64,000 nucleotides of DNA. Origin: Nitratireductor basaltis. GTDB lineage: Bacteria > Pseudomonadota > Alphaproteobacteria > Rhizobiales > Rhizobiaceae. Below the pieces are notes generated by a model. The model worked only from the letters and a program-made list of their open reading frames with translations, was not told where the DNA came from and ran no database searches. The position numbers and the translations under genes are program-made. Below, one piece after another: positions 1 to 64,000 of the stretch. Location: NCBI RefSeq assembly GCF_000733725.1, contig NZ_JMQM01000001.1, positions 744,001-808,000 on the forward strand, given 5' to 3'. Positions within the stretch are counted from its first letter, which is position 1. Every line of letters begins with the position of its first letter.

Positions 1-1
1 C

Positions 2-391
2 GAACGCTGGCCCGACTCTGAATATGTCGAGGATGCGCAGGAAAAAATCCGCTTTGCCCGTGACCAGCTTGCCGGCAAGGAAATGCAGATCGGCCGTTAT
101 TATCTAGAGCGTCGCGAATATATTGCCGCCATCCGCCGTTTCCGCGGTGTTGTCGAGAATTATGCCAATACCCGGCACGTGGAAGAGGCGCTCGCCCGTT
201 TGGCCGAGGCTTATTTCGCCATGGGCATTGCACCGGAGGCTCAGACGGCGACCGCGGTACTCGGCCACAATTTCCCGGAAAGCAAGTGGTACAAGTCCTC
301 CTATCAGCTTCTGCAGTCTGGCGGTCTGGAACCGCGTGAGAACAGGGCGTCCTGGATCTCGAAGGCTGCAAGCGTCATCGTAGGGGGCTGA
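2..391 (+). CDS. bamD: Outer membrane assembly lipoprotein BamD, C-terminal part
   Basis: The reading frame is open from the left edge, so the start, signal peptide and lipobox lie outside the window. The visible 129 residues are helical TPR-type repeats typical of BamD: a block around [20 protein letters not shown], then a second around [18 protein letters not shown]. The protein ends in GG, followed 10 bases later by recN. BamD is the essential lipoprotein of the BAM complex that folds beta-barrel proteins into the outer membrane. bamD next to recN and ligA is a common rhizobial order. The family call rests on recognised sequence pattern and context. Confidence 0.9.
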
Positions 392-401
392 CGGCCGCGC
401 G

Positions 402-4255
<3,854 letters not shown>

Positions 4256-4346
4256 AACCCTGGTTCAGTTTTGCTCACACTTGGCTCAAAGCTTTTGATG
4301 TGACTGGTCAACATTGCTGACCTATGCTGGTCCTTTCGGAGGAACC

Positions 4347-5075
4347 ATGACAATCGACAGCATCGCCATGGCCAAGGGGCCGGGCGAATTCATGCGAGGC
4401 GTGCAGCGGGGCATTCCCGTGCTCGTCGCGGCAGCTCCATTCGGACTGCTGTTCGGCACCATCGCCCATGAGAACGGCTTCAGCACCTTTGAAGCGGTGC
4501 TCATGAGCGCGACCATTTTTGCCGGCGCGAGTCAGATGGTGGGGCTTGATCTGTTCGGCACGAAAGTGGCGCCGTGGCTGATCGTATTGTCCATCTTCGC
4601 CGTGAATTTTCGCCATGTGCTCTATTCGGCAACCATTGGCCGGCATCTGTCACACTGGTCGCTGCCGGAGAAGATCATCGGCTTTTTCTTCCTGATCGAT
4701 CCGCAATTTGCGGAAGCCGAGAGGCGCGTGGAAGAACGCAAGCCGATCACCTTTGCCTGGTATATGGGGCTGGGGCTGCCGATCTATCTTTCGTGGGTCA
4801 TAGAATCCTGGCTGGGTGCATTGTTCGGGCGCTTCATCCCCGACCCTCATGCGCTGGGCATCGACTTCCTGTTGCCGATCTATTTTCTTGGCCTCGTGAT
4901 GGGCTTCCGCAAGCGGGCGATGTGGCTGCCCGTGGTGGCCACGAGTGGCGTGGCTTCCATCGTGGCTTTCCATCTTGTCGGCTCGCCATGGCATGTCTCG
5001 ATCGGAGCCATGGCCGGTGTGGTTCTGGCAGCCTTCATCACGCCCGCAAGGTCAAGCCAGGAGGACGAGACATGA
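4347..5075 (+). CDS. azlC: AzlC family branched-chain amino acid exporter, large subunit
   Basis: A 242-residue inner-membrane protein with several hydrophobic segments. The run GIPVLVAAAPFGLLFG near the N-terminus and the GASQMVGLDLFG segment are characteristic of AzlC (YgaZ-like). The family exports branched-chain amino acids or analogues together with AzlD. The ATG at 4347 is chosen because GGAGG lies four bases upstream; a TTG in frame at 4314 has no such site. Its stop overlaps the azlD start by four bases (ATGA), so translation is coupled. Confidence 0.9.
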   Translation: MTIDSIAMAKGPGEFMRGVQRGIPVLVAAAPFGLLFGTIAHENGFSTFEAVLMSATIFAGASQMVGLDLFGTKVAPWLIVLSIFAVNFRHVLYSATIGRHLSHWSLPEKIIGFFFLIDPQFAEAERRVEERKPITFAWYMGLGLPIYLSWVIESWLGALFGRFIPDPHALGIDFLLPIYFLGLVMGFRKRAMWLPVVATSGVASIVAFHLVGSPWHVSIGAMAGVVLAAFITPARSSQEDET

Positions 5076-5368
5076 CCACGACCGTCTGGATCATCCTGGC
5101 CGGGGCTGTCATGACCTATCTCACCCGCGCCGGTGGGCACATGGTGCTGTCACGCTTCTCCCGCATCCATCCACGGGTTGAGGCGGGGCTGAATGCCGTT
5201 CCTGCAGCGGTTCTGACGACACTTGTAGCACCTGCTGCCCTGCAGGGCGGCGTGCCGGAGCTGACGGCGCTGGCCGTCGGTGTGCTTGTCGGCTGGTTCA
5301 CCGGGCTGATGCCGATGTTCTTTACTGCCGCGGCGGTGCTCATTCTTCTGCGCAATGTAATGGGCTGA
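5072..5368 (+). CDS. azlD: AzlD family branched-chain amino acid exporter, small subunit
   Basis: A 98-residue protein with three to four hydrophobic helices and the conserved MTYLTRAGG motif of AzlD (YgaH-like). It is the partner of AzlC and starts inside the last four bases of azlC. The pair is the only transporter here with a family link to branched-chain amino acids, whose synthesis genes lie about 31 kb further on; any functional tie is inference. Confidence 0.9.
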   Translation: MTTTVWIILAGAVMTYLTRAGGHMVLSRFSRIHPRVEAGLNAVPAAVLTTLVAPAALQGGVPELTALAVGVLVGWFTGLMPMFFTAAAVLILLRNVMG

Positions 5369-5401
5369 GACGTGGCGCTCTTGCGCCACCGCCCTTACGT
5401 C

Positions 5402-7225
5402 TCACAGCGGAGCAGTCGCCGCTTCAAGCCAGGTCCTTGTCTCTTCGTCAACGAGCGGCGCAATCTCCTGCATTACGCGGGCGTGGTACTCATCAAGCCA
5501 AGCGCGCTCCTCTGCACTCAATAGCTCCGGGGCGATCAATTTTCGATCGATCGGAGCAAGGGTCAGCGTTTCGAAACCGTGCATCGGAATGTCGCCACCT
5601 GCGATCTCTTCGGCAGGCGTGACGGCGATGAGGTTCTCGATACGGATGCCGTAGTGGCCGGGCTTGTAGTAGCCAGGCTCATTTGAGATGATCATGCCGG
5701 CATGAAGCTTTTCCGTGCCGCGGCGAGAAATGCTCTGTGGGCCTTCGTGGACAGCCAGATATGAACCAACGCCGTGGCCTGTGCCGTGGGCGTAGTCCAG
5801 ACCATGCTGCCAGAGTGCAGTGCGCGCGAAAGCGTCAATATCAACGCCCCTTGTGCCTTCCGGGAAGCGCAGACGCGTGATGGCGATCATGCCCTTCAGC
5901 ACCAAGGTAAAGCGCTGGCGTTGTTCGTCGTACGCCTGGCCAAGCGCGATGGTGCGGGTGATGTCGGTCGTGCCATCCTCGTATTGGGCTCCTGAATCCA
6001 GAAGCAGAAGCTCGTGGGACGAGAGCTTGCGGCTCGATTGCGTGTTCACCCGGTAATGGATGATAGCGCCATTCGGCCCGCTGCCGCTGATCGTGTCGAA
6101 GGAGATGTCCTTCAGCGGCATCTGGAAGTGCTCTCCGGTTTCGCGGCGAAATGCCTCCAGCTTCTCGACCACTGCGATTTCGTCCAGCTCCTCGGGCGTC
6201 TGCCGGTCGAGCCATGCAAGGAAGCTGGCAACAGCCGCACCGTCGCGGTGGTGCGCGTTGCGGGAGCCGACGAGTTCGACTGCGTTTTTGATCGCGCGAG
6301 GCAGGCGGGTAGGGTCTTTGAAATCCTCCACATTGCGGCCTGCAGCTTCCACAATTGCCCGTAGCTTTTCAGCGGCAAGCGCTGGATCAAGGCCGATGCT
6401 GGCTTCGGAAGAGGCGAGCGCGGTCAGCTCGCTTTCCAGCATTTCAGGCAGATGAAGGTCCGCCAGCTGCGTAAGATAGGCCTTTGTTTCGATGGAGAGC
6501 TTGCCGGGATGGAGAAACAGCTTTGGCCGACCGTGAGCAGACAGGATTGCAAATCCCAGCGCGAGCGGTGTGTGCGGCACGTCGCTGCCACGAATATTGA
6601 AGAGCCAGGCGAGTGAAGAAGGGTCGGTTAGCACCGTGTGTGCAATATTGGCCTCACGCAGAACCTCACCAATCCGGTCCAGCTTCTCGCCGGCCGTTTC
6701 ACCAGCATATTGCAGCGGGTGGATGGTTAGAGGTTTCACCGGAGGAGCAGGGCGGTCCTGCCAGACCTTGTCCACCAGATTGGCAACGGGGACGAGTTCC
6801 ACGCCACGTCTGACAAGTGCCTCGCGCATGGAACGCATCTCCCCGATGGTGTGAAGCCAAGGGTCGAAGCCAATGCGCGCATCACTCGGGAGACTCGCTT
6901 TCATCCAGGAGCGGGGCGGGTTTGTCACCAGACTTTCGATCTGGAAAATGTTGCCGTCCGTCTGTTCTGCTGCCTGCAGGGTGTAGCGCCCGTCAACGAA
7001 GAGGATGGCGCTGTCGCGCAGGATAAGGGCTGCGCCAGCCGAACCCGTGAATCCGGTCAGCCATGACAGGCGCTCGGAGCAGGGAGCCACATATTCGCCC
7101 TGATGCTCATCTGCACGCGGCACGAGGAAGCCCGTCAGATCGAGAGCTTCAAGCTGTTCGCGCAGGGCAGACACACGTGAGGCAGCCTGCGCGCTGTCGG
7201 ATGCGGAATCGAATGTCTGAAACAT
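5402..7225 (-). CDS. pepP: Aminopeptidase P family protein (M24B metallopeptidase)
   Basis: A 607-residue cytoplasmic enzyme expected to remove N-terminal residues preceding proline. Two creatinase-like N-terminal domains precede a pita-bread C-terminal domain. Metal ligands are visible in LLDSGAQYEDGTTDITR (two Asp), in HGTGHGVGSYLAVHEGP (His) and in ISNEPGYY and IRIENL (Glu). The size is that of the long eukaryote-like aminopeptidase P form that is common in Rhizobiales. It converges with azlD and diverges from the small gene at 7459. Confidence 0.93.
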   Translation of the reverse strand: MFQTFDSASDSAQAASRVSALREQLEALDLTGFLVPRADEHQGEYVAPCSERLSWLTGFTGSAGAALILRDSAILFVDGRYTLQAAEQTDGNIFQIESLVTNPPRSWMKASLPSDARIGFDPWLHTIGEMRSMREALVRRGVELVPVANLVDKVWQDRPAPPVKPLTIHPLQYAGETAGEKLDRIGEVLREANIAHTVLTDPSSLAWLFNIRGSDVPHTPLALGFAILSAHGRPKLFLHPGKLSIETKAYLTQLADLHLPEMLESELTALASSEASIGLDPALAAEKLRAIVEAAGRNVEDFKDPTRLPRAIKNAVELVGSRNAHHRDGAAVASFLAWLDRQTPEELDEIAVVEKLEAFRRETGEHFQMPLKDISFDTISGSGPNGAIIHYRVNTQSSRKLSSHELLLLDSGAQYEDGTTDITRTIALGQAYDEQRQRFTLVLKGMIAITRLRFPEGTRGVDIDAFARTALWQHGLDYAHGTGHGVGSYLAVHEGPQSISRRGTEKLHAGMIISNEPGYYKPGHYGIRIENLIAVTPAEEIAGGDIPMHGFETLTLAPIDRKLIAPELLSAEERAWLDEYHARVMQEIAPLVDEETRTWLEAATAPL

Positions 7226-7458
7226 GGTTTCCCGGTGATGACCTCAAAGAACGCGGCACCGTAAACCTGCTGATGCTTAGGGGCAATGCACCAGATGATG
7301 TTGGGAAGCTGGACTATATTGCAGCGCAACAATTGTCTTCGCATATGCAAAAATGAGATGGCTCCCATTCCCAATATGCGCTGGTGGGCCGACCGCGGAA
7401 ACCTTACATTCCAAAGCGTGGAGGACAGAAAGTTTCTCTTAAGGATTGGAGACCTCAC

Positions 7459-7632
7459 ATGGCCAAGCGCAATTTCTTCCGTGGTGCAGTGGACGCACTG
7501 GTGGCTGCTCGTCAGAAGCAGGTCAGCCGCTACGTAAACGGTGCGCTGCTCATGCTCGACGACGACACGCTCAAGGCTCACGGCTACACCCGTGAAGAGC
7601 TTCGCCGCAACGGCAGCACCTACATGTACTAA
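7459..7632 (+). CDS. Small DUF1127-like protein, 57 residues
   Basis: The protein is basic at the N-terminus (MAKRNFFRGAVDALVAARQK) and ends LRRNGSTYMY. The middle (YVNGALLMLDDDTLKAHGYTREELRR) resembles the short DUF1127 motif, in which a LDD..L...G.T..E pattern is followed by arginines. ATG 7459 is preceded by GGAG. The frame is open further upstream to 7384, but that part does not look like protein. A terminator follows at 7664, so it is probably a single-gene unit. Some alphaproteobacterial DUF1127 proteins bind RNA or affect phosphate and stress responses; whether this one does is unknown. Confidence 0.75.
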   Translation: MAKRNFFRGAVDALVAARQKQVSRYVNGALLMLDDDTLKAHGYTREELRRNGSTYMY

Positions 7633-7663
7633 GGCTCTATCAGCCTTTATACCTGATGCGATG

Positions 7664-7684
7664 GGCGGCTCGAGGCCGCCTTTT
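7664..7684 (+). terminator. Rho-independent terminator of the small DUF1127-like gene
   Basis: A six-base-pair GC stem (GGCGGC paired with GCCGCC, loop TCGAG) is followed directly by TTTT. It lies 32 bases past the stop at 7632 and before the convergent prmA gene. Confidence 0.75.
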
Positions 7685-7710
7685 GCATTTCTGGTGGGGG
7701 CGTTTGTGCC

Positions 7711-8583
7711 TCAGCGCTTTAGATGAATCGTTACCCAACCTTCGCGATGTATCGTCGAGACATGGCGAAAGCCCTGGTTCACATATGCTGCAACGACATT
7801 GTTGCGCTGACGGTCCAGAATTCCGGAAAGGATAGCTGACCCGCCGGACGCAAGGTGGCGGGCCATCTGGGGCGCCAAGCCCATCAACGGACGCGCCAGA
7901 ATATTTGCCACAATCAGGTCGAACGGTCCGCGTTGGGAAAATATGCGGTGGTGGAAGCCGGGTGCGGTGACCGTTTCAACCCGTCCGGCAACCTGATTGA
8001 GTCGGACATTCTCCGCAGCAACACGCGTTGCGATAGGGTCTATGTCGGTCGCGAGAACAGGAATGTGGCTGAGTTTGGCCATGGCTATGGCGAGAACCGC
8101 ACTTCCCGTTCCCAGATCCAGCGCGTTGCGTGGGTTCTCCCGGCGCATTACCTGTTCGATGGTCTCCAGACAGCCCGACGTTGTGCCGTGGTGGCCCGTA
8201 CCAAACGCCTGACCCGCCTCTATATGGACCCCGATTTCGCCGGGGCGCTTCTCGTCGCGATCGTGGGCACCGTGCACGAAGAAACGGCCGGCCCGCACGG
8301 CGTGGAGACCTTCCAGTGAATGCGAGACCCAATCTATGTCGGGCAGTTCCTCGCGGCTGATCGCGGGGATCTCGCCCAGTGAATGCAGCAGGGCGCGCAT
8401 TTTTCCCTCCGCGCCATCCGCATCGCCATCTGCATATACCGAAACTTCCCAGATATCCTCGTCTTCACTGATCTCCATGATGGCAAGGGGAAGACCTTCC
8501 TCCTCCAGCCCCTGGTCGAGAAGCGCATAGATCTGTTCGAGGTCCTGCTTGGGACCGCGCAGGTGCAGGCGTGTCTGCGGCAT
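7711..8583 (-). CDS. prmA: Ribosomal protein L11 methyltransferase PrmA
   Basis: A 290-residue SAM-dependent methyltransferase that trimethylates ribosomal protein L11. The SAM-binding motif I reads [13 protein letters not shown]. The catalytic-region motif is [12 protein letters not shown], where an N-I-L pattern is diagnostic of PrmA. The N-terminal roughly 100 residues match the L11-recognition domain in size. It is last in a leftward set with the Sco1 gene nine bases upstream. Confidence 0.94.
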
Positions 8584-8592
8584 GTCGTGTTA

Positions 8593-9171
8593 TCAGCCTT
8601 CGTTTATGAGGCGGCGCAGCTTCGCGATCGCCGTTTCCGGGTTCTCCTCATAAGCGATGGTGCCGAAGAAATCACCCTTCCGGTCAAGAAGCATTACGGA
8701 GGCGGTGTGATCCATGGTGTAATCGCCGTCCTCAAGCTCGACCCTCCGGCTGAAAATGCGGAAACCCTTCACCATTTCGGCGACCTTTTCCGGTTCACCC
8801 GTGATTGCTTGGATGCGATCGGAGAAGTTGCCAACATAAGCCTTGAGGATCTCCGGCGTGTCGCGCTCGGGATCGACGGTCACGAAGTAAACATCAAGGT
8901 CCTCTGCTTCCGCGCCGAGTTGCTCGAGCCAGCTCTGCATCTCGAAGAGCGTGGTGGGGCAGACATCAGGGCAGTGCGTGAAGCCGAAGAACAAGGCCGT
9001 GGGACTGCCCTTGAAGGCTTCCTCGGTGACAGGTTCACCATCCTGGTTCACCAACTGAAATGGCGTGCCGAATGAAACCACTTCTGGTTCGCTGCGGTAC
9101 CACTGATAGGTCATGTAGCCGACGGCTGCAGCCATGACCACGATTATGGCAATGAGAATCGCACGCATCAT
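8593..9171 (-). CDS. SCO1/SenC family copper chaperone
   Basis: A 192-residue membrane-anchored thioredoxin-fold protein used in cytochrome c oxidase Cu(A) assembly. One N-terminal membrane helix (about residues 4-22) is followed by the copper-binding CPDVC motif (Cys67, Cys71) and the distal ligand His155 in YTMDHTASV. All three ligands expected of an active Sco protein are present. Two ATG codons in a row make the start uncertain by one residue. It sits between a small membrane protein gene and prmA, all leftward. Confidence 0.93.
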   Translation of the reverse strand: MMRAILIAIIVVMAAAVGYMTYQWYRSEPEVVSFGTPFQLVNQDGEPVTEEAFKGSPTALFFGFTHCPDVCPTTLFEMQSWLEQLGAEAEDLDVYFVTVDPERDTPEILKAYVGNFSDRIQAITGEPEKVAEMVKGFRIFSRRVELEDGDYTMDHTASVMLLDRKGDFFGTIAYEENPETAIAKLRRLINEG

Positions 9172-9200
9172 TTTTCAATTATCCGGAACAGTTTTTCAGG

Positions 9201-9359
9201 TCAGAAACAGAAGGGCAGGCCGTTCTGCGTGAGTGATATGAGCAGGGACTGGCCCTGGTTCTGCCAAAGCGCAACCCCGGCACCGCCAAGCGCTGCAAAT
9301 GCGGTCAGCAGCGCGGCTGCACCGAGATAGTAAGAAGGGCGGGTGCCATCAGCGTTCAT
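9201..9359 (-). CDS. Putative small membrane protein, 52 residues
   Basis: Reading the minus strand from an ATG at 9359 gives 52 codons then TGA at 9201. The product begins MNADGTRPSYYLGAAALL, has one strongly hydrophobic Ala/Leu/Gly-rich helix (about residues 10-32) and ends NGLPFCF. It lies 29 bases upstream of the Sco1-type gene on the same strand, so it probably shares its transcript. No strong ribosome site is visible. Whether it is translated, and any link to copper or oxidase assembly, is inference from position only. Confidence 0.5.
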   Translation of the reverse strand: MNADGTRPSYYLGAAALLTAFAALGGAGVALWQNQGQSLLISLTQNGLPFCF

Positions 9360-9464
9360 GGCGTGAGATTAGCCTTCGCCAATGATTATGCAAAGTAGCA
9401 TTGTGTCGCGGCATATGCTTCAGCATTCACAGTTTGTTCAGTGGCCGCGAGGTGGGAAGCGTTG

Positions 9465-10097
9465 ATGGAAAACGAGGATCTGAGATTTACCGATCCGCAG
9501 CCGAGGATACACAGCACGGCCACGCTGAAGGGCTGCAAGCTCGGGCGCTACAGCGCAGTCGGCGAGCGCGTGGTCCTGCGCGATGTGCAACTGGGTGATT
9601 TTTCCTATTTCGAGAGGCATGCCGAAGCGATCTATTCCACAATCGGCCGCTTCTGCTCGATTGCCGCAAATTCGAGGATCAACGCGCTTGAACATCCGAT
9701 GGAGCGTGTAACCACCCACAAGATCACCTACCGGCCGAACGAATATTTTCGCTATCTGGGCGTTGATGGCGCGTTCAGGCAGAGGCGGCAATCGCGGTCC
9801 GTGAGCGTCGGGCACGATGTCTGGATAGGGCACGGGGCCGTAATCATGCCTGGCGTGAGCATAGGTCATGGGGCCGTTGTCGGTGCCAATTCGGTCGTGA
9901 CCCGGGATGTCGATCCCTACACCGTCGTGGCAGGCGTGCCGGCGACGAAGCTGCGTGACCGATTCGCGCCTGATATCGCAGAGCGCCTTATGGCGCTTGG
10001 CTGGTGGGATTGGAGCGATGATCGCCTGTTCGATGCGGTGCCCGACATGCAGACGCTGGGGATCAGCCAGTTTCTGGACAAGTGGGAGAAGAACTGA
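9465..10097 (+). CDS. Left-handed beta-helix (hexapeptide repeat) acetyltransferase
   Basis: A 210-residue LbH transferase. Hexapeptide repeats are visible as IGRFCSIAANSRIN near residues 57-70, and as VGHDVWIGHGAVIMPGVSIGHGAVVGANSVV later, ending in the usual VVAGVPATKLR. The insert with ALEHPMERVTTHKITYRP resembles the XAT and phosphonate-cluster (TIGR03308-like) group. No phosphonate genes are nearby, so the substrate is unknown. ATG 9465 follows a GAGG-containing stretch; a GTG at 9441 is also in frame. Confidence 0.85.
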   Translation: MENEDLRFTDPQPRIHSTATLKGCKLGRYSAVGERVVLRDVQLGDFSYFERHAEAIYSTIGRFCSIAANSRINALEHPMERVTTHKITYRPNEYFRYLGVDGAFRQRRQSRSVSVGHDVWIGHGAVIMPGVSIGHGAVVGANSVVTRDVDPYTVVAGVPATKLRDRFAPDIAERLMALGWWDWSDDRLFDAVPDMQTLGISQFLDKWEKN

Positions 10098-10125
10098 CCT
10101 TTGCCCGTCAGTTTTCACTGGGGGT

Positions 10126-10155
10126 CCCCTTCCGCCCGGAACGAGGCGAAAGGGG
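10126..10155. repeat. Inverted repeat after the acetyltransferase gene
   Basis: CCCCTTCCGCC and GGCGAAAGGGG form an 11-base-pair stem with one mismatch and an eight-base loop, 28 bases past the stop at 10097. There is no T-run on either side, so it could be a weak terminator or an mRNA 3' stabilising hairpin. Confidence 0.45.
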
Positions 10156-10521
10156 ATTTCCTGGAGGCAGGAGTTCAGCCCGAAAATCTTGCTGAAGCGG
10201 GCAAAGACTATGATGCATATCGTAAATGAAATGTGAAGCCCGATTTCTACCCTAGGGTGTGTTTGGGGGTAGCCCTGCCAATCAACATCATCTTGTGGCA
10301 AGGGCAGAAAAACGCTGGGGTATATGACAGATAGGGTATGTGACAGAGCGAATTGCGCGTGTACGAGTTACCCGTCCGTTTACGCGTCTCCTTCGCGATG
10401 ATCATCATGTATGCGCGATTGATAACTGATAAAAAACAGTTTCTTACGTGTTTTCTGAATGGCTTCTCCCAAAGCTGGAGAGGCGCAACTGTTGCCGCTG
10501 TTTATTCGCTTTTCGCGTGTG
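10156..10521. other. Gene-free, AT-richer stretch
   Basis: About 365 bases with no convincing coding region. Short frames here (for example the one from 10353) have no family signature or ribosome site. Base composition is visibly lower in GC than both flanks, and TGACAGATAGGGTATGTGAC is a loose tandem repeat around 10325-10344. It lies directly upstream of the putative DNA-binding gene at 10592. Confidence 0.4.
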
Positions 10522-10556
10522 TTGACACCCGTGGCTCATATATTGCCATATATAAT
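10522..10556 (+). promoter_or_regulatory. TTGACA box and AT-rich tract upstream of the AT-hook-like gene
   Basis: A perfect TTGACA at 10522-10527 is followed by ATATAT-TGCC-ATATAT and TATAAT at 10551. The distance from TTGACA to TATAAT (23 bases) is too long for a standard promoter, and no good hexamer sits at 16-18. The symmetric AT tract (10538-10553) may be a protein-binding site instead. The downstream start codon at 10592 follows GAGGGG. Confidence 0.4.
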
Positions 10557-10591
10557 CAAAACCGCATGAGGCGGACTTGAGGGGACAAGAC

Positions 10592-11068
10592 ATGCACAAG
10601 CAGTTCGATGAGTTGAAGAAGCAACTTAACGAGCTTTCCGAGACCTTGAACCGCTTTGAATCCGAGGCGGTGCAACTGCGCATTGTCGAGCTTCTGTTCA
10701 AGCAGCAGGATGGTGATGGTCTGTCCGAAAACGGCAGTGTCTATCAGGCGGGGCCTGGCGCACAAGGCATCGAGTGGATCGGAGATCGCGGTGACATTCT
10801 GCATCGTGGCCGCCCACGGCGTGGGCGCAAGACCGCGCCAAGCGCCAGTGGTGCCGTGGCAGCGCTGAGCGATCTACTCAAAGGCGAATTCTTCAACGAA
10901 CGTCGTACCATTGGTGACATTGTGAAGAGATGCGAGACCGAACTGGGCATGCGCTACAAGTCTAACGCCTTTTCAGGCCCGTTGTCCCGCTATGCCAAGA
11001 GTGGCGTCCTGCTGCGCGAGAAGAATGACGAAGGCAAGTTCGTCTACTTCAAGGCGCCAGCAGAGTAG
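10592..11068 (+). CDS. Unrecognised 158-residue protein with AT-hook-like core and possible winged helix
   Basis: I do not recognise a named family. Residues 1-30 (MHKQFDELKKQLNELSETLN) form a likely amphipathic or coiled-coil helix. Near residue 73 is RGRPRRGRK, which contains the RGRP core of an AT-hook. The C-terminal 80 residues (EFFNERRTIGDIVKRCETEL..., then SRYAKSGVLLREKN and FVYFKAP) have the helix-helix-wing order of a winged-helix DNA-binding domain. ATG 10592 follows GAGGGG. The upstream DNA is AT-rich, the kind of target an AT-hook prefers. A nucleoid-associated protein or regulator is a reasonable guess, not shown. Confidence 0.7.
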   Translation: MHKQFDELKKQLNELSETLNRFESEAVQLRIVELLFKQQDGDGLSENGSVYQAGPGAQGIEWIGDRGDILHRGRPRRGRKTAPSASGAVAALSDLLKGEFFNERRTIGDIVKRCETELGMRYKSNAFSGPLSRYAKSGVLLREKNDEGKFVYFKAPAE

Positions 11069-11101
11069 GGAGGGGCTTTGCGGCCCTTTGCCTCGTAGAT
11101 C

Positions 11102-13591
11102 CTATACGGGGCTCACGAAACCATCCAGAACGCGTTTCTGACCGGCTTTGTCAAAGTCGATGGTGAGCTTGTTGCCGTCGATCGCGGCGATGTTGCCGTT
11201 GCCGAACTTCATGTGAAAGACACGGTCGCCGACCTTGAAGGCAGAGGGGGTGTCGGAGACGGACTTCGCGACCAGTTCGCCCTCGATTGTCCGGCCTTTC
11301 ACCGAGCCGCGCCCCGCGCCATAGCCGGAATCCGCCTCGCCATAGCCGATGCGCTCGACCTGATGGCCGGAGCGGGTGCCCCAGTTCCGGTCGGTCGCGC
11401 TGTTTCGGTTCTTCTGCGCCCGCTGCCAGCCCGGCGTTGCATAGGTGTTGGAGAAGCTGCCCTGATCATCGAAGCGGGAGCGGCCATAGGGATTTGGTCG
11501 GCCGATCTGGCCATCGGGCCGGCCATAGCCACCATAGGCGCTGCCGTCCTCGCAGACCTCGACATGGGCTTCCGGCAATTCATCCAGAAAGCGTGAGGGC
11601 ATGGTGGTCTGCCACAGTCCGTGGATGCGCCTGTTGGAGGCGAACCACAGATGCAGGTTCTTCTTGGCGCGGGTCAGGCCGACATAGGCGAGGCGTCGTT
11701 CTTCCTCGAGCCCCGTCCGACCACCTTCATCAAGTGCACGCTGATGCGGGAACAGGCCTTCTTCCCAGCCGGGCAGGAAGACGGTGTCGAATTCCAGACC
11801 CTTGGCGGAGTGCAGCGTCATGATGCTGATTGCATCCATTTCTTCATCGCGCTCGGCGTCCATGACGAGTGCAACATGTTCGAGGAAACCGCGAAGACTT
11901 TCGTATTCCTCCATGGAGCGGATGAGCTCCTTGAGATTTTCAAGCCGACCGGGCGCTTCCGCGGAACGGTCATTCTTCCACATGTCGGTGTAGCCGGATT
12001 CCTCAAGGATCAGCTCCGCAAGCTCGGTGTGGGAGGTGCGGTCAAGCATGTCCTGCCAGCGCTCGAAATTTTCCACCACGGTGCGCAGTGCCGCGCGCGG
12101 CTTTGGCTTCATCTCTTCGGTGCCGACCAGGTCGCGGGCAGCCTGAAGCATGGGCACCTGACGCATGCGGGCAACGTCGTGGATCTGCCGGACGGCTGCT
12201 TCGCCAAGGCCGCGCTTGGGCACATTAACAATGCGCTCGAAGGCGAGATCGTCGGCTGGCTGTGCGACGACGCGGAAATAGGCCATCGCGTCGCGGATTT
12301 CCTGCCGCTCGTAGAAACGCGGGCCACCGATGACACGGTAATTCAGCCCGAGCGTGACAAAACGGTCTTCGAATTCGCGCATCTGAAAGGAGGCACGCAC
12401 CAGGATCGCCATGTCGTTGAGTGCGTGCTTCTTGCTCTGCAGTGCCTCGATTTCCTCGCCGATGGCGCGGGCTTCCTCCTCGGAATCCCATGATGCGTGA
12501 ACCTGCACCTTGGGTTCGTCGGGGTCTGCCTGTTCGGTGAAAAGCGTTTTTCCCAGCCGGCCTTCATTATGGGCGATCAGGTGAGAGGCAGCGCCGAGAA
12601 TATGCGAGGTCGAGCGGTAATTGCGCTCGAGCCGGATCACGGTTGCGCCCGGGAAGTCCTTCTCGAAGCGCAGGATGTTGTCCACTTCTGCGCCGCGCCA
12701 GCCATAGATCGACTGGTCGTCATCACCCACGCAGCAGACATTGACAGACTGGCCTTGGCGCTGGGCGAGCAGGCGCAGCCACATATATTGGGCGGTGTTG
12801 GTGTCCTGATACTCGTCCACGAGGATGTAGCGGAAGCGCTTGTGGTATTCCTTCAGCACATCCGGATATTCGCGGAAGATGCGGATCGGATGTAGCAGAA
12901 GGTCGCCGAAATCCACCGCATTAAGCGTTAGAAGGCGGTTCTGATAGGCCGCATACAGCTCGCGGCCCTTGCCATTGGCAAAAGCGCGCGCATCGCCCTC
13001 CGGAATTTCCTTTGGCGTCAGGCCCTTGTTCTTCCAGCCGTCGATCATCTGCGCGAACTGGCGCGCGGGCCAGCGCTTGTCGTCCAGCCCTTCAGCCTGG
13101 ATGAGCTGCTTGAGCAGGCGGATCTGGTCGTCCGTGTCGAGAATGGTGAAGGAGGATTTCAAACCCACCAGTTCGGCATGGCGGCGCAGAAGTTTCACAC
13201 CGATCGAATGGAAGGTGCCAAGCCACGGCATGCCCTCGATCGCTTCACCCACAAAAACGCCGATGCGCGTCTTCATTTCGCGTGCGGCCTTGTTGGTGAA
13301 AGTCACAGCCAGGATCTGCGAGGGATAGGCCTTGCCGGTCGCAAGGATGTGCGCGATGCGCGTCGTCAGAACGCGGGTCTTGCCCGTTCCTGCACCCGCC
13401 AGCACAAGGACAGGGCCCTCGGTGGTCTCCACGGCCTGGGCCTGCTCGGGGTTCAGGCCATCGAGATAGGCCTGTCGGGGAGCGGCACGGGCCGCCATGG
13501 CGCGCGCGGCAATGCCGCCGGCACGGGGAGCAGGTGCGGGTGCTGCATCTTCTTCGTCGAAGAAGGGGATATCATCAGGTGAACCGGACAT
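11102..13591 (-). CDS. uvrD: UvrD/PcrA-type ATP-dependent 3'-5' DNA helicase
   Basis: An 829-residue superfamily 1A helicase for nucleotide excision and mismatch repair. Motifs in order: Walker A AGAGTGKT (residues 65-72), Walker B/II VDEYQDTN, motif III GDDDQSIYGWRGA, motif V TLHSAKGLEFD with the UvrD-typical GWEEGLFPHQR, and motif VI YVGLTRAKK. The C-terminus (FKVGDRVFHMKFGNGNI) is the Tudor-like domain that contacts RNA polymerase in PcrA. ATG 13591 is chosen for its GGAG site; the frame extends upstream to 13660. A Gly/Arg/Tyr-rich linker precedes the Tudor domain. Confidence 0.95.
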   Translation of the reverse strand: MSGSPDDIPFFDEEDAAPAPAPRAGGIAARAMAARAAPRQAYLDGLNPEQAQAVETTEGPVLVLAGAGTGKTRVLTTRIAHILATGKAYPSQILAVTFTNKAAREMKTRIGVFVGEAIEGMPWLGTFHSIGVKLLRRHAELVGLKSSFTILDTDDQIRLLKQLIQAEGLDDKRWPARQFAQMIDGWKNKGLTPKEIPEGDARAFANGKGRELYAAYQNRLLTLNAVDFGDLLLHPIRIFREYPDVLKEYHKRFRYILVDEYQDTNTAQYMWLRLLAQRQGQSVNVCCVGDDDQSIYGWRGAEVDNILRFEKDFPGATVIRLERNYRSTSHILGAASHLIAHNEGRLGKTLFTEQADPDEPKVQVHASWDSEEEARAIGEEIEALQSKKHALNDMAILVRASFQMREFEDRFVTLGLNYRVIGGPRFYERQEIRDAMAYFRVVAQPADDLAFERIVNVPKRGLGEAAVRQIHDVARMRQVPMLQAARDLVGTEEMKPKPRAALRTVVENFERWQDMLDRTSHTELAELILEESGYTDMWKNDRSAEAPGRLENLKELIRSMEEYESLRGFLEHVALVMDAERDEEMDAISIMTLHSAKGLEFDTVFLPGWEEGLFPHQRALDEGGRTGLEEERRLAYVGLTRAKKNLHLWFASNRRIHGLWQTTMPSRFLDELPEAHVEVCEDGSAYGGYGRPDGQIGRPNPYGRSRFDDQGSFSNTYATPGWQRAQKNRNSATDRNWGTRSGHQVERIGYGEADSGYGAGRGSVKGRTIEGELVAKSVSDTPSAFKVGDRVFHMKFGNGNIAAIDGNKLTIDFDKAGQKRVLDGFVSPV

Positions 13592-13732
13592 AGGCTCCGC
13601 ATATGGTGATTCGAGGTGCCAAGGGCAAACGTTTTCCTTTTGTACCGGTTCAGGTGGCAAGGTTAAAGGGCAGTACGCAGCACGAATGGCCCGAATTTCA
13701 CGCCCGGGCGCTCGTTCTTGTGGAGCGACGGG

Positions 13733-13924
13733 CTATTGGCGCAGTTGTGCTGCGCGCTGAATGATCGCGCGACCGTAGATCAGGTCCATGGGTATCGGAG
13801 CATTTGAACGGCTAAGCTGGTAGAGCTCGTCATCGAGGCGCTTGAAGGCGCGCCAGAAGTCGTAGCTCGAGAAGGCTGGATCGTGGGCCAGCCGCTCGGA
13901 CATCTCCTTCACATCGATCCTCAC
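13733..13924 (-). CDS. Small conserved-type hypothetical protein, 63 residues
   Basis: The start is set at a GTG (13924) because a perfect AGGAGG lies six bases upstream; the frame is open to an ATG at 13990. The product, beginning MRIDVKEMSERLAHDP and containing SSYDFWRAFKRLDDELYQLSRS, is charged and mostly helical, with no signal peptide or membrane helix. I recognise no function. It stands alone between uvrD and the ClC gene. Confidence 0.6.
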   Translation of the reverse strand: MRIDVKEMSERLAHDPAFSSYDFWRAFKRLDDELYQLSRSNAPIPMDLIYGRAIIQRAAQLRQ

Positions 13925-14078
13925 GAATGCCTCCTGCCGGTGCAGTTCCCGCGCCGGATACGAATCATTAACCGCAAGGAGGAGGATCATGCCGTGAGGC
14001 GTTAACCATCAAGTTTCTGGCAAGCCAAAGCTGTGCAAAGGATTTCATGGTCAATGGCAGGTAAAGAAGCATCTTGCC

Positions 14079-15710
14079 TTAACGATGTTCTTCCTCGCTG
14101 GCCTGTACCAGGGCGCGGTTATAGGCCCGCAGGGCATGAATATGGGTTGCCCAGGCAATGATGCGGGTTTCATCCCTCGGATCCACAACCGGCAGACGGT
14201 TGTGTCCGCCCTTGTCGAAGGCGCGCAGAGCCGCCTCCAGCGTATCGGTGGGTTTGAGGCTGGGCGACTTGTCGGGATCATAACCTTCAGGTTCGGCGTC
14301 GTCGGGCAGGGGATCCATGAAATCCATGACGCGCTTGTTCTGACCGAGGGCGCGGTGCGGGCCTTGCTGCAGGAAAAGCCCACGGGTTTCCAACTGCCAG
14401 TGGAACCAGGAATGGCCATGGATGGCCTGAGTGATGCCGTGAGCAACCGCAACGCAAAGCAGGAGCGCGATGGAAAGCGTGTAGCCGCCGGTCAGTTCGA
14501 ATACGATCACCGTGGTCGATATGGGAGCGCCAAGCACAGCGCCTGCGACCGCACCCATGCCGAGGATGGCGTAAAGGCCTTCGCTGGAGGCAAGCTCGGG
14601 AAAGACCGAGGCCGCGATTATGCCGAAGGAGCCGCCTGTCAGAGCGCCCAGATATAACGCGGGCGAGAAGATGCCGCCGCCAAAACGCGTCCCAAGCGTG
14701 ATCGCGGTGGCGATCGTCTTGACCACAATGAGCGTGAGCATGGTGAGGAGTGGCAGCTTCCGCCAGAGCGCCATGTCGGTGACTTCGTAACCGACGCCCA
14801 GCACCTGCGGGAAGAAGACGGCAATGCCGCCAACCGCCAGACCGCCCAGCACCGGCAGGAGCCAATAGCGGATATGGAGGCTGCGCGCGAGGTAGTCGGC
14901 AAGGAAGAGTGCAAGCTGGAACAGGATGGCGACCACCGCAGCCGTTACACCGAGCAGTGCGAAGGCCGGAAATTCCCAGAATGAGGTGATCTGGTGATGG
15001 GGAATGAGAAATGCCGCAGCATCACCGAACCACAGGCGCGAGGCCACGCCCCCTGCCGTTGAAGCAATCACGATGGGCACGAAGGAGCGCATGGCGTAGT
15101 GCCCGAGTATGACCTCATGCGCGAAGAGCACACCTGCGATCGGCGCGTTGAACGAGGCGGAGATGGCGCTCGCCACGCCTGCGGCCAGAAGTGTGCGCCG
15201 GCACCATTCGGGCAGATTGGCACGCCAGGCGAGGGCCGTGGCCAGAACCGCTCCCAAATGCACGACGGGGCCTTCGCGGCCCGCACTGCCTCCAAAGCCA
15301 AGCGAAAGGACGGTTACGGCCGATGAAAGCAGTCCGTCGCGCAAATGAAGGCGGCGACCGGTAAGGGCGCGCGCCTCTATGACATCGGCAACGGCGCCGG
15401 TGCGGCGTGCGGTTAATAGTGGCAGGAGACCGCCGACGATCAGGCCGCCAATGACGGGACCGGCCATGATCCAGTACCAGGGAAGCGTGAGCGCTGCGGA
15501 ATAGACGTGTTCGCTGCGGGTACCCAGCCACAGAAGCTGAACGAAACCGATGCCTTCGCGGAAAAGTATCGCGGCAACGGCTACGCCAAAGCCGATGATC
15601 AGGGCCAGCAGCCAGACATAGGGCTGGCGCGTGCCGGTAAAGGCATGGAGGTTGGGGGCCACCCAGGAATGCACGATCTTTGGCAGTTGCCTGATGATTT
15701 CCGGTGTCAT
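14079..15710 (-). CDS. ClC family chloride channel/transporter with CBS-like tail
   Basis: A 543-residue membrane protein with many hydrophobic helices. ClC selectivity signatures are visible: GSAGREGPVVHLGA (the GREGP motif with the gating Glu) and GGIFSPALYLGA (GxFxP). The C-terminal roughly 70 residues (SPSLKPTDTLEAALRAFDKGGHNRLPVVD) look like one CBS domain half-pair, which may bind nucleotides. ATG 15710 begins MTPEIIRQLPKIV; the longer frame upstream lies inside the next gene. It is five bases from the thioesterase stop, so the two are co-transcribed. Confidence 0.92.
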   Translation of the reverse strand: MTPEIIRQLPKIVHSWVAPNLHAFTGTRQPYVWLLALIIGFGVAVAAILFREGIGFVQLLWLGTRSEHVYSAALTLPWYWIMAGPVIGGLIVGGLLPLLTARRTGAVADVIEARALTGRRLHLRDGLLSSAVTVLSLGFGGSAGREGPVVHLGAVLATALAWRANLPEWCRRTLLAAGVASAISASFNAPIAGVLFAHEVILGHYAMRSFVPIVIASTAGGVASRLWFGDAAAFLIPHHQITSFWEFPAFALLGVTAAVVAILFQLALFLADYLARSLHIRYWLLPVLGGLAVGGIAVFFPQVLGVGYEVTDMALWRKLPLLTMLTLIVVKTIATAITLGTRFGGGIFSPALYLGALTGGSFGIIAASVFPELASSEGLYAILGMGAVAGAVLGAPISTTVIVFELTGGYTLSIALLLCVAVAHGITQAIHGHSWFHWQLETRGLFLQQGPHRALGQNKRVMDFMDPLPDDAEPEGYDPDKSPSLKPTDTLEAALRAFDKGGHNRLPVVDPRDETRIIAWATHIHALRAYNRALVQASEEEHR

Positions 15711-15715
15711 GGCGA

Positions 15716-16189
15716 TTACCGGCGCGCAATGGAAATGGAACGGCCCGCACGCTCGGGGGGCGGGAGGTCGGCATGCTCGCGCTGCATGGTTTCGATGATG
15801 CTGGCAATATCGTGGGGGAAGGGGCTTACCTTCGGCCCGTTCATGTCGACATGCAGGCTCATGCACTCGCACGCGGCTGCAAGCCAGCCGTCCTCGTGGT
15901 GAATTTCCTGATAGAGATGGAGGCGCTTTTCGTCGTGATCGAGCAGGCGGGAGCTCACGCGGACCCTATGGCCGAGATGCAGTTCGCGGATATAGCTGAG
16001 ATGAATTTCCGCGGTGTAGATCGTCAGGCGGCGCTGCAATGCGTAGTCCGGCCCCATTTTCATTTCCAGAAACAGTTCGTCTGCCGCGCGGTCGAAGAGG
16101 ACTGTATAATAGGCCATGTTCATGTGGCCGTTATAGTCGATCCAATCCTTCTCCACCTCGAACATGCTGGAGAGATGCGGGGCAGCCAA
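15716..16189 (-). CDS. Hotdog-fold acyl-CoA thioesterase
   Basis: A 157-residue protein of the 4-hydroxybenzoyl-CoA thioesterase type: FEVEKDWIDYNGHMNMAYY carries the D-x-N-G-H-x-N catalytic motif. The helix after it (YYTVLFDRAADELF) and the RLTIYTAEIHLSYIREL strand are also family-like. The start is a TTG at 16189 with AAGGAG seven bases upstream; the frame is open to 16315 but has no better start. It lies five bases from the ClC gene. The acyl substrate is unknown. Confidence 0.87.
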   Translation of the reverse strand: MAAPHLSSMFEVEKDWIDYNGHMNMAYYTVLFDRAADELFLEMKMGPDYALQRRLTIYTAEIHLSYIRELHLGHRVRVSSRLLDHDEKRLHLYQEIHHEDGWLAAACECMSLHVDMNGPKVSPFPHDIASIIETMQREHADLPPPERAGRSISIARR

Positions 16190-16307
16190 TCTCGTTCTCC
16201 TTACCTGAACAAAAGGGCGATGCGTTGCCACATGGGGGCAGGATTGGGATTGAAAAGCAACAGCTTCGGCTCCACAAGGGCAGGTGTCGGATATAGCGGA
16301 GGAAATC

Positions 16308-17735
16308 ATGGCCACTGCACAGGCAATGCCGATGCAAAGGGCAGTGAATGATGTGAAGGCGGTTTGCGAGGCCCTTGCGACGCGCTTTGGCGAACGTTTT
16401 CAGACCGGGCGGGCATTGCGTGAGCAACATGCCCACAGCACGACCTATATCGCAGCCGAGTTGCCCGATGGCGTTTTTTTTGCCGAGACTGCCGAAGAGA
16501 TCCAGGATGTGGTGCGGCTGTGCGCGGAGCATCGCGTGCCTATCATCCCATTTGGGGTTGGCTCATCGCTCGAAGGCCATGTGAACGCGCCCAAGGGTGG
16601 CATTTCCATCGACATGTCGCGCATGAACCGCATTCTCGAGGTCAATGCCGAGGACATGGATTGCAAGGTCGAGGCCGGCGTCACGCGCGAAGAGCTCAAC
16701 CACTATCTGCGCGATACCGGCTTGTTCTTCCCGATAGATCCGGGCGCCAATGCCACACTTGGCGGAATGGCGGCGACGCGCGCCTCGGGCACGAATGCCG
16801 TGCGCTATGGCACCATGCGGGAGAATGTCCTCTCGCTTGACGTGGTGATGCCGAATGGCGAGCTGATCCGCACTTCCTCGCGAGCGCGGAAATCGTCTGC
16901 CGGCTATGATCTGACGCGTCTGCTGGTCGGATCGGAAGGTACGCTCGGGATCATCACGGCGCTTTCGGTAAAGCTGCACGGCATACCGCAAGCGATTTCC
17001 GGCGGGGTTTGCCCTTTCCCCAGCGTGGAGGCTGCATGCCAGGCGGTGATCCTGACGATCCAGATGGGTTTGCCGGTCGCGCGCATCGAGTTCATCAACG
17101 CGCTGGGCATGCGTGCCCTCAACCAGTATTCCAAGCTCGACTATGCGGAAGGGCCGTGTCTCTTCCTGGAATTCCATGGCACGGATAGCGGCGTGGCCGA
17201 GCAGGCCGAGACATTCGGTGAAATCGCGGCGGAGTTCGCAGGCGGTCCGTTTCAGTGGACGAAGGCGGAGGAAGAACGCCAGAAGCTATGGAAGGCGCGG
17301 CACGACGCCCATTGGGCGTGTATCGCATTGCGCCCTGGTGCGAAGGCGCTGTCGACGGATGTGTGCGTGCCGATTTCACGCCTTGCCGAGTGCATCGTGG
17401 AGACCGAGGCCGATATCCGGGAAAGCGGCCTTGTGGCTCCGATCATCGGTCACGTGGGGGACGGAAACTTCCACGTGCAGGTGCTGATGGATTTGAGTGA
17501 TGCCGAAGAGGTCGAACGCGCTAAAGCCTTTGTTTCGCGACTGAATATCCGCGCGCAGGACATGGGCGGCACCTGTACCGGTGAGCATGGGATCGGGCAG
17601 GGCAAGCGCGCTTATCTTGAACGTGAACATGGCAGAGGCGTGATGTTCATGCAGGTCATCAAGCAGGCGCTTGATCCGCTCGGCATCATGAATCCGGGCA
17701 AGGTGCTGCCGGATGACGCAGGACAGGATCGATAA
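16308..17735 (+). CDS. FAD-linked oxidase, D-lactate dehydrogenase (cytochrome)/GlcD type
   Basis: A 475-residue flavoprotein. The PCMH-type FAD-binding domain shows IPFGVGSSLEGHVN (residues about 85-98), DPGANATLGGMAATRASGTNAVRYG and GSEGTLGIITA. The C-terminal half carries the IGHVGDGNFHV metal/substrate motif, GEHGIGQGKR and MNPGKVLP, typical of D-lactate or glycolate dehydrogenases. ATG 16308 has GGAGG five bases upstream. No glcE or glcF lies next to it, which favours a stand-alone D-lactate dehydrogenase, but the substrate cannot be told from sequence. Confidence 0.9.
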   Translation: MATAQAMPMQRAVNDVKAVCEALATRFGERFQTGRALREQHAHSTTYIAAELPDGVFFAETAEEIQDVVRLCAEHRVPIIPFGVGSSLEGHVNAPKGGISIDMSRMNRILEVNAEDMDCKVEAGVTREELNHYLRDTGLFFPIDPGANATLGGMAATRASGTNAVRYGTMRENVLSLDVVMPNGELIRTSSRARKSSAGYDLTRLLVGSEGTLGIITALSVKLHGIPQAISGGVCPFPSVEAACQAVILTIQMGLPVARIEFINALGMRALNQYSKLDYAEGPCLFLEFHGTDSGVAEQAETFGEIAAEFAGGPFQWTKAEEERQKLWKARHDAHWACIALRPGAKALSTDVCVPISRLAECIVETEADIRESGLVAPIIGHVGDGNFHVQVLMDLSDAEEVERAKAFVSRLNIRAQDMGGTCTGEHGIGQGKRAYLEREHGRGVMFMQVIKQALDPLGIMNPGKVLPDDAGQDR

Positions 17736-17807
17736 AGAGCCACTTTATCGACGCACAAAAAGGCTTATCCTTACAATATCATAAGCCAATCATTCAGGAG
17801 CCTTGCA

Positions 17808-20800
17808 CTGGCCCGTCTGTTCGTTGCCATCGGTGGTTTGATCGTGCTGCTTCTGACAGCCGCATTGTTCGCGCCGCTCTTCATTGACTGGGAGTCCTAT
17901 CGCGCCGATTTCGAGCGTGAAGCGGGGCGCGTCCTTGGCCGTGAGGTGCGCGTGGCGGGTGAGGCTCGTGCCACCCTGCTGCCGTTCCCGTCGGTCACCT
18001 TTACCGATGTGCAGGTCTCGGGTGGGCCTGACGGGCAGCCTGCCATGACGGTGGATGCCTTTTCCATGGATGCGGAGCTTGCGCCATTTCTCAGCGGTGA
18101 GCTTCTCATCTTCGACATGCGGCTCGACCGCCCACGCGTGAATATCACGCTTCGGGAAGACGGACAGATCGATTGGGCCATTCGGCCCCAGACCCGTTTT
18201 GACCCGTCGCAGGTGACGCTTGAAAATGTATCGATCACCGATGGCAGCGTCGTTCTGAACCAGGCTGCCGGCGCGCGTTCGGTAACGCTGACCGAGATAG
18301 ATGCCTCACTTTCTGCACGAACGCTGGCCGGACCCTGGCGCGTCAACGGCACGATGTCGGTCAACGATGTGCCGGTTGACATGTCGGTTTCGACGGGTCG
18401 GGCCGGTGAAGACGGTGCCATGCGACTGCGGGTGGTCTTGGAGCCGCAACAGGTGCCGATGGTACTTGAGGCAGATGGTCAGGCCGTTCTTGACGCTGGC
18501 GTGGGTCTCTACTCCGGCACGTTCCAGATGCGGGCAAGACCGCGCGACGACACGGTGGAGGAAGAACGTCGGGCGGCAGAAGCCAATCGCGTTGCAGGCG
18601 CGTTCGAGCTTCGCCACGACGAGCTTCAGATACCGGAATTCCGCTACGCCACCGGCTCCGTCTCCGATCCCTACACGGCCAGCGGCAATGCATGGCTGAA
18701 ACTCGGCGAGGAGCCATCCTTCTATATCGCTGCCGATGGTGCGCAGATCCGGATTGGCAGCGGAGAGGCTTCGGCCGCCTCTGTCGAGGACATGACTCTG
18801 GCCGATCGGCTGGATGACGTCGTCGGATTCATCGAAGCTTTGCCGCGGCCGGAGATACCCGGGCGCATAGCCGTCAGCCTCCCTGCCATCGTCGCCGCGC
18901 AGACGACAATCCGCGAAGTGGAGGTAAGGGCTGAGCCGGCGCAGGAGGGATGGCAGCTTCAGTCTTTTGCAGCCACATTGCCAGGGCGCACGCGGATCGA
19001 AGCTGCCGGGCTGGTCCGTGTTGGCGAAGAGCCTTCGTTCAACGGGAACATGCTGCTTGCAATCGGGCAGCCATCCGGATTCGCCTCATGGCTTGCGCGC
19101 GATGTGGATGAGGCCATACGCCAGCTCCCATCTGCGGGTTTCAGTGCCAGTGTGAACCTTGATGCGCAGCGCCAGGAACTTGAGGACCTTGAACTCATTC
19201 TCGGATCCACGCGTTTCACGGGTGAAGCGAAGCGTCTCTCGCCTGAAGATGCGCGTCCTTCTCTTTCGCTCAACCTCAAAGGAGATGGGCTTGATGCAAA
19301 GGGACTGAGCGCGTTCACCGCGATATTCCTCCAGCCAGACGGCAGCAATCGCTTCAGCGAGCATGATGCGGATATGGAACTTGTTGCGGGTCCAATCGAA
19401 TTTGGCGGCTTGGATCTGGAGGAGGTGGACACGGCTCTTCGCCTTCGTGAGGACCGGCTGGAGATTGATCGCCTTTCGGTGAGGGCAGATGGCGGATTGC
19501 GCCTCAGCGCGACAGGGCGCATCGAGGGGCTCGGCGCTGAAGCTTCCGGGAAGGTTGATGCCACCATACTGGCTGACGATCTTGCGCCATCGCTTGCAAT
19601 GGTATCACAGCGATATTCCGAGGATTCACTCCTGCGGAAGCTGGCTGATCGCGTGCAGGCCAATCCGGGTCTACTGGGTGACAGTGAGATCGATCTCGTC
19701 GCTGTCCTGGCGCGCGATGGCGAGGGTCCGGGCCTGGCTTTGACCGCGAATGGTGAAGCCGGAGGAACCCGTTTCAGCGCATCTTATTCGGGGCGCGGAG
19801 AACTTGGCGATCCTCTGGGCATGGAGGTGGATGCCAGTCTTTCTGCGCGCAATGACGATGCGGCCGTGCTCTATGCGCTGGCAGGCCTGCCAGTCCTGCA
19901 GATCGATCCGATCGGGCGGGCGGAACTTGAGGCAACTGCGTCAGGCATTCCCGATGAACAGATGCGTACCCGGATCAGCTTGCGCGGGCAGGATCTCGAG
20001 GGGCTGTTCGACGGCAGTACGACACTGACGCGAGGCTCGGCAGACTATCGCGGGAAGCTGGTTCTGAAGGCGCAGGATCTTGAGCCCTGGCTTGCCACTG
20101 GTGGCATCGTTCTCCCAGGCTTCGGTTCGGGCTTGTCAGTCGAGCTTGCAAGTGAAGTTCAGGTTTCGGCAGAGCGGGCAGAGTTCATCGAACTCCAAGG
20201 AAGCATCGCCGGCGTTCCCGTGGGTGGTAACGTGACGGGCACGCTCCAGAACGGAAAGCCGAAATTCACGGGATCCCTGAAGGTCGGTGCGCTGGATCTG
20301 GTGAGTTTCGCGGAAATGCTGGCAGGAAGTGAAGCAGTCTTGCCTGATGAGGACGGCGGCTGGCCGAGCGCTCCACTGGCTCAGCAGACAAATATGCCTT
20401 TTCTGGCTGATCTGGAAATGCGCGCTGATAGCGCTTCCTTCGCACCGGGACATGAACTGGAGGCGGCCGAGCTTCGTCTGGGTCTGGACGAGGGCGGCAT
20501 TACTCTTCGTGAGGTCGTCGCTGAATTTGCGGGAGGCCGACTGACCGGTCATCTGGACTTCCAGAACAATGGGGGCACCGGCCTGCTGTCTGCACAGTTT
20601 GCGCTTTCCGATGCTGATCTGCGGCAGTTGGCCGGGCAGGACGGCGTAGAAGGCATTGCCAGTATAAGCGCCACATTGAGCGCCAATGGCAAATCGATCG
20701 ATGCCATGGCCGCCTCTCTTGCGGGGTCGGGCTCCGGCGCATTCAGTAAATTTGTGGTGCATGGTCTCAACCCCTCCGGTTTCGATGCTCTTGTCGCTGC

Positions 20801-21665
20801 CGCTGAGCTGGAGGGCCCTTCGATCACGGCTGATGCGGTTGCTTCTTTCGCGCCAGATGTTGTCCGCGATGGGAACTTCGATGCGGGTGAAGTCGAATTC
20901 GCTTTCAGCGTGGCCAATGGCAGCGCGCGCATACCGCCGGTCAGTGCCACGGATGGGGGAAGCGTGCTGTCGCTGGACGCCTTAGTGGATCTGGGCCAAT
21001 GGCGTTTCGCGTCCGCCGGCTCGCTGAAGTATGAGCCTGGCCGCGAAGGCGTGGTGGGATCCGAACCATTGGTCGGCTTGAATGCGCAAGGTCGTCTGGG
21101 CAATGTCCAACTGTCGGTGGACAGCGAGCCGTTGGCGCAGTTTCTGACCCAACGCGCGCTGGAACGCGAACAGGCGCGCGTGGAGAACATGCAGGCCGTG
21201 TTGCTCGAAAAGCAGCGGCTCAGACGGGAAGTTCGCTTCTTCGAGGAACGCGAAGAGGAGCGTTTCGCGAGGGAAGCGGAGCGGCAACGGCTTGAGGCGG
21301 AAGCCCAAAGGGCCAAGGCCGAACGCGAGCGACAGGCATTGGAAGATCAGCGCCGCGCGGCCGAGGAAGCCGCGCAGCGTGCAGAAGAAGAGCGCGCCGC
21401 AGAAGAAGCGCGGCAACGTGCTGCCGAAGAGGCCGCCCGCGAAGCCGAGGAGGCTGCGCGCGCCGCTGAAGCGGAACGACAGCGCGAGCAAGAAGCCAAG
21501 CGGCGCGAACAGCAATCCCTGGATGTGGAAGAGGGGGGCGTCCAGCGTGAACCCCTTGCACCTCCCTCTGGCAGTGGGACGGATGCCGGGGGCGCCCAGA
21601 TCTTCCAGGATGACCTTACGATAGATGGCTTTCTGAACATGCTGGAAGGCAAGGAAACTCAGTGA
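17808..21665 (+). CDS. AsmA-like protein with a long C-terminal coiled coil
   Basis: A giant envelope protein (1285 residues from the chosen start). One N-terminal membrane helix (IVLLLTAALFAPLFI) is followed by the AsmA start FIDWESYRADFEREAGRVLGREV, then long beta-rich repeats, and a C-terminal AsmA region (SISATLSANGKSIDAMAASL...). Residues roughly 1120-1240 are almost only Ala, Glu, Arg and Gln, a predicted coiled coil. AsmA-family proteins help lipid transport and outer-membrane homeostasis. The start is a CTG at 17808, seven bases after CAGGAG, giving the expected ARLFVAIGG; the first TTG (17838) would cut into the helix. Confidence 0.85.
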   Translation: MARLFVAIGGLIVLLLTAALFAPLFIDWESYRADFEREAGRVLGREVRVAGEARATLLPFPSVTFTDVQVSGGPDGQPAMTVDAFSMDAELAPFLSGELLIFDMRLDRPRVNITLREDGQIDWAIRPQTRFDPSQVTLENVSITDGSVVLNQAAGARSVTLTEIDASLSARTLAGPWRVNGTMSVNDVPVDMSVSTGRAGEDGAMRLRVVLEPQQVPMVLEADGQAVLDAGVGLYSGTFQMRARPRDDTVEEERRAAEANRVAGAFELRHDELQIPEFRYATGSVSDPYTASGNAWLKLGEEPSFYIAADGAQIRIGSGEASAASVEDMTLADRLDDVVGFIEALPRPEIPGRIAVSLPAIVAAQTTIREVEVRAEPAQEGWQLQSFAATLPGRTRIEAAGLVRVGEEPSFNGNMLLAIGQPSGFASWLARDVDEAIRQLPSAGFSASVNLDAQRQELEDLELILGSTRFTGEAKRLSPEDARPSLSLNLKGDGLDAKGLSAFTAIFLQPDGSNRFSEHDADMELVAGPIEFGGLDLEEVDTALRLREDRLEIDRLSVRADGGLRLSATGRIEGLGAEASGKVDATILADDLAPSLAMVSQRYSEDSLLRKLADRVQANPGLLGDSEIDLVAVLARDGEGPGLALTANGEAGGTRFSASYSGRGELGDPLGMEVDASLSARNDDAAVLYALAGLPVLQIDPIGRAELEATASGIPDEQMRTRISLRGQDLEGLFDGSTTLTRGSADYRGKLVLKAQDLEPWLATGGIVLPGFGSGLSVELASEVQVSAERAEFIELQGSIAGVPVGGNVTGTLQNGKPKFTGSLKVGALDLVSFAEMLAGSEAVLPDEDGGWPSAPLAQQTNMPFLADLEMRADSASFAPGHELEAAELRLGLDEGGITLREVVAEFAGGRLTGHLDFQNNGGTGLLSAQFALSDADLRQLAGQDGVEGIASISATLSANGKSIDAMAASLAGSGSGAFSKFVVHGLNPSGFDALVAAAELEGPSITADAVASFAPDVVRDGNFDAGEVEFAFSVANGSARIPPVSATDGGSVLSLDALVDLGQWRFASAGSLKYEPGREGVVGSEPLVGLNAQGRLGNVQLSVDSEPLAQFLTQRALEREQARVENMQAVLLEKQRLRREVRFFEEREEERFAREAERQRLEAEAQRAKAERERQALEDQRRAAEEAAQRAEEERAAEEARQRAAEEAAREAEEAARAAEAERQREQEAKRREQQSLDVEEGGVQREPLAPPSGSGTDAGGAQIFQDDLTIDGFLNMLEGKETQ

Positions 21666-21886
21666 GCTGAAATTGCCTTGCGCAGTTCCTCCAGCACGAA
21701 AACGCGCAGGGCTGATGAGAGATTCGTGTCGCGCGGCCTGCCTGCATCGATCTCGGCAATCAATGTTGCAAGCGGCAGATCGCGCCTTGCCGCGATGCCT
21801 TCCAGCTCTTCCATGAAGGGTGCTTCAAGAGAGAAGCTGGTTCTGTGACCGTGAATGGTGACCGATCGTTTTCGCGGTCCATTCAT
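21659..21886 (-). CDS. Ribbon-helix-helix domain protein, 75 residues
   Basis: Begins MNGPRKRSVTIHGHRTSFSLEAPFMEEL; the strand-helix-helix order (KRSVTIHGHRTSFSLE, then PFMEELEGIAARRDLPLATLIAEID) fits the RHH_4 family of small DNA-binding proteins. It overlaps the upstream DUF4169 gene by four bases, and its last bases overlap the end of the AsmA gene on the other strand. It is the last gene of a leftward sspB-DUF4169-RHH set. DNA target unknown. Confidence 0.85.
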   Translation of the reverse strand: MNGPRKRSVTIHGHRTSFSLEAPFMEELEGIAARRDLPLATLIAEIDAGRPRDTNLSSALRVFVLEELRKAISAH

Positions 21887-22074
21887 GACTTTTCATCATC
21901 TGGTTCCAGGCGGTGACCATCCAGATCGGCCGCTTGTTTGCGCGACAGCTTCTCCTGCTCACGCCGCTCCGCCCTGGTGCGCCCGAAGCGAATGCGATTT
22001 TCCTGTGCCTGATCTTCACGCTGGGCGCGCGATTTCCGCTTGCGCACTGTCCTGAGATTGATGATCTCGGCCAT
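21883..22074 (-). CDS. DUF4169 family protein, 63 residues
   Basis: A very basic, Arg/Lys/Glu-rich helical protein: MAEIINLRTVRKRKSRAQRE, then RRAERREQEKLSRKQAADLDGHRL-like tail. The N-terminal INLR..RK.K pattern and size match DUF4169, found almost only in alphaproteobacteria. Its stop overlaps the RHH gene start (ATGA). Its charge suggests nucleic-acid or ribosome contact, but no function is known. Confidence 0.85.
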   Translation of the reverse strand: MAEIINLRTVRKRKSRAQREDQAQENRIRFGRTRAERREQEKLSRKQAADLDGHRLEPDDEKS

Positions 22075-22085
22075 CGAGGTGCCTG

Positions 22086-22610
22086 CTATTTCTTGCGGAA
22101 TGCGTCCAGCGAAACGACCTCTGCGCCCTGACCATCGTTTTCAGCAGCTTCTTCCTCAGCGGCATCGCTCGCTTCGGCATCAACCTTGTGTGCGTGGTCT
22201 TTCTGGTCGGCGTGAAGTTCCGTCGGTGCAACGGCCTCACCATCGGCTTCCTCGGACTTCACATCAAATTCGAGTTCGAAATTGACCGATGGATCATAGA
22301 AGCCGCGGACAGCTGCAAACGGGATTTCCAGCTTTTCAGGTGTGTCCGCGAAGGAGAGCACGACCTCGAAGCCCTTTTCGTCCACCTTCAGGTCCCAGAA
22401 CTGGTACTGAAGGACGATCGTCATCTGCTCGGGATAGCGCTCCTTCAGATTGCTGGAGATACGCACGCCCGGTGCATCGGTAAGGAAGGTGATGAAGAAG
22501 TGGTGGTTGCCAGGCATGCCCGTGCGCGCCACTTCCTGCAGCACCTTGCGCATGACGCCGCGCAGGGCTTCCTGGGCAAGAATGTCGTAACGGATGCGAT
22601 CTTCGGGCAT
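22086..22610 (-). CDS. sspB: SspB-alpha, ClpXP adaptor for ssrA-tagged proteins
   Basis: A 174-residue protein. The N-terminal two-thirds (RIRYDILAQEALRGVMRKVL, HHFFITFLTDAPGVRIS, MTIVLQYQFWDLKV, FAAVRGFYDPSVNFELEF) is the SspB/Sm-like fold that holds the ssrA tag. The rest is a long acidic, disordered tail (EEADGEAVAPTEL, EASDAAEEEAAEND) ending in a basic patch, which is where adaptors dock on ClpX. It is first in the leftward set with DUF4169 and RHH. The ssrA gene itself lies 1.6 kb away (24202-24521). Confidence 0.92.
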   Translation of the reverse strand: MPEDRIRYDILAQEALRGVMRKVLQEVARTGMPGNHHFFITFLTDAPGVRISSNLKERYPEQMTIVLQYQFWDLKVDEKGFEVVLSFADTPEKLEIPFAAVRGFYDPSVNFELEFDVKSEEADGEAVAPTELHADQKDHAHKVDAEASDAAEEEAAENDGQGAEVVSLDAFRKK

Positions 22611-22732
22611 TTACTGTTTTTCCTGGGTGCTGCACTTGATATGCACATAGCTCTAATGCGGCGCGCCTGCCTCGTAAACCTGATAAAGGCGGTGCAGTTG
22701 CATCAATTATAGCATCAGTCGCTTTTCCATCC

Positions 22733-22753
22733 TCCTGCCATTGCGTGGCAGGA
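22733..22753. repeat. Inverted repeat in the gap between sspB and the efflux gene
   Basis: TCCTGCCA and TGGCAGGA form an eight-base-pair stem with loop TTGCG. There is no T-run. The 285-base gap (22611-22895) between the divergent sspB and efflux genes must hold both promoters; I cannot place them with confidence, and this hairpin may be an operator or leader structure. Confidence 0.4.
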
Positions 22754-22895
22754 TAGCTGAACAGTTGTGTTCCAGAAGCATTGACCAGTCTGGGTCGTGG
22801 AGGTTAATTGCGCCTCCCGCTTATCTGCAGAACCGGCACGGGGAGAGATGCCGGCAATCCCTTGAGCGGGTCCAGAAAACATCCGGAGACATCCT

Positions 22896-24104
22896 ATGTC
22901 CGCACACTATTTCCGCACGGCGCTCGTGCTCGGCATTCTTACGGCTGTAGGCCCGTTTGCCATCGATATGTATCTCCCCGCCTTGCCGTCGATCGGTTCG
23001 GATCTGGACGCATCCACGGCTGCGGTTCAGCTGAGCCTGCTCATCTTCTTCCTGTCCATGGGAGCATCGCAGATCATCATCGGTCCGCTTGCCGATATTA
23101 TGGGGCGCAAACCGCCAATCTACTGGGGGCTTGTCATCTTCGCCGTGGGCAGTGTCGGTGCGGCACTCGCCCAGACGGTGGAAGTGCTCATCGCCTTCCG
23201 TTTCCTGCAGGGTATCGGTGCTTCTGCGGGAATGGTCATTTCCCGTGCGGTCGTGCGCGACCTGCACACAGGGACGGAAGCCGCCCGCCTTATGTCACTT
23301 CTGATGCTCGTATTTTCCGTGTCGCCGATCCTGGCGCCACTGACGGGCAGCATCATCATCGAGCTTGCAGGCTGGCGCGCGGTTTTCTGGACGGTCACCG
23401 TGATCGCCGTGCTGGCCATTGTGCTTCTGGCGTTGTCGCTTCCGGAGACCAGACCCGCGCATCAGCGCGGCGGAAGCTCGCTTGCCAGTGCAATGCTTGG
23501 CTACGGCTTCCTCCTGAAGCAGAAGCGCTTCATGGGGCTGACTGCGATTGGCGGCTTCGGCATTTCAAGCTTCTTCGTCTATCTGTCGAGCTCGTCCTTC
23601 GTGCTGATCGAGCATTATGGGCTGACACCAACGCTCTACAGCGTTTTCTTCTCGATCAATGCGGTCGCCTTCTTCACCATGTCGCAGCTGACGGGCTACA
23701 TGACCGAGCGCTTCGGGCTTCGCCGCGTGGTGCGCGTGGCGGTCAGCGGTTTCGCGGCGGTCATGGTCACGCTTTGCGCGATCATGTGGAGCGGCTTCCA
23801 GCCGCTGTGGCTCATGGCTGCCATGCTCTTCGTGGGATATGGCTTCCTTGGGCTCGTGATACCCACGACCTCGGTACTGGCCATGGATGACCATGGCGAG
23901 ATTGCGGGTACTGCATCTGCACTCATGGGGACGTTGCATTTCGCCATCGGGGCAGGGGCCATGGCAATTGCAGGGCTGTTCTTCGACGGCAAGCCTTTTC
24001 CAATGATTGCGGCAATTGCCAGCTGTGCAGTGCTGGCAGTCCTTCTGACGCAACTGACGCTGGGACGGCCGGAACCGGCGGTAGTTCAGCCGGCCGGCGA
24101 ATGA
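22896..24104 (+). CDS. Bcr/CflA family multidrug efflux MFS transporter
   Basis: A 402-residue transporter with 12 hydrophobic segments. The start (TALVLGILTAVGPFAIDMYLPALPSI-like region) is the DHA1 Bcr/CflA signature. The MFS motif A-like loop GPLADIMGRKPPIYWG follows helix 2, and RFLQGIGASAGMVISRAVVRDL is the family's helix 4 motif. Proton-driven export of drugs such as bicyclomycin, or of dipeptides, is known for the family. A terminator follows at 24115. Confidence 0.92.
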   Translation: MSAHYFRTALVLGILTAVGPFAIDMYLPALPSIGSDLDASTAAVQLSLLIFFLSMGASQIIIGPLADIMGRKPPIYWGLVIFAVGSVGAALAQTVEVLIAFRFLQGIGASAGMVISRAVVRDLHTGTEAARLMSLLMLVFSVSPILAPLTGSIIIELAGWRAVFWTVTVIAVLAIVLLALSLPETRPAHQRGGSSLASAMLGYGFLLKQKRFMGLTAIGGFGISSFFVYLSSSSFVLIEHYGLTPTLYSVFFSINAVAFFTMSQLTGYMTERFGLRRVVRVAVSGFAAVMVTLCAIMWSGFQPLWLMAAMLFVGYGFLGLVIPTTSVLAMDDHGEIAGTASALMGTLHFAIGAGAMAIAGLFFDGKPFPMIAAIASCAVLAVLLTQLTLGRPEPAVVQPAGE

Positions 24105-24114
24105 GTCCTCTAAG

Positions 24115-24140
24115 AAGGCGGGAGCGATCCCGCCTTTTTT
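24115..24140 (+). terminator. Rho-independent terminator of the Bcr-type gene
   Basis: AAGGCGGGA and TCCCGCCTT pair across a GCGA loop and run into a T-tract (24135-24140). It begins 10 bases after the stop codon. This separates the efflux gene from the convergent tmRNA gene. Confidence 0.9.
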
Positions 24141-24201
24141 CATACGCGCAGACTGGTTGGATGCACAGTTTACAATCAGGAAGATCAAGCGGGAGGAAAG
24201 T

Positions 24202-24521
24202 GGAGGCTTCTGTTGCCAGGTGCCTCCGGACCCCGCTTAAGCCTGCGAAGGCTTAAGACTTAATTTGAAGCTGTCGCACTGCTTACGCAGCGAGACGTGC
24301 TTCCGCATAGTTGTCGTTTGCAACTACTAGGTTAGCCCGATAACGGTGGTACAATGCCGAGCGAAAGTCCGATCTTTACACCCTCGTCGATCCTGTTTCG
24401 CCCCCAGCAAAAGCCGCTTTGGTCGAGCGGTTTTTGGTGGAGGCGCCGGGTACCGCCCCCGGGTCCGATAGGTTTATTGCATCGGCAGTTTATCGCCATA
24501 GTCGGTCAAGCCGACGGCGTG
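24202..24521 (-). ncRNA. ssrA: Permuted two-piece tmRNA (ssrA)
   Basis: On the minus strand the order is acceptor piece then coding piece, as in alphaproteobacteria. The acceptor piece ends with a T-stem (CCGGG/CCCGG, 24462-24446), then CGCCTCC, A and an encoded CCA at 24437-24435. A 29-base spacer follows. The coding piece begins GGGGGCG at 24405, pairing with CGCCTCC over seven base pairs, then GAAACAGGATCGACGAGGG, the tmRNA 5' motif. The tag frame runs 24321-24286 and encodes ANDNYAEARLAA with TAA at 24285-24283. Stem-loops at 24257-24236 and 24227-24202 close the 3' side. The outer ends (24202, 24521) are estimates. tmRNA rescues stalled ribosomes. Confidence 0.93.
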
Positions 24522-24692
24522 AATATAGAGATATGTGACAGGCAATTAAAGGGCTTGGCAGGCAATTTAATGCTGCGGGATTGACTTGAGCGCGTCCATT
24601 GCGGAAGGTCCACGCGTGCAGGCTGTGCAGGGGGCACGCGAAGCGAGCATTCGCGGGCTGCAGCAGGCGGTTTGAAAGCTAGAGGGAAAAAC

Positions 24693-25007
24693 ATGTCCGA
24701 CTATCTCGCCGATGTGCGGAAATATGATGCGAATGCCGATGAGGCTATCGTGAACAAGATCGTGCGGCATCTTGGCATTGCGCTGCGCAACCGTGATTCT
24801 TCACTTGTCTCATGCAGCGATCCCAGCGAATTGGCGCGGGTTCGTGAAAAGTGGTGCATGAAGAAGCTCGGCGAAACGGATGAAGCCAAATGCGATTCCG
24901 CGATCGAGAAGGTTTGCGAGGCCATGTCCGCCGACCGTTCAAAGAGCCGCGTGACCTTCTACTATCTGGTGGCCAAGCAGCTCAGCAAGGAAAGCGTACT
25001 CGCCTGA
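24693..25007 (+). CDS. DUF2853 family protein, 104 residues
   Basis: Begins MSDYLADVRKYDANADEAIV and contains KIVRHLGIALRNRDSSLVS and KLGETDEAKCDSAI, matching the all-helical DUF2853 family seen in alphaproteobacteria and Bacteroidetes. No membrane helix or signal peptide. ATG 24693 is preceded by AGAGGG; a TTG at 24672 is in frame but less likely. Function unknown. It stands alone between ssrA and thyA. Confidence 0.85.
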   Translation: MSDYLADVRKYDANADEAIVNKIVRHLGIALRNRDSSLVSCSDPSELARVREKWCMKKLGETDEAKCDSAIEKVCEAMSADRSKSRVTFYYLVAKQLSKESVLA

Positions 25008-25146
25008 TGTCAGGTGAGGCAGCGCGATGGGCTGCCAGCGCATATCGTACAAACAGTCGTTGAAAGGCGCCGCGCGCGCCTTTCTCGTCATCCATGATCG
25101 TCTATGATCGTGCCGGATTTTAAGCGAAACATCGAATCGGCAGATC

Positions 25147-25941
25147 ATGCGTCAATATCTCGACCTTCTTGAACATGTCCTGGAAAACGGGGTGGACCGC
25201 GGTGACCGCACCGGAACGGGCACACGTGGCGTGTTCGGCTACCAGATGCGGTATGACCTGCAGCAGGGCTTCCCGGTCCTCACCACCAAGAAGCTGCATC
25301 TGCGTTCGATCATCCACGAACTGCTCTGGTTCCTGCGCGGCGACACGAATATTGCCTACCTGAAGGAAAACGGCGTTTCGATCTGGGACGAATGGGCTGA
25401 TGAAAATGGTGATCTCGGCCCTGTCTATGGCGCGCAGTGGCGCTCCTGGCCAAGGCCCGATGGCGGCCAGGTGGACCAGATCGCCAATGTCGTTACCAGC
25501 ATCCGCAACAACCCGAATTCGCGCCGCCATGTGGTTTCAGCATGGAATCCGGCGCTGGTGGACGAGATGGCGCTTCCGCCTTGCCACTGCCTGTTTCAGT
25601 TCCACGTGGCCGAAGGACGTCTTTCCTGCCAGCTTTATCAGCGCTCGGCGGACATTTTCCTTGGGGTGCCATTCAATATCGCTTCCTACGCATTGCTGAC
25701 GATGATGATCGCGCAGGTGACTGGGCTGAAACCCGGTGACTTCGTGCACACGCTGGGGGATGCGCATCTTTATTCCAACCATTTCGATCAGGCTCGCGAG
25801 CAATTGAAGCGCACGCCCAAGCCGCTGCCGAACATGTGGATCAATCCGGAAGTCACTGATCTCTTTGCCTTCACCTATGACGATTTCCGGTTGGAGAATT
25901 ACGTGGCCGATCCGACCATCCGCGCACCGATTGCGGTATGA
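25147..25941 (+). CDS. thyA: Thymidylate synthase
   Basis: A 264-residue enzyme, the same length as E. coli ThyA, making dTMP from dUMP with methylene-tetrahydrofolate. The catalytic Cys146 lies in [12 protein letters not shown]; the phosphate-binding [10 protein letters not shown] and the folate-contact region ending in RAPIAV are intact. Its stop overlaps the HEPN gene start by four bases (ATGA). In related genomes thyA and folA are normally close; here two unrelated genes lie between them. Confidence 0.97.
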
Positions 25942-26357
25942 ACATGCACCGGTTGGAACTACAGAAGATTGCGCTTTCGAAGTTGGACGACGCAGAATTG
26001 CTGTTCCAGTCTGAGAGATACTCAAATGCGTATTATTTGTTTGGCTACGCTGCCGAGATCGCTCTTAAGGCAAGAATTGCCCATCGCTTCACGGCGGAAA
26101 CAATACCAGACAAGCGATTTGTCCAAGCCGTCTATAGCCATGACCTAGACGCATTGGTCAATCTAGCAGGACTGCGGACTGAACTGGAGTGCGCCAGAAA
26201 AACATCGCCCCAGTTCGATAGCTACTGGTCGACAGTTTCCGATTGGTCAGAGGCCGCACGTTACGATATGATAGATGTCTTCAATTCGACCGCTATGCGC
26301 GACGCGATGGTCGACAAAACGGACGGAGTTTTTCAGTGGCTTCAGAGCTTTTGGTAG
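25938..26357 (+). CDS. HEPN-domain-like protein, 139 residues
   Basis: The N-terminus ([43 protein letters not shown], residues 6-48) has the HEPN pattern: a helix with paired Leu/Asp, then RY..AYYL.GYA.E.ALKA. A later [10 protein letters not shown] motif fits the HEPN HDL turn. A clean Rx4-6H RNase motif is not seen; the spacing is R-x7-H (RFVQAVYSH). It overlaps thyA by four bases and the next gene by 22, so the three are translated together. Codon choice and AT content differ from thyA and folA, suggesting it was acquired. HEPN proteins often act as toxins or defence RNases, usually with a partner. Confidence 0.75.
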
Positions 26358-26731
26358 AGAGCGAGATAAGGGCAGGGCTGACCCTTGTGCAGGCACTGGA
26401 TGAGGCTGATTTCGGTGTTTCTGCTGCATTTTGGCTCTACCACGGAGAGCTTGAGAAGTGGAAAATGGTGATCGGCTATTCAGGCCAAAAATCAGCGCTT
26501 CAGCAAAAGTACCTGGAGGCCGCAACGATATCAGCTCGATGGCGCGACGCTCACCCGGATAGGCCTATTCTTGATTTGAGTCGCGTGAAAATTACTCATC
26601 AGGACGATAAGCTCATCCGGGGATTGCATTCTGCGATCCATGTAGAAGGACTTGGGGAAGTGCGCTTTTCCCGTAATGTGGTGAACGGCATCTATGTTGA
26701 AGATGCCATTATTCATCGTCTTGCAGCTTAG
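26336..26731 (+). CDS. Unrecognised partner of the HEPN gene, 131 residues
   Basis: The start is set at GTG 26336 because GGAG lies six bases upstream, inside the end of the HEPN gene. The product ([60 protein letters not shown]) has no nucleotidyltransferase GSxxxG motif, so it is not the usual MNT antitoxin of HEPN pairs. No membrane helix or signal peptide. An alpha/beta fold is likely. The 22-base overlap points to a functional pair with the HEPN protein. Its function is unknown. Confidence 0.65.
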   Translation: MASELLVESEIRAGLTLVQALDEADFGVSAAFWLYHGELEKWKMVIGYSGQKSALQQKYLEAATISARWRDAHPDRPILDLSRVKITHQDDKLIRGLHSAIHVEGLGEVRFSRNVVNGIYVEDAIIHRLAA

Positions 26732-26733
26732 TT

Positions 26734-26745
26734 GTTTCTAGAAAC
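26734..26745. promoter_or_regulatory. Perfect 12-base palindrome at the folA start
   Basis: GTTTCTAGAAAC is its own reverse complement and ends on the base before the folA ATG (26746), two bases after the upstream stop. It occupies the place of the ribosome site, and no AGGAG-like sequence is visible there. It could be a protein-binding site or a chance palindrome. Confidence 0.35.
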
Positions 26746-27249
26746 ATGAAAATCACACTCGTTGTCGCCATGGCGGAGAATGGCGTGATCGGACGCGATG
26801 GTGAGCTGCCGTGGCGGCTGTCCACGGATCTGAGGCGCTTCAAGGCCGAGACGCTGGGCAAGCCGGTCGTAATGGGGCGAAAGACCTGGGAAAGCATTGG
26901 CCGTCCGTTGCCTGGCCGCCGAAATGTGGTGGTCACCCGCAATCGTGCATATCAAGCGGAAGGGGCCGATGTCGTTGGCTCGCTCGAGGAAGCGCTGGAA
27001 CTTGCCAAGGCGGATGCCGCACCGGAAGTGGCCGTCATAGGCGGTGGCGAGATTTTCAGGCAGGCGCTGGAAATAGCAGATAGATTGTCGGTGACTCATG
27101 TTCTTGCCGATATCGACGGCGATGCGCATTTTCCACGGATCGACGAGCGTTTGTGGACTGTCGTTTCGACCGAGGAGGTGCCGGCCGGAGAGAAAGACGA
27201 CTATGCCACGCGCTATGTTGTCTATCAGCGGCAAGGTGAGGCCAACTGA
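26746..27249 (+). CDS. folA: Dihydrofolate reductase
   Basis: A 167-residue enzyme reducing dihydrofolate with NADPH, resupplying the folate that ThyA oxidises. Motifs: the start MKITLVVAMAENGVIGRDGELPW (the Trp and Pro of the Met20 loop), KPVVMGRKTWESIG, GRRNVVVTRN and a C-terminal VIGGGEIF. The usual active-site acid is Asp or Glu of LSTDLRRF. It is the downstream end of the thyA set. Confidence 0.96.
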   Translation: MKITLVVAMAENGVIGRDGELPWRLSTDLRRFKAETLGKPVVMGRKTWESIGRPLPGRRNVVVTRNRAYQAEGADVVGSLEEALELAKADAAPEVAVIGGGEIFRQALEIADRLSVTHVLADIDGDAHFPRIDERLWTVVSTEEVPAGEKDDYATRYVVYQRQGEAN

Positions 27250-27401
27250 GCCTTCGCCTGTTAACGATCACGTCGTTTTGCGCGCAATCTTTCACTTCCA
27301 ACCCTTCCTGCGTGCCATCGCCTCGTTGAAAGGGTGAACCTGCGCACCTATAACAACAGCCGGGTGCCGGCTTCTGTCGGCCACAAGCAAAAGGAACAAG
27401 A

Positions 27402-28511
27402 ATGCCCTGGAACAATCAGAGTGGCGGTCCCTGGGGGGGCGGCGGCGGAAATGGCGGCGGTCCTTGGGACCAAGGCCCGCGTGGCCCACAAGGCCCGCAG
27501 AACAATCCGCCGGATCTTGAGGAAATCATCAAGCGCGGTCAGGACCGGTTGAAGAATGCCCTGCCAGGTGGCGGGCAGACCAGCCCTGCGCTTTTCGTGC
27601 TGATCCTGATCGCTCTTGCAGGTCTCTGGGCGTTCCAGTCCGTCTATACTGTGCAGCCGGACGAGATTGCCGTTGAACTTCGCTTCGGTGAGCCGAAGGA
27701 AGAGTTCTCCGAGCCGGGTCTGCACTTCCACTGGTGGCCGATCGAGACGGTCGAGAAAGCTTCCATCGCAGAGCGTCTGGTCGATATCGGCGAGATGCGC
27801 GCGGGTGGTTCTTCCGGCCTGATGCTCTCGGGCGACCAGAACATCGTGGATGTGAAGTTCTCCGTTGCCTACCAGGTTGCTGATCCTGCAGCCTATATGT
27901 TCAACGTCGCCAATCCGGATGAGATGGTGCGCCAGGTGGCCGAAAGCGCCATGCGTGAAGTGGTTGGCCGCCGTCCCGCGCAGGACATTTTCCGCGATGA
28001 CCGTCAGGGCATTGCCGAGGAAGTCCGCGAAATCATCCAGAACACGCTGGAAGAATATGGTGCCGGTCTGACGGTCAACGCGCTGTCGATCGAGGATGCC
28101 GCACCGCCACGCGAAGTGGCAGATGCATTCGATGAAGTGCAGCGTGCCGAGCAGGACGAAGATCGTTTCGTCGAGGAATCGAACCAGTATTCCAACCAGA
28201 AGCTGGGCCAGGCCCGTGGTGAAGCGGCTGAAATTCGCGAAGAGGCAGCCGCCTACAAGAACCGTGTCGTTCAGGAGGCCGAAGGTGAGGCGCAGCGCTT
28301 CATCTCCGTCTATGACGAATACGCCAAGGCTCCGTCCGTAACGCGCAAGCGTCTGTTCCTCGAGACCATGGAAGAGGTGCTTGGCGGGTCCAACAAGGTC
28401 ATCGTCGAGCCGAACGGACAGGGCGTCGTGCCCTATCTGCCGCTGCCGGAATTGCAGCGCAACAGTCCCTCGTCCAATCAGCAGGGCCAGGCACAAGGGA
28501 GCAACAACTGA
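27402..28511 (+). CDS. hflK: HflK, membrane regulator of the FtsH protease
   Basis: A 369-residue SPFH/Band 7 protein. A Gly/Pro-rich cytoplasmic head (MPWNNQSGGPWGGGGGNGGG) precedes one membrane helix (FVLILIALAGLWAFQSVYTV, about residues 65-84), then the SPFH domain (LRFGEPKEEFSEPGLHFHWW) and a long helical region. HflK and HflC form cages around FtsH. ATG 27402 follows AAGGA. Its stop overlaps the hflC start (TGATG). Confidence 0.95.
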   Translation: MPWNNQSGGPWGGGGGNGGGPWDQGPRGPQGPQNNPPDLEEIIKRGQDRLKNALPGGGQTSPALFVLILIALAGLWAFQSVYTVQPDEIAVELRFGEPKEEFSEPGLHFHWWPIETVEKASIAERLVDIGEMRAGGSSGLMLSGDQNIVDVKFSVAYQVADPAAYMFNVANPDEMVRQVAESAMREVVGRRPAQDIFRDDRQGIAEEVREIIQNTLEEYGAGLTVNALSIEDAAPPREVADAFDEVQRAEQDEDRFVEESNQYSNQKLGQARGEAAEIREEAAAYKNRVVQEAEGEAQRFISVYDEYAKAPSVTRKRLFLETMEEVLGGSNKVIVEPNGQGVVPYLPLPELQRNSPSSNQQGQAQGSNN

Positions 28512-29464
28512 TGTCGAACCGTTTGCCTATTATCGTGGTGACCGCCGCCATCGTTCTGTTCCTGGCGCTGTCTTCCATCTTCGTCGTGAATGAGCGCCAG
28601 CAGGCCATTGTTCTTCGCTTCGGTGAAATCGTTGATGTGAAGAAGGAGCCCGGTCTCTACTTCAAGCTGCCTTTCGGCTTCCTGGAAGCTGACAATGTGC
28701 AGATCATCGAGGACCGTATCCTGCGCTTCGACCTTGAAGACATCCGTGTTCAGGTCTCCGGCGGCAAGTTCTACGAAGTTGACGCCTTCATCGCCTATTC
28801 GATCGAGGATCCACGCCGGTTCCGTCAGGCTGTCTCGGGTAGCGTCGGTCTTGCCGAGCAGCGTCTTCGCACGCGTCTCGATGCGGCGCTGCGCCGTGTC
28901 TACGGTCTGCGCGGCTTCGAAGCTGCATTGTCGGAAGAGCGCACCTCCATGATGCGTGAAGTTGCCGAGCAGCTTCGCCCGGATGCCGCGTCGCTTGGTG
29001 TTCAGATCGAGGATGTGCGCATCCGCAGAACCGACCTGACCAACGAAGTCTCCCAGCAGACCTATGATCGCATGAAGGCGGAACGTCTCGCCGAGGCCGA
29101 GCGCCTGCGTGCGCGTGGTCGCGAAGCCGCAGCACGCATCCGCGCCCGTGCCGATCGTGAGGTGGTGGAGATACTCGCTGCCGCCCAGCGTGAAGCCGAG
29201 ATCCTTCGCGGTGAAGGCGAAGCCGAGCGCAATGCGATCTTTGCGGAAGCGTTCCAGCGTGACGAAGACTTCTTCGACTTCTATCGCTCGATGGCAGCCT
29301 ATCGCCAGGCGCTGGATCCGTCTGGCACGACCATGCTGCTTTCACCGGATACGGAGTTCTTCCGCTATTTCGGCAACCCGGCAGGGCGCGGCAGCATGAC
29401 AGATGCTGCAGAGCCCACGACGAGTGCTCCGGCTGCACCGACAGCACCCGCGCAATCAAACTGA
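28511..29464 (+). CDS. hflC: HflC, membrane regulator of the FtsH protease
   Basis: A 317-residue SPFH protein with an N-terminal membrane helix (LPIIVVTAAIVLFLALSSIF), then NERQQAIVLRFGEIVDVKKEPGLYFKLPF, the HflC start of the SPFH domain. A charged helix (AEAERLRARGREAAARIRAR) follows. The start overlaps hflK by one base. The partner of HflK in membrane protein quality control. Confidence 0.95.
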   Translation: MSNRLPIIVVTAAIVLFLALSSIFVVNERQQAIVLRFGEIVDVKKEPGLYFKLPFGFLEADNVQIIEDRILRFDLEDIRVQVSGGKFYEVDAFIAYSIEDPRRFRQAVSGSVGLAEQRLRTRLDAALRRVYGLRGFEAALSEERTSMMREVAEQLRPDAASLGVQIEDVRIRRTDLTNEVSQQTYDRMKAERLAEAERLRARGREAAARIRARADREVVEILAAAQREAEILRGEGEAERNAIFAEAFQRDEDFFDFYRSMAAYRQALDPSGTTMLLSPDTEFFRYFGNPAGRGSMTDAAEPTTSAPAAPTAPAQSN

Positions 29465-29482
29465 CGAAGCGGGAAACGCATC

Positions 29483-29668
29483 GTGAGTGATTTCATTGCG
29501 GCGCTGGGGCTCGTCCTCGTGCTTGAAGGCCTCCTTTATGGAGGCCTTCCTCGTTTCGCCAAGCGGATGGCTGCCGATGTGCTGCGCTTGCCCGAAAGCG
29601 TGCTGCGCGGAACCGGCCTTCTCGCCATGGCGCTTGGTGTGTTCATCGTGTGGCTTGTGCGTGGCTGA
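29483..29668 (+). CDS. DUF2065 (YjeT-like) membrane protein, 61 residues
   Basis: GTG start at 29483. Two hydrophobic segments (LGLVLVLEGLLYGGLPRF and LLAMALGVFIVWLV) match DUF2065, a small inner-membrane family that is very often encoded right after hflKC. Spacing of 18 bases from hflC supports co-transcription. Function unknown. Confidence 0.85.
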   Translation: MSDFIAALGLVLVLEGLLYGGLPRFAKRMAADVLRLPESVLRGTGLLAMALGVFIVWLVRG

Positions 29669-29774
29669 GGAGCCTGTATGAATTATATCTGTGGCGTGTC
29701 TTGGAATTGGCCCGAAACACGCCGCATTTGATGACGATCATCCTATCATGCAGCTTGACCCGGAGATTGCCAGA

Positions 29775-31256
29775 ATGCGTTCGCCCCGCCCGCTTCGCAC
29801 CTTGAGCCGGGTACTATCCTCTCTGACAGTTGCTTCCTTTCTGGCTGTCGCGGCTGTTCCGTCCGCAGCCCAGACCAAGGGGCCGAACTCCGTTGCCGAC
29901 CTGGCAGACAATCTGCTGGATGCAGTGGTGAATATATCCACATCGCAGAATGGTGGCAGTGGTCAGGGCAATGTCCCCATGCCCAGGCTCCCGGAAGGGT
30001 CGCCATTCGAGGAGTATTTCAACGAGTTTTTCGAGAATGGTCGTCCGCCTCAGCGGCGCCCCGGTCCCGGCTCCTCGCTGGGCTCCGGATTCGTTATCGA
30101 TGCCGAGGAAGGCATCATCGTTACCAACAATCATGTCATTTCCGATGCCGACGAGATCGTCATCAACTTCGCTGATGGCAGCAAGGTGAATGCGGAACTG
30201 ATCGGGGCGGATACGAAGACCGATATCGCGGTTTTGAAGGTCGATCCGAAGGCGCATGATCTCAAGGCGGTGCCATTCGGTGATTCCGCTCAGATGCGCA
30301 TTGGCGACTGGGTGATGGCGATCGGAAATCCGTTCGGTTTCGGTGGCACTGTCACCGTGGGCATCGTTTCGGCGCGCAATCGCCAGATTGGCTCCGGCCC
30401 CTATGACGATTACATCCAGACGGATGCCGCCATCAATCGCGGCAATTCCGGTGGCCCGCTCTTCAACATGGATGGCGAGGTCATCGGCATCAACACGGCG
30501 ATCATCTCGCCGTCGGGTGGCTCGATCGGTATCGGCTTCGCCATTCCCTCACGGCTCGCCATGAATGTCGTGAACCAGCTGCGCGAATATGGGGAAACCC
30601 GGCGTGGATGGCTTGGTGTGCGCATACAGCCCGTGACCGAGGAGATCGCCGAGAGCCTTGGGCTGGAATCAGCCAGCGGCGTTCTGGTCAGCGGGATCGA
30701 CAAGGGCGGACCGGCGGCCGGAGGAAAGCTCGAGGCAGGCGATATCATCATCGGTTTCGACGGCAAGGACATCGACGATGTGCGTGAGTTGAGCCGCAGT
30801 GTGGCGGAAAGCCCAGTGGGCGAAACGGTAACCGTGGAGATCCTGCGCAAGGGCGAACGCATGAGCGTGGCGATCGAACTTGGTCGTCTGGAAGAGGGCG
30901 AAAAACTGGCCGAGGCTTCTGCAGAGGAAGGCGAAGGAGAGGCGGTCGAGGTCGAAAGCGCGCAGCTTCTCGGCATGACGATCGCGGAACTCACAGACGA
31001 ACGCCGGGCGGAATTCGAGCTTTCCGAAGAGGCAAGCGGTGTCGTTGTCACGGAAGTCGAGGAGGGGTCGGTTGCAGCGCGCGAGGGCGTGCAGGCCGGA
31101 GACGTGATCGTCGAGATCGCGCTGCAGTCCGTGTCGTCACCGCAGGAGGCCCTGGATCAGATCGAGAGCCTGAAGGAGCAGGGCCGCAAGAATGCGCTCC
31201 TGATGCTGGCGTCGAAGAGTGGCGAGCTGCGCTTCGTGACCTTGCGGATGAATTGA
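29775..31256 (+). CDS. degP: DegP/Do family periplasmic serine protease
   Basis: A 493-residue trypsin-like protease and chaperone. A signal peptide (VLSSLTVASFLAVAAVPSAAQ) ends near residue 33. The catalytic triad is His120 (TNNHVIS), Asp150 (DTKTDIAVL) and Ser225 (NRGNSGGPLF). Two PDZ domains follow (RRGWLGVRIQPVTEEIAE onwards and EDFELSEEASGVVV-like onwards). ATG 29775 gives a normal signal peptide; ATG 29748 is also in frame. It completes the hflK-hflC-DUF2065-degP envelope quality-control cluster. Confidence 0.94.
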   Translation: MRSPRPLRTLSRVLSSLTVASFLAVAAVPSAAQTKGPNSVADLADNLLDAVVNISTSQNGGSGQGNVPMPRLPEGSPFEEYFNEFFENGRPPQRRPGPGSSLGSGFVIDAEEGIIVTNNHVISDADEIVINFADGSKVNAELIGADTKTDIAVLKVDPKAHDLKAVPFGDSAQMRIGDWVMAIGNPFGFGGTVTVGIVSARNRQIGSGPYDDYIQTDAAINRGNSGGPLFNMDGEVIGINTAIISPSGGSIGIGFAIPSRLAMNVVNQLREYGETRRGWLGVRIQPVTEEIAESLGLESASGVLVSGIDKGGPAAGGKLEAGDIIIGFDGKDIDDVRELSRSVAESPVGETVTVEILRKGERMSVAIELGRLEEGEKLAEASAEEGEGEAVEVESAQLLGMTIAELTDERRAEFELSEEASGVVVTEVEEGSVAAREGVQAGDVIVEIALQSVSSPQEALDQIESLKEQGRKNALLMLASKSGELRFVTLRMN

Positions 31257-31261
31257 TCGGC

Positions 31262-31819
31262 CTAGAGCCTCTCCCATTCTTCCGCTTTCAGGCGGTAGAG
31301 CCGGTGGCGCTTCAGGTGCGGATGACTGTCCGGGACTGCCGGGTGGTCAAACGCCTTGCCATCCAGCTCCCTCATCCCGATGCGCTGCATGACAGCGAGT
31401 GACGCAAGATTGTCGTGAACGGCGAAAGAGTGGATCTCGGCCAGCTGCAATCGGCGAAACGCGAACACCAGCCAAGCATTGGCAGCCTCTGTCGCAAATC
31501 CCTTGCCCCAGGCTTCCGGTATGAGGCGCCAGCCAATCTCGTGACTTGAATCCGGCAGAACAGGCAAGTCTTGCACTTTCCGGATACCGGTGAAGCCGAT
31601 CACCTGGCCGTCATCCTTGCGCTCCAGCGCGGCAAGGCCATAGCCGAGATCGCTGATCTCGCGGCTCAGGCCGTCCATCATTTCATCAGCTTCGGCACGA
31701 TTGCGGCGGAACGGGAAGAATGACATCACCCTGTCATCACTGTTGATGCGATGGAACAGCGCGCGGTCGCTCTCTTGCCAGTTGCGTATCAGGAGACGTT
31801 CTGTCTGCAGCAGGCTCAC
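31262..31819 (-). CDS. GNAT family N-acetyltransferase (RimJ/RimL type)
   Basis: A 185-residue acetyltransferase: TERLLIRNWQESDRALFHRI at the N-terminus, IGWRLIPEAWGKGFATEAANAW with the acetyl-CoA-binding G-K-G-F/Y-A-T-E pattern, and NLASLAVMQRIGM near the end. This is the RimJ/RimL-like subgroup. Its start overlaps the serB stop by four bases. The acceptor is unknown. Confidence 0.9.
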   Translation of the reverse strand: MSLLQTERLLIRNWQESDRALFHRINSDDRVMSFFPFRRNRAEADEMMDGLSREISDLGYGLAALERKDDGQVIGFTGIRKVQDLPVLPDSSHEIGWRLIPEAWGKGFATEAANAWLVFAFRRLQLAEIHSFAVHDNLASLAVMQRIGMRELDGKAFDHPAVPDSHPHLKRHRLYRLKAEEWERL

Positions 31820-32703
31820 AGTTTGAAATCTACCCTTCGGTAGCCCTGAAGGTAGAGCAGGGCAGTCAGATCGCCGTGATCTATGCGAAAGGGTGCGGCT
31901 TCGGCAACGGAAGGCTTGGCGTGCAATGCAACACCGGTTCCCGCTACCTGAAGCATGTCGAGATCATTCGCACCATCGCCAACAGCAATGACATCGCGTG
32001 AAGTGATGCCGAGTTGGTTGGTGATTTCGGCCAGTGCCTGCGCCTTGGCGGCGCGGCCAAGGATAGGCTCTTCGACCAGCCCCGCCAGCTTGTCGCCGTC
32101 TTCGACCAGCCGGTTCGCGCGATGCTCCCTGAAGCCGAGCTTGGCTGCGATGGCGCCGGTGAATATGTCGAAACCGCCTGATACCAAGGCGGTGTGTGCG
32201 CCTGCATCATTCATGGTAGCGACGAGCTCGCGTCCTCCAGACGCCAGGGTGATGCGGTTCGAAATCACGCTGTCGATGACCTTCCGGTCGAGGCCCTTCA
32301 GGAGACCCACACGCTCGCGCAGAGCGGGTTCGAAAGCGATCTCGCCGTTCATCGCGCGCGCCGTAATGGCAGCGACATGATCCTTGAGCCCGACTTCTTC
32401 AGCCAGTTCGTCGATGCATTCCTGATCGATCATGGTTGAATCCATGTCGGCGATCAGCATTTTCTTGCGCCGCGCGGCACTCTCCTGGACCGCGACATCG
32501 ATCGGATGGCCGGCCACGATTTCCCGCAAGATGTCCAGCACCTTGGCTGCATCTGCTCCATCGCCAAGCACGAGGTCACAAGCCACATTCTCACAAAGCC
32601 AGTTCACCTGACTTGCATCCAGGGCAGCGGACGCCTTATTCGCTATGTCTGCCTTGAGCGCGGCCTGTTCTGGATGCGAGATGAGGGTGGCGACGAGAGG
32701 CAT
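31816..32703 (-). CDS. serB: Phosphoserine phosphatase SerB
   Basis: A 295-residue HAD enzyme making serine from phosphoserine. An N-terminal ACT-like region precedes the HAD domain. The nucleophile motif is LIADMDSTMI (DxDxT), motif II LVSGGFD (Ser), and motif IV is VGDGANDLDML. Its last bases overlap the GNAT gene (ATGA). It diverges from miaA. Confidence 0.95.
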   Translation of the reverse strand: MPLVATLISHPEQAALKADIANKASAALDASQVNWLCENVACDLVLGDGADAAKVLDILREIVAGHPIDVAVQESAARRKKMLIADMDSTMIDQECIDELAEEVGLKDHVAAITARAMNGEIAFEPALRERVGLLKGLDRKVIDSVISNRITLASGGRELVATMNDAGAHTALVSGGFDIFTGAIAAKLGFREHRANRLVEDGDKLAGLVEEPILGRAAKAQALAEITNQLGITSRDVIAVGDGANDLDMLQVAGTGVALHAKPSVAEAAPFRIDHGDLTALLYLQGYRRVDFKL

Positions 32704-32730
32704 GGCAGGTTCCGGGAGTTTTGAGCGGCG

Positions 32731-33627
32731 ATGAAAGACGTGACCCTGATAGCGGGGCCGACAGCCAGCGGCAAGTCAGGTCTGGCGCTCAGACTGGCCC
32801 GGGAGAGTGGCGGGGTCATCGTCAACGCCGATTCCATGCAGGTCTATGGCGTTCTTTCACTCCTTACGGCCCGGCCCCAAGCTGATGAACTGAAGCAAGC
32901 GCCTCATCGGCTCTATGGCCACAGGGATCCAGGGGAACCTTATTCTACGGGTGAATGGCTGCGCGAGGCAGAGGAGATCGTGCGGACGCTCGGACGCGAG
33001 CGGCCGCTGATTTTCGTTGGCGGCACCGGCCTTTATTTCCGCGCACTGTGCGAGGGTCTGTCGCCAATGCCGACAGTTCCACAGGAGTTACGGGAAGCTC
33101 TGAGAGAGGCGTTGACGCAGGAGGGACCGAAAGCCCTGCACTCCAGGCTGTTGGAGCTTGATGCTGAAACTGCCCGACGACTGGAGCCGGGGGACGGTCA
33201 ACGCATCCTGCGGGCTCTTGAGGTGCTGCAGGCTTCGGGCAGATCCATCGGTTACTGGCAGTCACAGAAGGGGGTGCCGGTGATCGACGGCAGTGCTGCG
33301 CGGAAAGTGGTTCTCGAGCCTGACCGAAGAGAACTGAGAGAGCGGATCGCTCTGCGGTTCAATGCGATGGTCGAGGAGGGGGCGATTGATGAGGTGAAGC
33401 AGCTGCTTTCGTTGGATCTCCCGCCGGACATGCCGGCAATGAAAGCGATCGGTGTGAGGGAAATCGGAGACTTTCTGGCAGGTCGCTTGACCTTGGAAGA
33501 AGCGGTGCAACTTTCCACTATCGCTACGAGCCAATATGCAAAGCGGCAGTCGACCTGGTTTCGTGGCCAATTGGGTGCGCAATGGCGTGTTTACAGGTGC
33601 TTTGGCGCCGGGGTTTACCCTGAGTAA
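32731..33627 (+). CDS. miaA: tRNA dimethylallyltransferase MiaA
   Basis: A 298-residue enzyme adding the dimethylallyl group to A37 of tRNAs reading U-starting codons. The P-loop GPTASGKS is at residues 9-16, followed by NADSMQVY (tRNA/DMAPP site). FVGGTGLYFRALCEGL and KRQSTWFR are family-conserved. ATG 32731 begins only 27 bases from the divergent serB start. Confidence 0.95.
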   Translation: MKDVTLIAGPTASGKSGLALRLARESGGVIVNADSMQVYGVLSLLTARPQADELKQAPHRLYGHRDPGEPYSTGEWLREAEEIVRTLGRERPLIFVGGTGLYFRALCEGLSPMPTVPQELREALREALTQEGPKALHSRLLELDAETARRLEPGDGQRILRALEVLQASGRSIGYWQSQKGVPVIDGSAARKVVLEPDRRELRERIALRFNAMVEEGAIDEVKQLLSLDLPPDMPAMKAIGVREIGDFLAGRLTLEEAVQLSTIATSQYAKRQSTWFRGQLGAQWRVYRCFGAGVYPE

Positions 33628-33732
33628 ATTTTGTGGAAAAAAGTTCGCAAGTCGAACCGTTTGTGGGCGCGGATTAACCTCCCGTAAGGTGGCTGCGTGA
33701 GACAACCGCTGAAATAATGGTTTGGGTGGGTC

Positions 33733-34524
33733 ATGCGTTTCCACAAAGCGGAATCGGCTTTCTTCGTATTCATCGCACTGGTGCTCGGTGCGGGCGCGCT
33801 CCTGTTCTTTGCCTATGGAATATTGCGCACCAATGCGAATGCGGTTCCGCCCATCGGTGATCCCGAACAACTCAGCGAGTTCGGCCGTCTGATCTTCACG
33901 ACCGGCGTGCTGCTGGCGACGGCAACCGTTTTCGGCCTCTTTTTCATATATCCCCTCATCCGCACCCAGGTGCGCGAGGAAGGCAAGCTGCGTGCCATGA
34001 CCCGCTCCTTGAGCGAGCGTTCGGAGTCCCTGGAACATGCAGCTCTGACGGATGGATTGACGGGGACGCAGAACAGACGCTTCTTCGATGGGGCGCTGCG
34101 CGAATATCTGCGGGAGTTCGGGCGCATCCAGAAACCGATCGGGCTGATGGTGCTCGATCTGGACCATTTCAAGCAGGTCAATGACACGCATGGACACGAT
34201 GTGGGCGATGAGGTTCTGCGCCAGGTCGCAGCCTGCCTGCGAGACATGACGCGTTATCACGACGTCGTTGCCCGCCTTGGTGGCGAGGAGTTCGCGATCG
34301 TTGCGCCCAATATGAGCCAACAGGCACTGGTCAAGCTTGCAGAGCGCATCCGTACCGCAATATCCAATCTTTCCATCGAATCCGGCAATGTGCGGCTGCG
34401 CGTGACGACGAGTGTCGGACTTGCCATCTGGGACGGCAAGGAAACGGCTGACGAATTCTATCGTCGCACGGACAAGATGCTGTATCAGGCAAAACGTCTA
34501 GGGCGTAATCGGGTGTGCGCCTGA
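33733..34524 (+). CDS. Membrane GGDEF diguanylate cyclase
   Basis: A 263-residue protein with two membrane helices (FFVFIALVLGAGALLFFAY and LIFTTGVLLATATVFGLFFIY) flanking a short periplasmic loop. The GGDEF domain begins near DGLTGTQNRRFF and has the active motif GGEEF (residues 183-187). An inhibitory site RxxD (RYHD, 174-177) precedes it by five residues, so product feedback by c-di-GMP is expected. No sensor or EAL domain. A shared terminator follows at 34561. Confidence 0.93.
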   Translation: MRFHKAESAFFVFIALVLGAGALLFFAYGILRTNANAVPPIGDPEQLSEFGRLIFTTGVLLATATVFGLFFIYPLIRTQVREEGKLRAMTRSLSERSESLEHAALTDGLTGTQNRRFFDGALREYLREFGRIQKPIGLMVLDLDHFKQVNDTHGHDVGDEVLRQVAACLRDMTRYHDVVARLGGEEFAIVAPNMSQQALVKLAERIRTAISNLSIESGNVRLRVTTSVGLAIWDGKETADEFYRRTDKMLYQAKRLGRNRVCA

Positions 34525-34560
34525 CGGAAGCCCTTGGCTTCCAGAAACCATCCGAACGAG

Positions 34561-34589
34561 AAAAGGCCCGGCGATAGCCGGGCCTTTTT
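34561..34589. terminator. Bidirectional terminator between the GGDEF gene and herA
   Basis: AAAAGGCCCGGC and GCCGGGCCTTTTT pair around a GATA loop, with A-runs and T-runs on the two sides, so it can work in both directions for two convergent genes. Confidence 0.92.
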
Positions 34590-34615
34590 CACTTTCTTCG
34601 ATAGCCGGATCAGCT

Positions 34616-36382
34616 TCAGCGGCTGAAATAGCTGAAGCGTGGAGCGCCGTTCTGGAGGCTGTCATCGCTCATGACCGGCCCTCCCGTCTTGTTTTCGAAT
34701 GCGTCGGCTGGACTGCCGCGACGCCCGGCGGTGCGCAGGCGGTTGACGATGCCGACCAGATCGACCTCTTCCGGCGTGCCGTCGATGCTCTCCAGCTTCT
34801 TGTCCTTCACGCCAGGCAGGAGGCTGCGGGGCAGCTCTTCGAATTTCATGCGCATGGTCGTGGCCACACCGTCGCCGAAGGCAATCGCCTCGCGCTGTCC
34901 CATCGAGGACAGGAAGGAGAGGGAGGATGCGGAGGAGTCGGCGATGGCCGAGCGAATGATGGCCTGATCCTGCTCGTTGGCCAGTCGCATGGCGAATACG
35001 GTCGAGCACTGCGAAAGGACCGTTGGGTCCAGATCGCCAGGGCGCTGCGTGATGACTCCGAGGAAGCAGCCATATTTGCGGCCCTCCTTCGCAATACGCG
35101 CGAGCGCATGGCGCGTCGGGGCGAAGCCCAGCCGGCTGTCAGCAGGCATGTAGCGATGGGCTTCTTCACAAAGCATCAGGAGCTTCAGCCGTCCCTCGCT
35201 CCATAGTGCGAGATCGAAGGCCAGACGCGCGATGACCGAGCAGACCGAATTGACCACTTCACCGGGCAGTCCGGACATCTCAAAGCAGGTGACCGGACGG
35301 CCATCGCCCGGGATGCGGAAAAGGTGGCCGATCGTCTGGTGGATCGTGTCTTCGATCAGTCGGGATGTGAACATGAAGCGATAGCGCGGGTCATTAATCG
35401 CAGCTTCCAGCCGGATCCGCAGCTGGCGGTAATGGGGTCGCTCAACCTTCTGGTCGAGCTGGCCCATCCGGTCCTCGAGTTCACGCAGCAGATCCGCCAT
35501 CCGGTAGGGGATGGGCGTGTCGGCCGTGATGTCCGTCTTCTCGGAAGCCCGACGCAACGCGCTCAGGCCACCCGGATCACGATAGTGATGCTTGGACTGG
35601 GTGATGAGATCGCGAAGCAATTCCACTTCTTCTTCAACCACCTCGCGGCCGCGGAAAAGGACTTCCACAAACTCCTCCAGGCGGAACAGCCAGAAGGGCA
35701 GTTCCAGAGTGTTCGTGTCGATGCGCACGCTGTATTCGGGCAGTGCCGAGGCGAATTCGTTGTGGGGGTCGAGGATCATGACCCGCAGGTCAGGCCGCGA
35801 TTCGACCATCTTGCGAAGGAGCAGGGAGACGGCTGTGGATTTGCCGACGCCGGTGGTGCCCACCACCGCAAAGTGGCGGTTGAGCGTTTCATCGACGGCC
35901 AGGCACGCATCGATGGAATGATCCTGCGAAAGCTTGCCAATCGTCACCGAGCGGCGACCGCCCAGATCATAGATGGCGCGCAGGTCGTGCGAGCGGATGC
36001 GATGGGCGAGAGCGCCGATATGCGGATATTCGGTTATGCCGCGATCGAAATAGGCGCGACCGGCTTCATCCCGTACCTCGCCGATCAGTTCGACGCAGAT
36101 CATGATCGGGTTGGAATTGTCTTCCGACCAGCAGCGCTCGGGCCTCTCAATTGCGTAGATCAGCCCAACAGTCCGGGTGCTGCCCAGATTGATCGAGATC
36201 ATCTTGCCGACTGTCCAGATGCTACCTGTCTCGCCGGCATCGCTGCCGACCGTGGCGGCTATGACCGCTCGCGCACCATCACATTGCACCACATGGCCAA
36301 GCACGCGCGATGACGGCTGGTCGTTGCGACGGCGCTCCTGTGATGTCGCTTCGCCCTGTCTGGTTGTCGCATCTAGATACAT
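34616..36382 (-). CDS. HerA-type ATPase/helicase with DUF87 domain
   Basis: A 588-residue FtsK/HerA-superfamily ATPase. An N-terminal HAS-barrel-like beta region precedes Walker A GTTGVGKS (175-182) and Walker B-like MILDPH; later come the arginine-finger-like region QRPGDLDPTVLSQCSTVFAMRL. HerA proteins act on DNA ends or DNA pumping, often with NurA, which is not seen here. ATG 36382 is chosen for its AAAGGGG site; the frame runs upstream to 36529. It shares the terminator at 34561. Confidence 0.9.
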   Translation of the reverse strand: MYLDATTRQGEATSQERRRNDQPSSRVLGHVVQCDGARAVIAATVGSDAGETGSIWTVGKMISINLGSTRTVGLIYAIERPERCWSEDNSNPIMICVELIGEVRDEAGRAYFDRGITEYPHIGALAHRIRSHDLRAIYDLGGRRSVTIGKLSQDHSIDACLAVDETLNRHFAVVGTTGVGKSTAVSLLLRKMVESRPDLRVMILDPHNEFASALPEYSVRIDTNTLELPFWLFRLEEFVEVLFRGREVVEEEVELLRDLITQSKHHYRDPGGLSALRRASEKTDITADTPIPYRMADLLRELEDRMGQLDQKVERPHYRQLRIRLEAAINDPRYRFMFTSRLIEDTIHQTIGHLFRIPGDGRPVTCFEMSGLPGEVVNSVCSVIARLAFDLALWSEGRLKLLMLCEEAHRYMPADSRLGFAPTRHALARIAKEGRKYGCFLGVITQRPGDLDPTVLSQCSTVFAMRLANEQDQAIIRSAIADSSASSLSFLSSMGQREAIAFGDGVATTMRMKFEELPRSLLPGVKDKKLESIDGTPEEVDLVGIVNRLRTAGRRGSPADAFENKTGGPVMSDDSLQNGAPRFSYFSR

Positions 36383-36516
36383 TGCATGCCCCTTTACCCC
36401 GTTCAGCCAGATTATTGGCGCCGGGGTTAAGGTGAGGTTTGCGCCTATGGTTGCCGAGTGCTTAACCCGGGTCGGAGCATCTGCGCGTCGCTCCGGAGCA
36501 GAAGGGCATTTGTAGG

Positions 36517-36545
36517 TTGACCGGCGCAATTTTCGGTCTTATTGT
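36517..36545 (+). promoter_or_regulatory. Sigma-70-type promoter of the ilvB leader
   Basis: TTGACC (36517-36522) and TATTGT (36540-36545) are separated by exactly 17 bases. Counting seven bases on, transcription would begin at or next to the A of the leader ATG at 36553. It lies upstream of the ilv leader and attenuator. Confidence 0.65.
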
Positions 36546-36552
36546 CCGCGCC

Positions 36553-36606
36553 ATGATGAAGAAAATTCTTATCGTAGTAGGAACGCACATGGGCAAGGCG
36601 GCGTAG
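36553..36606 (+). CDS. ilv leader peptide, 17 residues, probably leaderless
   Basis: ATG ATG AAG AAA ATT CTT ATC GTA GTA followed by GGA ACG CAC ATG GGC AAG GCG GCG TAG. The product is MMKKILIVVGTHMGKAA, with Ile-Leu-Ile-Val-Val at residues 5-9, the control codons of a branched-chain amino acid attenuator. No ribosome site precedes it, but the promoter places the transcript start at the ATG, so it may be translated as a leaderless mRNA. Stem-loops follow at 36584-36633 and a terminator at 36641. Leaderless trpL leaders are known in Sinorhizobium; the match to that case is inference. Confidence 0.75.
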   Translation: MMKKILIVVGTHMGKAA

Positions 36607-36633
36607 CCGCCGGGCGAGAGCCACTCATGTGCG
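36584..36633 (+). promoter_or_regulatory. Pause/anti-antiterminator stem of the ilv attenuator
   Basis: CGCACATG (36584-36591) and CATGTGCG (36626-36633) are perfect complements, enclosing an inner GGCGG/CCGCC hairpin that overlaps the leader stop codon. GAGCC at 36618-36622 can alternatively pair with GGCTC at the foot of the terminator (36641-36645), giving an antiterminator. This is the expected mutually exclusive arrangement. Confidence 0.65.
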
Positions 36634-36640
36634 AAAGACA

Positions 36641-36663
36641 GGCTCCCACCGGGGGCCTTTTTT
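36641..36663 (+). terminator. Rho-independent attenuator terminator before ilvB
   Basis: GGCTCCC and GGGGGCC (one G-T pair, loop ACC) are followed by six T residues at 36658-36663. It lies 35 bases past the leader stop and 46 bases before the ilvB start, so it controls read-through into ilvB. Confidence 0.85.
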
Positions 36664-36709
36664 ATTGGCCAGACGACGACGCAATCAAGAAGAGACGGGA
36701 TCGGGAAAG

Positions 36710-38512
36710 ATGGATACGCGAGCGCCAAAAGCACAAGCCGCAGAAGCGGGCACCAGAGAGATGACGGGCGCTGAAATGGTCATCCAGGCGCTGAAAGACA
36801 ATGGTGTCGAGCATATATTCGGCTATCCGGGTGGCGCTGTTCTCCCCATCTATGACGAGCTTTTCCAGCAGGACGAGGTTCAGCACATCCTCGTGCGTCA
36901 CGAGCAGGGCGCGGGGCATGCCGCGGAGGGCTATGCCCGTTCAACCGGCAAGGCCGGGGTCATGCTCGTCACTTCGGGTCCAGGTGCTACAAATGCGGTG
37001 ACACCACTGCAGGATGCACTGATGGATTCCATCCCCCTGGTCTGCATCACTGGTCAGGTGCCGACCACCCTTATCGGTTCCGATGCGTTCCAAGAATGCG
37101 ACACTGTGGGTATCACCCGTCCCTGCACCAAGCATAACTGGCTCGTGCGTGACGTGAACGAGCTTTCTGCCGTGCTTCACGAAGCCTTCCATGTGGCACA
37201 AACCGGCCGTCCCGGTCCCGTCGTCGTCGATGTGCCCAAGGATGTGCAGTTCGCTACCGGTCTCTACACGCCGCCGCAGACGGCTCCGCGTACCAGCTAT
37301 CAGCCGCAGGTGCAGGGCGATCAGGAAAAGGTTCGCGAGGCTGTCGCGCTCATGGCTTCGGCCAAGCGTCCCGTCATCTATTCGGGCGGCGGTGTCATCA
37401 ATGCCGGGCCGGAAGCAAGTCAGCTTTTGCGTGAACTCGTCGAATTGACGGGTTTCCCGATCACCTCCACGCTGATGGGGCTTGGTTCCTATCCTGCTTC
37501 CGGTGAGAACTGGCTGGGCATGTTGGGCATGCACGGCACCTATGAGGCCAATTTGTGCATGCATGATTGCGATGTCATGCTGTGTATCGGTGCACGTTTT
37601 GACGATCGCATCACGGGCCGGCTGGATGCCTTCTCGCCGAACTCCCGGAAAATCCATATCGACATCGATCCCTCGTCGATCAATAAGAATGTTCATGTCG
37701 ACATTCCGATCATCGGCGACTGCGGTCAGGTTCTGGAGGATCTGGTCCGTCTCTGGCGGGCGGGTGCCAAGGCAGACAAGAAGGCGCTGCAGCCCTGGTG
37801 GGAGCAGATCGAGAAATGGCGCGCACGCAATTCCCTGGCCTATCAGCACAACAATGATGTGATCATGCCGCAATATGCCATCGAGCGGCTGAGCGCACTG
37901 ACCAAGGATCGCGACACCTACATCACCACAGAGGTCGGCCAGCATCAGATGTGGGCTGCCCAGCATTTCGGTTTTGAGCAGCCAAACCACTGGATGACTT
38001 CCGGGGGGCTGGGGACCATGGGCTACGGTCTGCCCGCAGCTCTTGGCGTGCAGGTTGCACATCCCGATGCGCTCGTCATCGATATCGCAGGTGATGCGTC
38101 GGTTCTGATGACGATCCAGGAGATGAGTGCTGCAGTTCAGCACCGGGCCCCGATCAAGATCTTCATTTTGAACAACCAGTATATGGGCATGGTACGGCAG
38201 TGGCAGCAATTGCTTCATGGCAACCGCCTGTCCCATTCCTATACGGAGGCGCTGCCGGACTTCGTGAAGCTGGCGGAAGCTTATGGCGCACATGGCATTC
38301 GTTGTGAGAAGCCGGGCGACCTCGATGATGCCATTCGCGAGATGATCGAGGTCGACAAGCCGGTCATCTTCGATTGCCGCGTGGCCAATCTCGCCAATTG
38401 CTTCCCGATGATCCCGTCGGGCAAGGCGCATAACGAGATGCTTCTGCCCGACGAAGCAACGGACGAGGCAGTGGCGAATGCGATTGATGCGGAAGGCCGA
38501 TCCCTGGTCTGA
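36710..38512 (+). CDS. ilvB: Acetolactate synthase, large (catalytic) subunit
   Basis: A 600-residue thiamine-diphosphate enzyme, first common step of Val/Leu/Ile synthesis. The cofactor-activating Glu65 lies in VRHEQGAGHAAEGYAR. The TPP/Mg motif is GDASVLMTIQEM...NNQYMGMVRQWQ. Length fits the family. ATG 36710 has GGGAAAG upstream; the frame is open back to 36629 but that part overlaps the terminator. ilvH follows after 59 bases. Confidence 0.96.
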   Translation: MDTRAPKAQAAEAGTREMTGAEMVIQALKDNGVEHIFGYPGGAVLPIYDELFQQDEVQHILVRHEQGAGHAAEGYARSTGKAGVMLVTSGPGATNAVTPLQDALMDSIPLVCITGQVPTTLIGSDAFQECDTVGITRPCTKHNWLVRDVNELSAVLHEAFHVAQTGRPGPVVVDVPKDVQFATGLYTPPQTAPRTSYQPQVQGDQEKVREAVALMASAKRPVIYSGGGVINAGPEASQLLRELVELTGFPITSTLMGLGSYPASGENWLGMLGMHGTYEANLCMHDCDVMLCIGARFDDRITGRLDAFSPNSRKIHIDIDPSSINKNVHVDIPIIGDCGQVLEDLVRLWRAGAKADKKALQPWWEQIEKWRARNSLAYQHNNDVIMPQYAIERLSALTKDRDTYITTEVGQHQMWAAQHFGFEQPNHWMTSGGLGTMGYGLPAALGVQVAHPDALVIDIAGDASVLMTIQEMSAAVQHRAPIKIFILNNQYMGMVRQWQQLLHGNRLSHSYTEALPDFVKLAEAYGAHGIRCEKPGDLDDAIREMIEVDKPVIFDCRVANLANCFPMIPSGKAHNEMLLPDEATDEAVANAIDAEGRSLV

Positions 38513-38571
38513 GGGAATTACAGAGTCATTTGAATCGCTTGCGCGAGTGAACTGAAAAAGAGATTCATCGA

Positions 38572-39144
38572 ATGAATGCACAACTTCAGCCTACCGGTTC
38601 GGCCTATTTCATCACCAAGGAAACCGAGCGCGATGAACGGCGCACACTTGCAGTGTTGGTCGATAACGAGCCGGGCGTCCTTGCACGCGTGATCGGTCTT
38701 TTCTCCGGCCGCGGCTACAATATCGACAGCCTTACCGTATCCGAAACCGAGCACGAGAAGCATTTGTCACGCATCACCATCGTGACGCGCGGCACCCCGC
38801 ATGTCCTTACGCAGATCAAACATCAGTTGGAGCGCATCGTGCCGGTGCACCGTGTCGTTGATCTGTCAGAAGTCGCTGAAGAGCGTGGTCATGATCGTGC
38901 CATGGAGCGTGAGCTGGCACTGGTGAAGGTGCGTGGCAAGGGTGAACAGCGGGTGGAGGCCCTGCGTCTGGCGGATGCGTTTCGTGCGCAGGTGATCGAT
39001 GCCAATACCGAGCACTTCATCTTCGAGATTACGGGACGTGTTTCCAAGATCGAGCAGTTCATCTCGATCATGACACCGCTTGGCCTCGTTGAGGTCTGCC
39101 GTACCGGTGCTGCCGCCATGAACCGCGGTCCGGAAGGCATGTGA
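38572..39144 (+). CDS. ilvH: Acetolactate synthase, small (regulatory) subunit
   Basis: A 190-residue protein with an N-terminal ACT domain (RRTLAVLVDNEPGVLARVIGLFSGRGYNIDSL) that binds valine for feedback inhibition, and a C-terminal ALS_ss_C domain (ANTEHFIFEITGRVSKIEQFI). It partners IlvB and lies 59 bases downstream in the same unit. Confidence 0.95.
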   Translation: MNAQLQPTGSAYFITKETERDERRTLAVLVDNEPGVLARVIGLFSGRGYNIDSLTVSETEHEKHLSRITIVTRGTPHVLTQIKHQLERIVPVHRVVDLSEVAEERGHDRAMERELALVKVRGKGEQRVEALRLADAFRAQVIDANTEHFIFEITGRVSKIEQFISIMTPLGLVEVCRTGAAAMNRGPEGM

Positions 39145-39218
39145 GGCTGCTGTTGCCCCTCACGCTCAGCAGATAAACGCGTTTGCTGCCTTGGGTGGCA
39201 GTCTGGTCGGGTGTTCCC

Positions 39219-39815
39219 ATGGAACTGGAAGTCATATCGGCGCTCCTGGTGTTCTCCTTCGTTTCATCGGTAACACCTGGTCCCAACAATTTCATGCTGC
39301 TCGCTTCGGGCGTGAATTTCGGTCTGCGGCGAACGCTTCCTCACATGGTTGGCATAGCCTTCGGATTTTGCTCCTTGCTGCTGGCAGTCGGTTTCGGTTT
39401 GGGCGCATTGTTGTCGGCTTTTCCGCAGCTTCAGCTTGTCCTGAAGTTCTGTGGCGGGGCCTATCTGACCTATCTTGCCTGGCGCATTGCGACATCGCGC
39501 TCGATGGGCAAAGGCAACGATGAGACCCAGCAGCCCCTGACCTTCCTGCAGGCGGCGGCATTTCAATGGGTCAATCCGAAGGCCTGGGTCATGGGTGTGA
39601 CTGCGATGGCGATCTACACCTCGACCAGCGCTCCCTATCTTTCCGTCGTGATTGTTGCGCTGGGCTTTGTCACCATGGCCGTTCCCACCTTCTATATCTG
39701 GGCCGGCTTCGGCGTTGCGTTGCGCGGTTTCCTTTCCGATCCGGTGCGCCTGAAGTATTTCAACATCGTCATGGGCTTGGCGCTGATCGCCACGCTCTGG
39801 CCAATGCTGAGCTAA
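39219..39815 (+). CDS. LysE/RhtB family amino acid exporter
   Basis: A 198-residue membrane protein with about six hydrophobic segments. The LysE signature SSVTPGPNNFMLLASGVNFG follows the first helix. The family exports amino acids; substrate not known. ATG 39219 gives the usual N-terminus (MELEVISALLVF). It follows ilvH by 74 bases, and its position after the ilv operon hints at amino acid export, which is inference. Confidence 0.9.
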   Translation: MELEVISALLVFSFVSSVTPGPNNFMLLASGVNFGLRRTLPHMVGIAFGFCSLLLAVGFGLGALLSAFPQLQLVLKFCGGAYLTYLAWRIATSRSMGKGNDETQQPLTFLQAAAFQWVNPKAWVMGVTAMAIYTSTSAPYLSVVIVALGFVTMAVPTFYIWAGFGVALRGFLSDPVRLKYFNIVMGLALIATLWPMLS

Positions 39816-39827
39816 GGGTGGACGCCG

Positions 39828-40778
39828 TCAGCGCTTGTGGTTGGACGAGGTCGAGGCGAGATCGGCGCTGGAACTTACAGCGCGCGACACTTCCGTAAGT
39901 TGCCAGGCGTCCTTGTCGGCAAGCGCTTCCGCGTTTTCCCGTGAGATCGCCTCTTGTGCATCGGGGACGATCACGGCCCTGATGTAACGCCCGGTTTGCC
40001 GGATCTGAATGCGGTGGCCGGGATTGCGCTTTTTCAGGCGTGACTGGATCTTCCTGGCGGTTTCGCTGATTTCCGCCGCATCGATCTTGCGTGGCGCGCC
40101 GTCCATGAGTTCAGCGAAAGCCGTGCGCAGATTTCGCAGTCCGTCATTCAGTATCGAGAAGGATATGAGGCCTGCGGCGGCCGCATCGGCCCACCAGTAT
40201 CCAAGGCCGATGCCGATGATGCCGACAATGCCGGCTGCACCGGTCTGCCAGTCAGCCGCATTCATGTCGGCATCCGTGAATAGGATCTTGTCGCGGAGTT
40301 CGCGCGCAAGCTTCTTTTTCCTCCGCCCCAGGATCACGGGCGGAATGACGGAGTAGAGCAGGGCTGCCATCATGAACCAGCCAAGCCAGATCTCGTATCC
40401 GAAGAGGTGCGTGCTGCCGACGCTTGGGTGCTCACGGCTGACCAATGTCATCACAGCCTCGAAGAGCAGATAGGCGCCCATCGCGGTCAACGCCATTGCG
40501 GACGCGAAGAAGCCCAGTGAGCCAGCCCGATGGAAGCCATAGGGATAGAATTCGGTCGGCTCCTTGCGTTCCACCGCGGTTGCAGCGAGGAACAGGATTG
40601 GCGGCAGGAGGCTCAACATATCCTCTGTCCAGGCCGATTTCATCGCCTGGCTGGAGCCGACCGCGAAATACATGACGATGACGATGGAGCCGATAAATCC
40701 GATCGTCCACCATTCAAGGCGTCGGGCGCGATTGAGCGCCTCGACAATGTCCTCAGGCAGGTCCTGACGATCTCTCAT
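39828..40778 (-). CDS. Cation diffusion facilitator (CDF) family transporter
   Basis: A 316-residue protein with about six membrane helices. ERKEPTEFYPYGFHRAGSLG resembles the CDF helix-II to loop region (FPYGFHRAE), and ILFTDADMNAADWQTGAAGI is the D-x-x-x-D metal-site helix. A soluble C-terminal tail follows. Export of Zn, Fe, Mn or other divalent cations is typical. It overlaps the lipoprotein gene start by four bases. Confidence 0.88.
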   Translation of the reverse strand: MRDRQDLPEDIVEALNRARRLEWWTIGFIGSIVIVMYFAVGSSQAMKSAWTEDMLSLLPPILFLAATAVERKEPTEFYPYGFHRAGSLGFFASAMALTAMGAYLLFEAVMTLVSREHPSVGSTHLFGYEIWLGWFMMAALLYSVIPPVILGRRKKKLARELRDKILFTDADMNAADWQTGAAGIVGIIGIGLGYWWADAAAAGLISFSILNDGLRNLRTAFAELMDGAPRKIDAAEISETARKIQSRLKKRNPGHRIQIRQTGRYIRAVIVPDAQEAISRENAEALADKDAWQLTEVSRAVSSSADLASTSSNHKR

Positions 40779-41263
40779 GGGCTTGTACCGATTGCGCGAT
40801 TGACCTGCAGCAGGAAAGCATTCTCCCCCTTGCGAACCGCAAGCACGGTCTTGTGCCGGTCGCCGCCAATGATGGTGTAGGCCAGGGGGCGGCTCAGGCC
40901 GATCTTCCTACCAAATGGTGTGCTCTGTGGAATTGCGCCTGCCAGGAGGTGGATCTTCCCCTGTTCAAGGTCCGAAACCAGTCGGTGTGCCTCGCCTGTT
41001 ACCCACATGACACGAGCGTTGTAGTGGTCGGCAATTCTGTTGATGATCTCGCTTTCGCGTGGACCGGCTTTATCGCTGCCAATCACTCCGACAACCATTA
41101 CGGTGCCGCGAATCTCGTCGGAAGTGCCGCGCATGTCGGAAGGAAAGGAACATGCGCTGAGCGCGAACAAGGTGAGCACAAGCGTGGCAACGAGGCCTTT
41201 TGTGGTGCCGAGCATCATGCGCGGTGAACGCCGAGCTTCTATGGCAGGTTCCATCGCTTGCAT
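40775..41263 (-). CDS. Putative lipoprotein, 162 residues
   Basis: A hydrophobic N-terminal segment (GLVATLVLTLFALSACS) ends in the lipobox LSAC, so the mature protein would be lipid-anchored. The rest (SEIINRIADHYNARVMWVTG, LEQGKIHLLAGAIPQSTPFG) resembles part of a solute-binding protein fold. The start is uncertain: ATGs at 41263, 41254, 41218 and 41215 are in frame. It overlaps the CDF gene (ATGA), so a metal-related role is possible but not shown. Confidence 0.7.
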   Translation of the reverse strand: MQAMEPAIEARRSPRMMLGTTKGLVATLVLTLFALSACSFPSDMRGTSDEIRGTVMVVGVIGSDKAGPRESEIINRIADHYNARVMWVTGEAHRLVSDLEQGKIHLLAGAIPQSTPFGRKIGLSRPLAYTIIGGDRHKTVLAVRKGENAFLLQVNRAIGTSP

Positions 41264-41292
41264 AACCTGGCCGAATCCTGTTCTTCGAAGTC

Positions 41293-42420
41293 ATGGAATT
41301 TGCACCCCAGCAAGATGAGGCGCTCCAGGCGGTGGCGCGTTGGCTGCGCGACGGTCAGAGCCAGGTCTTCAGGCTGTTTGGCTATGCCGGTACGGGCAAG
41401 ACGACTCTTGCGCGCTATTTTGCCGAGCACGTGGACGGTGAGGTGCAATTCGCCGCCTTCACCGGCAAGGCCGCACAGGTTCTCCGTTCCAAGGGCGCAA
41501 CCAATGCACGGACGATACACTCCCTGATCTACAGGCCACGCGGCGAGGAGCAGGTGGAGGACGAGACCACCGGGCGTACCTCCATGTCGCCCACATTCTC
41601 CCTGAACCGTCAAAGTCCTGTCGCCAAGGCGGCGCTTATCGTGATCGACGAGTGTTCGATGGTCGACGAGGCGCTGGGGCGTGATCTGCTGACATTCGGG
41701 ACGCCGATACTCGTTCTTGGTGATCCCGCCCAGCTCCCGCCGATTTCCGGTGGCGGCTTCTTCACCGAGCATGAGCCCGATTTCCTGCTGACGGAGATCC
41801 ACCGACAGGCAAGGGACAATCCCATCGTGCGGCTTGCGCTTGATGTGCGCGAGGGCAGGGAATTCATGCATGGTGACTACGGGTCTGCACAGGTCATCTC
41901 CAAGGGGCAGGTTGATCGCGAGCTGGTTCTGGATGCTGACCAGGTTTTGGTGGGAACAAACCGCACGCGCCGCCGCTACAATGCGCGCCTGCGCGAGTTG
42001 AAGGGCTTCGATGCCGTCTATCCGCAGGCGGGAGACAAGCTGGTATGTCTGCGCAACGATCCTGCAAAAGGGCTGCTCAATGGGTCGCTGTGGAAAGTGA
42101 TGACTTCGGCGAAGGAGACGATAAAGCCGGGCATCAACCTGCTCGTATCACCCGAAGAGGATGATCCCGATCGCGGTGTCGCCAAGATCAAGCTGCTCAA
42201 GGCGCAGTTCGAGGATCCTGATGCGGACATCCCGTGGCAGACCAAGAAGCGGTTCGACGATTTCGACTATGGCTATGCGCTGACCGTGCACAAGGCGCAG
42301 GGTTCGCAGTGGGACAATGTCGTGCTGTTCGACGAGAGCTACGCGTTTCGTGACACGCGCCAACGCTGGCTCTACACCGCCATCACGCGTGCCGCGGAAC
42401 GCCTGACGATCGTTCGCTGA
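41293..42420 (+). CDS. RecD-like superfamily 1B ATPase/helicase
   Basis: A 375-residue AAA ATPase related to the C-terminal helicase core of RecD. Walker A GYAGTGKTT is at residues 30-38, Walker B VIDECSMVD, motif III LVLGDPAQLPPI, and the UvrD_C2-like end GYALTVHKAQGSQWDNVVLF with YTAITRA. It lacks the N-terminal domains of full RecD2. It begins 29 bases from the divergent lipoprotein gene. Confidence 0.9.
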   Translation: MEFAPQQDEALQAVARWLRDGQSQVFRLFGYAGTGKTTLARYFAEHVDGEVQFAAFTGKAAQVLRSKGATNARTIHSLIYRPRGEEQVEDETTGRTSMSPTFSLNRQSPVAKAALIVIDECSMVDEALGRDLLTFGTPILVLGDPAQLPPISGGGFFTEHEPDFLLTEIHRQARDNPIVRLALDVREGREFMHGDYGSAQVISKGQVDRELVLDADQVLVGTNRTRRRYNARLRELKGFDAVYPQAGDKLVCLRNDPAKGLLNGSLWKVMTSAKETIKPGINLLVSPEEDDPDRGVAKIKLLKAQFEDPDADIPWQTKKRFDDFDYGYALTVHKAQGSQWDNVVLFDESYAFRDTRQRWLYTAITRAAERLTIVR

Positions 42421-43391
<971 letters not shown>

Positions 43392-43466
43392 CACCAGACC
43401 TCCCGTGAGGTTGTGATTCAGGTGATCACCTTTCGCTACTCACTGGCCAGTCACGATCACGTGGTT

Positions 43467-43868
43467 TCATTCAATGGGTCTGGGCTCCGCCCCCAGCCAC
43501 TTCCAGGCTTCTTCCTGCTCCTCAAGCGCAAAATGCTTCATCTCGATCGAGAGGAAGGGGCGGAAGAAGGCGAGCGTGGTACTCATCCAGGAGGGGCCGC
43601 CGACAACGGCATATTTGCGGATATGCTTCAGAGCGCTGGTCTTGCCAGCAATGGTGCCTTCGCGAAAGGCCGCGGTCCAGTCAAAGCCTTCGTAATGGTG
43701 GATCAGGACAAGCAGATCGATCTTGTCGTGAACGACATAGATGCCATCAAGAAGACCGTAGAGATTCTCGACATCCGCCGCGGTAATGTGCCCAGTCACC
43801 TCGAATGCCACGGCGTCTTCGCGGGACGTCTCGATGCGTTTGACGTGAGGAATTTCCTGGTGCTGCAT
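43467..43868 (-). CDS. SpoIIAA-like STAS/SEC14-fold protein
   Basis: A 133-residue soluble protein. AFEVTGHITAADVENLYGLLDGIYVVHDKIDLLVLIHHYEGFDW and KYAVVGGPSWMSTTLAFFRPF match the SpoIIAA-like family (DUF3478), which has a STAS-like fold and may bind lipids or nucleotides. It is monocistronic, leftward, between the DUF3179 gene and pdxJ. Confidence 0.87.
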   Translation of the reverse strand: MQHQEIPHVKRIETSREDAVAFEVTGHITAADVENLYGLLDGIYVVHDKIDLLVLIHHYEGFDWTAAFREGTIAGKTSALKHIRKYAVVGGPSWMSTTLAFFRPFLSIEMKHFALEEQEEAWKWLGAEPRPIE

Positions 43869-43984
43869 CGCGTCGGACCCTTCGCCTGGCTCGCTTCCTG
43901 TACATGATGGTAACGATGGCTGGCTCTCTCGCGTTCCGCGTAAAGCACGTATAGGTTCGCCAGCACTTAATGCATGAGGATGCC

Positions 43985-44731
43985 ATGGCTGCCAAACTTT
44001 CCGTCAATCTGAACGCCGTCGCGATGCTGCGAAACAGGCGCGATCTGCCCTGGCCAAGTGTAACGGGACTGGGGCGAATTGCATTGCAGGCTGGCGCTCA
44101 CGGCTTGACGGTTCACCCGCGCCCTGACCAGCGCCATATACGTCTCAGCGATCTGCCTGAAATCCGAGCGCTGATCGATGACGAGTTTCCTGAGGCCGAG
44201 TTCAACATCGAAGGTTACCCGACGGAGGACTTCCTGGCACTGGTCGAAGAGACGCAGCCCGAACAGGTTACTTTGGTGCCCGATGACCCGACCCAGGCGA
44301 CATCGGACCACGGTTGGCCGTTCCAGGCTTCAAGAGAGCTTCTCACGCCTGTCGTGAAGCGGCTCAGAAGCCAGGGGATGCGCGTTTCGCTCTTCTGTGA
44401 TCCGGATGCGGGTGAAGAGGACCTCGCCATCGCGCGCGAGATCGGGGCTGATCGCGTGGAGATCTACACCGGGCCGTACGGCGGCTGTTTCGATGATTCC
44501 GAAAAGGCAGGCAAGTCGCTGAAAGAAATAGAGAAAGTCGGCCTGACGGCAAGCGTGGTCGGTCTGGGCGTCAATGCCGGTCATGATCTGACCGTCGCAA
44601 ATTTGCCGCCATTGGTCCGCGCACTTCCCAATCTTGACGAGGTCTCGATCGGGCATGGTCTGACCGCAGATGCGCTTGAACACGGAATGGCGAAGTCGGT
44701 CGAGCGCTTTCTGGCCGCTTTGAAGGGCTAG
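43985..44731 (+). CDS. pdxJ: Pyridoxine 5'-phosphate synthase PdxJ
   Basis: A 248-residue TIM-barrel enzyme that closes the vitamin B6 ring. [21 protein letters not shown] is the substrate start, followed by [29 protein letters not shown] and [11 protein letters not shown]. The C-terminus has [14 protein letters not shown] 43985 has GAGG five bases upstream; ATG 43970 is also in frame. Confidence 0.95.
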
Positions 44732-44741
44732 TGTGAGCAGG

Positions 44742-44773
44742 AAAAATGGCGGCACTGTCAAACAGTGCCGCCA
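44742..44773 (-). terminator. Strong hairpin with a T-run on the minus strand
   Basis: TGGCGGCACTGT and ACAGTGCCGCCA form a perfect 12-base-pair stem with loop CAA. The flank on the left (44742-44746) is five A residues, so the T-tract belongs to the minus strand. There is no minus-strand gene to its right to terminate, so for pdxJ it would be a hairpin without a T-run. Confidence 0.5.
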
Positions 44774-44858
44774 GCATCTTGGGAGGAAAATGGATAGGAT
44801 AAATGCTGTCTGAAATAGTTGAGGAGGCCTCAAGTCACTATACTTATGGTTGTACGCA

Positions 44859-44876
44859 CCAATTCTTAACAATTGG
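44859..44876. repeat. AT-rich inverted repeat in the gap before the TetR gene
   Basis: CCAATT and AATTGG with a six-base spacer, inside an AT-rich stretch. Possible operator or promoter element; nothing else is clear in the 263-base gap. Confidence 0.35.
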
Positions 44877-44971
44877 TTAATTGCAGAGATTTCCCGAACG
44901 AGAAGTAGCGCCTTTCAACGAGATGCATTTTTTCGTCTCCGCCTCTTGCCCTTGATGAATGCCTGTGGCAG

Positions 44972-44993
44972 AACCGTACCGTACGGTACTGTT
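44972..44993. promoter_or_regulatory. Palindromic candidate operator of the TetR gene
   Basis: The core GTACCGTACGGTAC (44976-44989) is a perfect palindrome; extended to 22 bases (AAC...GTT) it has one mismatched pair. It ends one base before the ATG at 44995. Its length and symmetry suit a TetR dimer and suggest self-repression. It would be inside the coding region if the upstream ATG at 44959 were used. Confidence 0.6.
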
Positions 44994-44994
44994 A

Positions 44995-45666
44995 ATGGAT
45001 GGGGCGGGCGAAGTGCCTGAGAATACGAACCACAGCGATGAATACACTCCGCGGCAGCAGGCGGTGCTGGAATCGGCACTTGGTCTCCTGGTAGCCGGTG
45101 GTGAAAAGGCACTGACCACGGCCGGTGTTGCGCGGGCAGCGAGCTGCTCGAAAGAAAGCCTCTACAAGTGGTTCGGCGACCGCGAGGGACTTCTTGCGGC
45201 CATGATTTCCTATCAGGCCAGCAAGGTGCGTACCTTCACCGACGATGGCGCCGCAATGGATGCGCAGCGTTACCGGGCCTATCTTTTGGCCTTCGCGAAA
45301 GATCTGCTGAATGTGCTTGCAGGAGATGTCTCCCTTGCTCTGAACCGTCTGGCTATCGGTCAGGCGAGCCAGGAGGGCAACAGCCTTGCCCAACTGCTTA
45401 TCGAGAGGGGACGCAAGCGCATCGATCAGCGTGCCGGTGCGCTTCTCGAGGCGGGCAAGCGTAGAGGTCTGATCCACTATGATGACCGCGATGACACCTA
45501 TCATGTCTTCTATGGCCTGATCGTGCGCGACCTGCATGTGCGCATGCTTCTGGGCGATGCCGGAGCTCGGCAGCCGCAGCGTTTCGACGAGCTTGCCGAG
45601 GCAGCCGTCACCAAGTTTTTCGCGCTCTATGCGGCGCGGGAAGAGGAGAGGGTGGCCCGCCTTTAG
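44995..45666 (+). CDS. TetR/AcrR family regulator
   Basis: A 223-residue regulator. The N-terminal HTH (TPRQQAVLESALGLLVAGGEKALTTAGVARAASCSKESLYKWFGDREGLLAAMI) is TetR-like; the C-terminal part is helical and TetR_C-like. The start is uncertain: 44959, 44995 and a GTG at 45013 are in frame, none with a clear ribosome site. It lies 52 bases before ilvC, so it may regulate ilvC, itself or both. Confidence 0.85.
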   Translation: MDGAGEVPENTNHSDEYTPRQQAVLESALGLLVAGGEKALTTAGVARAASCSKESLYKWFGDREGLLAAMISYQASKVRTFTDDGAAMDAQRYRAYLLAFAKDLLNVLAGDVSLALNRLAIGQASQEGNSLAQLLIERGRKRIDQRAGALLEAGKRRGLIHYDDRDDTYHVFYGLIVRDLHVRMLLGDAGARQPQRFDELAEAAVTKFFALYAAREEERVARL

Positions 45667-45694
45667 GCAGGCTGCCGGAGCGATTTCTTTTTAG

Positions 45695-46738
<1,044 letters not shown>

Positions 46739-46809
46739 TCTTTCAGTTCCTTGCGCGCTGCATCTGATGATGTGATTCAGGTGCGGCTCCAGGCGCAGAC
46801 TTTAAAATA

Positions 46810-46839
46810 AAGCCCGGCGCATTGATGCGCCGTGCTTTT
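46810..46839. terminator. Terminator between ilvC and the BA14K gene
   Basis: AAGCCCGGCGCA and TGCGCCGTGCTT form a stem with one mismatch and loop TTGA, with AAA on the left and TTTT on the right. It can serve both ilvC and the convergent BA14K gene. Confidence 0.75.
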
Positions 46840-46861
46840 CATTTTGCAGATGTTCAACCCG

Positions 46862-47314
46862 TCACCGCGGCCAGTATGGCGAGCGGCACTGACGGCGAGG
46901 ACCGTTATAGGGCTGGAACGTGTTGTCTGCCGTGCGGTAAGAGCGGTACCGGTTGTGGCACCAGTTCACATGGGCACGGGTCAGTCGCACGCGCGGAGCC
47001 GGGCGCACATAGCGCGGGCGCGCATAGTACGGGCGGTCATAGTAGGGGCGGCTGTAACCGGGCGTTCCAAACTCGAAGTAGATCCCGGCGCGCGGGCGCG
47101 AGTGATGGCGACGCCAGTGCTTGCGATTATGGTGACGTCGGGCATGTCGATGCTTGCGGCGGGTGTCATGCACCTTCTGCACCAGGGTCTCACCGCTTTC
47201 GGCGGTCTTTACCGGCTGCGAAACCACGCCAAGTGCCGAGGCGCCAGCCGGTGTTGCTGCCATGCCGATGCTCAGAAAACCTGCAACGGCCATCGCGGAA
47301 AATATCGATTTCAT
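46862..47314 (-). CDS. BA14K family protein
   Basis: A 150-residue basic secreted or membrane-bound protein. A signal peptide ([25 protein letters not shown]) is followed by a His/Arg-rich stretch ([16 protein letters not shown]), Pro/Tyr/Arg repeats, and the diagnostic C-terminal motif [19 protein letters not shown]...[10 protein letters not shown]14K was first described as an immunoreactive Brucella protein with lectin-like activity. Confidence 0.88.
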
Positions 47315-47509
47315 CTCTCATCTCCAGTCTTCTTAAGCGACGGCCCAAGCCCAAACCGCCAGGGAATGAACGCAATTTCACATATGCTCCATGAATGGCG
47401 CATGAACATAAAGGTTGCAGCTTGAGGCAGATTTGGCGCGGTTTTGAGGCAGAAGCTGCGGTCGTGGTCGCGCCTTGTCTTTGCGTTTTACAGCAGGCAT
47501 AGCTGCTGC

Positions 47510-48634
47510 ATGACCTTACGCCTTGCCACCTTCAATGTCGAAAATCTCATGAACCGGTTCGATTTCTCCGGTTACAGGAATGATATTCGGCAGGACCGCG
47601 CTCTCGCGCTCTACGACATCAAAAGCGAAGACGAGTACAAGGCGCTGGAAAGCGCTCGCATGGTTGCGCATACGGACGACGCGCGACAGCTGACCGCACT
47701 CGCCATCGCGGCGACGCGGGCGGACATCATCTGCCTGCAGGAGGTTGACAATCTCGCCGCGCTCAAGGCCTTCGAATACGGCTATCTCTTCAAGATGATA
47801 GGCGAGGGGTACCGCGAGAAATATTCCAGTCAGGGCAATGACGGGCGCGGCATTGATGTTGCCATCATGATGAGGCCGGAAACCGCTGACGGCCAACCGA
47901 TAGAATTTGTCGGCATGAACAGCCATGCTCATCTGACCTTTCGGGATCTGGACCTTCACAACGAGGACCTGGCCGAACTCGGCATAGAGCCGGATGAGCG
48001 CATCTTCAGGCGCGATTGCCTGGAGGTCGATCTGCGCATTGGCGGCAGCGACTTCAGCATTTTCGGTGCGCATTTCAAGGCTATGAGCCCGCCGCGGAAC
48101 GGTATGGACGGGCGCACGGCCAGCATGCCGATCCGTGTTGCCGAAGCACGCGCGATCCGCCACATCATCAACGAACGCTATGGAGCAGACGAGGCGCGCA
48201 AACGTGACTGGGTGATCTGCGGTGATCTCAATGATTACCGGGAGCGCGTGGTCATCACCGGCGACATGTTCGACGGCTATGCCTTCGAGCCGGTGCGGGA
48301 GAGCGCGCTCAACAGCATCGACGTGCTGACCGAAGATGGTTTCTGCGTGAATGTGGTCGAGCGGCGTCCAGTGCTAGACCGGTGGACGCTCTACCACACG
48401 CGCGGCCCGCAGGAACGCCATCTGTGCCAGCTAGACTACATGCTGCTGTCACCGGCTCTTGCGGAGCGGTCTACCGGTATTCCCGACATCGTGCGGGGCG
48501 GACAGCCGTGGCGCACGCCCTTTCCTGCCGGTCAGGAGGCGGAGCGCTATCCGCGGACCGGCTGGGACCGGCCAAAGGCATCCGATCACTGTCCGGTTGC
48601 AATGTCTCTCACTTTGGCTGCCAATCGCAGCTAG
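47510..48634 (+). CDS. Endonuclease/exonuclease/phosphatase family protein
   Basis: A 374-residue EEP-fold enzyme. Motifs in order: RLATFNVENLMNRFDF (Asn), ADIICLQEVDN (catalytic Glu), GDLNDYRERVV (Asp/Asn) and PKASDHCPVAMSL (Asp/His). No signal peptide. The substrate (nucleic acid or phospho-ester) is not clear. ATG 47510 gives MTLRLATFNVEN; the frame extends upstream to 47444. Confidence 0.88.
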   Translation: MTLRLATFNVENLMNRFDFSGYRNDIRQDRALALYDIKSEDEYKALESARMVAHTDDARQLTALAIAATRADIICLQEVDNLAALKAFEYGYLFKMIGEGYREKYSSQGNDGRGIDVAIMMRPETADGQPIEFVGMNSHAHLTFRDLDLHNEDLAELGIEPDERIFRRDCLEVDLRIGGSDFSIFGAHFKAMSPPRNGMDGRTASMPIRVAEARAIRHIINERYGADEARKRDWVICGDLNDYRERVVITGDMFDGYAFEPVRESALNSIDVLTEDGFCVNVVERRPVLDRWTLYHTRGPQERHLCQLDYMLLSPALAERSTGIPDIVRGGQPWRTPFPAGQEAERYPRTGWDRPKASDHCPVAMSLTLAANRS

Positions 48635-48660
48635 CCCATCTCTTTGCCGAAGGATGCGTG

Positions 48661-49578
48661 ATGAAGAACCGTTCCTATGCCATTTACGACGTGTTCACGG
48701 ACAAGCCTCTCAGCGGCAACCCGCTGGCAATCGTCTATGACAGCGAGGGCCTGTCGGATGATGACATGCAGCGTATTGCGGGCGAGTTCAATCTCTCGGA
48801 AACGGTCTTCGTCCTGCCTGCGGAGAATCCGATCCATTCCGCGCGTGTCCGCATTTTCACACCCTGGCACGAACTGCCCTTCGCGGGGCACCCGACTGTT
48901 GGTACCGCCATTTCGCTGGCAATGCGAAGCGATGCACTGAATGCGGCAGGCCAGTCTGCGATCATTGTTCTGGAGGAAAAGGTCGGACCTGTACGTTGCG
49001 CGGTCAATCTGAGCGATGGTGGTTGCTTCGCCGAGTTCGATCTGCCGCGACTGCCTCGAAAGTTCGATGCGGCACCTTCGGCAGAAGCTGTCGCGGCCGC
49101 ATTGGCGCTGCCTCATAACGAGATCGGGTTCGAGAACCACAAGATCAGCGTCTGGTCCGCAGGCGTCCCATATGTACTCGTGCCCGTGGCCAATCTGGGC
49201 GCAGCCGCGCGCGTGAACATGAATGCGCAGCTTTGGCGCGAATTGGCTCCCTCGCAAGATGGGATTCTTGCCGAGGCATATGTCTATTGCCGCGAAACGG
49301 TGGGGCATGAGAACGCGTTTCATGCGCGGATGCTTGCCCCGCTCTCAGGCATAACGGAAGATCCCGCCACCGGTTCGGCCGCGGCGGCATTCGCAGGCGC
49401 TGTTCACGCTTTCGATGCACCGGTGGACGGTTCGCACCAATTCCGGATCGAGCAGGGGCTGGAGATGGGACGTCCTTCCCTAATTCGCCTGGAGATGGAT
49501 GTGGCCGGCGGTGCCATCGACGCCGCGCGAATTGGCGGCAGTGCTGTGGAAATCGCGAGCGGTACACTGCGCTTTTGA
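48661..49578 (+). CDS. PhzF family isomerase/epimerase
   Basis: A 305-residue protein with the PhzF/diaminopimelate-epimerase-like fold. FTDKPLSGNPLAIV, FNLSETVFVLP (catalytic Glu47), PFAGHPTVGTAISL and EDPATGSAAAAFAGAV are the family motifs. Substrate unknown; phenazine synthesis is not implied since no phz genes are near. ATG 48661 follows GAAGGATG. Confidence 0.9.
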   Translation: MKNRSYAIYDVFTDKPLSGNPLAIVYDSEGLSDDDMQRIAGEFNLSETVFVLPAENPIHSARVRIFTPWHELPFAGHPTVGTAISLAMRSDALNAAGQSAIIVLEEKVGPVRCAVNLSDGGCFAEFDLPRLPRKFDAAPSAEAVAAALALPHNEIGFENHKISVWSAGVPYVLVPVANLGAAARVNMNAQLWRELAPSQDGILAEAYVYCRETVGHENAFHARMLAPLSGITEDPATGSAAAAFAGAVHAFDAPVDGSHQFRIEQGLEMGRPSLIRLEMDVAGGAIDAARIGGSAVEIASGTLRF

Positions 49579-49662
49579 CGCGTTTACCCACCACGGCTGC
49601 ATGCGCGTAAGAGTCGGTTGAGAAAAAATTGCGCCTTCGTGAAAAACACTGTCATCAAGGGG

Positions 49663-49691
49663 TTGCACGAATGCGTCATACGGGATAATGA
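49663..49691 (+). promoter_or_regulatory. Promoter of tRNA-Lys
   Basis: TTGCAC (49663-49668) and TAATGA (49686-49691) are separated by 17 bases, about 53 bases before the tRNA 5' end. This fits a sigma-70-like promoter with a short leader. Confidence 0.65.
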
Positions 49692-49743
49692 CCCACTCAC
49701 TCCGCCGCGACCATCGGCGGGGGCTCTTTGGAGACAAACGGTC

Positions 49744-49819
<76 letters not shown>

Positions 49820-49861
49820 CTCTCCGCCTTTCAGCAAAATCTCGGGTGCCGACGCGGCGTT

Positions 49862-50188
49862 TCAGCCCTTGCCGCGTATCAGGTCTTCCTGCGGAATGTG
49901 TTGCACCACGCCGCGCTCGCCACTTGTACCCTGTTCGATCTCTTCCACGCGATAGAGTTTTTCGTCACGAAAGGCGCTGGCCATCTTCGTCGAGGTGCCG
50001 TCGCCGGGTTTTGCAGCGATGTCGAGGAAGTCGAGTTCAGCTTCCGCGGCAACTATGCGCGCGTCGGCGGGGGAGTAGGCGCACACGGTAACGATCCCTT
50101 GGGAAGGCGCAAGGTCCCAGTTCGGGTCCGTTGCCGGTGCATCCGGTATGAGGCGATAGAGCGAAAGCTCGGGTTTGGGGGAAGACAT
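49862..50188 (-). CDS. Hypothetical protein, 108 residues
   Basis: Begins MSSPKPELSLYRLIPDAPAT and includes DPNWDLAPSQGIVTVCAYSPADARIVAAEAELDFLD, ending IPQEDLIRGKG. ATG 50188 has AAGGAG six bases upstream; the frame continues further upstream. No signal peptide or membrane helix; an alpha/beta fold is likely. I recognise no family. It lies between the tRNA and tamB. Confidence 0.75.
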   Translation of the reverse strand: MSSPKPELSLYRLIPDAPATDPNWDLAPSQGIVTVCAYSPADARIVAAEAELDFLDIAAKPGDGTSTKMASAFRDEKLYRVEEIEQGTSGERGVVQHIPQEDLIRGKG

Positions 50189-50348
50189 CGGCCGCTCCTT
50201 TGATCTGCTTTTCAAATGTCCAAGAACCGGTCGCGGTTCCCGCACGGAAAAAACTGAAAAAAGTTTGGAACCTTCTCACGTGCAGGCGGTTAGCACGATG
50301 ACGGCACGCGCTTCCCCGCCCCCAACCCCCACACACCTGCGTGCCGTG

Positions 50349-50374
50349 TGCCGGCTTATGCCGGCATTTTTTTT
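50349..50374 (+). terminator. Rho-independent terminator on the plus strand
   Basis: TGCCGGC and GCCGGCA pair around TTAT and are followed by eight T residues. It could end a transcript reading through the tRNA gene, 530 bases upstream. It lies just before the end of the oppositely directed tamB gene. Confidence 0.8.
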
Positions 50375-50383
50375 GGCTGCAGC

Positions 50384-53300
50384 TCAGTAGTCTTTTTCGA
50401 AGAAGATGCCCACGGACGAATCCCCGTCGGAGCCGACGGAACCTCGGGCCTTCAGGTCTTCGGTGATGTCGAGATTGATCGTGCCGCGTGTGCTGCCACC
50501 GGCACCTGCTTCCACACCAAGATAGATGTTTTCCTGAACATAGCGTCCGGCACGCACAGCCGCATTGCCCTCGCTGTCGGTCACGACATCCAGATCGTCC
50601 AGACCGGTCGCATTGCGCAGCGAGCCCAGCAGAGAGGAATTTCCGCCACCTGCAAGTTCAGCCGCCGCCGCGGCCAGCTGTGCCAGCTGCAGTGGTGAAA
50701 GCTCGCCCACACTTCGCTTGAAGATCAGGCGGGCGAGCACTTCGTCTTCCGGCAGGTCTGGCTGTGAGGAGAACGTAATCTCCAGGTCGGAAACGCGTCC
50801 TGTCACATTGATGAAAACGAGAATGTCGCTCCCGCGTGAGCGGGCGACGAAATCGAGGAACGGATCGAGATCTCCGACGAGCGTCACCGTACCTTCGTCA
50901 AAGGTTATGCGCTGGCCGAGAATGCCAAGCCGCCCGCGAATGAGGCGAAAGGCACCTACAGGGCGCACGGAGGTGACGGGACCGGTCAGGCGGACGGAGC
51001 CGCCAAGCTCCGCATCCAGTCCGCGTCCGCGCACAAAGATGCGGGCAGGGGCATTAACGGTTACATCGAGACGCATCACGCTCGGGCGCGAGGAAGGCAT
51101 CGGCGTACCGTCCTCCGCACGTGCACGCTGTAGCGTCTGCCTCACTGCCGCAGGCGCATTTTCATGGCGCACACGAAGCTGTGCCGCGTCGCTGCCCATG
51201 CCGTCAGGAACGAGTATTTCGGCCCGTGCAATGTCGATGTTGCCGGAAAGCAACGGATCCCGGGTGAGCGGGCCCTCCAGACTCAAGGCGCCACCTACAG
51301 TGGCTGAGAGCATGTCGCCATCGGTATAACGGGCATCGGAAAGGCGAATGGCAATTGATGCGGGAAAACCCGCAGCGGCATTGGTGGAGATGGTGCCGTT
51401 GGCGCTGACGCTGCCACCGCTAGAGAGATTTGCGGTTACCTGTTGCAGGGTGACGGTTTCACCTGCCAGCGCCGCATCCAGCTGGATGCCGCTCAGACGC
51501 AGATTGGTCATGGGGTCGATGACCGTTGCATCACGTGTGGTAACGACGCCCGACAGCGACGGGTTCGTGACGCTGCCCGTTGCCGAGATCTGTGCCTGAA
51601 CGCTCCCGCTGAACTGTGTTCCACGGCTGATGAGCTGTCTGTTCGCCAACTGCAGAGGCACGCTTGCCTGCGCATTCACCTGAAGCCCGGATCCGCTCAA
51701 GGGAATGCGCCCGCTCGCTTCCACAGAAAGTCCAAGCGGTCCCTGTGCATTCAGAGCAGAAAGATTGACCACTCCTTCGGAGAAATTGCCGTTGGCGCTG
51801 AGATCGAGAGGTGCGGCGCCAAGATTGGCAAGGGGACGCGCAGACAGGCCGGAAGCGGAGAGACTGAAAGTCACGTCCGGCGATGTGGCCGCACCCGCGA
51901 CCCGCGCTGTCCCGGTGACGCTGCCGGCGAGATCCTGGCCGCTGATCTGACGGTTGAGAAGGGTCAACGGGAATGACTGCAGTTCCACGTCCAGCGCCAG
52001 TTGCCCGTCCGGCGACAGGGGCGCGGTGCCGGAGATATTTGCAGAGAGCCCCCCGGGGCTGCGCAAATTTGCAGCGATGTTCAGCCGATCCGAGACGCTG
52101 CGTCCGGTAGCGTCGATGTCGAGTGACGAAACACCGGCATCGACTAGGGCGTTCGCCTCGATGTCCCGGCCGATCAGTTCGAATTCGGCCTGCGGCGAAT
52201 CCCGCGTGCCGGTGATCATGGCATTTCCGCTGACCGTGCCTGCAAGGCCGAGATCAGGCCGTACGGTGTTTGCGATGGAGAGCGGGATGGACTGGAGCGT
52301 AGCGTCCAGATCCAACCGATCCGAGACAGTTCCGCTGATGCTGATTTCACCACCTGCGACGTTCAGGAGCGTCGGTGAGATGGTGATATCATCGCCGATC
52401 ATCTGCAGCTGTGTGGGCTCCACGAGATAGGCTGTGGTGTTGAGCCGTGTCAGTTCTGCCGTGTCCAGGCCGAGCGTGAAGCCCTGTTCCTGTTGTTCCA
52501 GCACACCGGCAAGCGCGATATCAGCACCATTTGCAAGGCGTGCATCTGCGCGAAAATCTGTTTGGTTCTCCTGCGTGCTGGCGGTTGCCTGAAGTGTTGC
52601 AATGTCGATCCCGGCAACCCGAAGATTGTCGGCAGTGATTTCACCTTCGGCCAGCGGCACGCCGAGCAGGTCATCAATCTGCGCTTCTATTCCTGCTGCG
52701 CCAATTCGCGTTTCGTCAATCTGCAGGTTCGTGACCTCTGCATCGATCCTCGCCCACTGGTCGTCCCCGCGCGGTGCAAGTTCTATACGCGCTTGTGCTG
52801 CCCCTTGTACGTCCCTCAGAAGCAGTGCGCCGACCGTTTCGAGTTCGGCGGCATCAAGGGCAAGCATGCCGGAGAACAAGCCGTTGGAATTCTGCGCGAC
52901 TTCACCGGAAAGTTCCGCGCCGCCGGCTTGCAGTGAAAGTTCACGGATTGAGCGCTCATTTTCGGCAAACGAGATTTCGGCGCTGCCGCTGGTTCTCGTG
53001 CCATCCAGAAAGGCGTCGAGGGTGATCTGTCCAACCAACGCGACTTCGCCGAGCGTTCCGTCGAAGCGAAGTGTCGCGTCAGAGAGCCGTTTGTCGACAA
53101 GCTTCGCCTCGCTCGTCTTCGCGATCGCCTGGAGTGCCAGAGCATCGCCTGCGCCTTTTGCCGTGGCTTTCAGTTCCAGCCGACCCTGCGCGCGCGGCGT
53201 GATCCTCGCCAGATCGGTGACAGAAGCCTCGATATCGAAATCCGAGGCTTCAGACGCGATCGTCCCGTTTGCCTCTATCTCGACCTGCGCGTTTCTCAGT

Positions 53301-55000
53301 GCAAACTCATCTGCGGCAATACCTTCATCCGTGCGCGCTACCCGACCTGTGAGGGTGGTAGCGCCTGATAGAAGACCATCAACAGCGGTAACGCCGGTAT
53401 TCAGATCCGTAGCTTCACCATCGAATGTCAGGTCAAAGCCACCGCTGAACGGCTTCAGAAGGCCGCGGGCGGTAAGGTCAACCCGTCCGGCAAGTTCGCG
53501 ATTTGCGAAGCCGGAGAATGGCGCGAGGCTTGCCGCTTCTATCCGGGTCGTGCCGTCATATGAGCCGTCGGTGAAGTTTCCCTCGCTTGCGATGGACAGT
53601 CCGTTGCCGGAGATTGCTGCATTGGCAATTCGCAGGGCCTGGCCTGCGCTCCAGGAGCCTTGTGCGGTGAGATCGAGGCGTTCTCCCAGAGCCTGGGCAA
53701 TATCAGCGCGTTCAGCGATGATATCCTCAATCGCCCCTTCGGCTTCGAACGTGATGCTGCGCTGTTCGGGCCGCTCGAGATTTCGGGCAGTGCCGCCGAG
53801 TTCAAGACGTGTGGTGCCGGCAGCGAAATCAGCTGTGGTCAGATCGCTCAACAGCAGGCGTGCCTGCCAGCGCTCCGCATTGGCCTCACCATAGGAGGCC
53901 AGGAGATCGACACGCCCCACCTTTGTCTGACCATCGCCGCCGGGAAGCAAAACCGGCTCGCCGGCCGGATCAGAAATGCGTGCCTCCAGCGAGAGGGCAG
54001 TCAGGAAGCCGTCCGAAGCTGTTTCTGCGGCAGCTGTCAGGTTCAGTGCACCGCTTTCCAGGCTGAGATCCTGTAGCAGCGTTCCGCCGCTGTCACGCAC
54101 CACGCCAGATGCTGTCAGCTGCGTTCGATCACCGAAAAACGGCCGGTATTGTTCGGGAACGAGTCGTGCCAGGGTTCCACTCACATCTGTGGTAAAGCCG
54201 AGGCCTTCGCTGCGGCCACGAAGGCGCGCAGTGCCGGAGAGGGCCGGTTCGCCGGCAGTCGCAAGCGAAAGCTGCACGTCCAGCGCATCCAGAGGACCCG
54301 CACCGGCCACGACGAGTTCCACCGGCGGGCGGCCTTCAAGCGTGAGGAGATTGGCGACGACACCGTTCTCCGGCTCCTGTAGCTGGAAATCGATTTCGAA
54401 GCGTTCGGTGTCGGCGGCGTAGGCAAGATCAAGCGCCAGGCGTCCGCCTGGGCCATCGAGCCGGGTGACATCCAGTTCGGTGTCGAGGGAACCGCCTGCC
54501 AGCGCAAGGTTTCCGGTTACCGATATCTGCGACTCCAAGCCAAAAACGCTTCCTCCAAAGGAGACCAGCGGCACCTCCAGCATTCCCAGATTGATGGCGA
54601 TCGGGAGTTCTGGAACCGAGAAACCACCCGCTTCCGGGGAGGGCAGTCCCTCGTCGGGTAGCGGTTTGCGCAGCACTTCTACGCGATCGGCGGCAAGGCG
54701 CTCGATCTCGAGGCGCTGGCGCAGCACGAGTGTCGAGCGGTCCCAGTCGATGCTGGCGTTCTCGATGCGGAGCCAGATCCCTTCACGGTCCGCGATGGTG
54801 ATCTCCTCGATGGTCGCTTCGGAGGAAAGTGCGCCGGAGATGCCACGCAGTCGAATCTGACGGTTTGGCGTGGAAAGGCGGTCTTCGATGAAGGCCGTAA
54901 AGAAAGAGCGTTCTTCTTCCTCATTTGCCGGAGCAGCTTCCTGGGCGGCTGCGCCGAAAGCGAAGAGCAGGAAGGCGAGGGCGGTGAGGAAGCGTGTCAA
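50384..55000 (-). CDS. tamB: Translocation and assembly module TamB
   Basis: A 1538-residue inner-membrane-anchored, periplasm-spanning protein. An N-terminal signal/anchor helix (LTALAFLLFAFGAAAQ) precedes long beta-rich repeats (a beta-taco groove for lipids). The C-terminal DUF490 domain (RSRGSDILVFINVTGRVSDLEITF and PEDEVLARLIFKRSVGELSPLQL) is diagnostic. It works with TamA in outer-membrane assembly and phospholipid transport. Its start overlaps the tamA stop (ATGA). Confidence 0.94.
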   Translation of the reverse strand: MTRFLTALAFLLFAFGAAAQEAAPANEEEERSFFTAFIEDRLSTPNRQIRLRGISGALSSEATIEEITIADREGIWLRIENASIDWDRSTLVLRQRLEIERLAADRVEVLRKPLPDEGLPSPEAGGFSVPELPIAINLGMLEVPLVSFGGSVFGLESQISVTGNLALAGGSLDTELDVTRLDGPGGRLALDLAYAADTERFEIDFQLQEPENGVVANLLTLEGRPPVELVVAGAGPLDALDVQLSLATAGEPALSGTARLRGRSEGLGFTTDVSGTLARLVPEQYRPFFGDRTQLTASGVVRDSGGTLLQDLSLESGALNLTAAAETASDGFLTALSLEARISDPAGEPVLLPGGDGQTKVGRVDLLASYGEANAERWQARLLLSDLTTADFAAGTTRLELGGTARNLERPEQRSITFEAEGAIEDIIAERADIAQALGERLDLTAQGSWSAGQALRIANAAISGNGLSIASEGNFTDGSYDGTTRIEAASLAPFSGFANRELAGRVDLTARGLLKPFSGGFDLTFDGEATDLNTGVTAVDGLLSGATTLTGRVARTDEGIAADEFALRNAQVEIEANGTIASEASDFDIEASVTDLARITPRAQGRLELKATAKGAGDALALQAIAKTSEAKLVDKRLSDATLRFDGTLGEVALVGQITLDAFLDGTRTSGSAEISFAENERSIRELSLQAGGAELSGEVAQNSNGLFSGMLALDAAELETVGALLLRDVQGAAQARIELAPRGDDQWARIDAEVTNLQIDETRIGAAGIEAQIDDLLGVPLAEGEITADNLRVAGIDIATLQATASTQENQTDFRADARLANGADIALAGVLEQQEQGFTLGLDTAELTRLNTTAYLVEPTQLQMIGDDITISPTLLNVAGGEISISGTVSDRLDLDATLQSIPLSIANTVRPDLGLAGTVSGNAMITGTRDSPQAEFELIGRDIEANALVDAGVSSLDIDATGRSVSDRLNIAANLRSPGGLSANISGTAPLSPDGQLALDVELQSFPLTLLNRQISGQDLAGSVTGTARVAGAATSPDVTFSLSASGLSARPLANLGAAPLDLSANGNFSEGVVNLSALNAQGPLGLSVEASGRIPLSGSGLQVNAQASVPLQLANRQLISRGTQFSGSVQAQISATGSVTNPSLSGVVTTRDATVIDPMTNLRLSGIQLDAALAGETVTLQQVTANLSSGGSVSANGTISTNAAAGFPASIAIRLSDARYTDGDMLSATVGGALSLEGPLTRDPLLSGNIDIARAEILVPDGMGSDAAQLRVRHENAPAAVRQTLQRARAEDGTPMPSSRPSVMRLDVTVNAPARIFVRGRGLDAELGGSVRLTGPVTSVRPVGAFRLIRGRLGILGQRITFDEGTVTLVGDLDPFLDFVARSRGSDILVFINVTGRVSDLEITFSSQPDLPEDEVLARLIFKRSVGELSPLQLAQLAAAAAELAGGGNSSLLGSLRNATGLDDLDVVTDSEGNAAVRAGRYVQENIYLGVEAGAGGSTRGTINLDITEDLKARGSVGSDGDSSVGIFFEKDY

Positions 55001-56916
55001 AATGCCTGTCCTATTCCCACATAGAATGCAAAATCGGGATCATCCGTCTCCGGATCGAGAGGCACCGCGGCATCCAGCCGGATCGGGCCAAGTGCGGTGA
55101 GATAGCGCAAGCCTGCGCCCACACCCACCTTGAGATCCTCGGAGAAATCCGGGAATGCCTCGGCACCGACATAGCCCGCATCAGCGAAGGCGACAGCACC
55201 GATCGTGTCGGTGATCCTGACCCGCAATTCGGCGGAAGCTTCGGCAAGTGAGTGGCCCCCGCGCAGATTTTCACCGTCCCGCACGCCAATATTGCGATAG
55301 GCATATCCGCGGACCGACCCGCCACCGCCTGCAAAAAAGAGCTTGTCGGGTGGCGTTTTCAGCGCCGGCGGATCAAGAAGCGCGCCGATCTTTGCGCGGC
55401 CGGCAATGACGAACCGGTCCTCCTCGTCGAAGCTGTAATAGGCCCGCGCTTCGGCGATCATGCGCAAAGCGGCGTTGCCGTAGTTGAACTCGTAATACGG
55501 TTCGAGTGTTACCTCGGCAAAAATGCCTTCGGTCGCGTCTGCGGGATTGTCGCGCGTATCATAGGTGACTGCGCCCAGAAGGCCGGCAGTGACGAATTCA
55601 CGCGTGCCGAAATCGTCTTCGAAGCGTGCCCAGCCGCCATTGGCGAAAAGTCTACCTGACAGATCTGGCGTGAAGCGATGTGTAACGCCGACTTCCCCCG
55701 ACACGCCCGTGCGCGTATAGGCGTCAAGAACCTCCCGCTCGCCGTAAAGCGATGCGACGAAGTCGGTTTCAGGCAGGTAGATGCCCGGTCGGGTGAATGT
55801 TCCGCCGAGTCGGTAGGTGAAGTCTTCCGGATCGATGCTTTCGCCGATCCCGGAAACCTTGCCTTCCACGCGCAGACTTTCCGCGCGACCGAACAGATTG
55901 CGGTGCAGCCAATAGGCTTCCAATCCAAGCCCGTCGACGGTGGAATACGAGCCGCCGACGCCAAACCGTCGCGGCAGGCGTTCCTGCACGATCACATTGA
56001 CCGGCAGTATCCCGTCTTCCCCGATTTCTTCGGCGGTCTCCACGCGGGCAGAACGGAACACGCCAAGCCGATTGATGCGTTCACGTGCCAACTCGATATC
56101 ATCGGGATCGTATTCTTCACCGGGCTTCAGCCCCGTGTGGCGCGCCACGAATCGAGCGTTCATGCGCTCGGTACCACGAACGGAGACGCCGCCCAGTCGT
56201 GCATAGCGTCCAGGTTCGAGGACGATGGTCGCGTCGATCGTGTCCGCGTCATGGGCGGCAACGACGCGCCGCTCGGCGACACGCGCCTTTGCATAGCCCT
56301 GCTGTTGCCAGGCTTCGGCGGCAAGGCGTCCTGCCTTGATGATCGCGCCGGATCGCGCTGGAAGGCCGCGGGCAAAGCCGTCGGCGACCTCAACCTCGTC
56401 TCCGGGTCCCGCTGGTGGAGCTTCGTTTTCGACACGTGCCGTTGAGAACACAAATTCCGGACCCGGGTCGATGCGAACCATCACCTGGACGGGATTTGGA
56501 AATTCGCTGTCGGGCAGGATCTCGGAGGCCTGCTGGCCATTGATCGTGATAGAGATGGTGCCGCCATAGCGTGCATTGGCGTAGAGTTCGTTGAGAATAC
56601 GCCGATAGTCACCACGCGCCTTCGCTATGAGTCCGCCTGCGCCGGATGCCGGTTCATCGCGATCCTTCCACAGAGTTGAAGCCTTCTTCAGCTCCCGCGA
56701 AAGCTCGTCGTTCTCACCGACAACCGTGAACTCGACTTCGAAATCCTGGGGCGTGCCAATCGTGTCGACGGTTTCCTGCTTGTCCTTGCCGAAGAGACGT
56801 AGTCCGAAGAGCTCGAAACCATAGGCGGGCAGTGGCGCAATAGCGATGCTTGCAGCAAGGACTGTCCGCGCAAAAGGGCGTGCGCGGCAAAGACCTGTGA
56901 TCCGAGCATGCTGCAA
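54997..56916 (-). CDS. tamA: Outer-membrane translocation module TamA
   Basis: A 639-residue Omp85-family protein. A signal peptide (RTVLAASIAIAPLPAYG) precedes POTRA repeats (DFEVEFTVVGENDELSREL onwards; RYARLGGVSVRGTERMNARFV), then a 16-strand barrel (VGGSYSTVDGLGLEAYWLHRNLFG; FFAGGGGSVRGYAYRNIG is the R-G-Y motif). The start is set at TTG 56916, five bases after GGGGAGGA; the frame is open to 56964. It is upstream of, and overlaps, tamB. Confidence 0.92.
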   Translation of the reverse strand: MQHARITGLCRARPFARTVLAASIAIAPLPAYGFELFGLRLFGKDKQETVDTIGTPQDFEVEFTVVGENDELSRELKKASTLWKDRDEPASGAGGLIAKARGDYRRILNELYANARYGGTISITINGQQASEILPDSEFPNPVQVMVRIDPGPEFVFSTARVENEAPPAGPGDEVEVADGFARGLPARSGAIIKAGRLAAEAWQQQGYAKARVAERRVVAAHDADTIDATIVLEPGRYARLGGVSVRGTERMNARFVARHTGLKPGEEYDPDDIELARERINRLGVFRSARVETAEEIGEDGILPVNVIVQERLPRRFGVGGSYSTVDGLGLEAYWLHRNLFGRAESLRVEGKVSGIGESIDPEDFTYRLGGTFTRPGIYLPETDFVASLYGEREVLDAYTRTGVSGEVGVTHRFTPDLSGRLFANGGWARFEDDFGTREFVTAGLLGAVTYDTRDNPADATEGIFAEVTLEPYYEFNYGNAALRMIAEARAYYSFDEEDRFVIAGRAKIGALLDPPALKTPPDKLFFAGGGGSVRGYAYRNIGVRDGENLRGGHSLAEASAELRVRITDTIGAVAFADAGYVGAEAFPDFSEDLKVGVGAGLRYLTALGPIRLDAAVPLDPETDDPDFAFYVGIGQAF

Positions 56917-57108
56917 GACATTCCTCCCCGGCGAATAGTCAAAAACCCGACCAATCGGGCCCATGAGGAAGGCTCGCCCCCTTCTTCATGCAACCTGTTC
57001 CGGCTTCAGGAATTGGCAAAACAGGTACTGCACTGATTTGCTAGCCCAGATCATGTGACCAATTCAACAATCGTTTGAGGCGTTTTCACGTCAGGCCGAG
57101 GAAGGGAC

Positions 57109-58083
57109 ATGACAAAACAGGAGCCACATACAATTCCCAACGAGCGCGGGCGCGATGCGCGCGCGCCGTCCCAGATCCCTCGTTCCGGCTGGAAGGATAT
57201 TCTTTGGCGCGTATATGGGGAAATAGGTGATGACCGTGTGACGCTGGTAGCCGCGGGAGCCACCTTTTATCTGTTGCTTGCGCTGTTCCCTGCGCTTGCC
57301 GCTTTCGTGTCGATATATGGCTTCGTTGCCGATCCAAGCAGTGTGGCGGATCACATAGCCTTTCTGGGTGGGATGTTGCCGAGCGGAGGCCTGGATCTCA
57401 TTCAGCAGCAACTCGACCGCTTGGCATCGCAGGACGCACAGGCGCTGTCCTTCGGCTTCGTCTTCGGCCTTCTGCTGGCGCTGTGGAGCGCAAATACGGG
57501 CATGAAGACGTTGTTCGAGGCGCTAAACATCGCCTATGACGAGGATGAGAAACGGGGCTTCATCATGCTGAACCTGATGAGCCTGATGTTCACGCTGGGT
57601 GGAATGCTGATCGGCATCTTCCTCATCGTCTCGGTGGGGGTAATTCCGGCCATTCTGGCCTTTGCAAATCTGGAAGGCGTGGCGGAGACGCTTATCCGGC
57701 TCCTGCGGTGGCCGCTGCTTTTCGTCGTCATTGCAGCCGGTATTTCCGTCATCTACCGGTATGGCCCCAGCCGCAGCCGCGCCGAATGGCGCTGGATCAC
57801 CTGGGGTGGAGCAATCGCAACCATTGTCTGGGTTGCTGCATCAATCGGGTTCTCGTTCTACCTGCAGAACTTTGCAAATTATGATGCCACCTACGGTTCG
57901 CTCGGCGCGGTCATCGGTTTCATGATGTGGACCTGGCTGTCGGTGGTCATCCTGCTGATCGGTGCGGAGCTGAACTCCGAGATCGAGCATCAGACGATGC
58001 AGGACACCACTGTCGGGCCGGATGAGCCTATCGGGAAACGTGGGGCTGTCATGGCTGATACGGTAGGGGAATCCCGCGGCTGA
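57109..58083 (+). CDS. YihY/virulence factor BrkB family membrane protein
   Basis: A 324-residue inner-membrane protein with six hydrophobic segments. GDDRVTLVAAGATFYLLLALFPALAAFVSIYG is the family's first-helix motif; LGGMLIGIFLIVSVGVIPAIL and MMWTWLSVVILLIGAELNSEIE match the last helices. Function not established; the old ribonuclease BN assignment was wrong. Confidence 0.9.
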   Translation: MTKQEPHTIPNERGRDARAPSQIPRSGWKDILWRVYGEIGDDRVTLVAAGATFYLLLALFPALAAFVSIYGFVADPSSVADHIAFLGGMLPSGGLDLIQQQLDRLASQDAQALSFGFVFGLLLALWSANTGMKTLFEALNIAYDEDEKRGFIMLNLMSLMFTLGGMLIGIFLIVSVGVIPAILAFANLEGVAETLIRLLRWPLLFVVIAAGISVIYRYGPSRSRAEWRWITWGGAIATIVWVAASIGFSFYLQNFANYDATYGSLGAVIGFMMWTWLSVVILLIGAELNSEIEHQTMQDTTVGPDEPIGKRGAVMADTVGESRG

Positions 58084-58101
58084 TGCCGCGGGAACGGTAA
58101 G

Positions 58102-58359
58102 TCAGTCGCCTGCGGGGCTTTCGCGATTGCCCTTCCCGAGATCTTCGCGGGCGCGGACATCCTTGTCGAGTTTCTCAAAGCTTTCGATAACGTCATCCGC
58201 CTCGCGCTTGGCGTCGGGCTGTGCGTGGCGCTGGTTGCGCACATTCGCCTGATCGTTGCCTTTCAGGTCATTGTCGCCCATTTTCCGATTTGCCAGATCA
58301 GTCTCGCGCAGCTCATCTGCCGGTTTGTCGAGGCCGCGTGCCTTGTTCTCCTGGTTCAT
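58102..58359 (-). CDS. Small hydrophilic protein, 85 residues
   Basis: Begins MNQENKARGLDKPADELRET and is nearly all charged or polar (Asp, Glu, Arg, Asn), so it is probably disordered. ATG 58359 has AGGAG seven bases upstream. The composition is like small stress or hydrophilin-type proteins common in Rhizobiales. No family recognised. Confidence 0.75.
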   Translation of the reverse strand: MNQENKARGLDKPADELRETDLANRKMGDNDLKGNDQANVRNQRHAQPDAKREADDVIESFEKLDKDVRAREDLGKGNRESPAGD

Positions 58360-58535
58360 GGTCTTTCTCCTGTGTTTAGACCCATGCTCAGGCAACGTCC
58401 CGCACGAGGCGGGGTTTCGCAGTCGGCCGATTTTTCTGCGTGTACGCTGGTTGTTTACGCATTGTGGTTGAGGAAGGGCGCCCATGCCCTAATATGCTGA
58501 CGGGGCATTGCTTCCAGTCGCAACAGGGTGAATTC

Positions 58536-59924
58536 ATGGCCGTAACTCCTAAAACGACTTCCAAGCCTACCGCACGCCGCAGTGCATCACGCAGGCCCGC
58601 AGCGCGCAGGAGTGGCGCGCCGGTGAACGCGTCCCATACCGGCGACCGCCCGGTTTACGTGGTGGATGGGTCGCGCACGCCGTTTCTGAGAGCCCGGGGT
58701 GAGCCGGGACCGTTCACACCTGTTGATCTTGCGGTGCAATGCGGTCGTCCGCTCCTGGCGCGCCAGCCCTTTGCGGCTGAAGCTTTCGACAGCGTCATCC
58801 TGGGCTGCGTGAATGTGATAGCGGATGAGATGAACCCAGCCCGCGTTGCCGCGCTCCGTCTCGGCATGGGCGCGGCCATGCCAGCCTTCACGGTGCAGAT
58901 CAATTGCGGTTCGGGAATGCAATCCATCGACAGCGCATTTCGCACCATCGAGGCAGGCAAGGCCGATCTCATACTGGCTGGTGGAGCCGAAGCCCTTTCA
59001 CATGCACCTCTCGTGCTTTCAAGAAAGGCTGCCGGGTGGTTCGGCCGTTTCGCGACGGCCAAGACCACCATGGACCGTGCAACGGCTGTCGGTGCGTTCA
59101 GGCCGGAGATGGCAAAGCCGGTTATCGGTCTTGAACGGGGACTGACGGATCCCATCACAGAACTGAATATGGGCCAGACGGCCGAGGTGATCGGCCATCT
59201 GTTCAATATCAGTCGCGAAGAGGCGGATGCCTATGCGCTGGAGAGCCATCAGCGTCTCGCGCATGCGCAGGCTGAAGGATATCTCGCGAATGAGGTCGAG
59301 CCGGCGGTGACGAAAGACGGGCGCTTGCTTGATCATGATGACGGGGTGCGCCCGGATAGTTCGATGGAAAAGCTGGCCAAACTCAAACCCGTCTTCGAGA
59401 AGCCCTATGGGAAAGTCACGCCTGGCAATTCCTCGCAGATAACCGACGGCGCGTCCTGGGTGATCCTCGCCTCGGAAGAGGCGGTCAGGAAATACAAGTT
59501 GAAGCCGCTTGCACGGATCGTTGACAGCGAGTGGTCGGGGCTGGATCCCTCGATCATGGGGCTCGGACCGACCCTGTGTTCGACTGCGCTCATGAAACGC
59601 CATGAACTGGCGCGTGAGAATATTGATCTATGGGAACTGAATGAAGCATTCGCCGCTCAGGTTCTGGCCTGCCTGGCAGCCTGGGACGATGCCGATTACT
59701 GCAGGGAAGTGCTTGGCCTGGAAGGACCTTTCGGCCGGATTGATCGCGACAAGCTCAATGTCGATGGCGGGGCGATCAGCCTCGGGCATCCGGTGGGAAC
59801 AAGTGGCAACCGCATCGTGCTGCATCTGGTGAACGCCATGCGGCGGAAGAAACTCAAGCGAGGGATCGCCACCGAATGCATTGGCGGTGGTCTTGGCGGC
59901 GCAATGCTTCTGGAGGTGGTCTGA
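58536..59924 (+). CDS. Acetyl-CoA C-acyltransferase (thiolase), FadI type
   Basis: A 462-residue thiolase. An N-terminal Arg/Ala/Ser-rich extension of about 38 residues precedes RPVYVVDGSRTPFLRA. The nucleophilic Cys124 lies in VQINCGSGMQS; the His motif is ELNEAFAAQ; GGAISLGHPVGTSG and the second Cys in CIGGGLGGAM follow. It cleaves 3-ketoacyl-CoA in beta-oxidation. Its stop overlaps the next gene by one base. Confidence 0.92.
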   Translation: MAVTPKTTSKPTARRSASRRPAARRSGAPVNASHTGDRPVYVVDGSRTPFLRARGEPGPFTPVDLAVQCGRPLLARQPFAAEAFDSVILGCVNVIADEMNPARVAALRLGMGAAMPAFTVQINCGSGMQSIDSAFRTIEAGKADLILAGGAEALSHAPLVLSRKAAGWFGRFATAKTTMDRATAVGAFRPEMAKPVIGLERGLTDPITELNMGQTAEVIGHLFNISREEADAYALESHQRLAHAQAEGYLANEVEPAVTKDGRLLDHDDGVRPDSSMEKLAKLKPVFEKPYGKVTPGNSSQITDGASWVILASEEAVRKYKLKPLARIVDSEWSGLDPSIMGLGPTLCSTALMKRHELARENIDLWELNEAFAAQVLACLAAWDDADYCREVLGLEGPFGRIDRDKLNVDGGAISLGHPVGTSGNRIVLHLVNAMRRKKLKRGIATECIGGGLGGAMLLEVV

Positions 59925-62062
59925 TGTCTGTTTCTGAAGCGAAGGTCTGGGAGAAACTGAAGAGCCGCAATATCGAGCTGGGACCAGTCACCGATATCGC
60001 AGATGGCGAATACCGACACTGGAAGATCGCGCGCGATGCCGGCGATGTCGCCTGGCTGGTTCTCGATCGCGCAGGCGAGAGCGCCAACACACTTTCCGAA
60101 GAGGTCATGGAAGAACTGGGAGAGATCCTGGAGAACCTCGACAAGAAGCGCCCGAAGGCACTCGTGTTGCGCTCGGCCAAGCCCGGCGGCTTTGCGGCCG
60201 GTGCGGATATCCGTGACTTCAAGGGTGTTCGTGATGCACGCCAGATCGAAGAGCGCATGAAGGATGCTCACCGTATCCTGGACCGATTGGCCCATGCGTC
60301 CTATCCAACCCTGGCGATTGTTCATGGCCATTGTCTGGGCGGCGGTCTGGAGCTGGCGCTTGGTTGTGATCACCGCATTGCCATTGCCGGGGCAACCTTC
60401 GGTCTTCCCGAAGTGCTGCTGGGGCTACATCCCGGGCTTGGCGGCACCTATCGTTTGCCTGCGCTGATCGATCCGATCGAAGCCATGACCATGATGCTGA
60501 CCGGCAAGACGGTGCATGATCGCAAGGCCAGGAAGCTTGGACTGGTCGAGGCAGTCATCGAAGAGCGCCATGTCGACAAGGCAGTCTCGGATTTCGCCGC
60601 CGGGGGCCTGAAGAAGCAGGACAGGAACACTGCAGGCTTTGCGAGCGGTTGGAAGGAGCGGCTGCTGGGGCTTGGGCCTGCGCGCGGGCTTGCGGCCAAA
60701 CGCATGCGCGGGGAGGTGGAGAAGCGCGCCAGGCGCGAACATTATCCCGCGCCCTATGCCCTCATCGAATTGTGGGAACACGCTAATGGTGACATGGAGC
60801 GTGCGCAGAAAGCCGAGATACGCTCGTTTGCCGAGCAGTTGAGTGGAGAGACCGCCCAGAACCTGATCCGCGTCTTCTTCCTGCGGGAGAAGATGAAGTC
60901 CAAGGCCAAGGGGGAAAGCGACATCGCGCATGTCCATGTGATCGGGGCAGGGACAATGGGCGGCGACATCGCGACATGGTGCGCTGCGCGAGGCTTGAAG
61001 GTCACGCTCAGCGACCTGCAGCCGAAGGCGATCGCTGCCGCGGTTGGCCGCGCGTCCAAATTCTATGACAAGAAGCTCCATTCAGGTATTGCGCAGCGTG
61101 ATGCGCTGGACCTGTTGATGCCCGACTTCAACGGCGTTGGTGTTTCCACGGCCGACATTGTCATCGAAGCCGTCGCGGAGAAGGTCGAAATCAAGAAGGC
61201 CCTTTATGCCGAGCTGGCAAGGAAGATGAAGCCGGGCGCCATATTGGCCACCAACACTTCCAGCATCCCGCTTGAAGACCTGCGGGAAAGCGCGCCATCG
61301 CCCGAGCGGTTCGTTGGGGTCCACTTCTTCAATCCGGTTACGCAGATGGAGCTTGTTGAGATCGTACGGCACGACCGGGTCTCCGACGAGACATTGGTGC
61401 GCGCACAGGCCTTTTGCGGTGACATTTCCCGTTTGCCTGCTCTGGTGAGAAGTGCTCCCGGCTTCCTGGTCAATCGCGCACTGTTTCCCTATCTTGCCGA
61501 AGCCTTTCTCCTTATTGACGAAGGTGTGGCGAAAGAGACGATCGACCGGGCGGCCGAACGGTTCGGAATGCCGATGGGGCCTGTGGAACTCGCAGATCGC
61601 GTGGGGCTCGACATATGTCTCGAAGTCGCGCGCATGCTGCGGGAGTCAGACCCGGAAAACACTTTGCCAGCGCCTCCCGCATGGCTTGAGAGGCATGTTC
61701 AAAGCGGCGAGACAGGCAGGAAAGCCGGTCGCGGTCTCTACAGCTATGATGAGAAGGGCAAGCCGAAAAAGCAGTCGTCTTCCGGTGACGACAGCGAGGA
61801 TCTGTCAGCACTGGCGGACAGAATGGTGCTGCCCATGCTGAACACGCTGGTCGCCTGTCTTCGTGAAGGCGTAGTCGAAGACGAGGAAACGCTGGACGGC
61901 GCAATGATCTTCGGGACCGGCTTCGCACCCTTCAGGGGCGGGCCCCTGCACTATGCCCGCAAGCGGGGTGTTGCGGATATCAAAGCAGCGCTTTCCAAGC
62001 TGGAGGACAAGCACGGCCAACGGTTTGCGCCCGATGAAGGCTGGCAGCGGCTGGAAAACTGA
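59924..62062 (+). CDS. Multifunctional 3-hydroxyacyl-CoA dehydrogenase/enoyl-CoA hydratase, FadJ type
   Basis: A 712-residue two-enzyme protein. The N-terminal enoyl-CoA hydratase half has FAAGADIRDF and VHGHCLGGGLELALGCDHRIA (oxyanion hole) with LGLHPGLGGTYRLP. The dehydrogenase half has a Rossmann start HVIGAGTMGGDIA (from about residue 337), FFNPVTQMELVEI and PGFLVNRALF. Start overlaps the thiolase gene (TGATG). Together they make a fatty-acid beta-oxidation complex. Confidence 0.93.
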   Translation: MSVSEAKVWEKLKSRNIELGPVTDIADGEYRHWKIARDAGDVAWLVLDRAGESANTLSEEVMEELGEILENLDKKRPKALVLRSAKPGGFAAGADIRDFKGVRDARQIEERMKDAHRILDRLAHASYPTLAIVHGHCLGGGLELALGCDHRIAIAGATFGLPEVLLGLHPGLGGTYRLPALIDPIEAMTMMLTGKTVHDRKARKLGLVEAVIEERHVDKAVSDFAAGGLKKQDRNTAGFASGWKERLLGLGPARGLAAKRMRGEVEKRARREHYPAPYALIELWEHANGDMERAQKAEIRSFAEQLSGETAQNLIRVFFLREKMKSKAKGESDIAHVHVIGAGTMGGDIATWCAARGLKVTLSDLQPKAIAAAVGRASKFYDKKLHSGIAQRDALDLLMPDFNGVGVSTADIVIEAVAEKVEIKKALYAELARKMKPGAILATNTSSIPLEDLRESAPSPERFVGVHFFNPVTQMELVEIVRHDRVSDETLVRAQAFCGDISRLPALVRSAPGFLVNRALFPYLAEAFLLIDEGVAKETIDRAAERFGMPMGPVELADRVGLDICLEVARMLRESDPENTLPAPPAWLERHVQSGETGRKAGRGLYSYDEKGKPKKQSSSGDDSEDLSALADRMVLPMLNTLVACLREGVVEDEETLDGAMIFGTGFAPFRGGPLHYARKRGVADIKAALSKLEDKHGQRFAPDEGWQRLEN

Positions 62063-62090
62063 CCTCTGCAACAGACTGGCCGAGAAAAAG

Positions 62091-62119
62091 AAGGCCCGGC
62101 GGAAAATGCCGGGCCTTTT
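62091..62119. terminator. Terminator between fadJ and the SDR gene
   Basis: AAGGCCCGGC and GCCGGGCCTT pair around GGAAAAT, with an A-run before and a T-run after; usable in both directions by these convergent genes. Confidence 0.88.
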
Positions 62120-62130
62120 ATTGTCGAGGA

Positions 62131-62979
62131 TCAGCCGCCGACCGGGGTCCCGCCATTGGGGTGGAGAACCTGACCGGTCATGTATGACGAATCCTCGCAG
62201 GCAAGGAACAGCATGCATGGTGCGACCTCGTTGGGTTGACCCGGCCGGCCAAGAGGCGTGTTGGAGCCGAATTCCCTGACCTGCTCTGAGGGGAAAGATG
62301 CAGGGATAAGCGGCGTCCAGATGGGGCCCGGGGCAACGCCGTTCACCCGGATGCCCTTTGACGCAAGGCTGCCAGAAAGCGCACGGACCATGGCCAAGAG
62401 CGCTCCCTTCGTCGTTGCATAGTCCATCAGCACATCTTGCCCCTTATAGGCGGTTATCGACGTGGTGACGATGATGGATGCGCCTTCCTTCAGATGTGGC
62501 AGCACCGCCTGGGTCAGGTGAAAAGCGCCAAAGACATTCGTTTGATAGGTGCGGACGAACTGTTCTTCGGGAATGTTCTCGAACTCTTCCTGATAGTGCT
62601 GTTCGGCGGCATTGTTCATCAGGATGTCGATCTGACCGAATTTCTCCAGAACTTCATCGACGAAGGAAAAGACTGCCTTCCGGTCAGCAATGTCGCCTGA
62701 TTTGGCATAGGCTTTGGCGCCTTCGGCTTCAATCAGCCGGACGGTCTCCTGCGCATCCTCGTGCTCATCGTGATAGAAGAACGCCACATTTGCACCTTCA
62801 CGCGCGAAGAGAACGGCTGTCGCACGCCCAATTCCGGAATCTGCGCCTGAGATGACTGCAACCTTGCCTTTGAGCCTGTCCGATCCCCTGTAACGCGGTT
62901 CATAGTCCGGCTGGGGCTTCATTTCGTGCTCGTCGCCGGGCTGATGCTTTTGATGTTGTGCAGGCATGTGCTGGTTCAT
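62131..62979 (-). CDS. Short-chain dehydrogenase/reductase
   Basis: A 282-residue SDR with a 33-residue charged N-terminal extension. The cofactor motif GADSGIG is at residues 45-51, NNAAEQHY follows, and the catalytic Ser and YATTK (TTSITAY, MDYATTKGAL) are present. The extension-bearing type is related to YhdF/YhxC of Bacillus. ATG 62979 has GAGG six bases upstream. Confidence 0.9.
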   Translation of the reverse strand: MNQHMPAQHQKHQPGDEHEMKPQPDYEPRYRGSDRLKGKVAVISGADSGIGRATAVLFAREGANVAFFYHDEHEDAQETVRLIEAEGAKAYAKSGDIADRKAVFSFVDEVLEKFGQIDILMNNAAEQHYQEEFENIPEEQFVRTYQTNVFGAFHLTQAVLPHLKEGASIIVTTSITAYKGQDVLMDYATTKGALLAMVRALSGSLASKGIRVNGVAPGPIWTPLIPASFPSEQVREFGSNTPLGRPGQPNEVAPCMLFLACEDSSYMTGQVLHPNGGTPVGG

Positions 62980-63119
62980 GTCGAGCCTCATTGGTTCGGG
63001 AGGAATTCGATGACTCAACACGGGGCAGGATGCAGAGTTCCATCAAGCTTGCGCCAAGCATGACGGGAACAATGCGGCTCGGCACACCATTGAGAATGAC
63101 AGGATCGAAGGAGGTGACG

Positions 63120-63302
63120 ATGCCAGCCCAATCCAAGGCTCAGCAGAAAGCTGCCGGTGCAGCACTGGCTGCCAAACGCGGCGACATGCCGAAGTCGAAG
63201 CTCAAGGGTGCCTCGAAGGACATGGAAGATTCCATGACCGAGAAGGAGCTCGAAGAGCTTGCGGAAACCGATCGCAAAGGTCTTCCAGACAAGAAAGACT
63301 GA
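63120..63302 (+). CDS. DUF3008 family protein, 60 residues
   Basis: Begins MPAQSKAQQKAAGAALAAKRG and includes SKLKGASKDMEDSMTEKELEELAET, the DUF3008 pattern. Preceded by AAGGAGGTGACG, a near-perfect ribosome site. Small, charged, helical. Often grouped with stress proteins; function unknown. Confidence 0.87.
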   Translation: MPAQSKAQQKAAGAALAAKRGDMPKSKLKGASKDMEDSMTEKELEELAETDRKGLPDKKD

Positions 63303-63320
63303 CCGGTACGGATATCAAGG

Positions 63321-63344
63321 AAGCCCGCAATATGCGGGCTTTCT
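63321..63344. terminator. Terminator between DUF3008 and otsA
   Basis: AAGCCCGCA and TGCGGGCTT pair around ATA, followed by a short T-rich stretch. Lies between two convergent genes. Confidence 0.7.
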
Positions 63345-63346
63345 AT

Positions 63347-64000
63347 TCAATCCAGTGGCGGCGGCGAAATTTCGTGTTCGAGGGTGGCCAGGAAGTTGCT
63401 CAGCCAGTTGGCATTGTCGCGCTTTCTGATCCGCTCGAGCAGGGCGCGCTGGCGCTCCTGTCTCTCGTCCAGAGGCATTGTCAGCGCTCGGCAGAGATTC
63501 CGCGCCATGTCGTCGACATCGTAGGGGTTGACGATCAGGGCCTCGCGCAGGTCTTCCGCCGCACCTGCGAATTTCGAAAGGACGAGGACACCGGGATTGT
63601 CCATGGACTGCGCGGCAACATATTCCTTGGCGACCAGGTTCATACCGTCACGCAGCGGCGTGACGAAACCCACTTGGCTTGATCGGAAAAGTGCTGCCAG
63701 GGCGTCGCGTGGCACGGTGCCGTGGATGTAGTGAACCGGTGTCCAGTTGAAGTCGGCGAAACGCCCGTTGATCGCGCCGGACAGTGCTTCCAGCTCCGTT
63801 CGTATTTCAACATAGGCTTCAACTTCCTCACGCGTGGGCGTGGCGATCTGCATGAGCGCCACGGATTTGCGCATTTCGGGATAGAGCTCAAGCAGGCGCG
63901 CGAAAGCGCGAAGCCGGTCCGGCAATCCCTTGGAATAGTCGAGACGGTCCACACCGATGACCTGCCGGCGCCCCAGGATTTCGCGCCGCCGCGTCTCGAT
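63347..64000 (-). CDS. otsA: Trehalose-6-phosphate synthase OtsA, C-terminal part
   Basis: The frame is open to the right edge, so the N-terminal part lies outside. The visible 217 residues are GT20 (GT-B): VDRLDYSKGLPDRLRAFARLLE, then FRSSQVGFVTPLRDGMNLVAKEYVA (UDP-glucose/glucose-6-phosphate site) and GVLVLSKFAGAAEDL. Makes trehalose-6-phosphate for osmoprotection. It sits beside DUF3008 and the SDR in a region with several stress-linked genes. Confidence 0.92.
   Translation of the reverse strand: METRRREILGRRQVIGVDRLDYSKGLPDRLRAFARLLELYPEMRKSVALMQIATPTREEVEAYVEIRTELEALSGAINGRFADFNWTPVHYIHGTVPRDALAALFRSSQVGFVTPLRDGMNLVAKEYVAAQSMDNPGVLVLSKFAGAAEDLREALIVNPYDVDDMARNLCRALTMPLDERQERQRALLERIRKRDNANWLSNFLATLEHEISPPPLD

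Follow-up and report, generated by a model that had tools for sequence, protein, structure and literature searches.

A predicted leaderless attenuator before ilvB of Nitratireductor basaltis belongs to the Atu_C8 RNA family and has relatives before transporter genes

Results

Organisation of the ilvB locus

The window analysed here is a stretch of 64,000 nt from Nitratireductor basaltis (GCF_000733725.1, contig NZ_JMQM01000001.1, 744,001-808,000 of the forward strand); all coordinates are window positions, and all features lie on the plus strand. The gene under putative control is ilvB (ilvI, 36710-38512, predicted start), encoding the acetolactate synthase large subunit, whose frame from 36710 holds three TPP-enzyme domains. 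An ilvN (ilvH)-like ORF for the small subunit, recognised by eye and from its position, follows at 38572-39144. Upstream lie a -35 box TTGACC (36517-36522) and, after a 17-nt spacer, a -10 box TATTGT (36540-36545); a promoter scan called one promoter-like site in 501 bases, against a mean of 0.1 in shuffles. Transcription is predicted to start 7 nt past the -10 box, at the A of the leader ATG (36553). This first ATG opens a frame of 17 codons (36553-36606) for the peptide MMKKILIVVGTHMGKAA, containing the presumed regulatory codons ATT CTT ATC GTA GTA (Ile-Leu-Ile-Val-Val, 36565-36579). An intrinsic terminator, AGGCTCCC-ACC-GGGGGCCT (36640-36658), is followed by a run of six T ending at 36663. 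The promoter with its 17-base spacer, the 17-codon Ile-Leu-Ile-Val-Val frame and the U-tailed terminator ahead of ilvB had all been described in a sequence-only reading of this DNA and are confirmed in the sequence. An inverted repeat, GACCG...CGGTC (36519-36538), lies between the -35 and -10 boxes and is absent in the genus mates L103, L104 and L107.

RNA structure and family membership

A 111-nt RNA folds at -49.9 kcal/mol (z -5.2), and none of 200 shuffles goes as low. Ahead of the terminator, folding gives a nested 1:2 hairpin (36584-36633), with an outer long helix (36584-36593 with 36624-36633), a stop-codon hairpin (36597-36602/36606-36611) and a small hairpin with a GAGA loop (36613-36615/36620-36622), the last left out of the pair counts. 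The first structure set holds 68 own-family-type leaders (52 before ilvB, 15 before MFS genes, 1 before an ABC gene); of its 1562 pair cells 96.5% are paired, against 35-52% when slid. Double changes occur in 11 of 23 pairs (long helix 1/9, stop-codon hairpin 6/7, terminator 4/7), and four of five covariation measures beat all 500 shuffles, further pair types being matched by 22 of the 500. A second set, of 38 leaders with 34 drawn from other families, has 93.1% of 684 cells paired (34-60% when slid) and double changes in 10 of 18 pairs overall, with 8 of 11 in the long helix. The long helix of the window and its four genus mates also carries a compensatory GC-to-AU change. The sequence-only reading had named covariation as a check on its stems, and both the hairpin, by its outer helix in the two sets and its stop-codon hairpin in the first, and the terminator do covary in relatives. 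By eye, L005, L116, L123, L125, L126, L127, L129 and L203 form a second structural type, with a C-rich terminator after the 3' arm of the hairpin and little or no linker; a script called a ribosome-site-like motif in L125 and L127 only.

The element matches the Rfam family RF02502 (Atu_C8) at 36552-36674 with 102.4 bits (gathering score 50), covering model positions 1-122 of 122, and is a well-preserved member of this known attenuator and sRNA family. The terminated RNA of about 110 nt that had been predicted corresponds to what Rfam catalogues as the sRNA Atu_C8. With matches counted at E 0.001, under stricter filters that lose weak ones, 290 of the 297 sampled genomes of the window's own family carry RF02502 (105 of 109 genera; 283 above the gathering score); the seven that lack it measure 1.2-2.0 Mb. 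It was found in 161 of 297 genomes drawn from the order (49 above the gathering score) and in 6 of 385 drawn from the class (2 above), where the matches in two of the six are chance-like. Beyond the element, the window's genome holds no second copy other than four matches of 15.5-17 bits (E 2.2-5.6), taken as chance.

We read 105 RF02502 places in the DNA, chosen as best scores plus second copies rather than by random draw, and recognised their genes by eye: 90 precede ilvB, 10 an MFS gene and 1 an ABC gene, and 4 are chance-like. The chance-like rows (L006, L007, L008, L117) were dropped, while L004, an ilvB case of 32 bits, was counted as ilvB and kept outside the alignments. In S. meliloti Ak57 and a Shinella the element precedes ilvI, and its divergent neighbour in S. 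meliloti is a DUF87 gene. Two ilvB copies (L043 and L044) lie in tandem about 2.7 kb from each other, and each has a leader of its own (MRSLLVVL... and MPSF[F/C]VVL...).

Tests for a conserved antiterminator

Competing stem-loops had been proposed as part of a full attenuator. In the window an alternative of 5 bp, GAGCC with GGCUC, can form, but its gain is the same with the ribosome stalled (-6.2 kcal/mol) as with the ribosome at the stop codon (-6.4), and its core lacks clear covariation. Masked folding of the nascent RNA, a rough guide only, was run on 54 rows; L045 (no terminator found) and L047 (no frame found) were unscored, and the terminator of L040 was misassigned. Pairing upstream brings strand 3 about 0 to -1.8 kcal/mol in L013-L019, all of a single genus. 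As controls, five E. coli leaders gain -7.7 to -14.4 kcal/mol, of which his is not clean, gaining -3.7 at the stop too, and the trpL leader of the window's genome gains -19.5.

In duplex tests against single-base shuffles, not one of 68 leaders has a freed strand more complementary to the first arm of the terminator than its shuffles (mean z +0.61). The long helix passes the same test in 68 of 68 and the terminator in 65, and four E. coli controls stand out (trp z -2.24, thr -4.55, leu -1.95, ilv -2.74). A conserved competing antiterminator is not supported by these tests. None appears in Rfam's consensus or in that of our own alignment. Among the 68 leaders, pairing of strand 1, the codons or the linker with strand 3 or 4 falls below z -1.64 in at most 3 rows; pairing of the codons with strand 2 does so in 11 rows (mean z -0.7). 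By masked folding, duplex shuffles and pair counts, a conserved classical antiterminator was rejected for the own-family type.

A classical attenuator could nevertheless operate with a weak antiterminator, AGCC with GGCU over 4-5 bp, that is kinetically sufficient here and stronger in some relatives, a reading that we hold to be possible if somewhat doubtful. The window does form its 5-bp version, and over the 68 leaders 87.4% of 239 cells of the 4-bp core pair, above all 500 shuffles (mean 85.3%). In three leaders from other families a stalled ribosome gives a larger gain than one at the stop (L052 -9.3 vs -0.2 kcal/mol, L046 -8.3 vs -3.1, L031 -7.5 vs -2.9). Yet the core has only 2 double-change cells, a number reached by 98 of 500 shuffles, the small hairpin of the 1:2 domain accounts for the same bases, L013-L019 lack the AGCC-GGCU pairing and the duplex shuffles do not pick it out. 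For the own-family type the comparisons suggest no conserved 2:3 antiterminator, though one may be present in a few relatives of other families.

Conservation of the probable leaderless start

Start spacing was examined in 60 own-family leaders, of which 59 were scored (53 before ilvB, 5 before MFS genes, 1 before an ABC gene); L115 gave no frame, and L116 was not included. All 59 begin with ATG; 58 have TTGAC called as the -35, and TA forms the first two bases of the -10 in 56, the poorer -10 boxes being those of L097, L106 and L112. The gap between -10 and ATG is 7 nt in 14 leaders, 8 nt in 44 and, as called, 1 nt in L106, where another -10 chosen by eye gives 7. The information content of 58 distinct family upstreams has its maxima at -37/-36 (TT), -14/-13 (TA) and -1 (C, 1.62 bits), the pattern that a transcript beginning at the A of the ATG would be expected to give. 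Relative to the start of the Rfam model, the first ATG sits at -5 (1 leader), -2 (43), +1 (9) or +4 (6) nt, never more than 5 nt away, and the genus mates L102, L103, L104 and L107 agree with leaderless spacing. A probable leaderless start had been proposed for the window, and it gains support from promoter spacing: 58 of the 59 family leaders have the 7-8 nt gap, with C at -1 and A at +1. The leader peptide start is very probably leaderless.

The likeness to the start of trpL, pointed out at the same time, also holds within the window's own genome, where trpL (MSMIANTIAWWWVR; L067, upstream of trpE(G)) has TATTGA and an equal gap of 7 nt before its ATG. This trpL is a second apparently leaderless attenuator in that genome.

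Ten relatives from family f179 (L025, L027, L032-L036, L041, L042 and L050, all ilvB leaders) behave differently: no promoter with leaderless spacing was called in them, GGAG stands 11-15 nt before the start in 10 of 10, and their start codons are GTG in eight and ATG in two. Both start modes thus seem present on one attenuator, which lets leaderless starts be compared, in nature, with apparently ribosome-site-led ones. Unlike these ilvB leaders, two f179 copies before MFS genes (L020, L021) retain leaderless spacing; these transporter copies may come from another lineage.

A short untranslated leader, with transcription starting a few bases upstream and initiation of another kind, would not be strictly leaderless, and it could accommodate the fact that the start is a prediction, that start choice can shift by 1-3 nt and that the -10 does not begin with TA in 3 of the 59 family leaders. 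We nonetheless judge it unlikely, as the gap of 7-8 nt leaves a leader of about 0-2 nt and no space for a ribosome site, and the ten f179 relatives without leaderless spacing all have their GGAG.

Codons and peptide

The Ile, Leu and Val codons, whose conservation in relatives was another proposed check, are kept in 53 of 53 scored family ilvB leaders: the last Val of the run is invariant, and Ile or Leu stands ahead of it in every case. V-V-G and the I/L run are conserved, while the residues before the run and one codon outside the helices vary. Compared with five window genes, the leaders are rich in ATT (56% vs 10%), CTT (61% vs 19%) and GTA (19% vs 4%), a rough comparison, since the leaders were drawn from many genera; GTG, their main Val codon (68%), is common in the five genes too. 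Since residues outside the codon run and helices are free, the pattern points to selection on codons and RNA structure more than on peptide function, and peptide conservation among the family leaders lends no support to a trans-acting reading. A reading in which the RNA serves chiefly as a trans-acting small RNA and/or makes a functional peptide like rnTrpL/peTrpL, its place before ilvB being secondary, is slightly less likely still than the short untranslated leader: Rfam does list Atu_C8 as an sRNA gene, almost all sampled genomes of the family carry the element, its fold is very stable, and trpL products are reported to act in trans in S. meliloti (PMC7298713), but most of the places read lie before ilvB with the terminator in between, and what is kept is the regulatory codons.

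Copies before transporter genes

Two RF02502 matches occur in 12 of 297 own-family genomes. Of the second copies, 7 precede an MFS gene, 3 an ilvB paralogue and 1 an ABC gene, and 1 has no plausible gene after it; further MFS cases come from the two f179 genomes and from one genome of another order (L003). The ABC case is a copy of 99.8 bits (L112:1141-1260, plus strand) before an ABC-exporter-like gene whose displayed NCBIfam matches are all below their cut-offs; the other copy of the element in that genome (L083) precedes ilvB. Four MFS proteins were compared with NCBIfam, and Bcr/CflA was the best match in all four, above its cut-off for L113 and L021 and below it for L039 and L114; CmlA/FloR was among the next matches, below its cut-off.

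A protein scan of named genomes, blind to leaders, gave at least 80 loci; among the matches listed, leaders stand before the transporter gene in Devosia, Kiloniellaceae, Minwuia, Rhizobium lusitanum, Mesorhizobium and others. A search of 151 family genomes gave 16 strong protein matches, 2 of them with a leader. The window's own genome gave no transporter of the leader-bearing type at E 1e-120. A protein tree made by a quick method has 82 rows, comprising 57 of the named loci, 15 of the 16 strong family matches and 10 rows found by their leader; it leaves out L200, which is L039 again, and 23 named loci, in none of which the upstream scan flagged a leader. Twenty rows bear a leader (L003, L020, L021, L039, L040, L111, L113, L114, L115, L116, L120, L121, L125, L126, L127, L131, L137, L153, L165 and L203), all within one 27-row clade (SH-aLRT 92, below the 95 mark), and L123 and L129, inside the same clade, have weaker leaders by eye that are additional to the 20. 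Leader presence changes 4 times on the tree, against a shuffled mean of 18.0. Among the 72 rows found by protein, a leader is present in 10 of 17 inside the clade and 0 of 55 outside (Fisher 3.6e-8, a guide only, since the split was chosen after the tree was seen).

The transporter leaders differ in their codons, VVV being present in 16 of the 20 and in 0 of the 53 family ilvB leaders. A promoter gap of 6-8 nt is found in 15 of the 20; it is absent in L116, L125, L126, L127 and L203, which by eye have the different, C-rich terminator.

Discussion

The frame, the codon run, the conserved helix and terminator, the conserved start spacing and the position before ilvB are read from sequence and comparison; the transcription start, the translation and the starvation response of the window leader are inferred. 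The proposal of an ilv leader peptide with an attenuator is supported by the codon run, the hairpin and the terminator before ilvB, and we consider it highly probable that the element controls the ilvB-ilvN operon by ribosome-mediated transcription attenuation from a leaderless start. RNA polymerase would begin at, or within about 2 bases of, the leader ATG, so that the ribosome would initiate on a leaderless message. With enough charged Ile, Leu and Val tRNA, the ribosome would complete the 17 codons, the nested hairpin would close and the terminator would form, releasing a 110-nt RNA, Atu_C8. When charged tRNA is short, the ribosome would stall on ATT-CTT-ATC-GTA-GTA with the 5' arm of the long helix beneath it, and polymerases would read on into ilvB more often. 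Should an antiterminator truly be absent, read-through after stalling would not be explained here by the textbook switch.

The catalogued rhizobial sRNA Atu_C8 would thereby gain a clear cis function, and readers of RNA-seq data need not presume a free sRNA. More tentatively, and with confidence a little short of even, we propose that the Atu_C8/ilv attenuator senses starvation as a leaderless module open to recruitment, and that it has a second regulon: before a separate Bcr/CflA-type clade, relatives of CmlA/FloR, it would act as a Val-Val-Val sensor, it also stands once before an ABC-exporter-like gene, and it would turn genes on with no classical 2:3 antiterminator. On this view the transporter would either take up valine or a precursor, or expel compounds that starve the cell of valine or stall its ribosomes. 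The transporter copies predict an inducer for an uncharacterised branch of efflux-type transporters. This branch and the step by which stalling would defeat the terminator are the parts most worth follow-up.

Comparison with known systems

An attenuator of alphaproteobacterial ilvB/ilvIH was reportedly predicted by Vitreschak in 2004. That work is credited by Corbino 2005 (PMC1273637) for the alphaproteobacterial ilvB/ilvIH leader and by Valverde 2008 (PMC2573895) for the ilvB/ilvIH attenuator, the latter paper also treating an ilvIH cis element in S. meliloti, and attenuation is described for Caulobacter ilvBN (PMC4117421). As a kind, the ilv counterpart of trpL that had been suggested is not new: two later papers place the prediction of the attenuator in 2004, and the RNA is in Rfam. 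The window element shares with the attenuators of S. meliloti and Caulobacter the gene, the amino acids and the type of control; the portions of those reports considered here state neither a leaderless start nor the missing conserved antiterminator. With RF02502 it shares a full-length match, the helices, the stop-codon hairpin, the terminator and, at most places, the position before ilvB; Rfam, in contrast, types the family as an sRNA gene ('Rhizobiales sRNA Atu_C8'), with a description line that omits an ilv attenuator role. Listings of the open-access literature, rather than full texts, gave no publication on the function of Atu_C8 and, among the matches listed, none on an attenuator leader before Bcr/CflA genes.

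The E. coli leaders ilvL, leuL, thrL, trpL and hisL have the same elements of leader codons, hairpin and terminator, but they show a clear antiterminator in the same tests, his being the least clean and absent from the duplex test. E. coli attenuator leaders are not known to be leaderless. Attenuators ahead of transporter operons are a theme shared with Naville and Gautheret 2010 (PMC2965389), who described premature terminators before exporter genes, one of them before a multidrug export operon; the cases in the portion considered are ABC-leaders in lactobacilli and others, with no Val leader of the Atu_C8 type before Bcr/CflA. The trpL of the window's genome differs from the ilvB element in its strong alternative pairing, by the script's choice of terminator. 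In S. meliloti, trpL is a leaderless, translated leader with a dual function (PMC10117765, PMC7298713). The Sinorhizobium trpL/rnTrpL/peTrpL system has other codons and another gene, and in the work considered trans activity is reported for it alone; what the window element would share with it is a leaderless leader peptide at the head of a small RNA that ends at a terminator.
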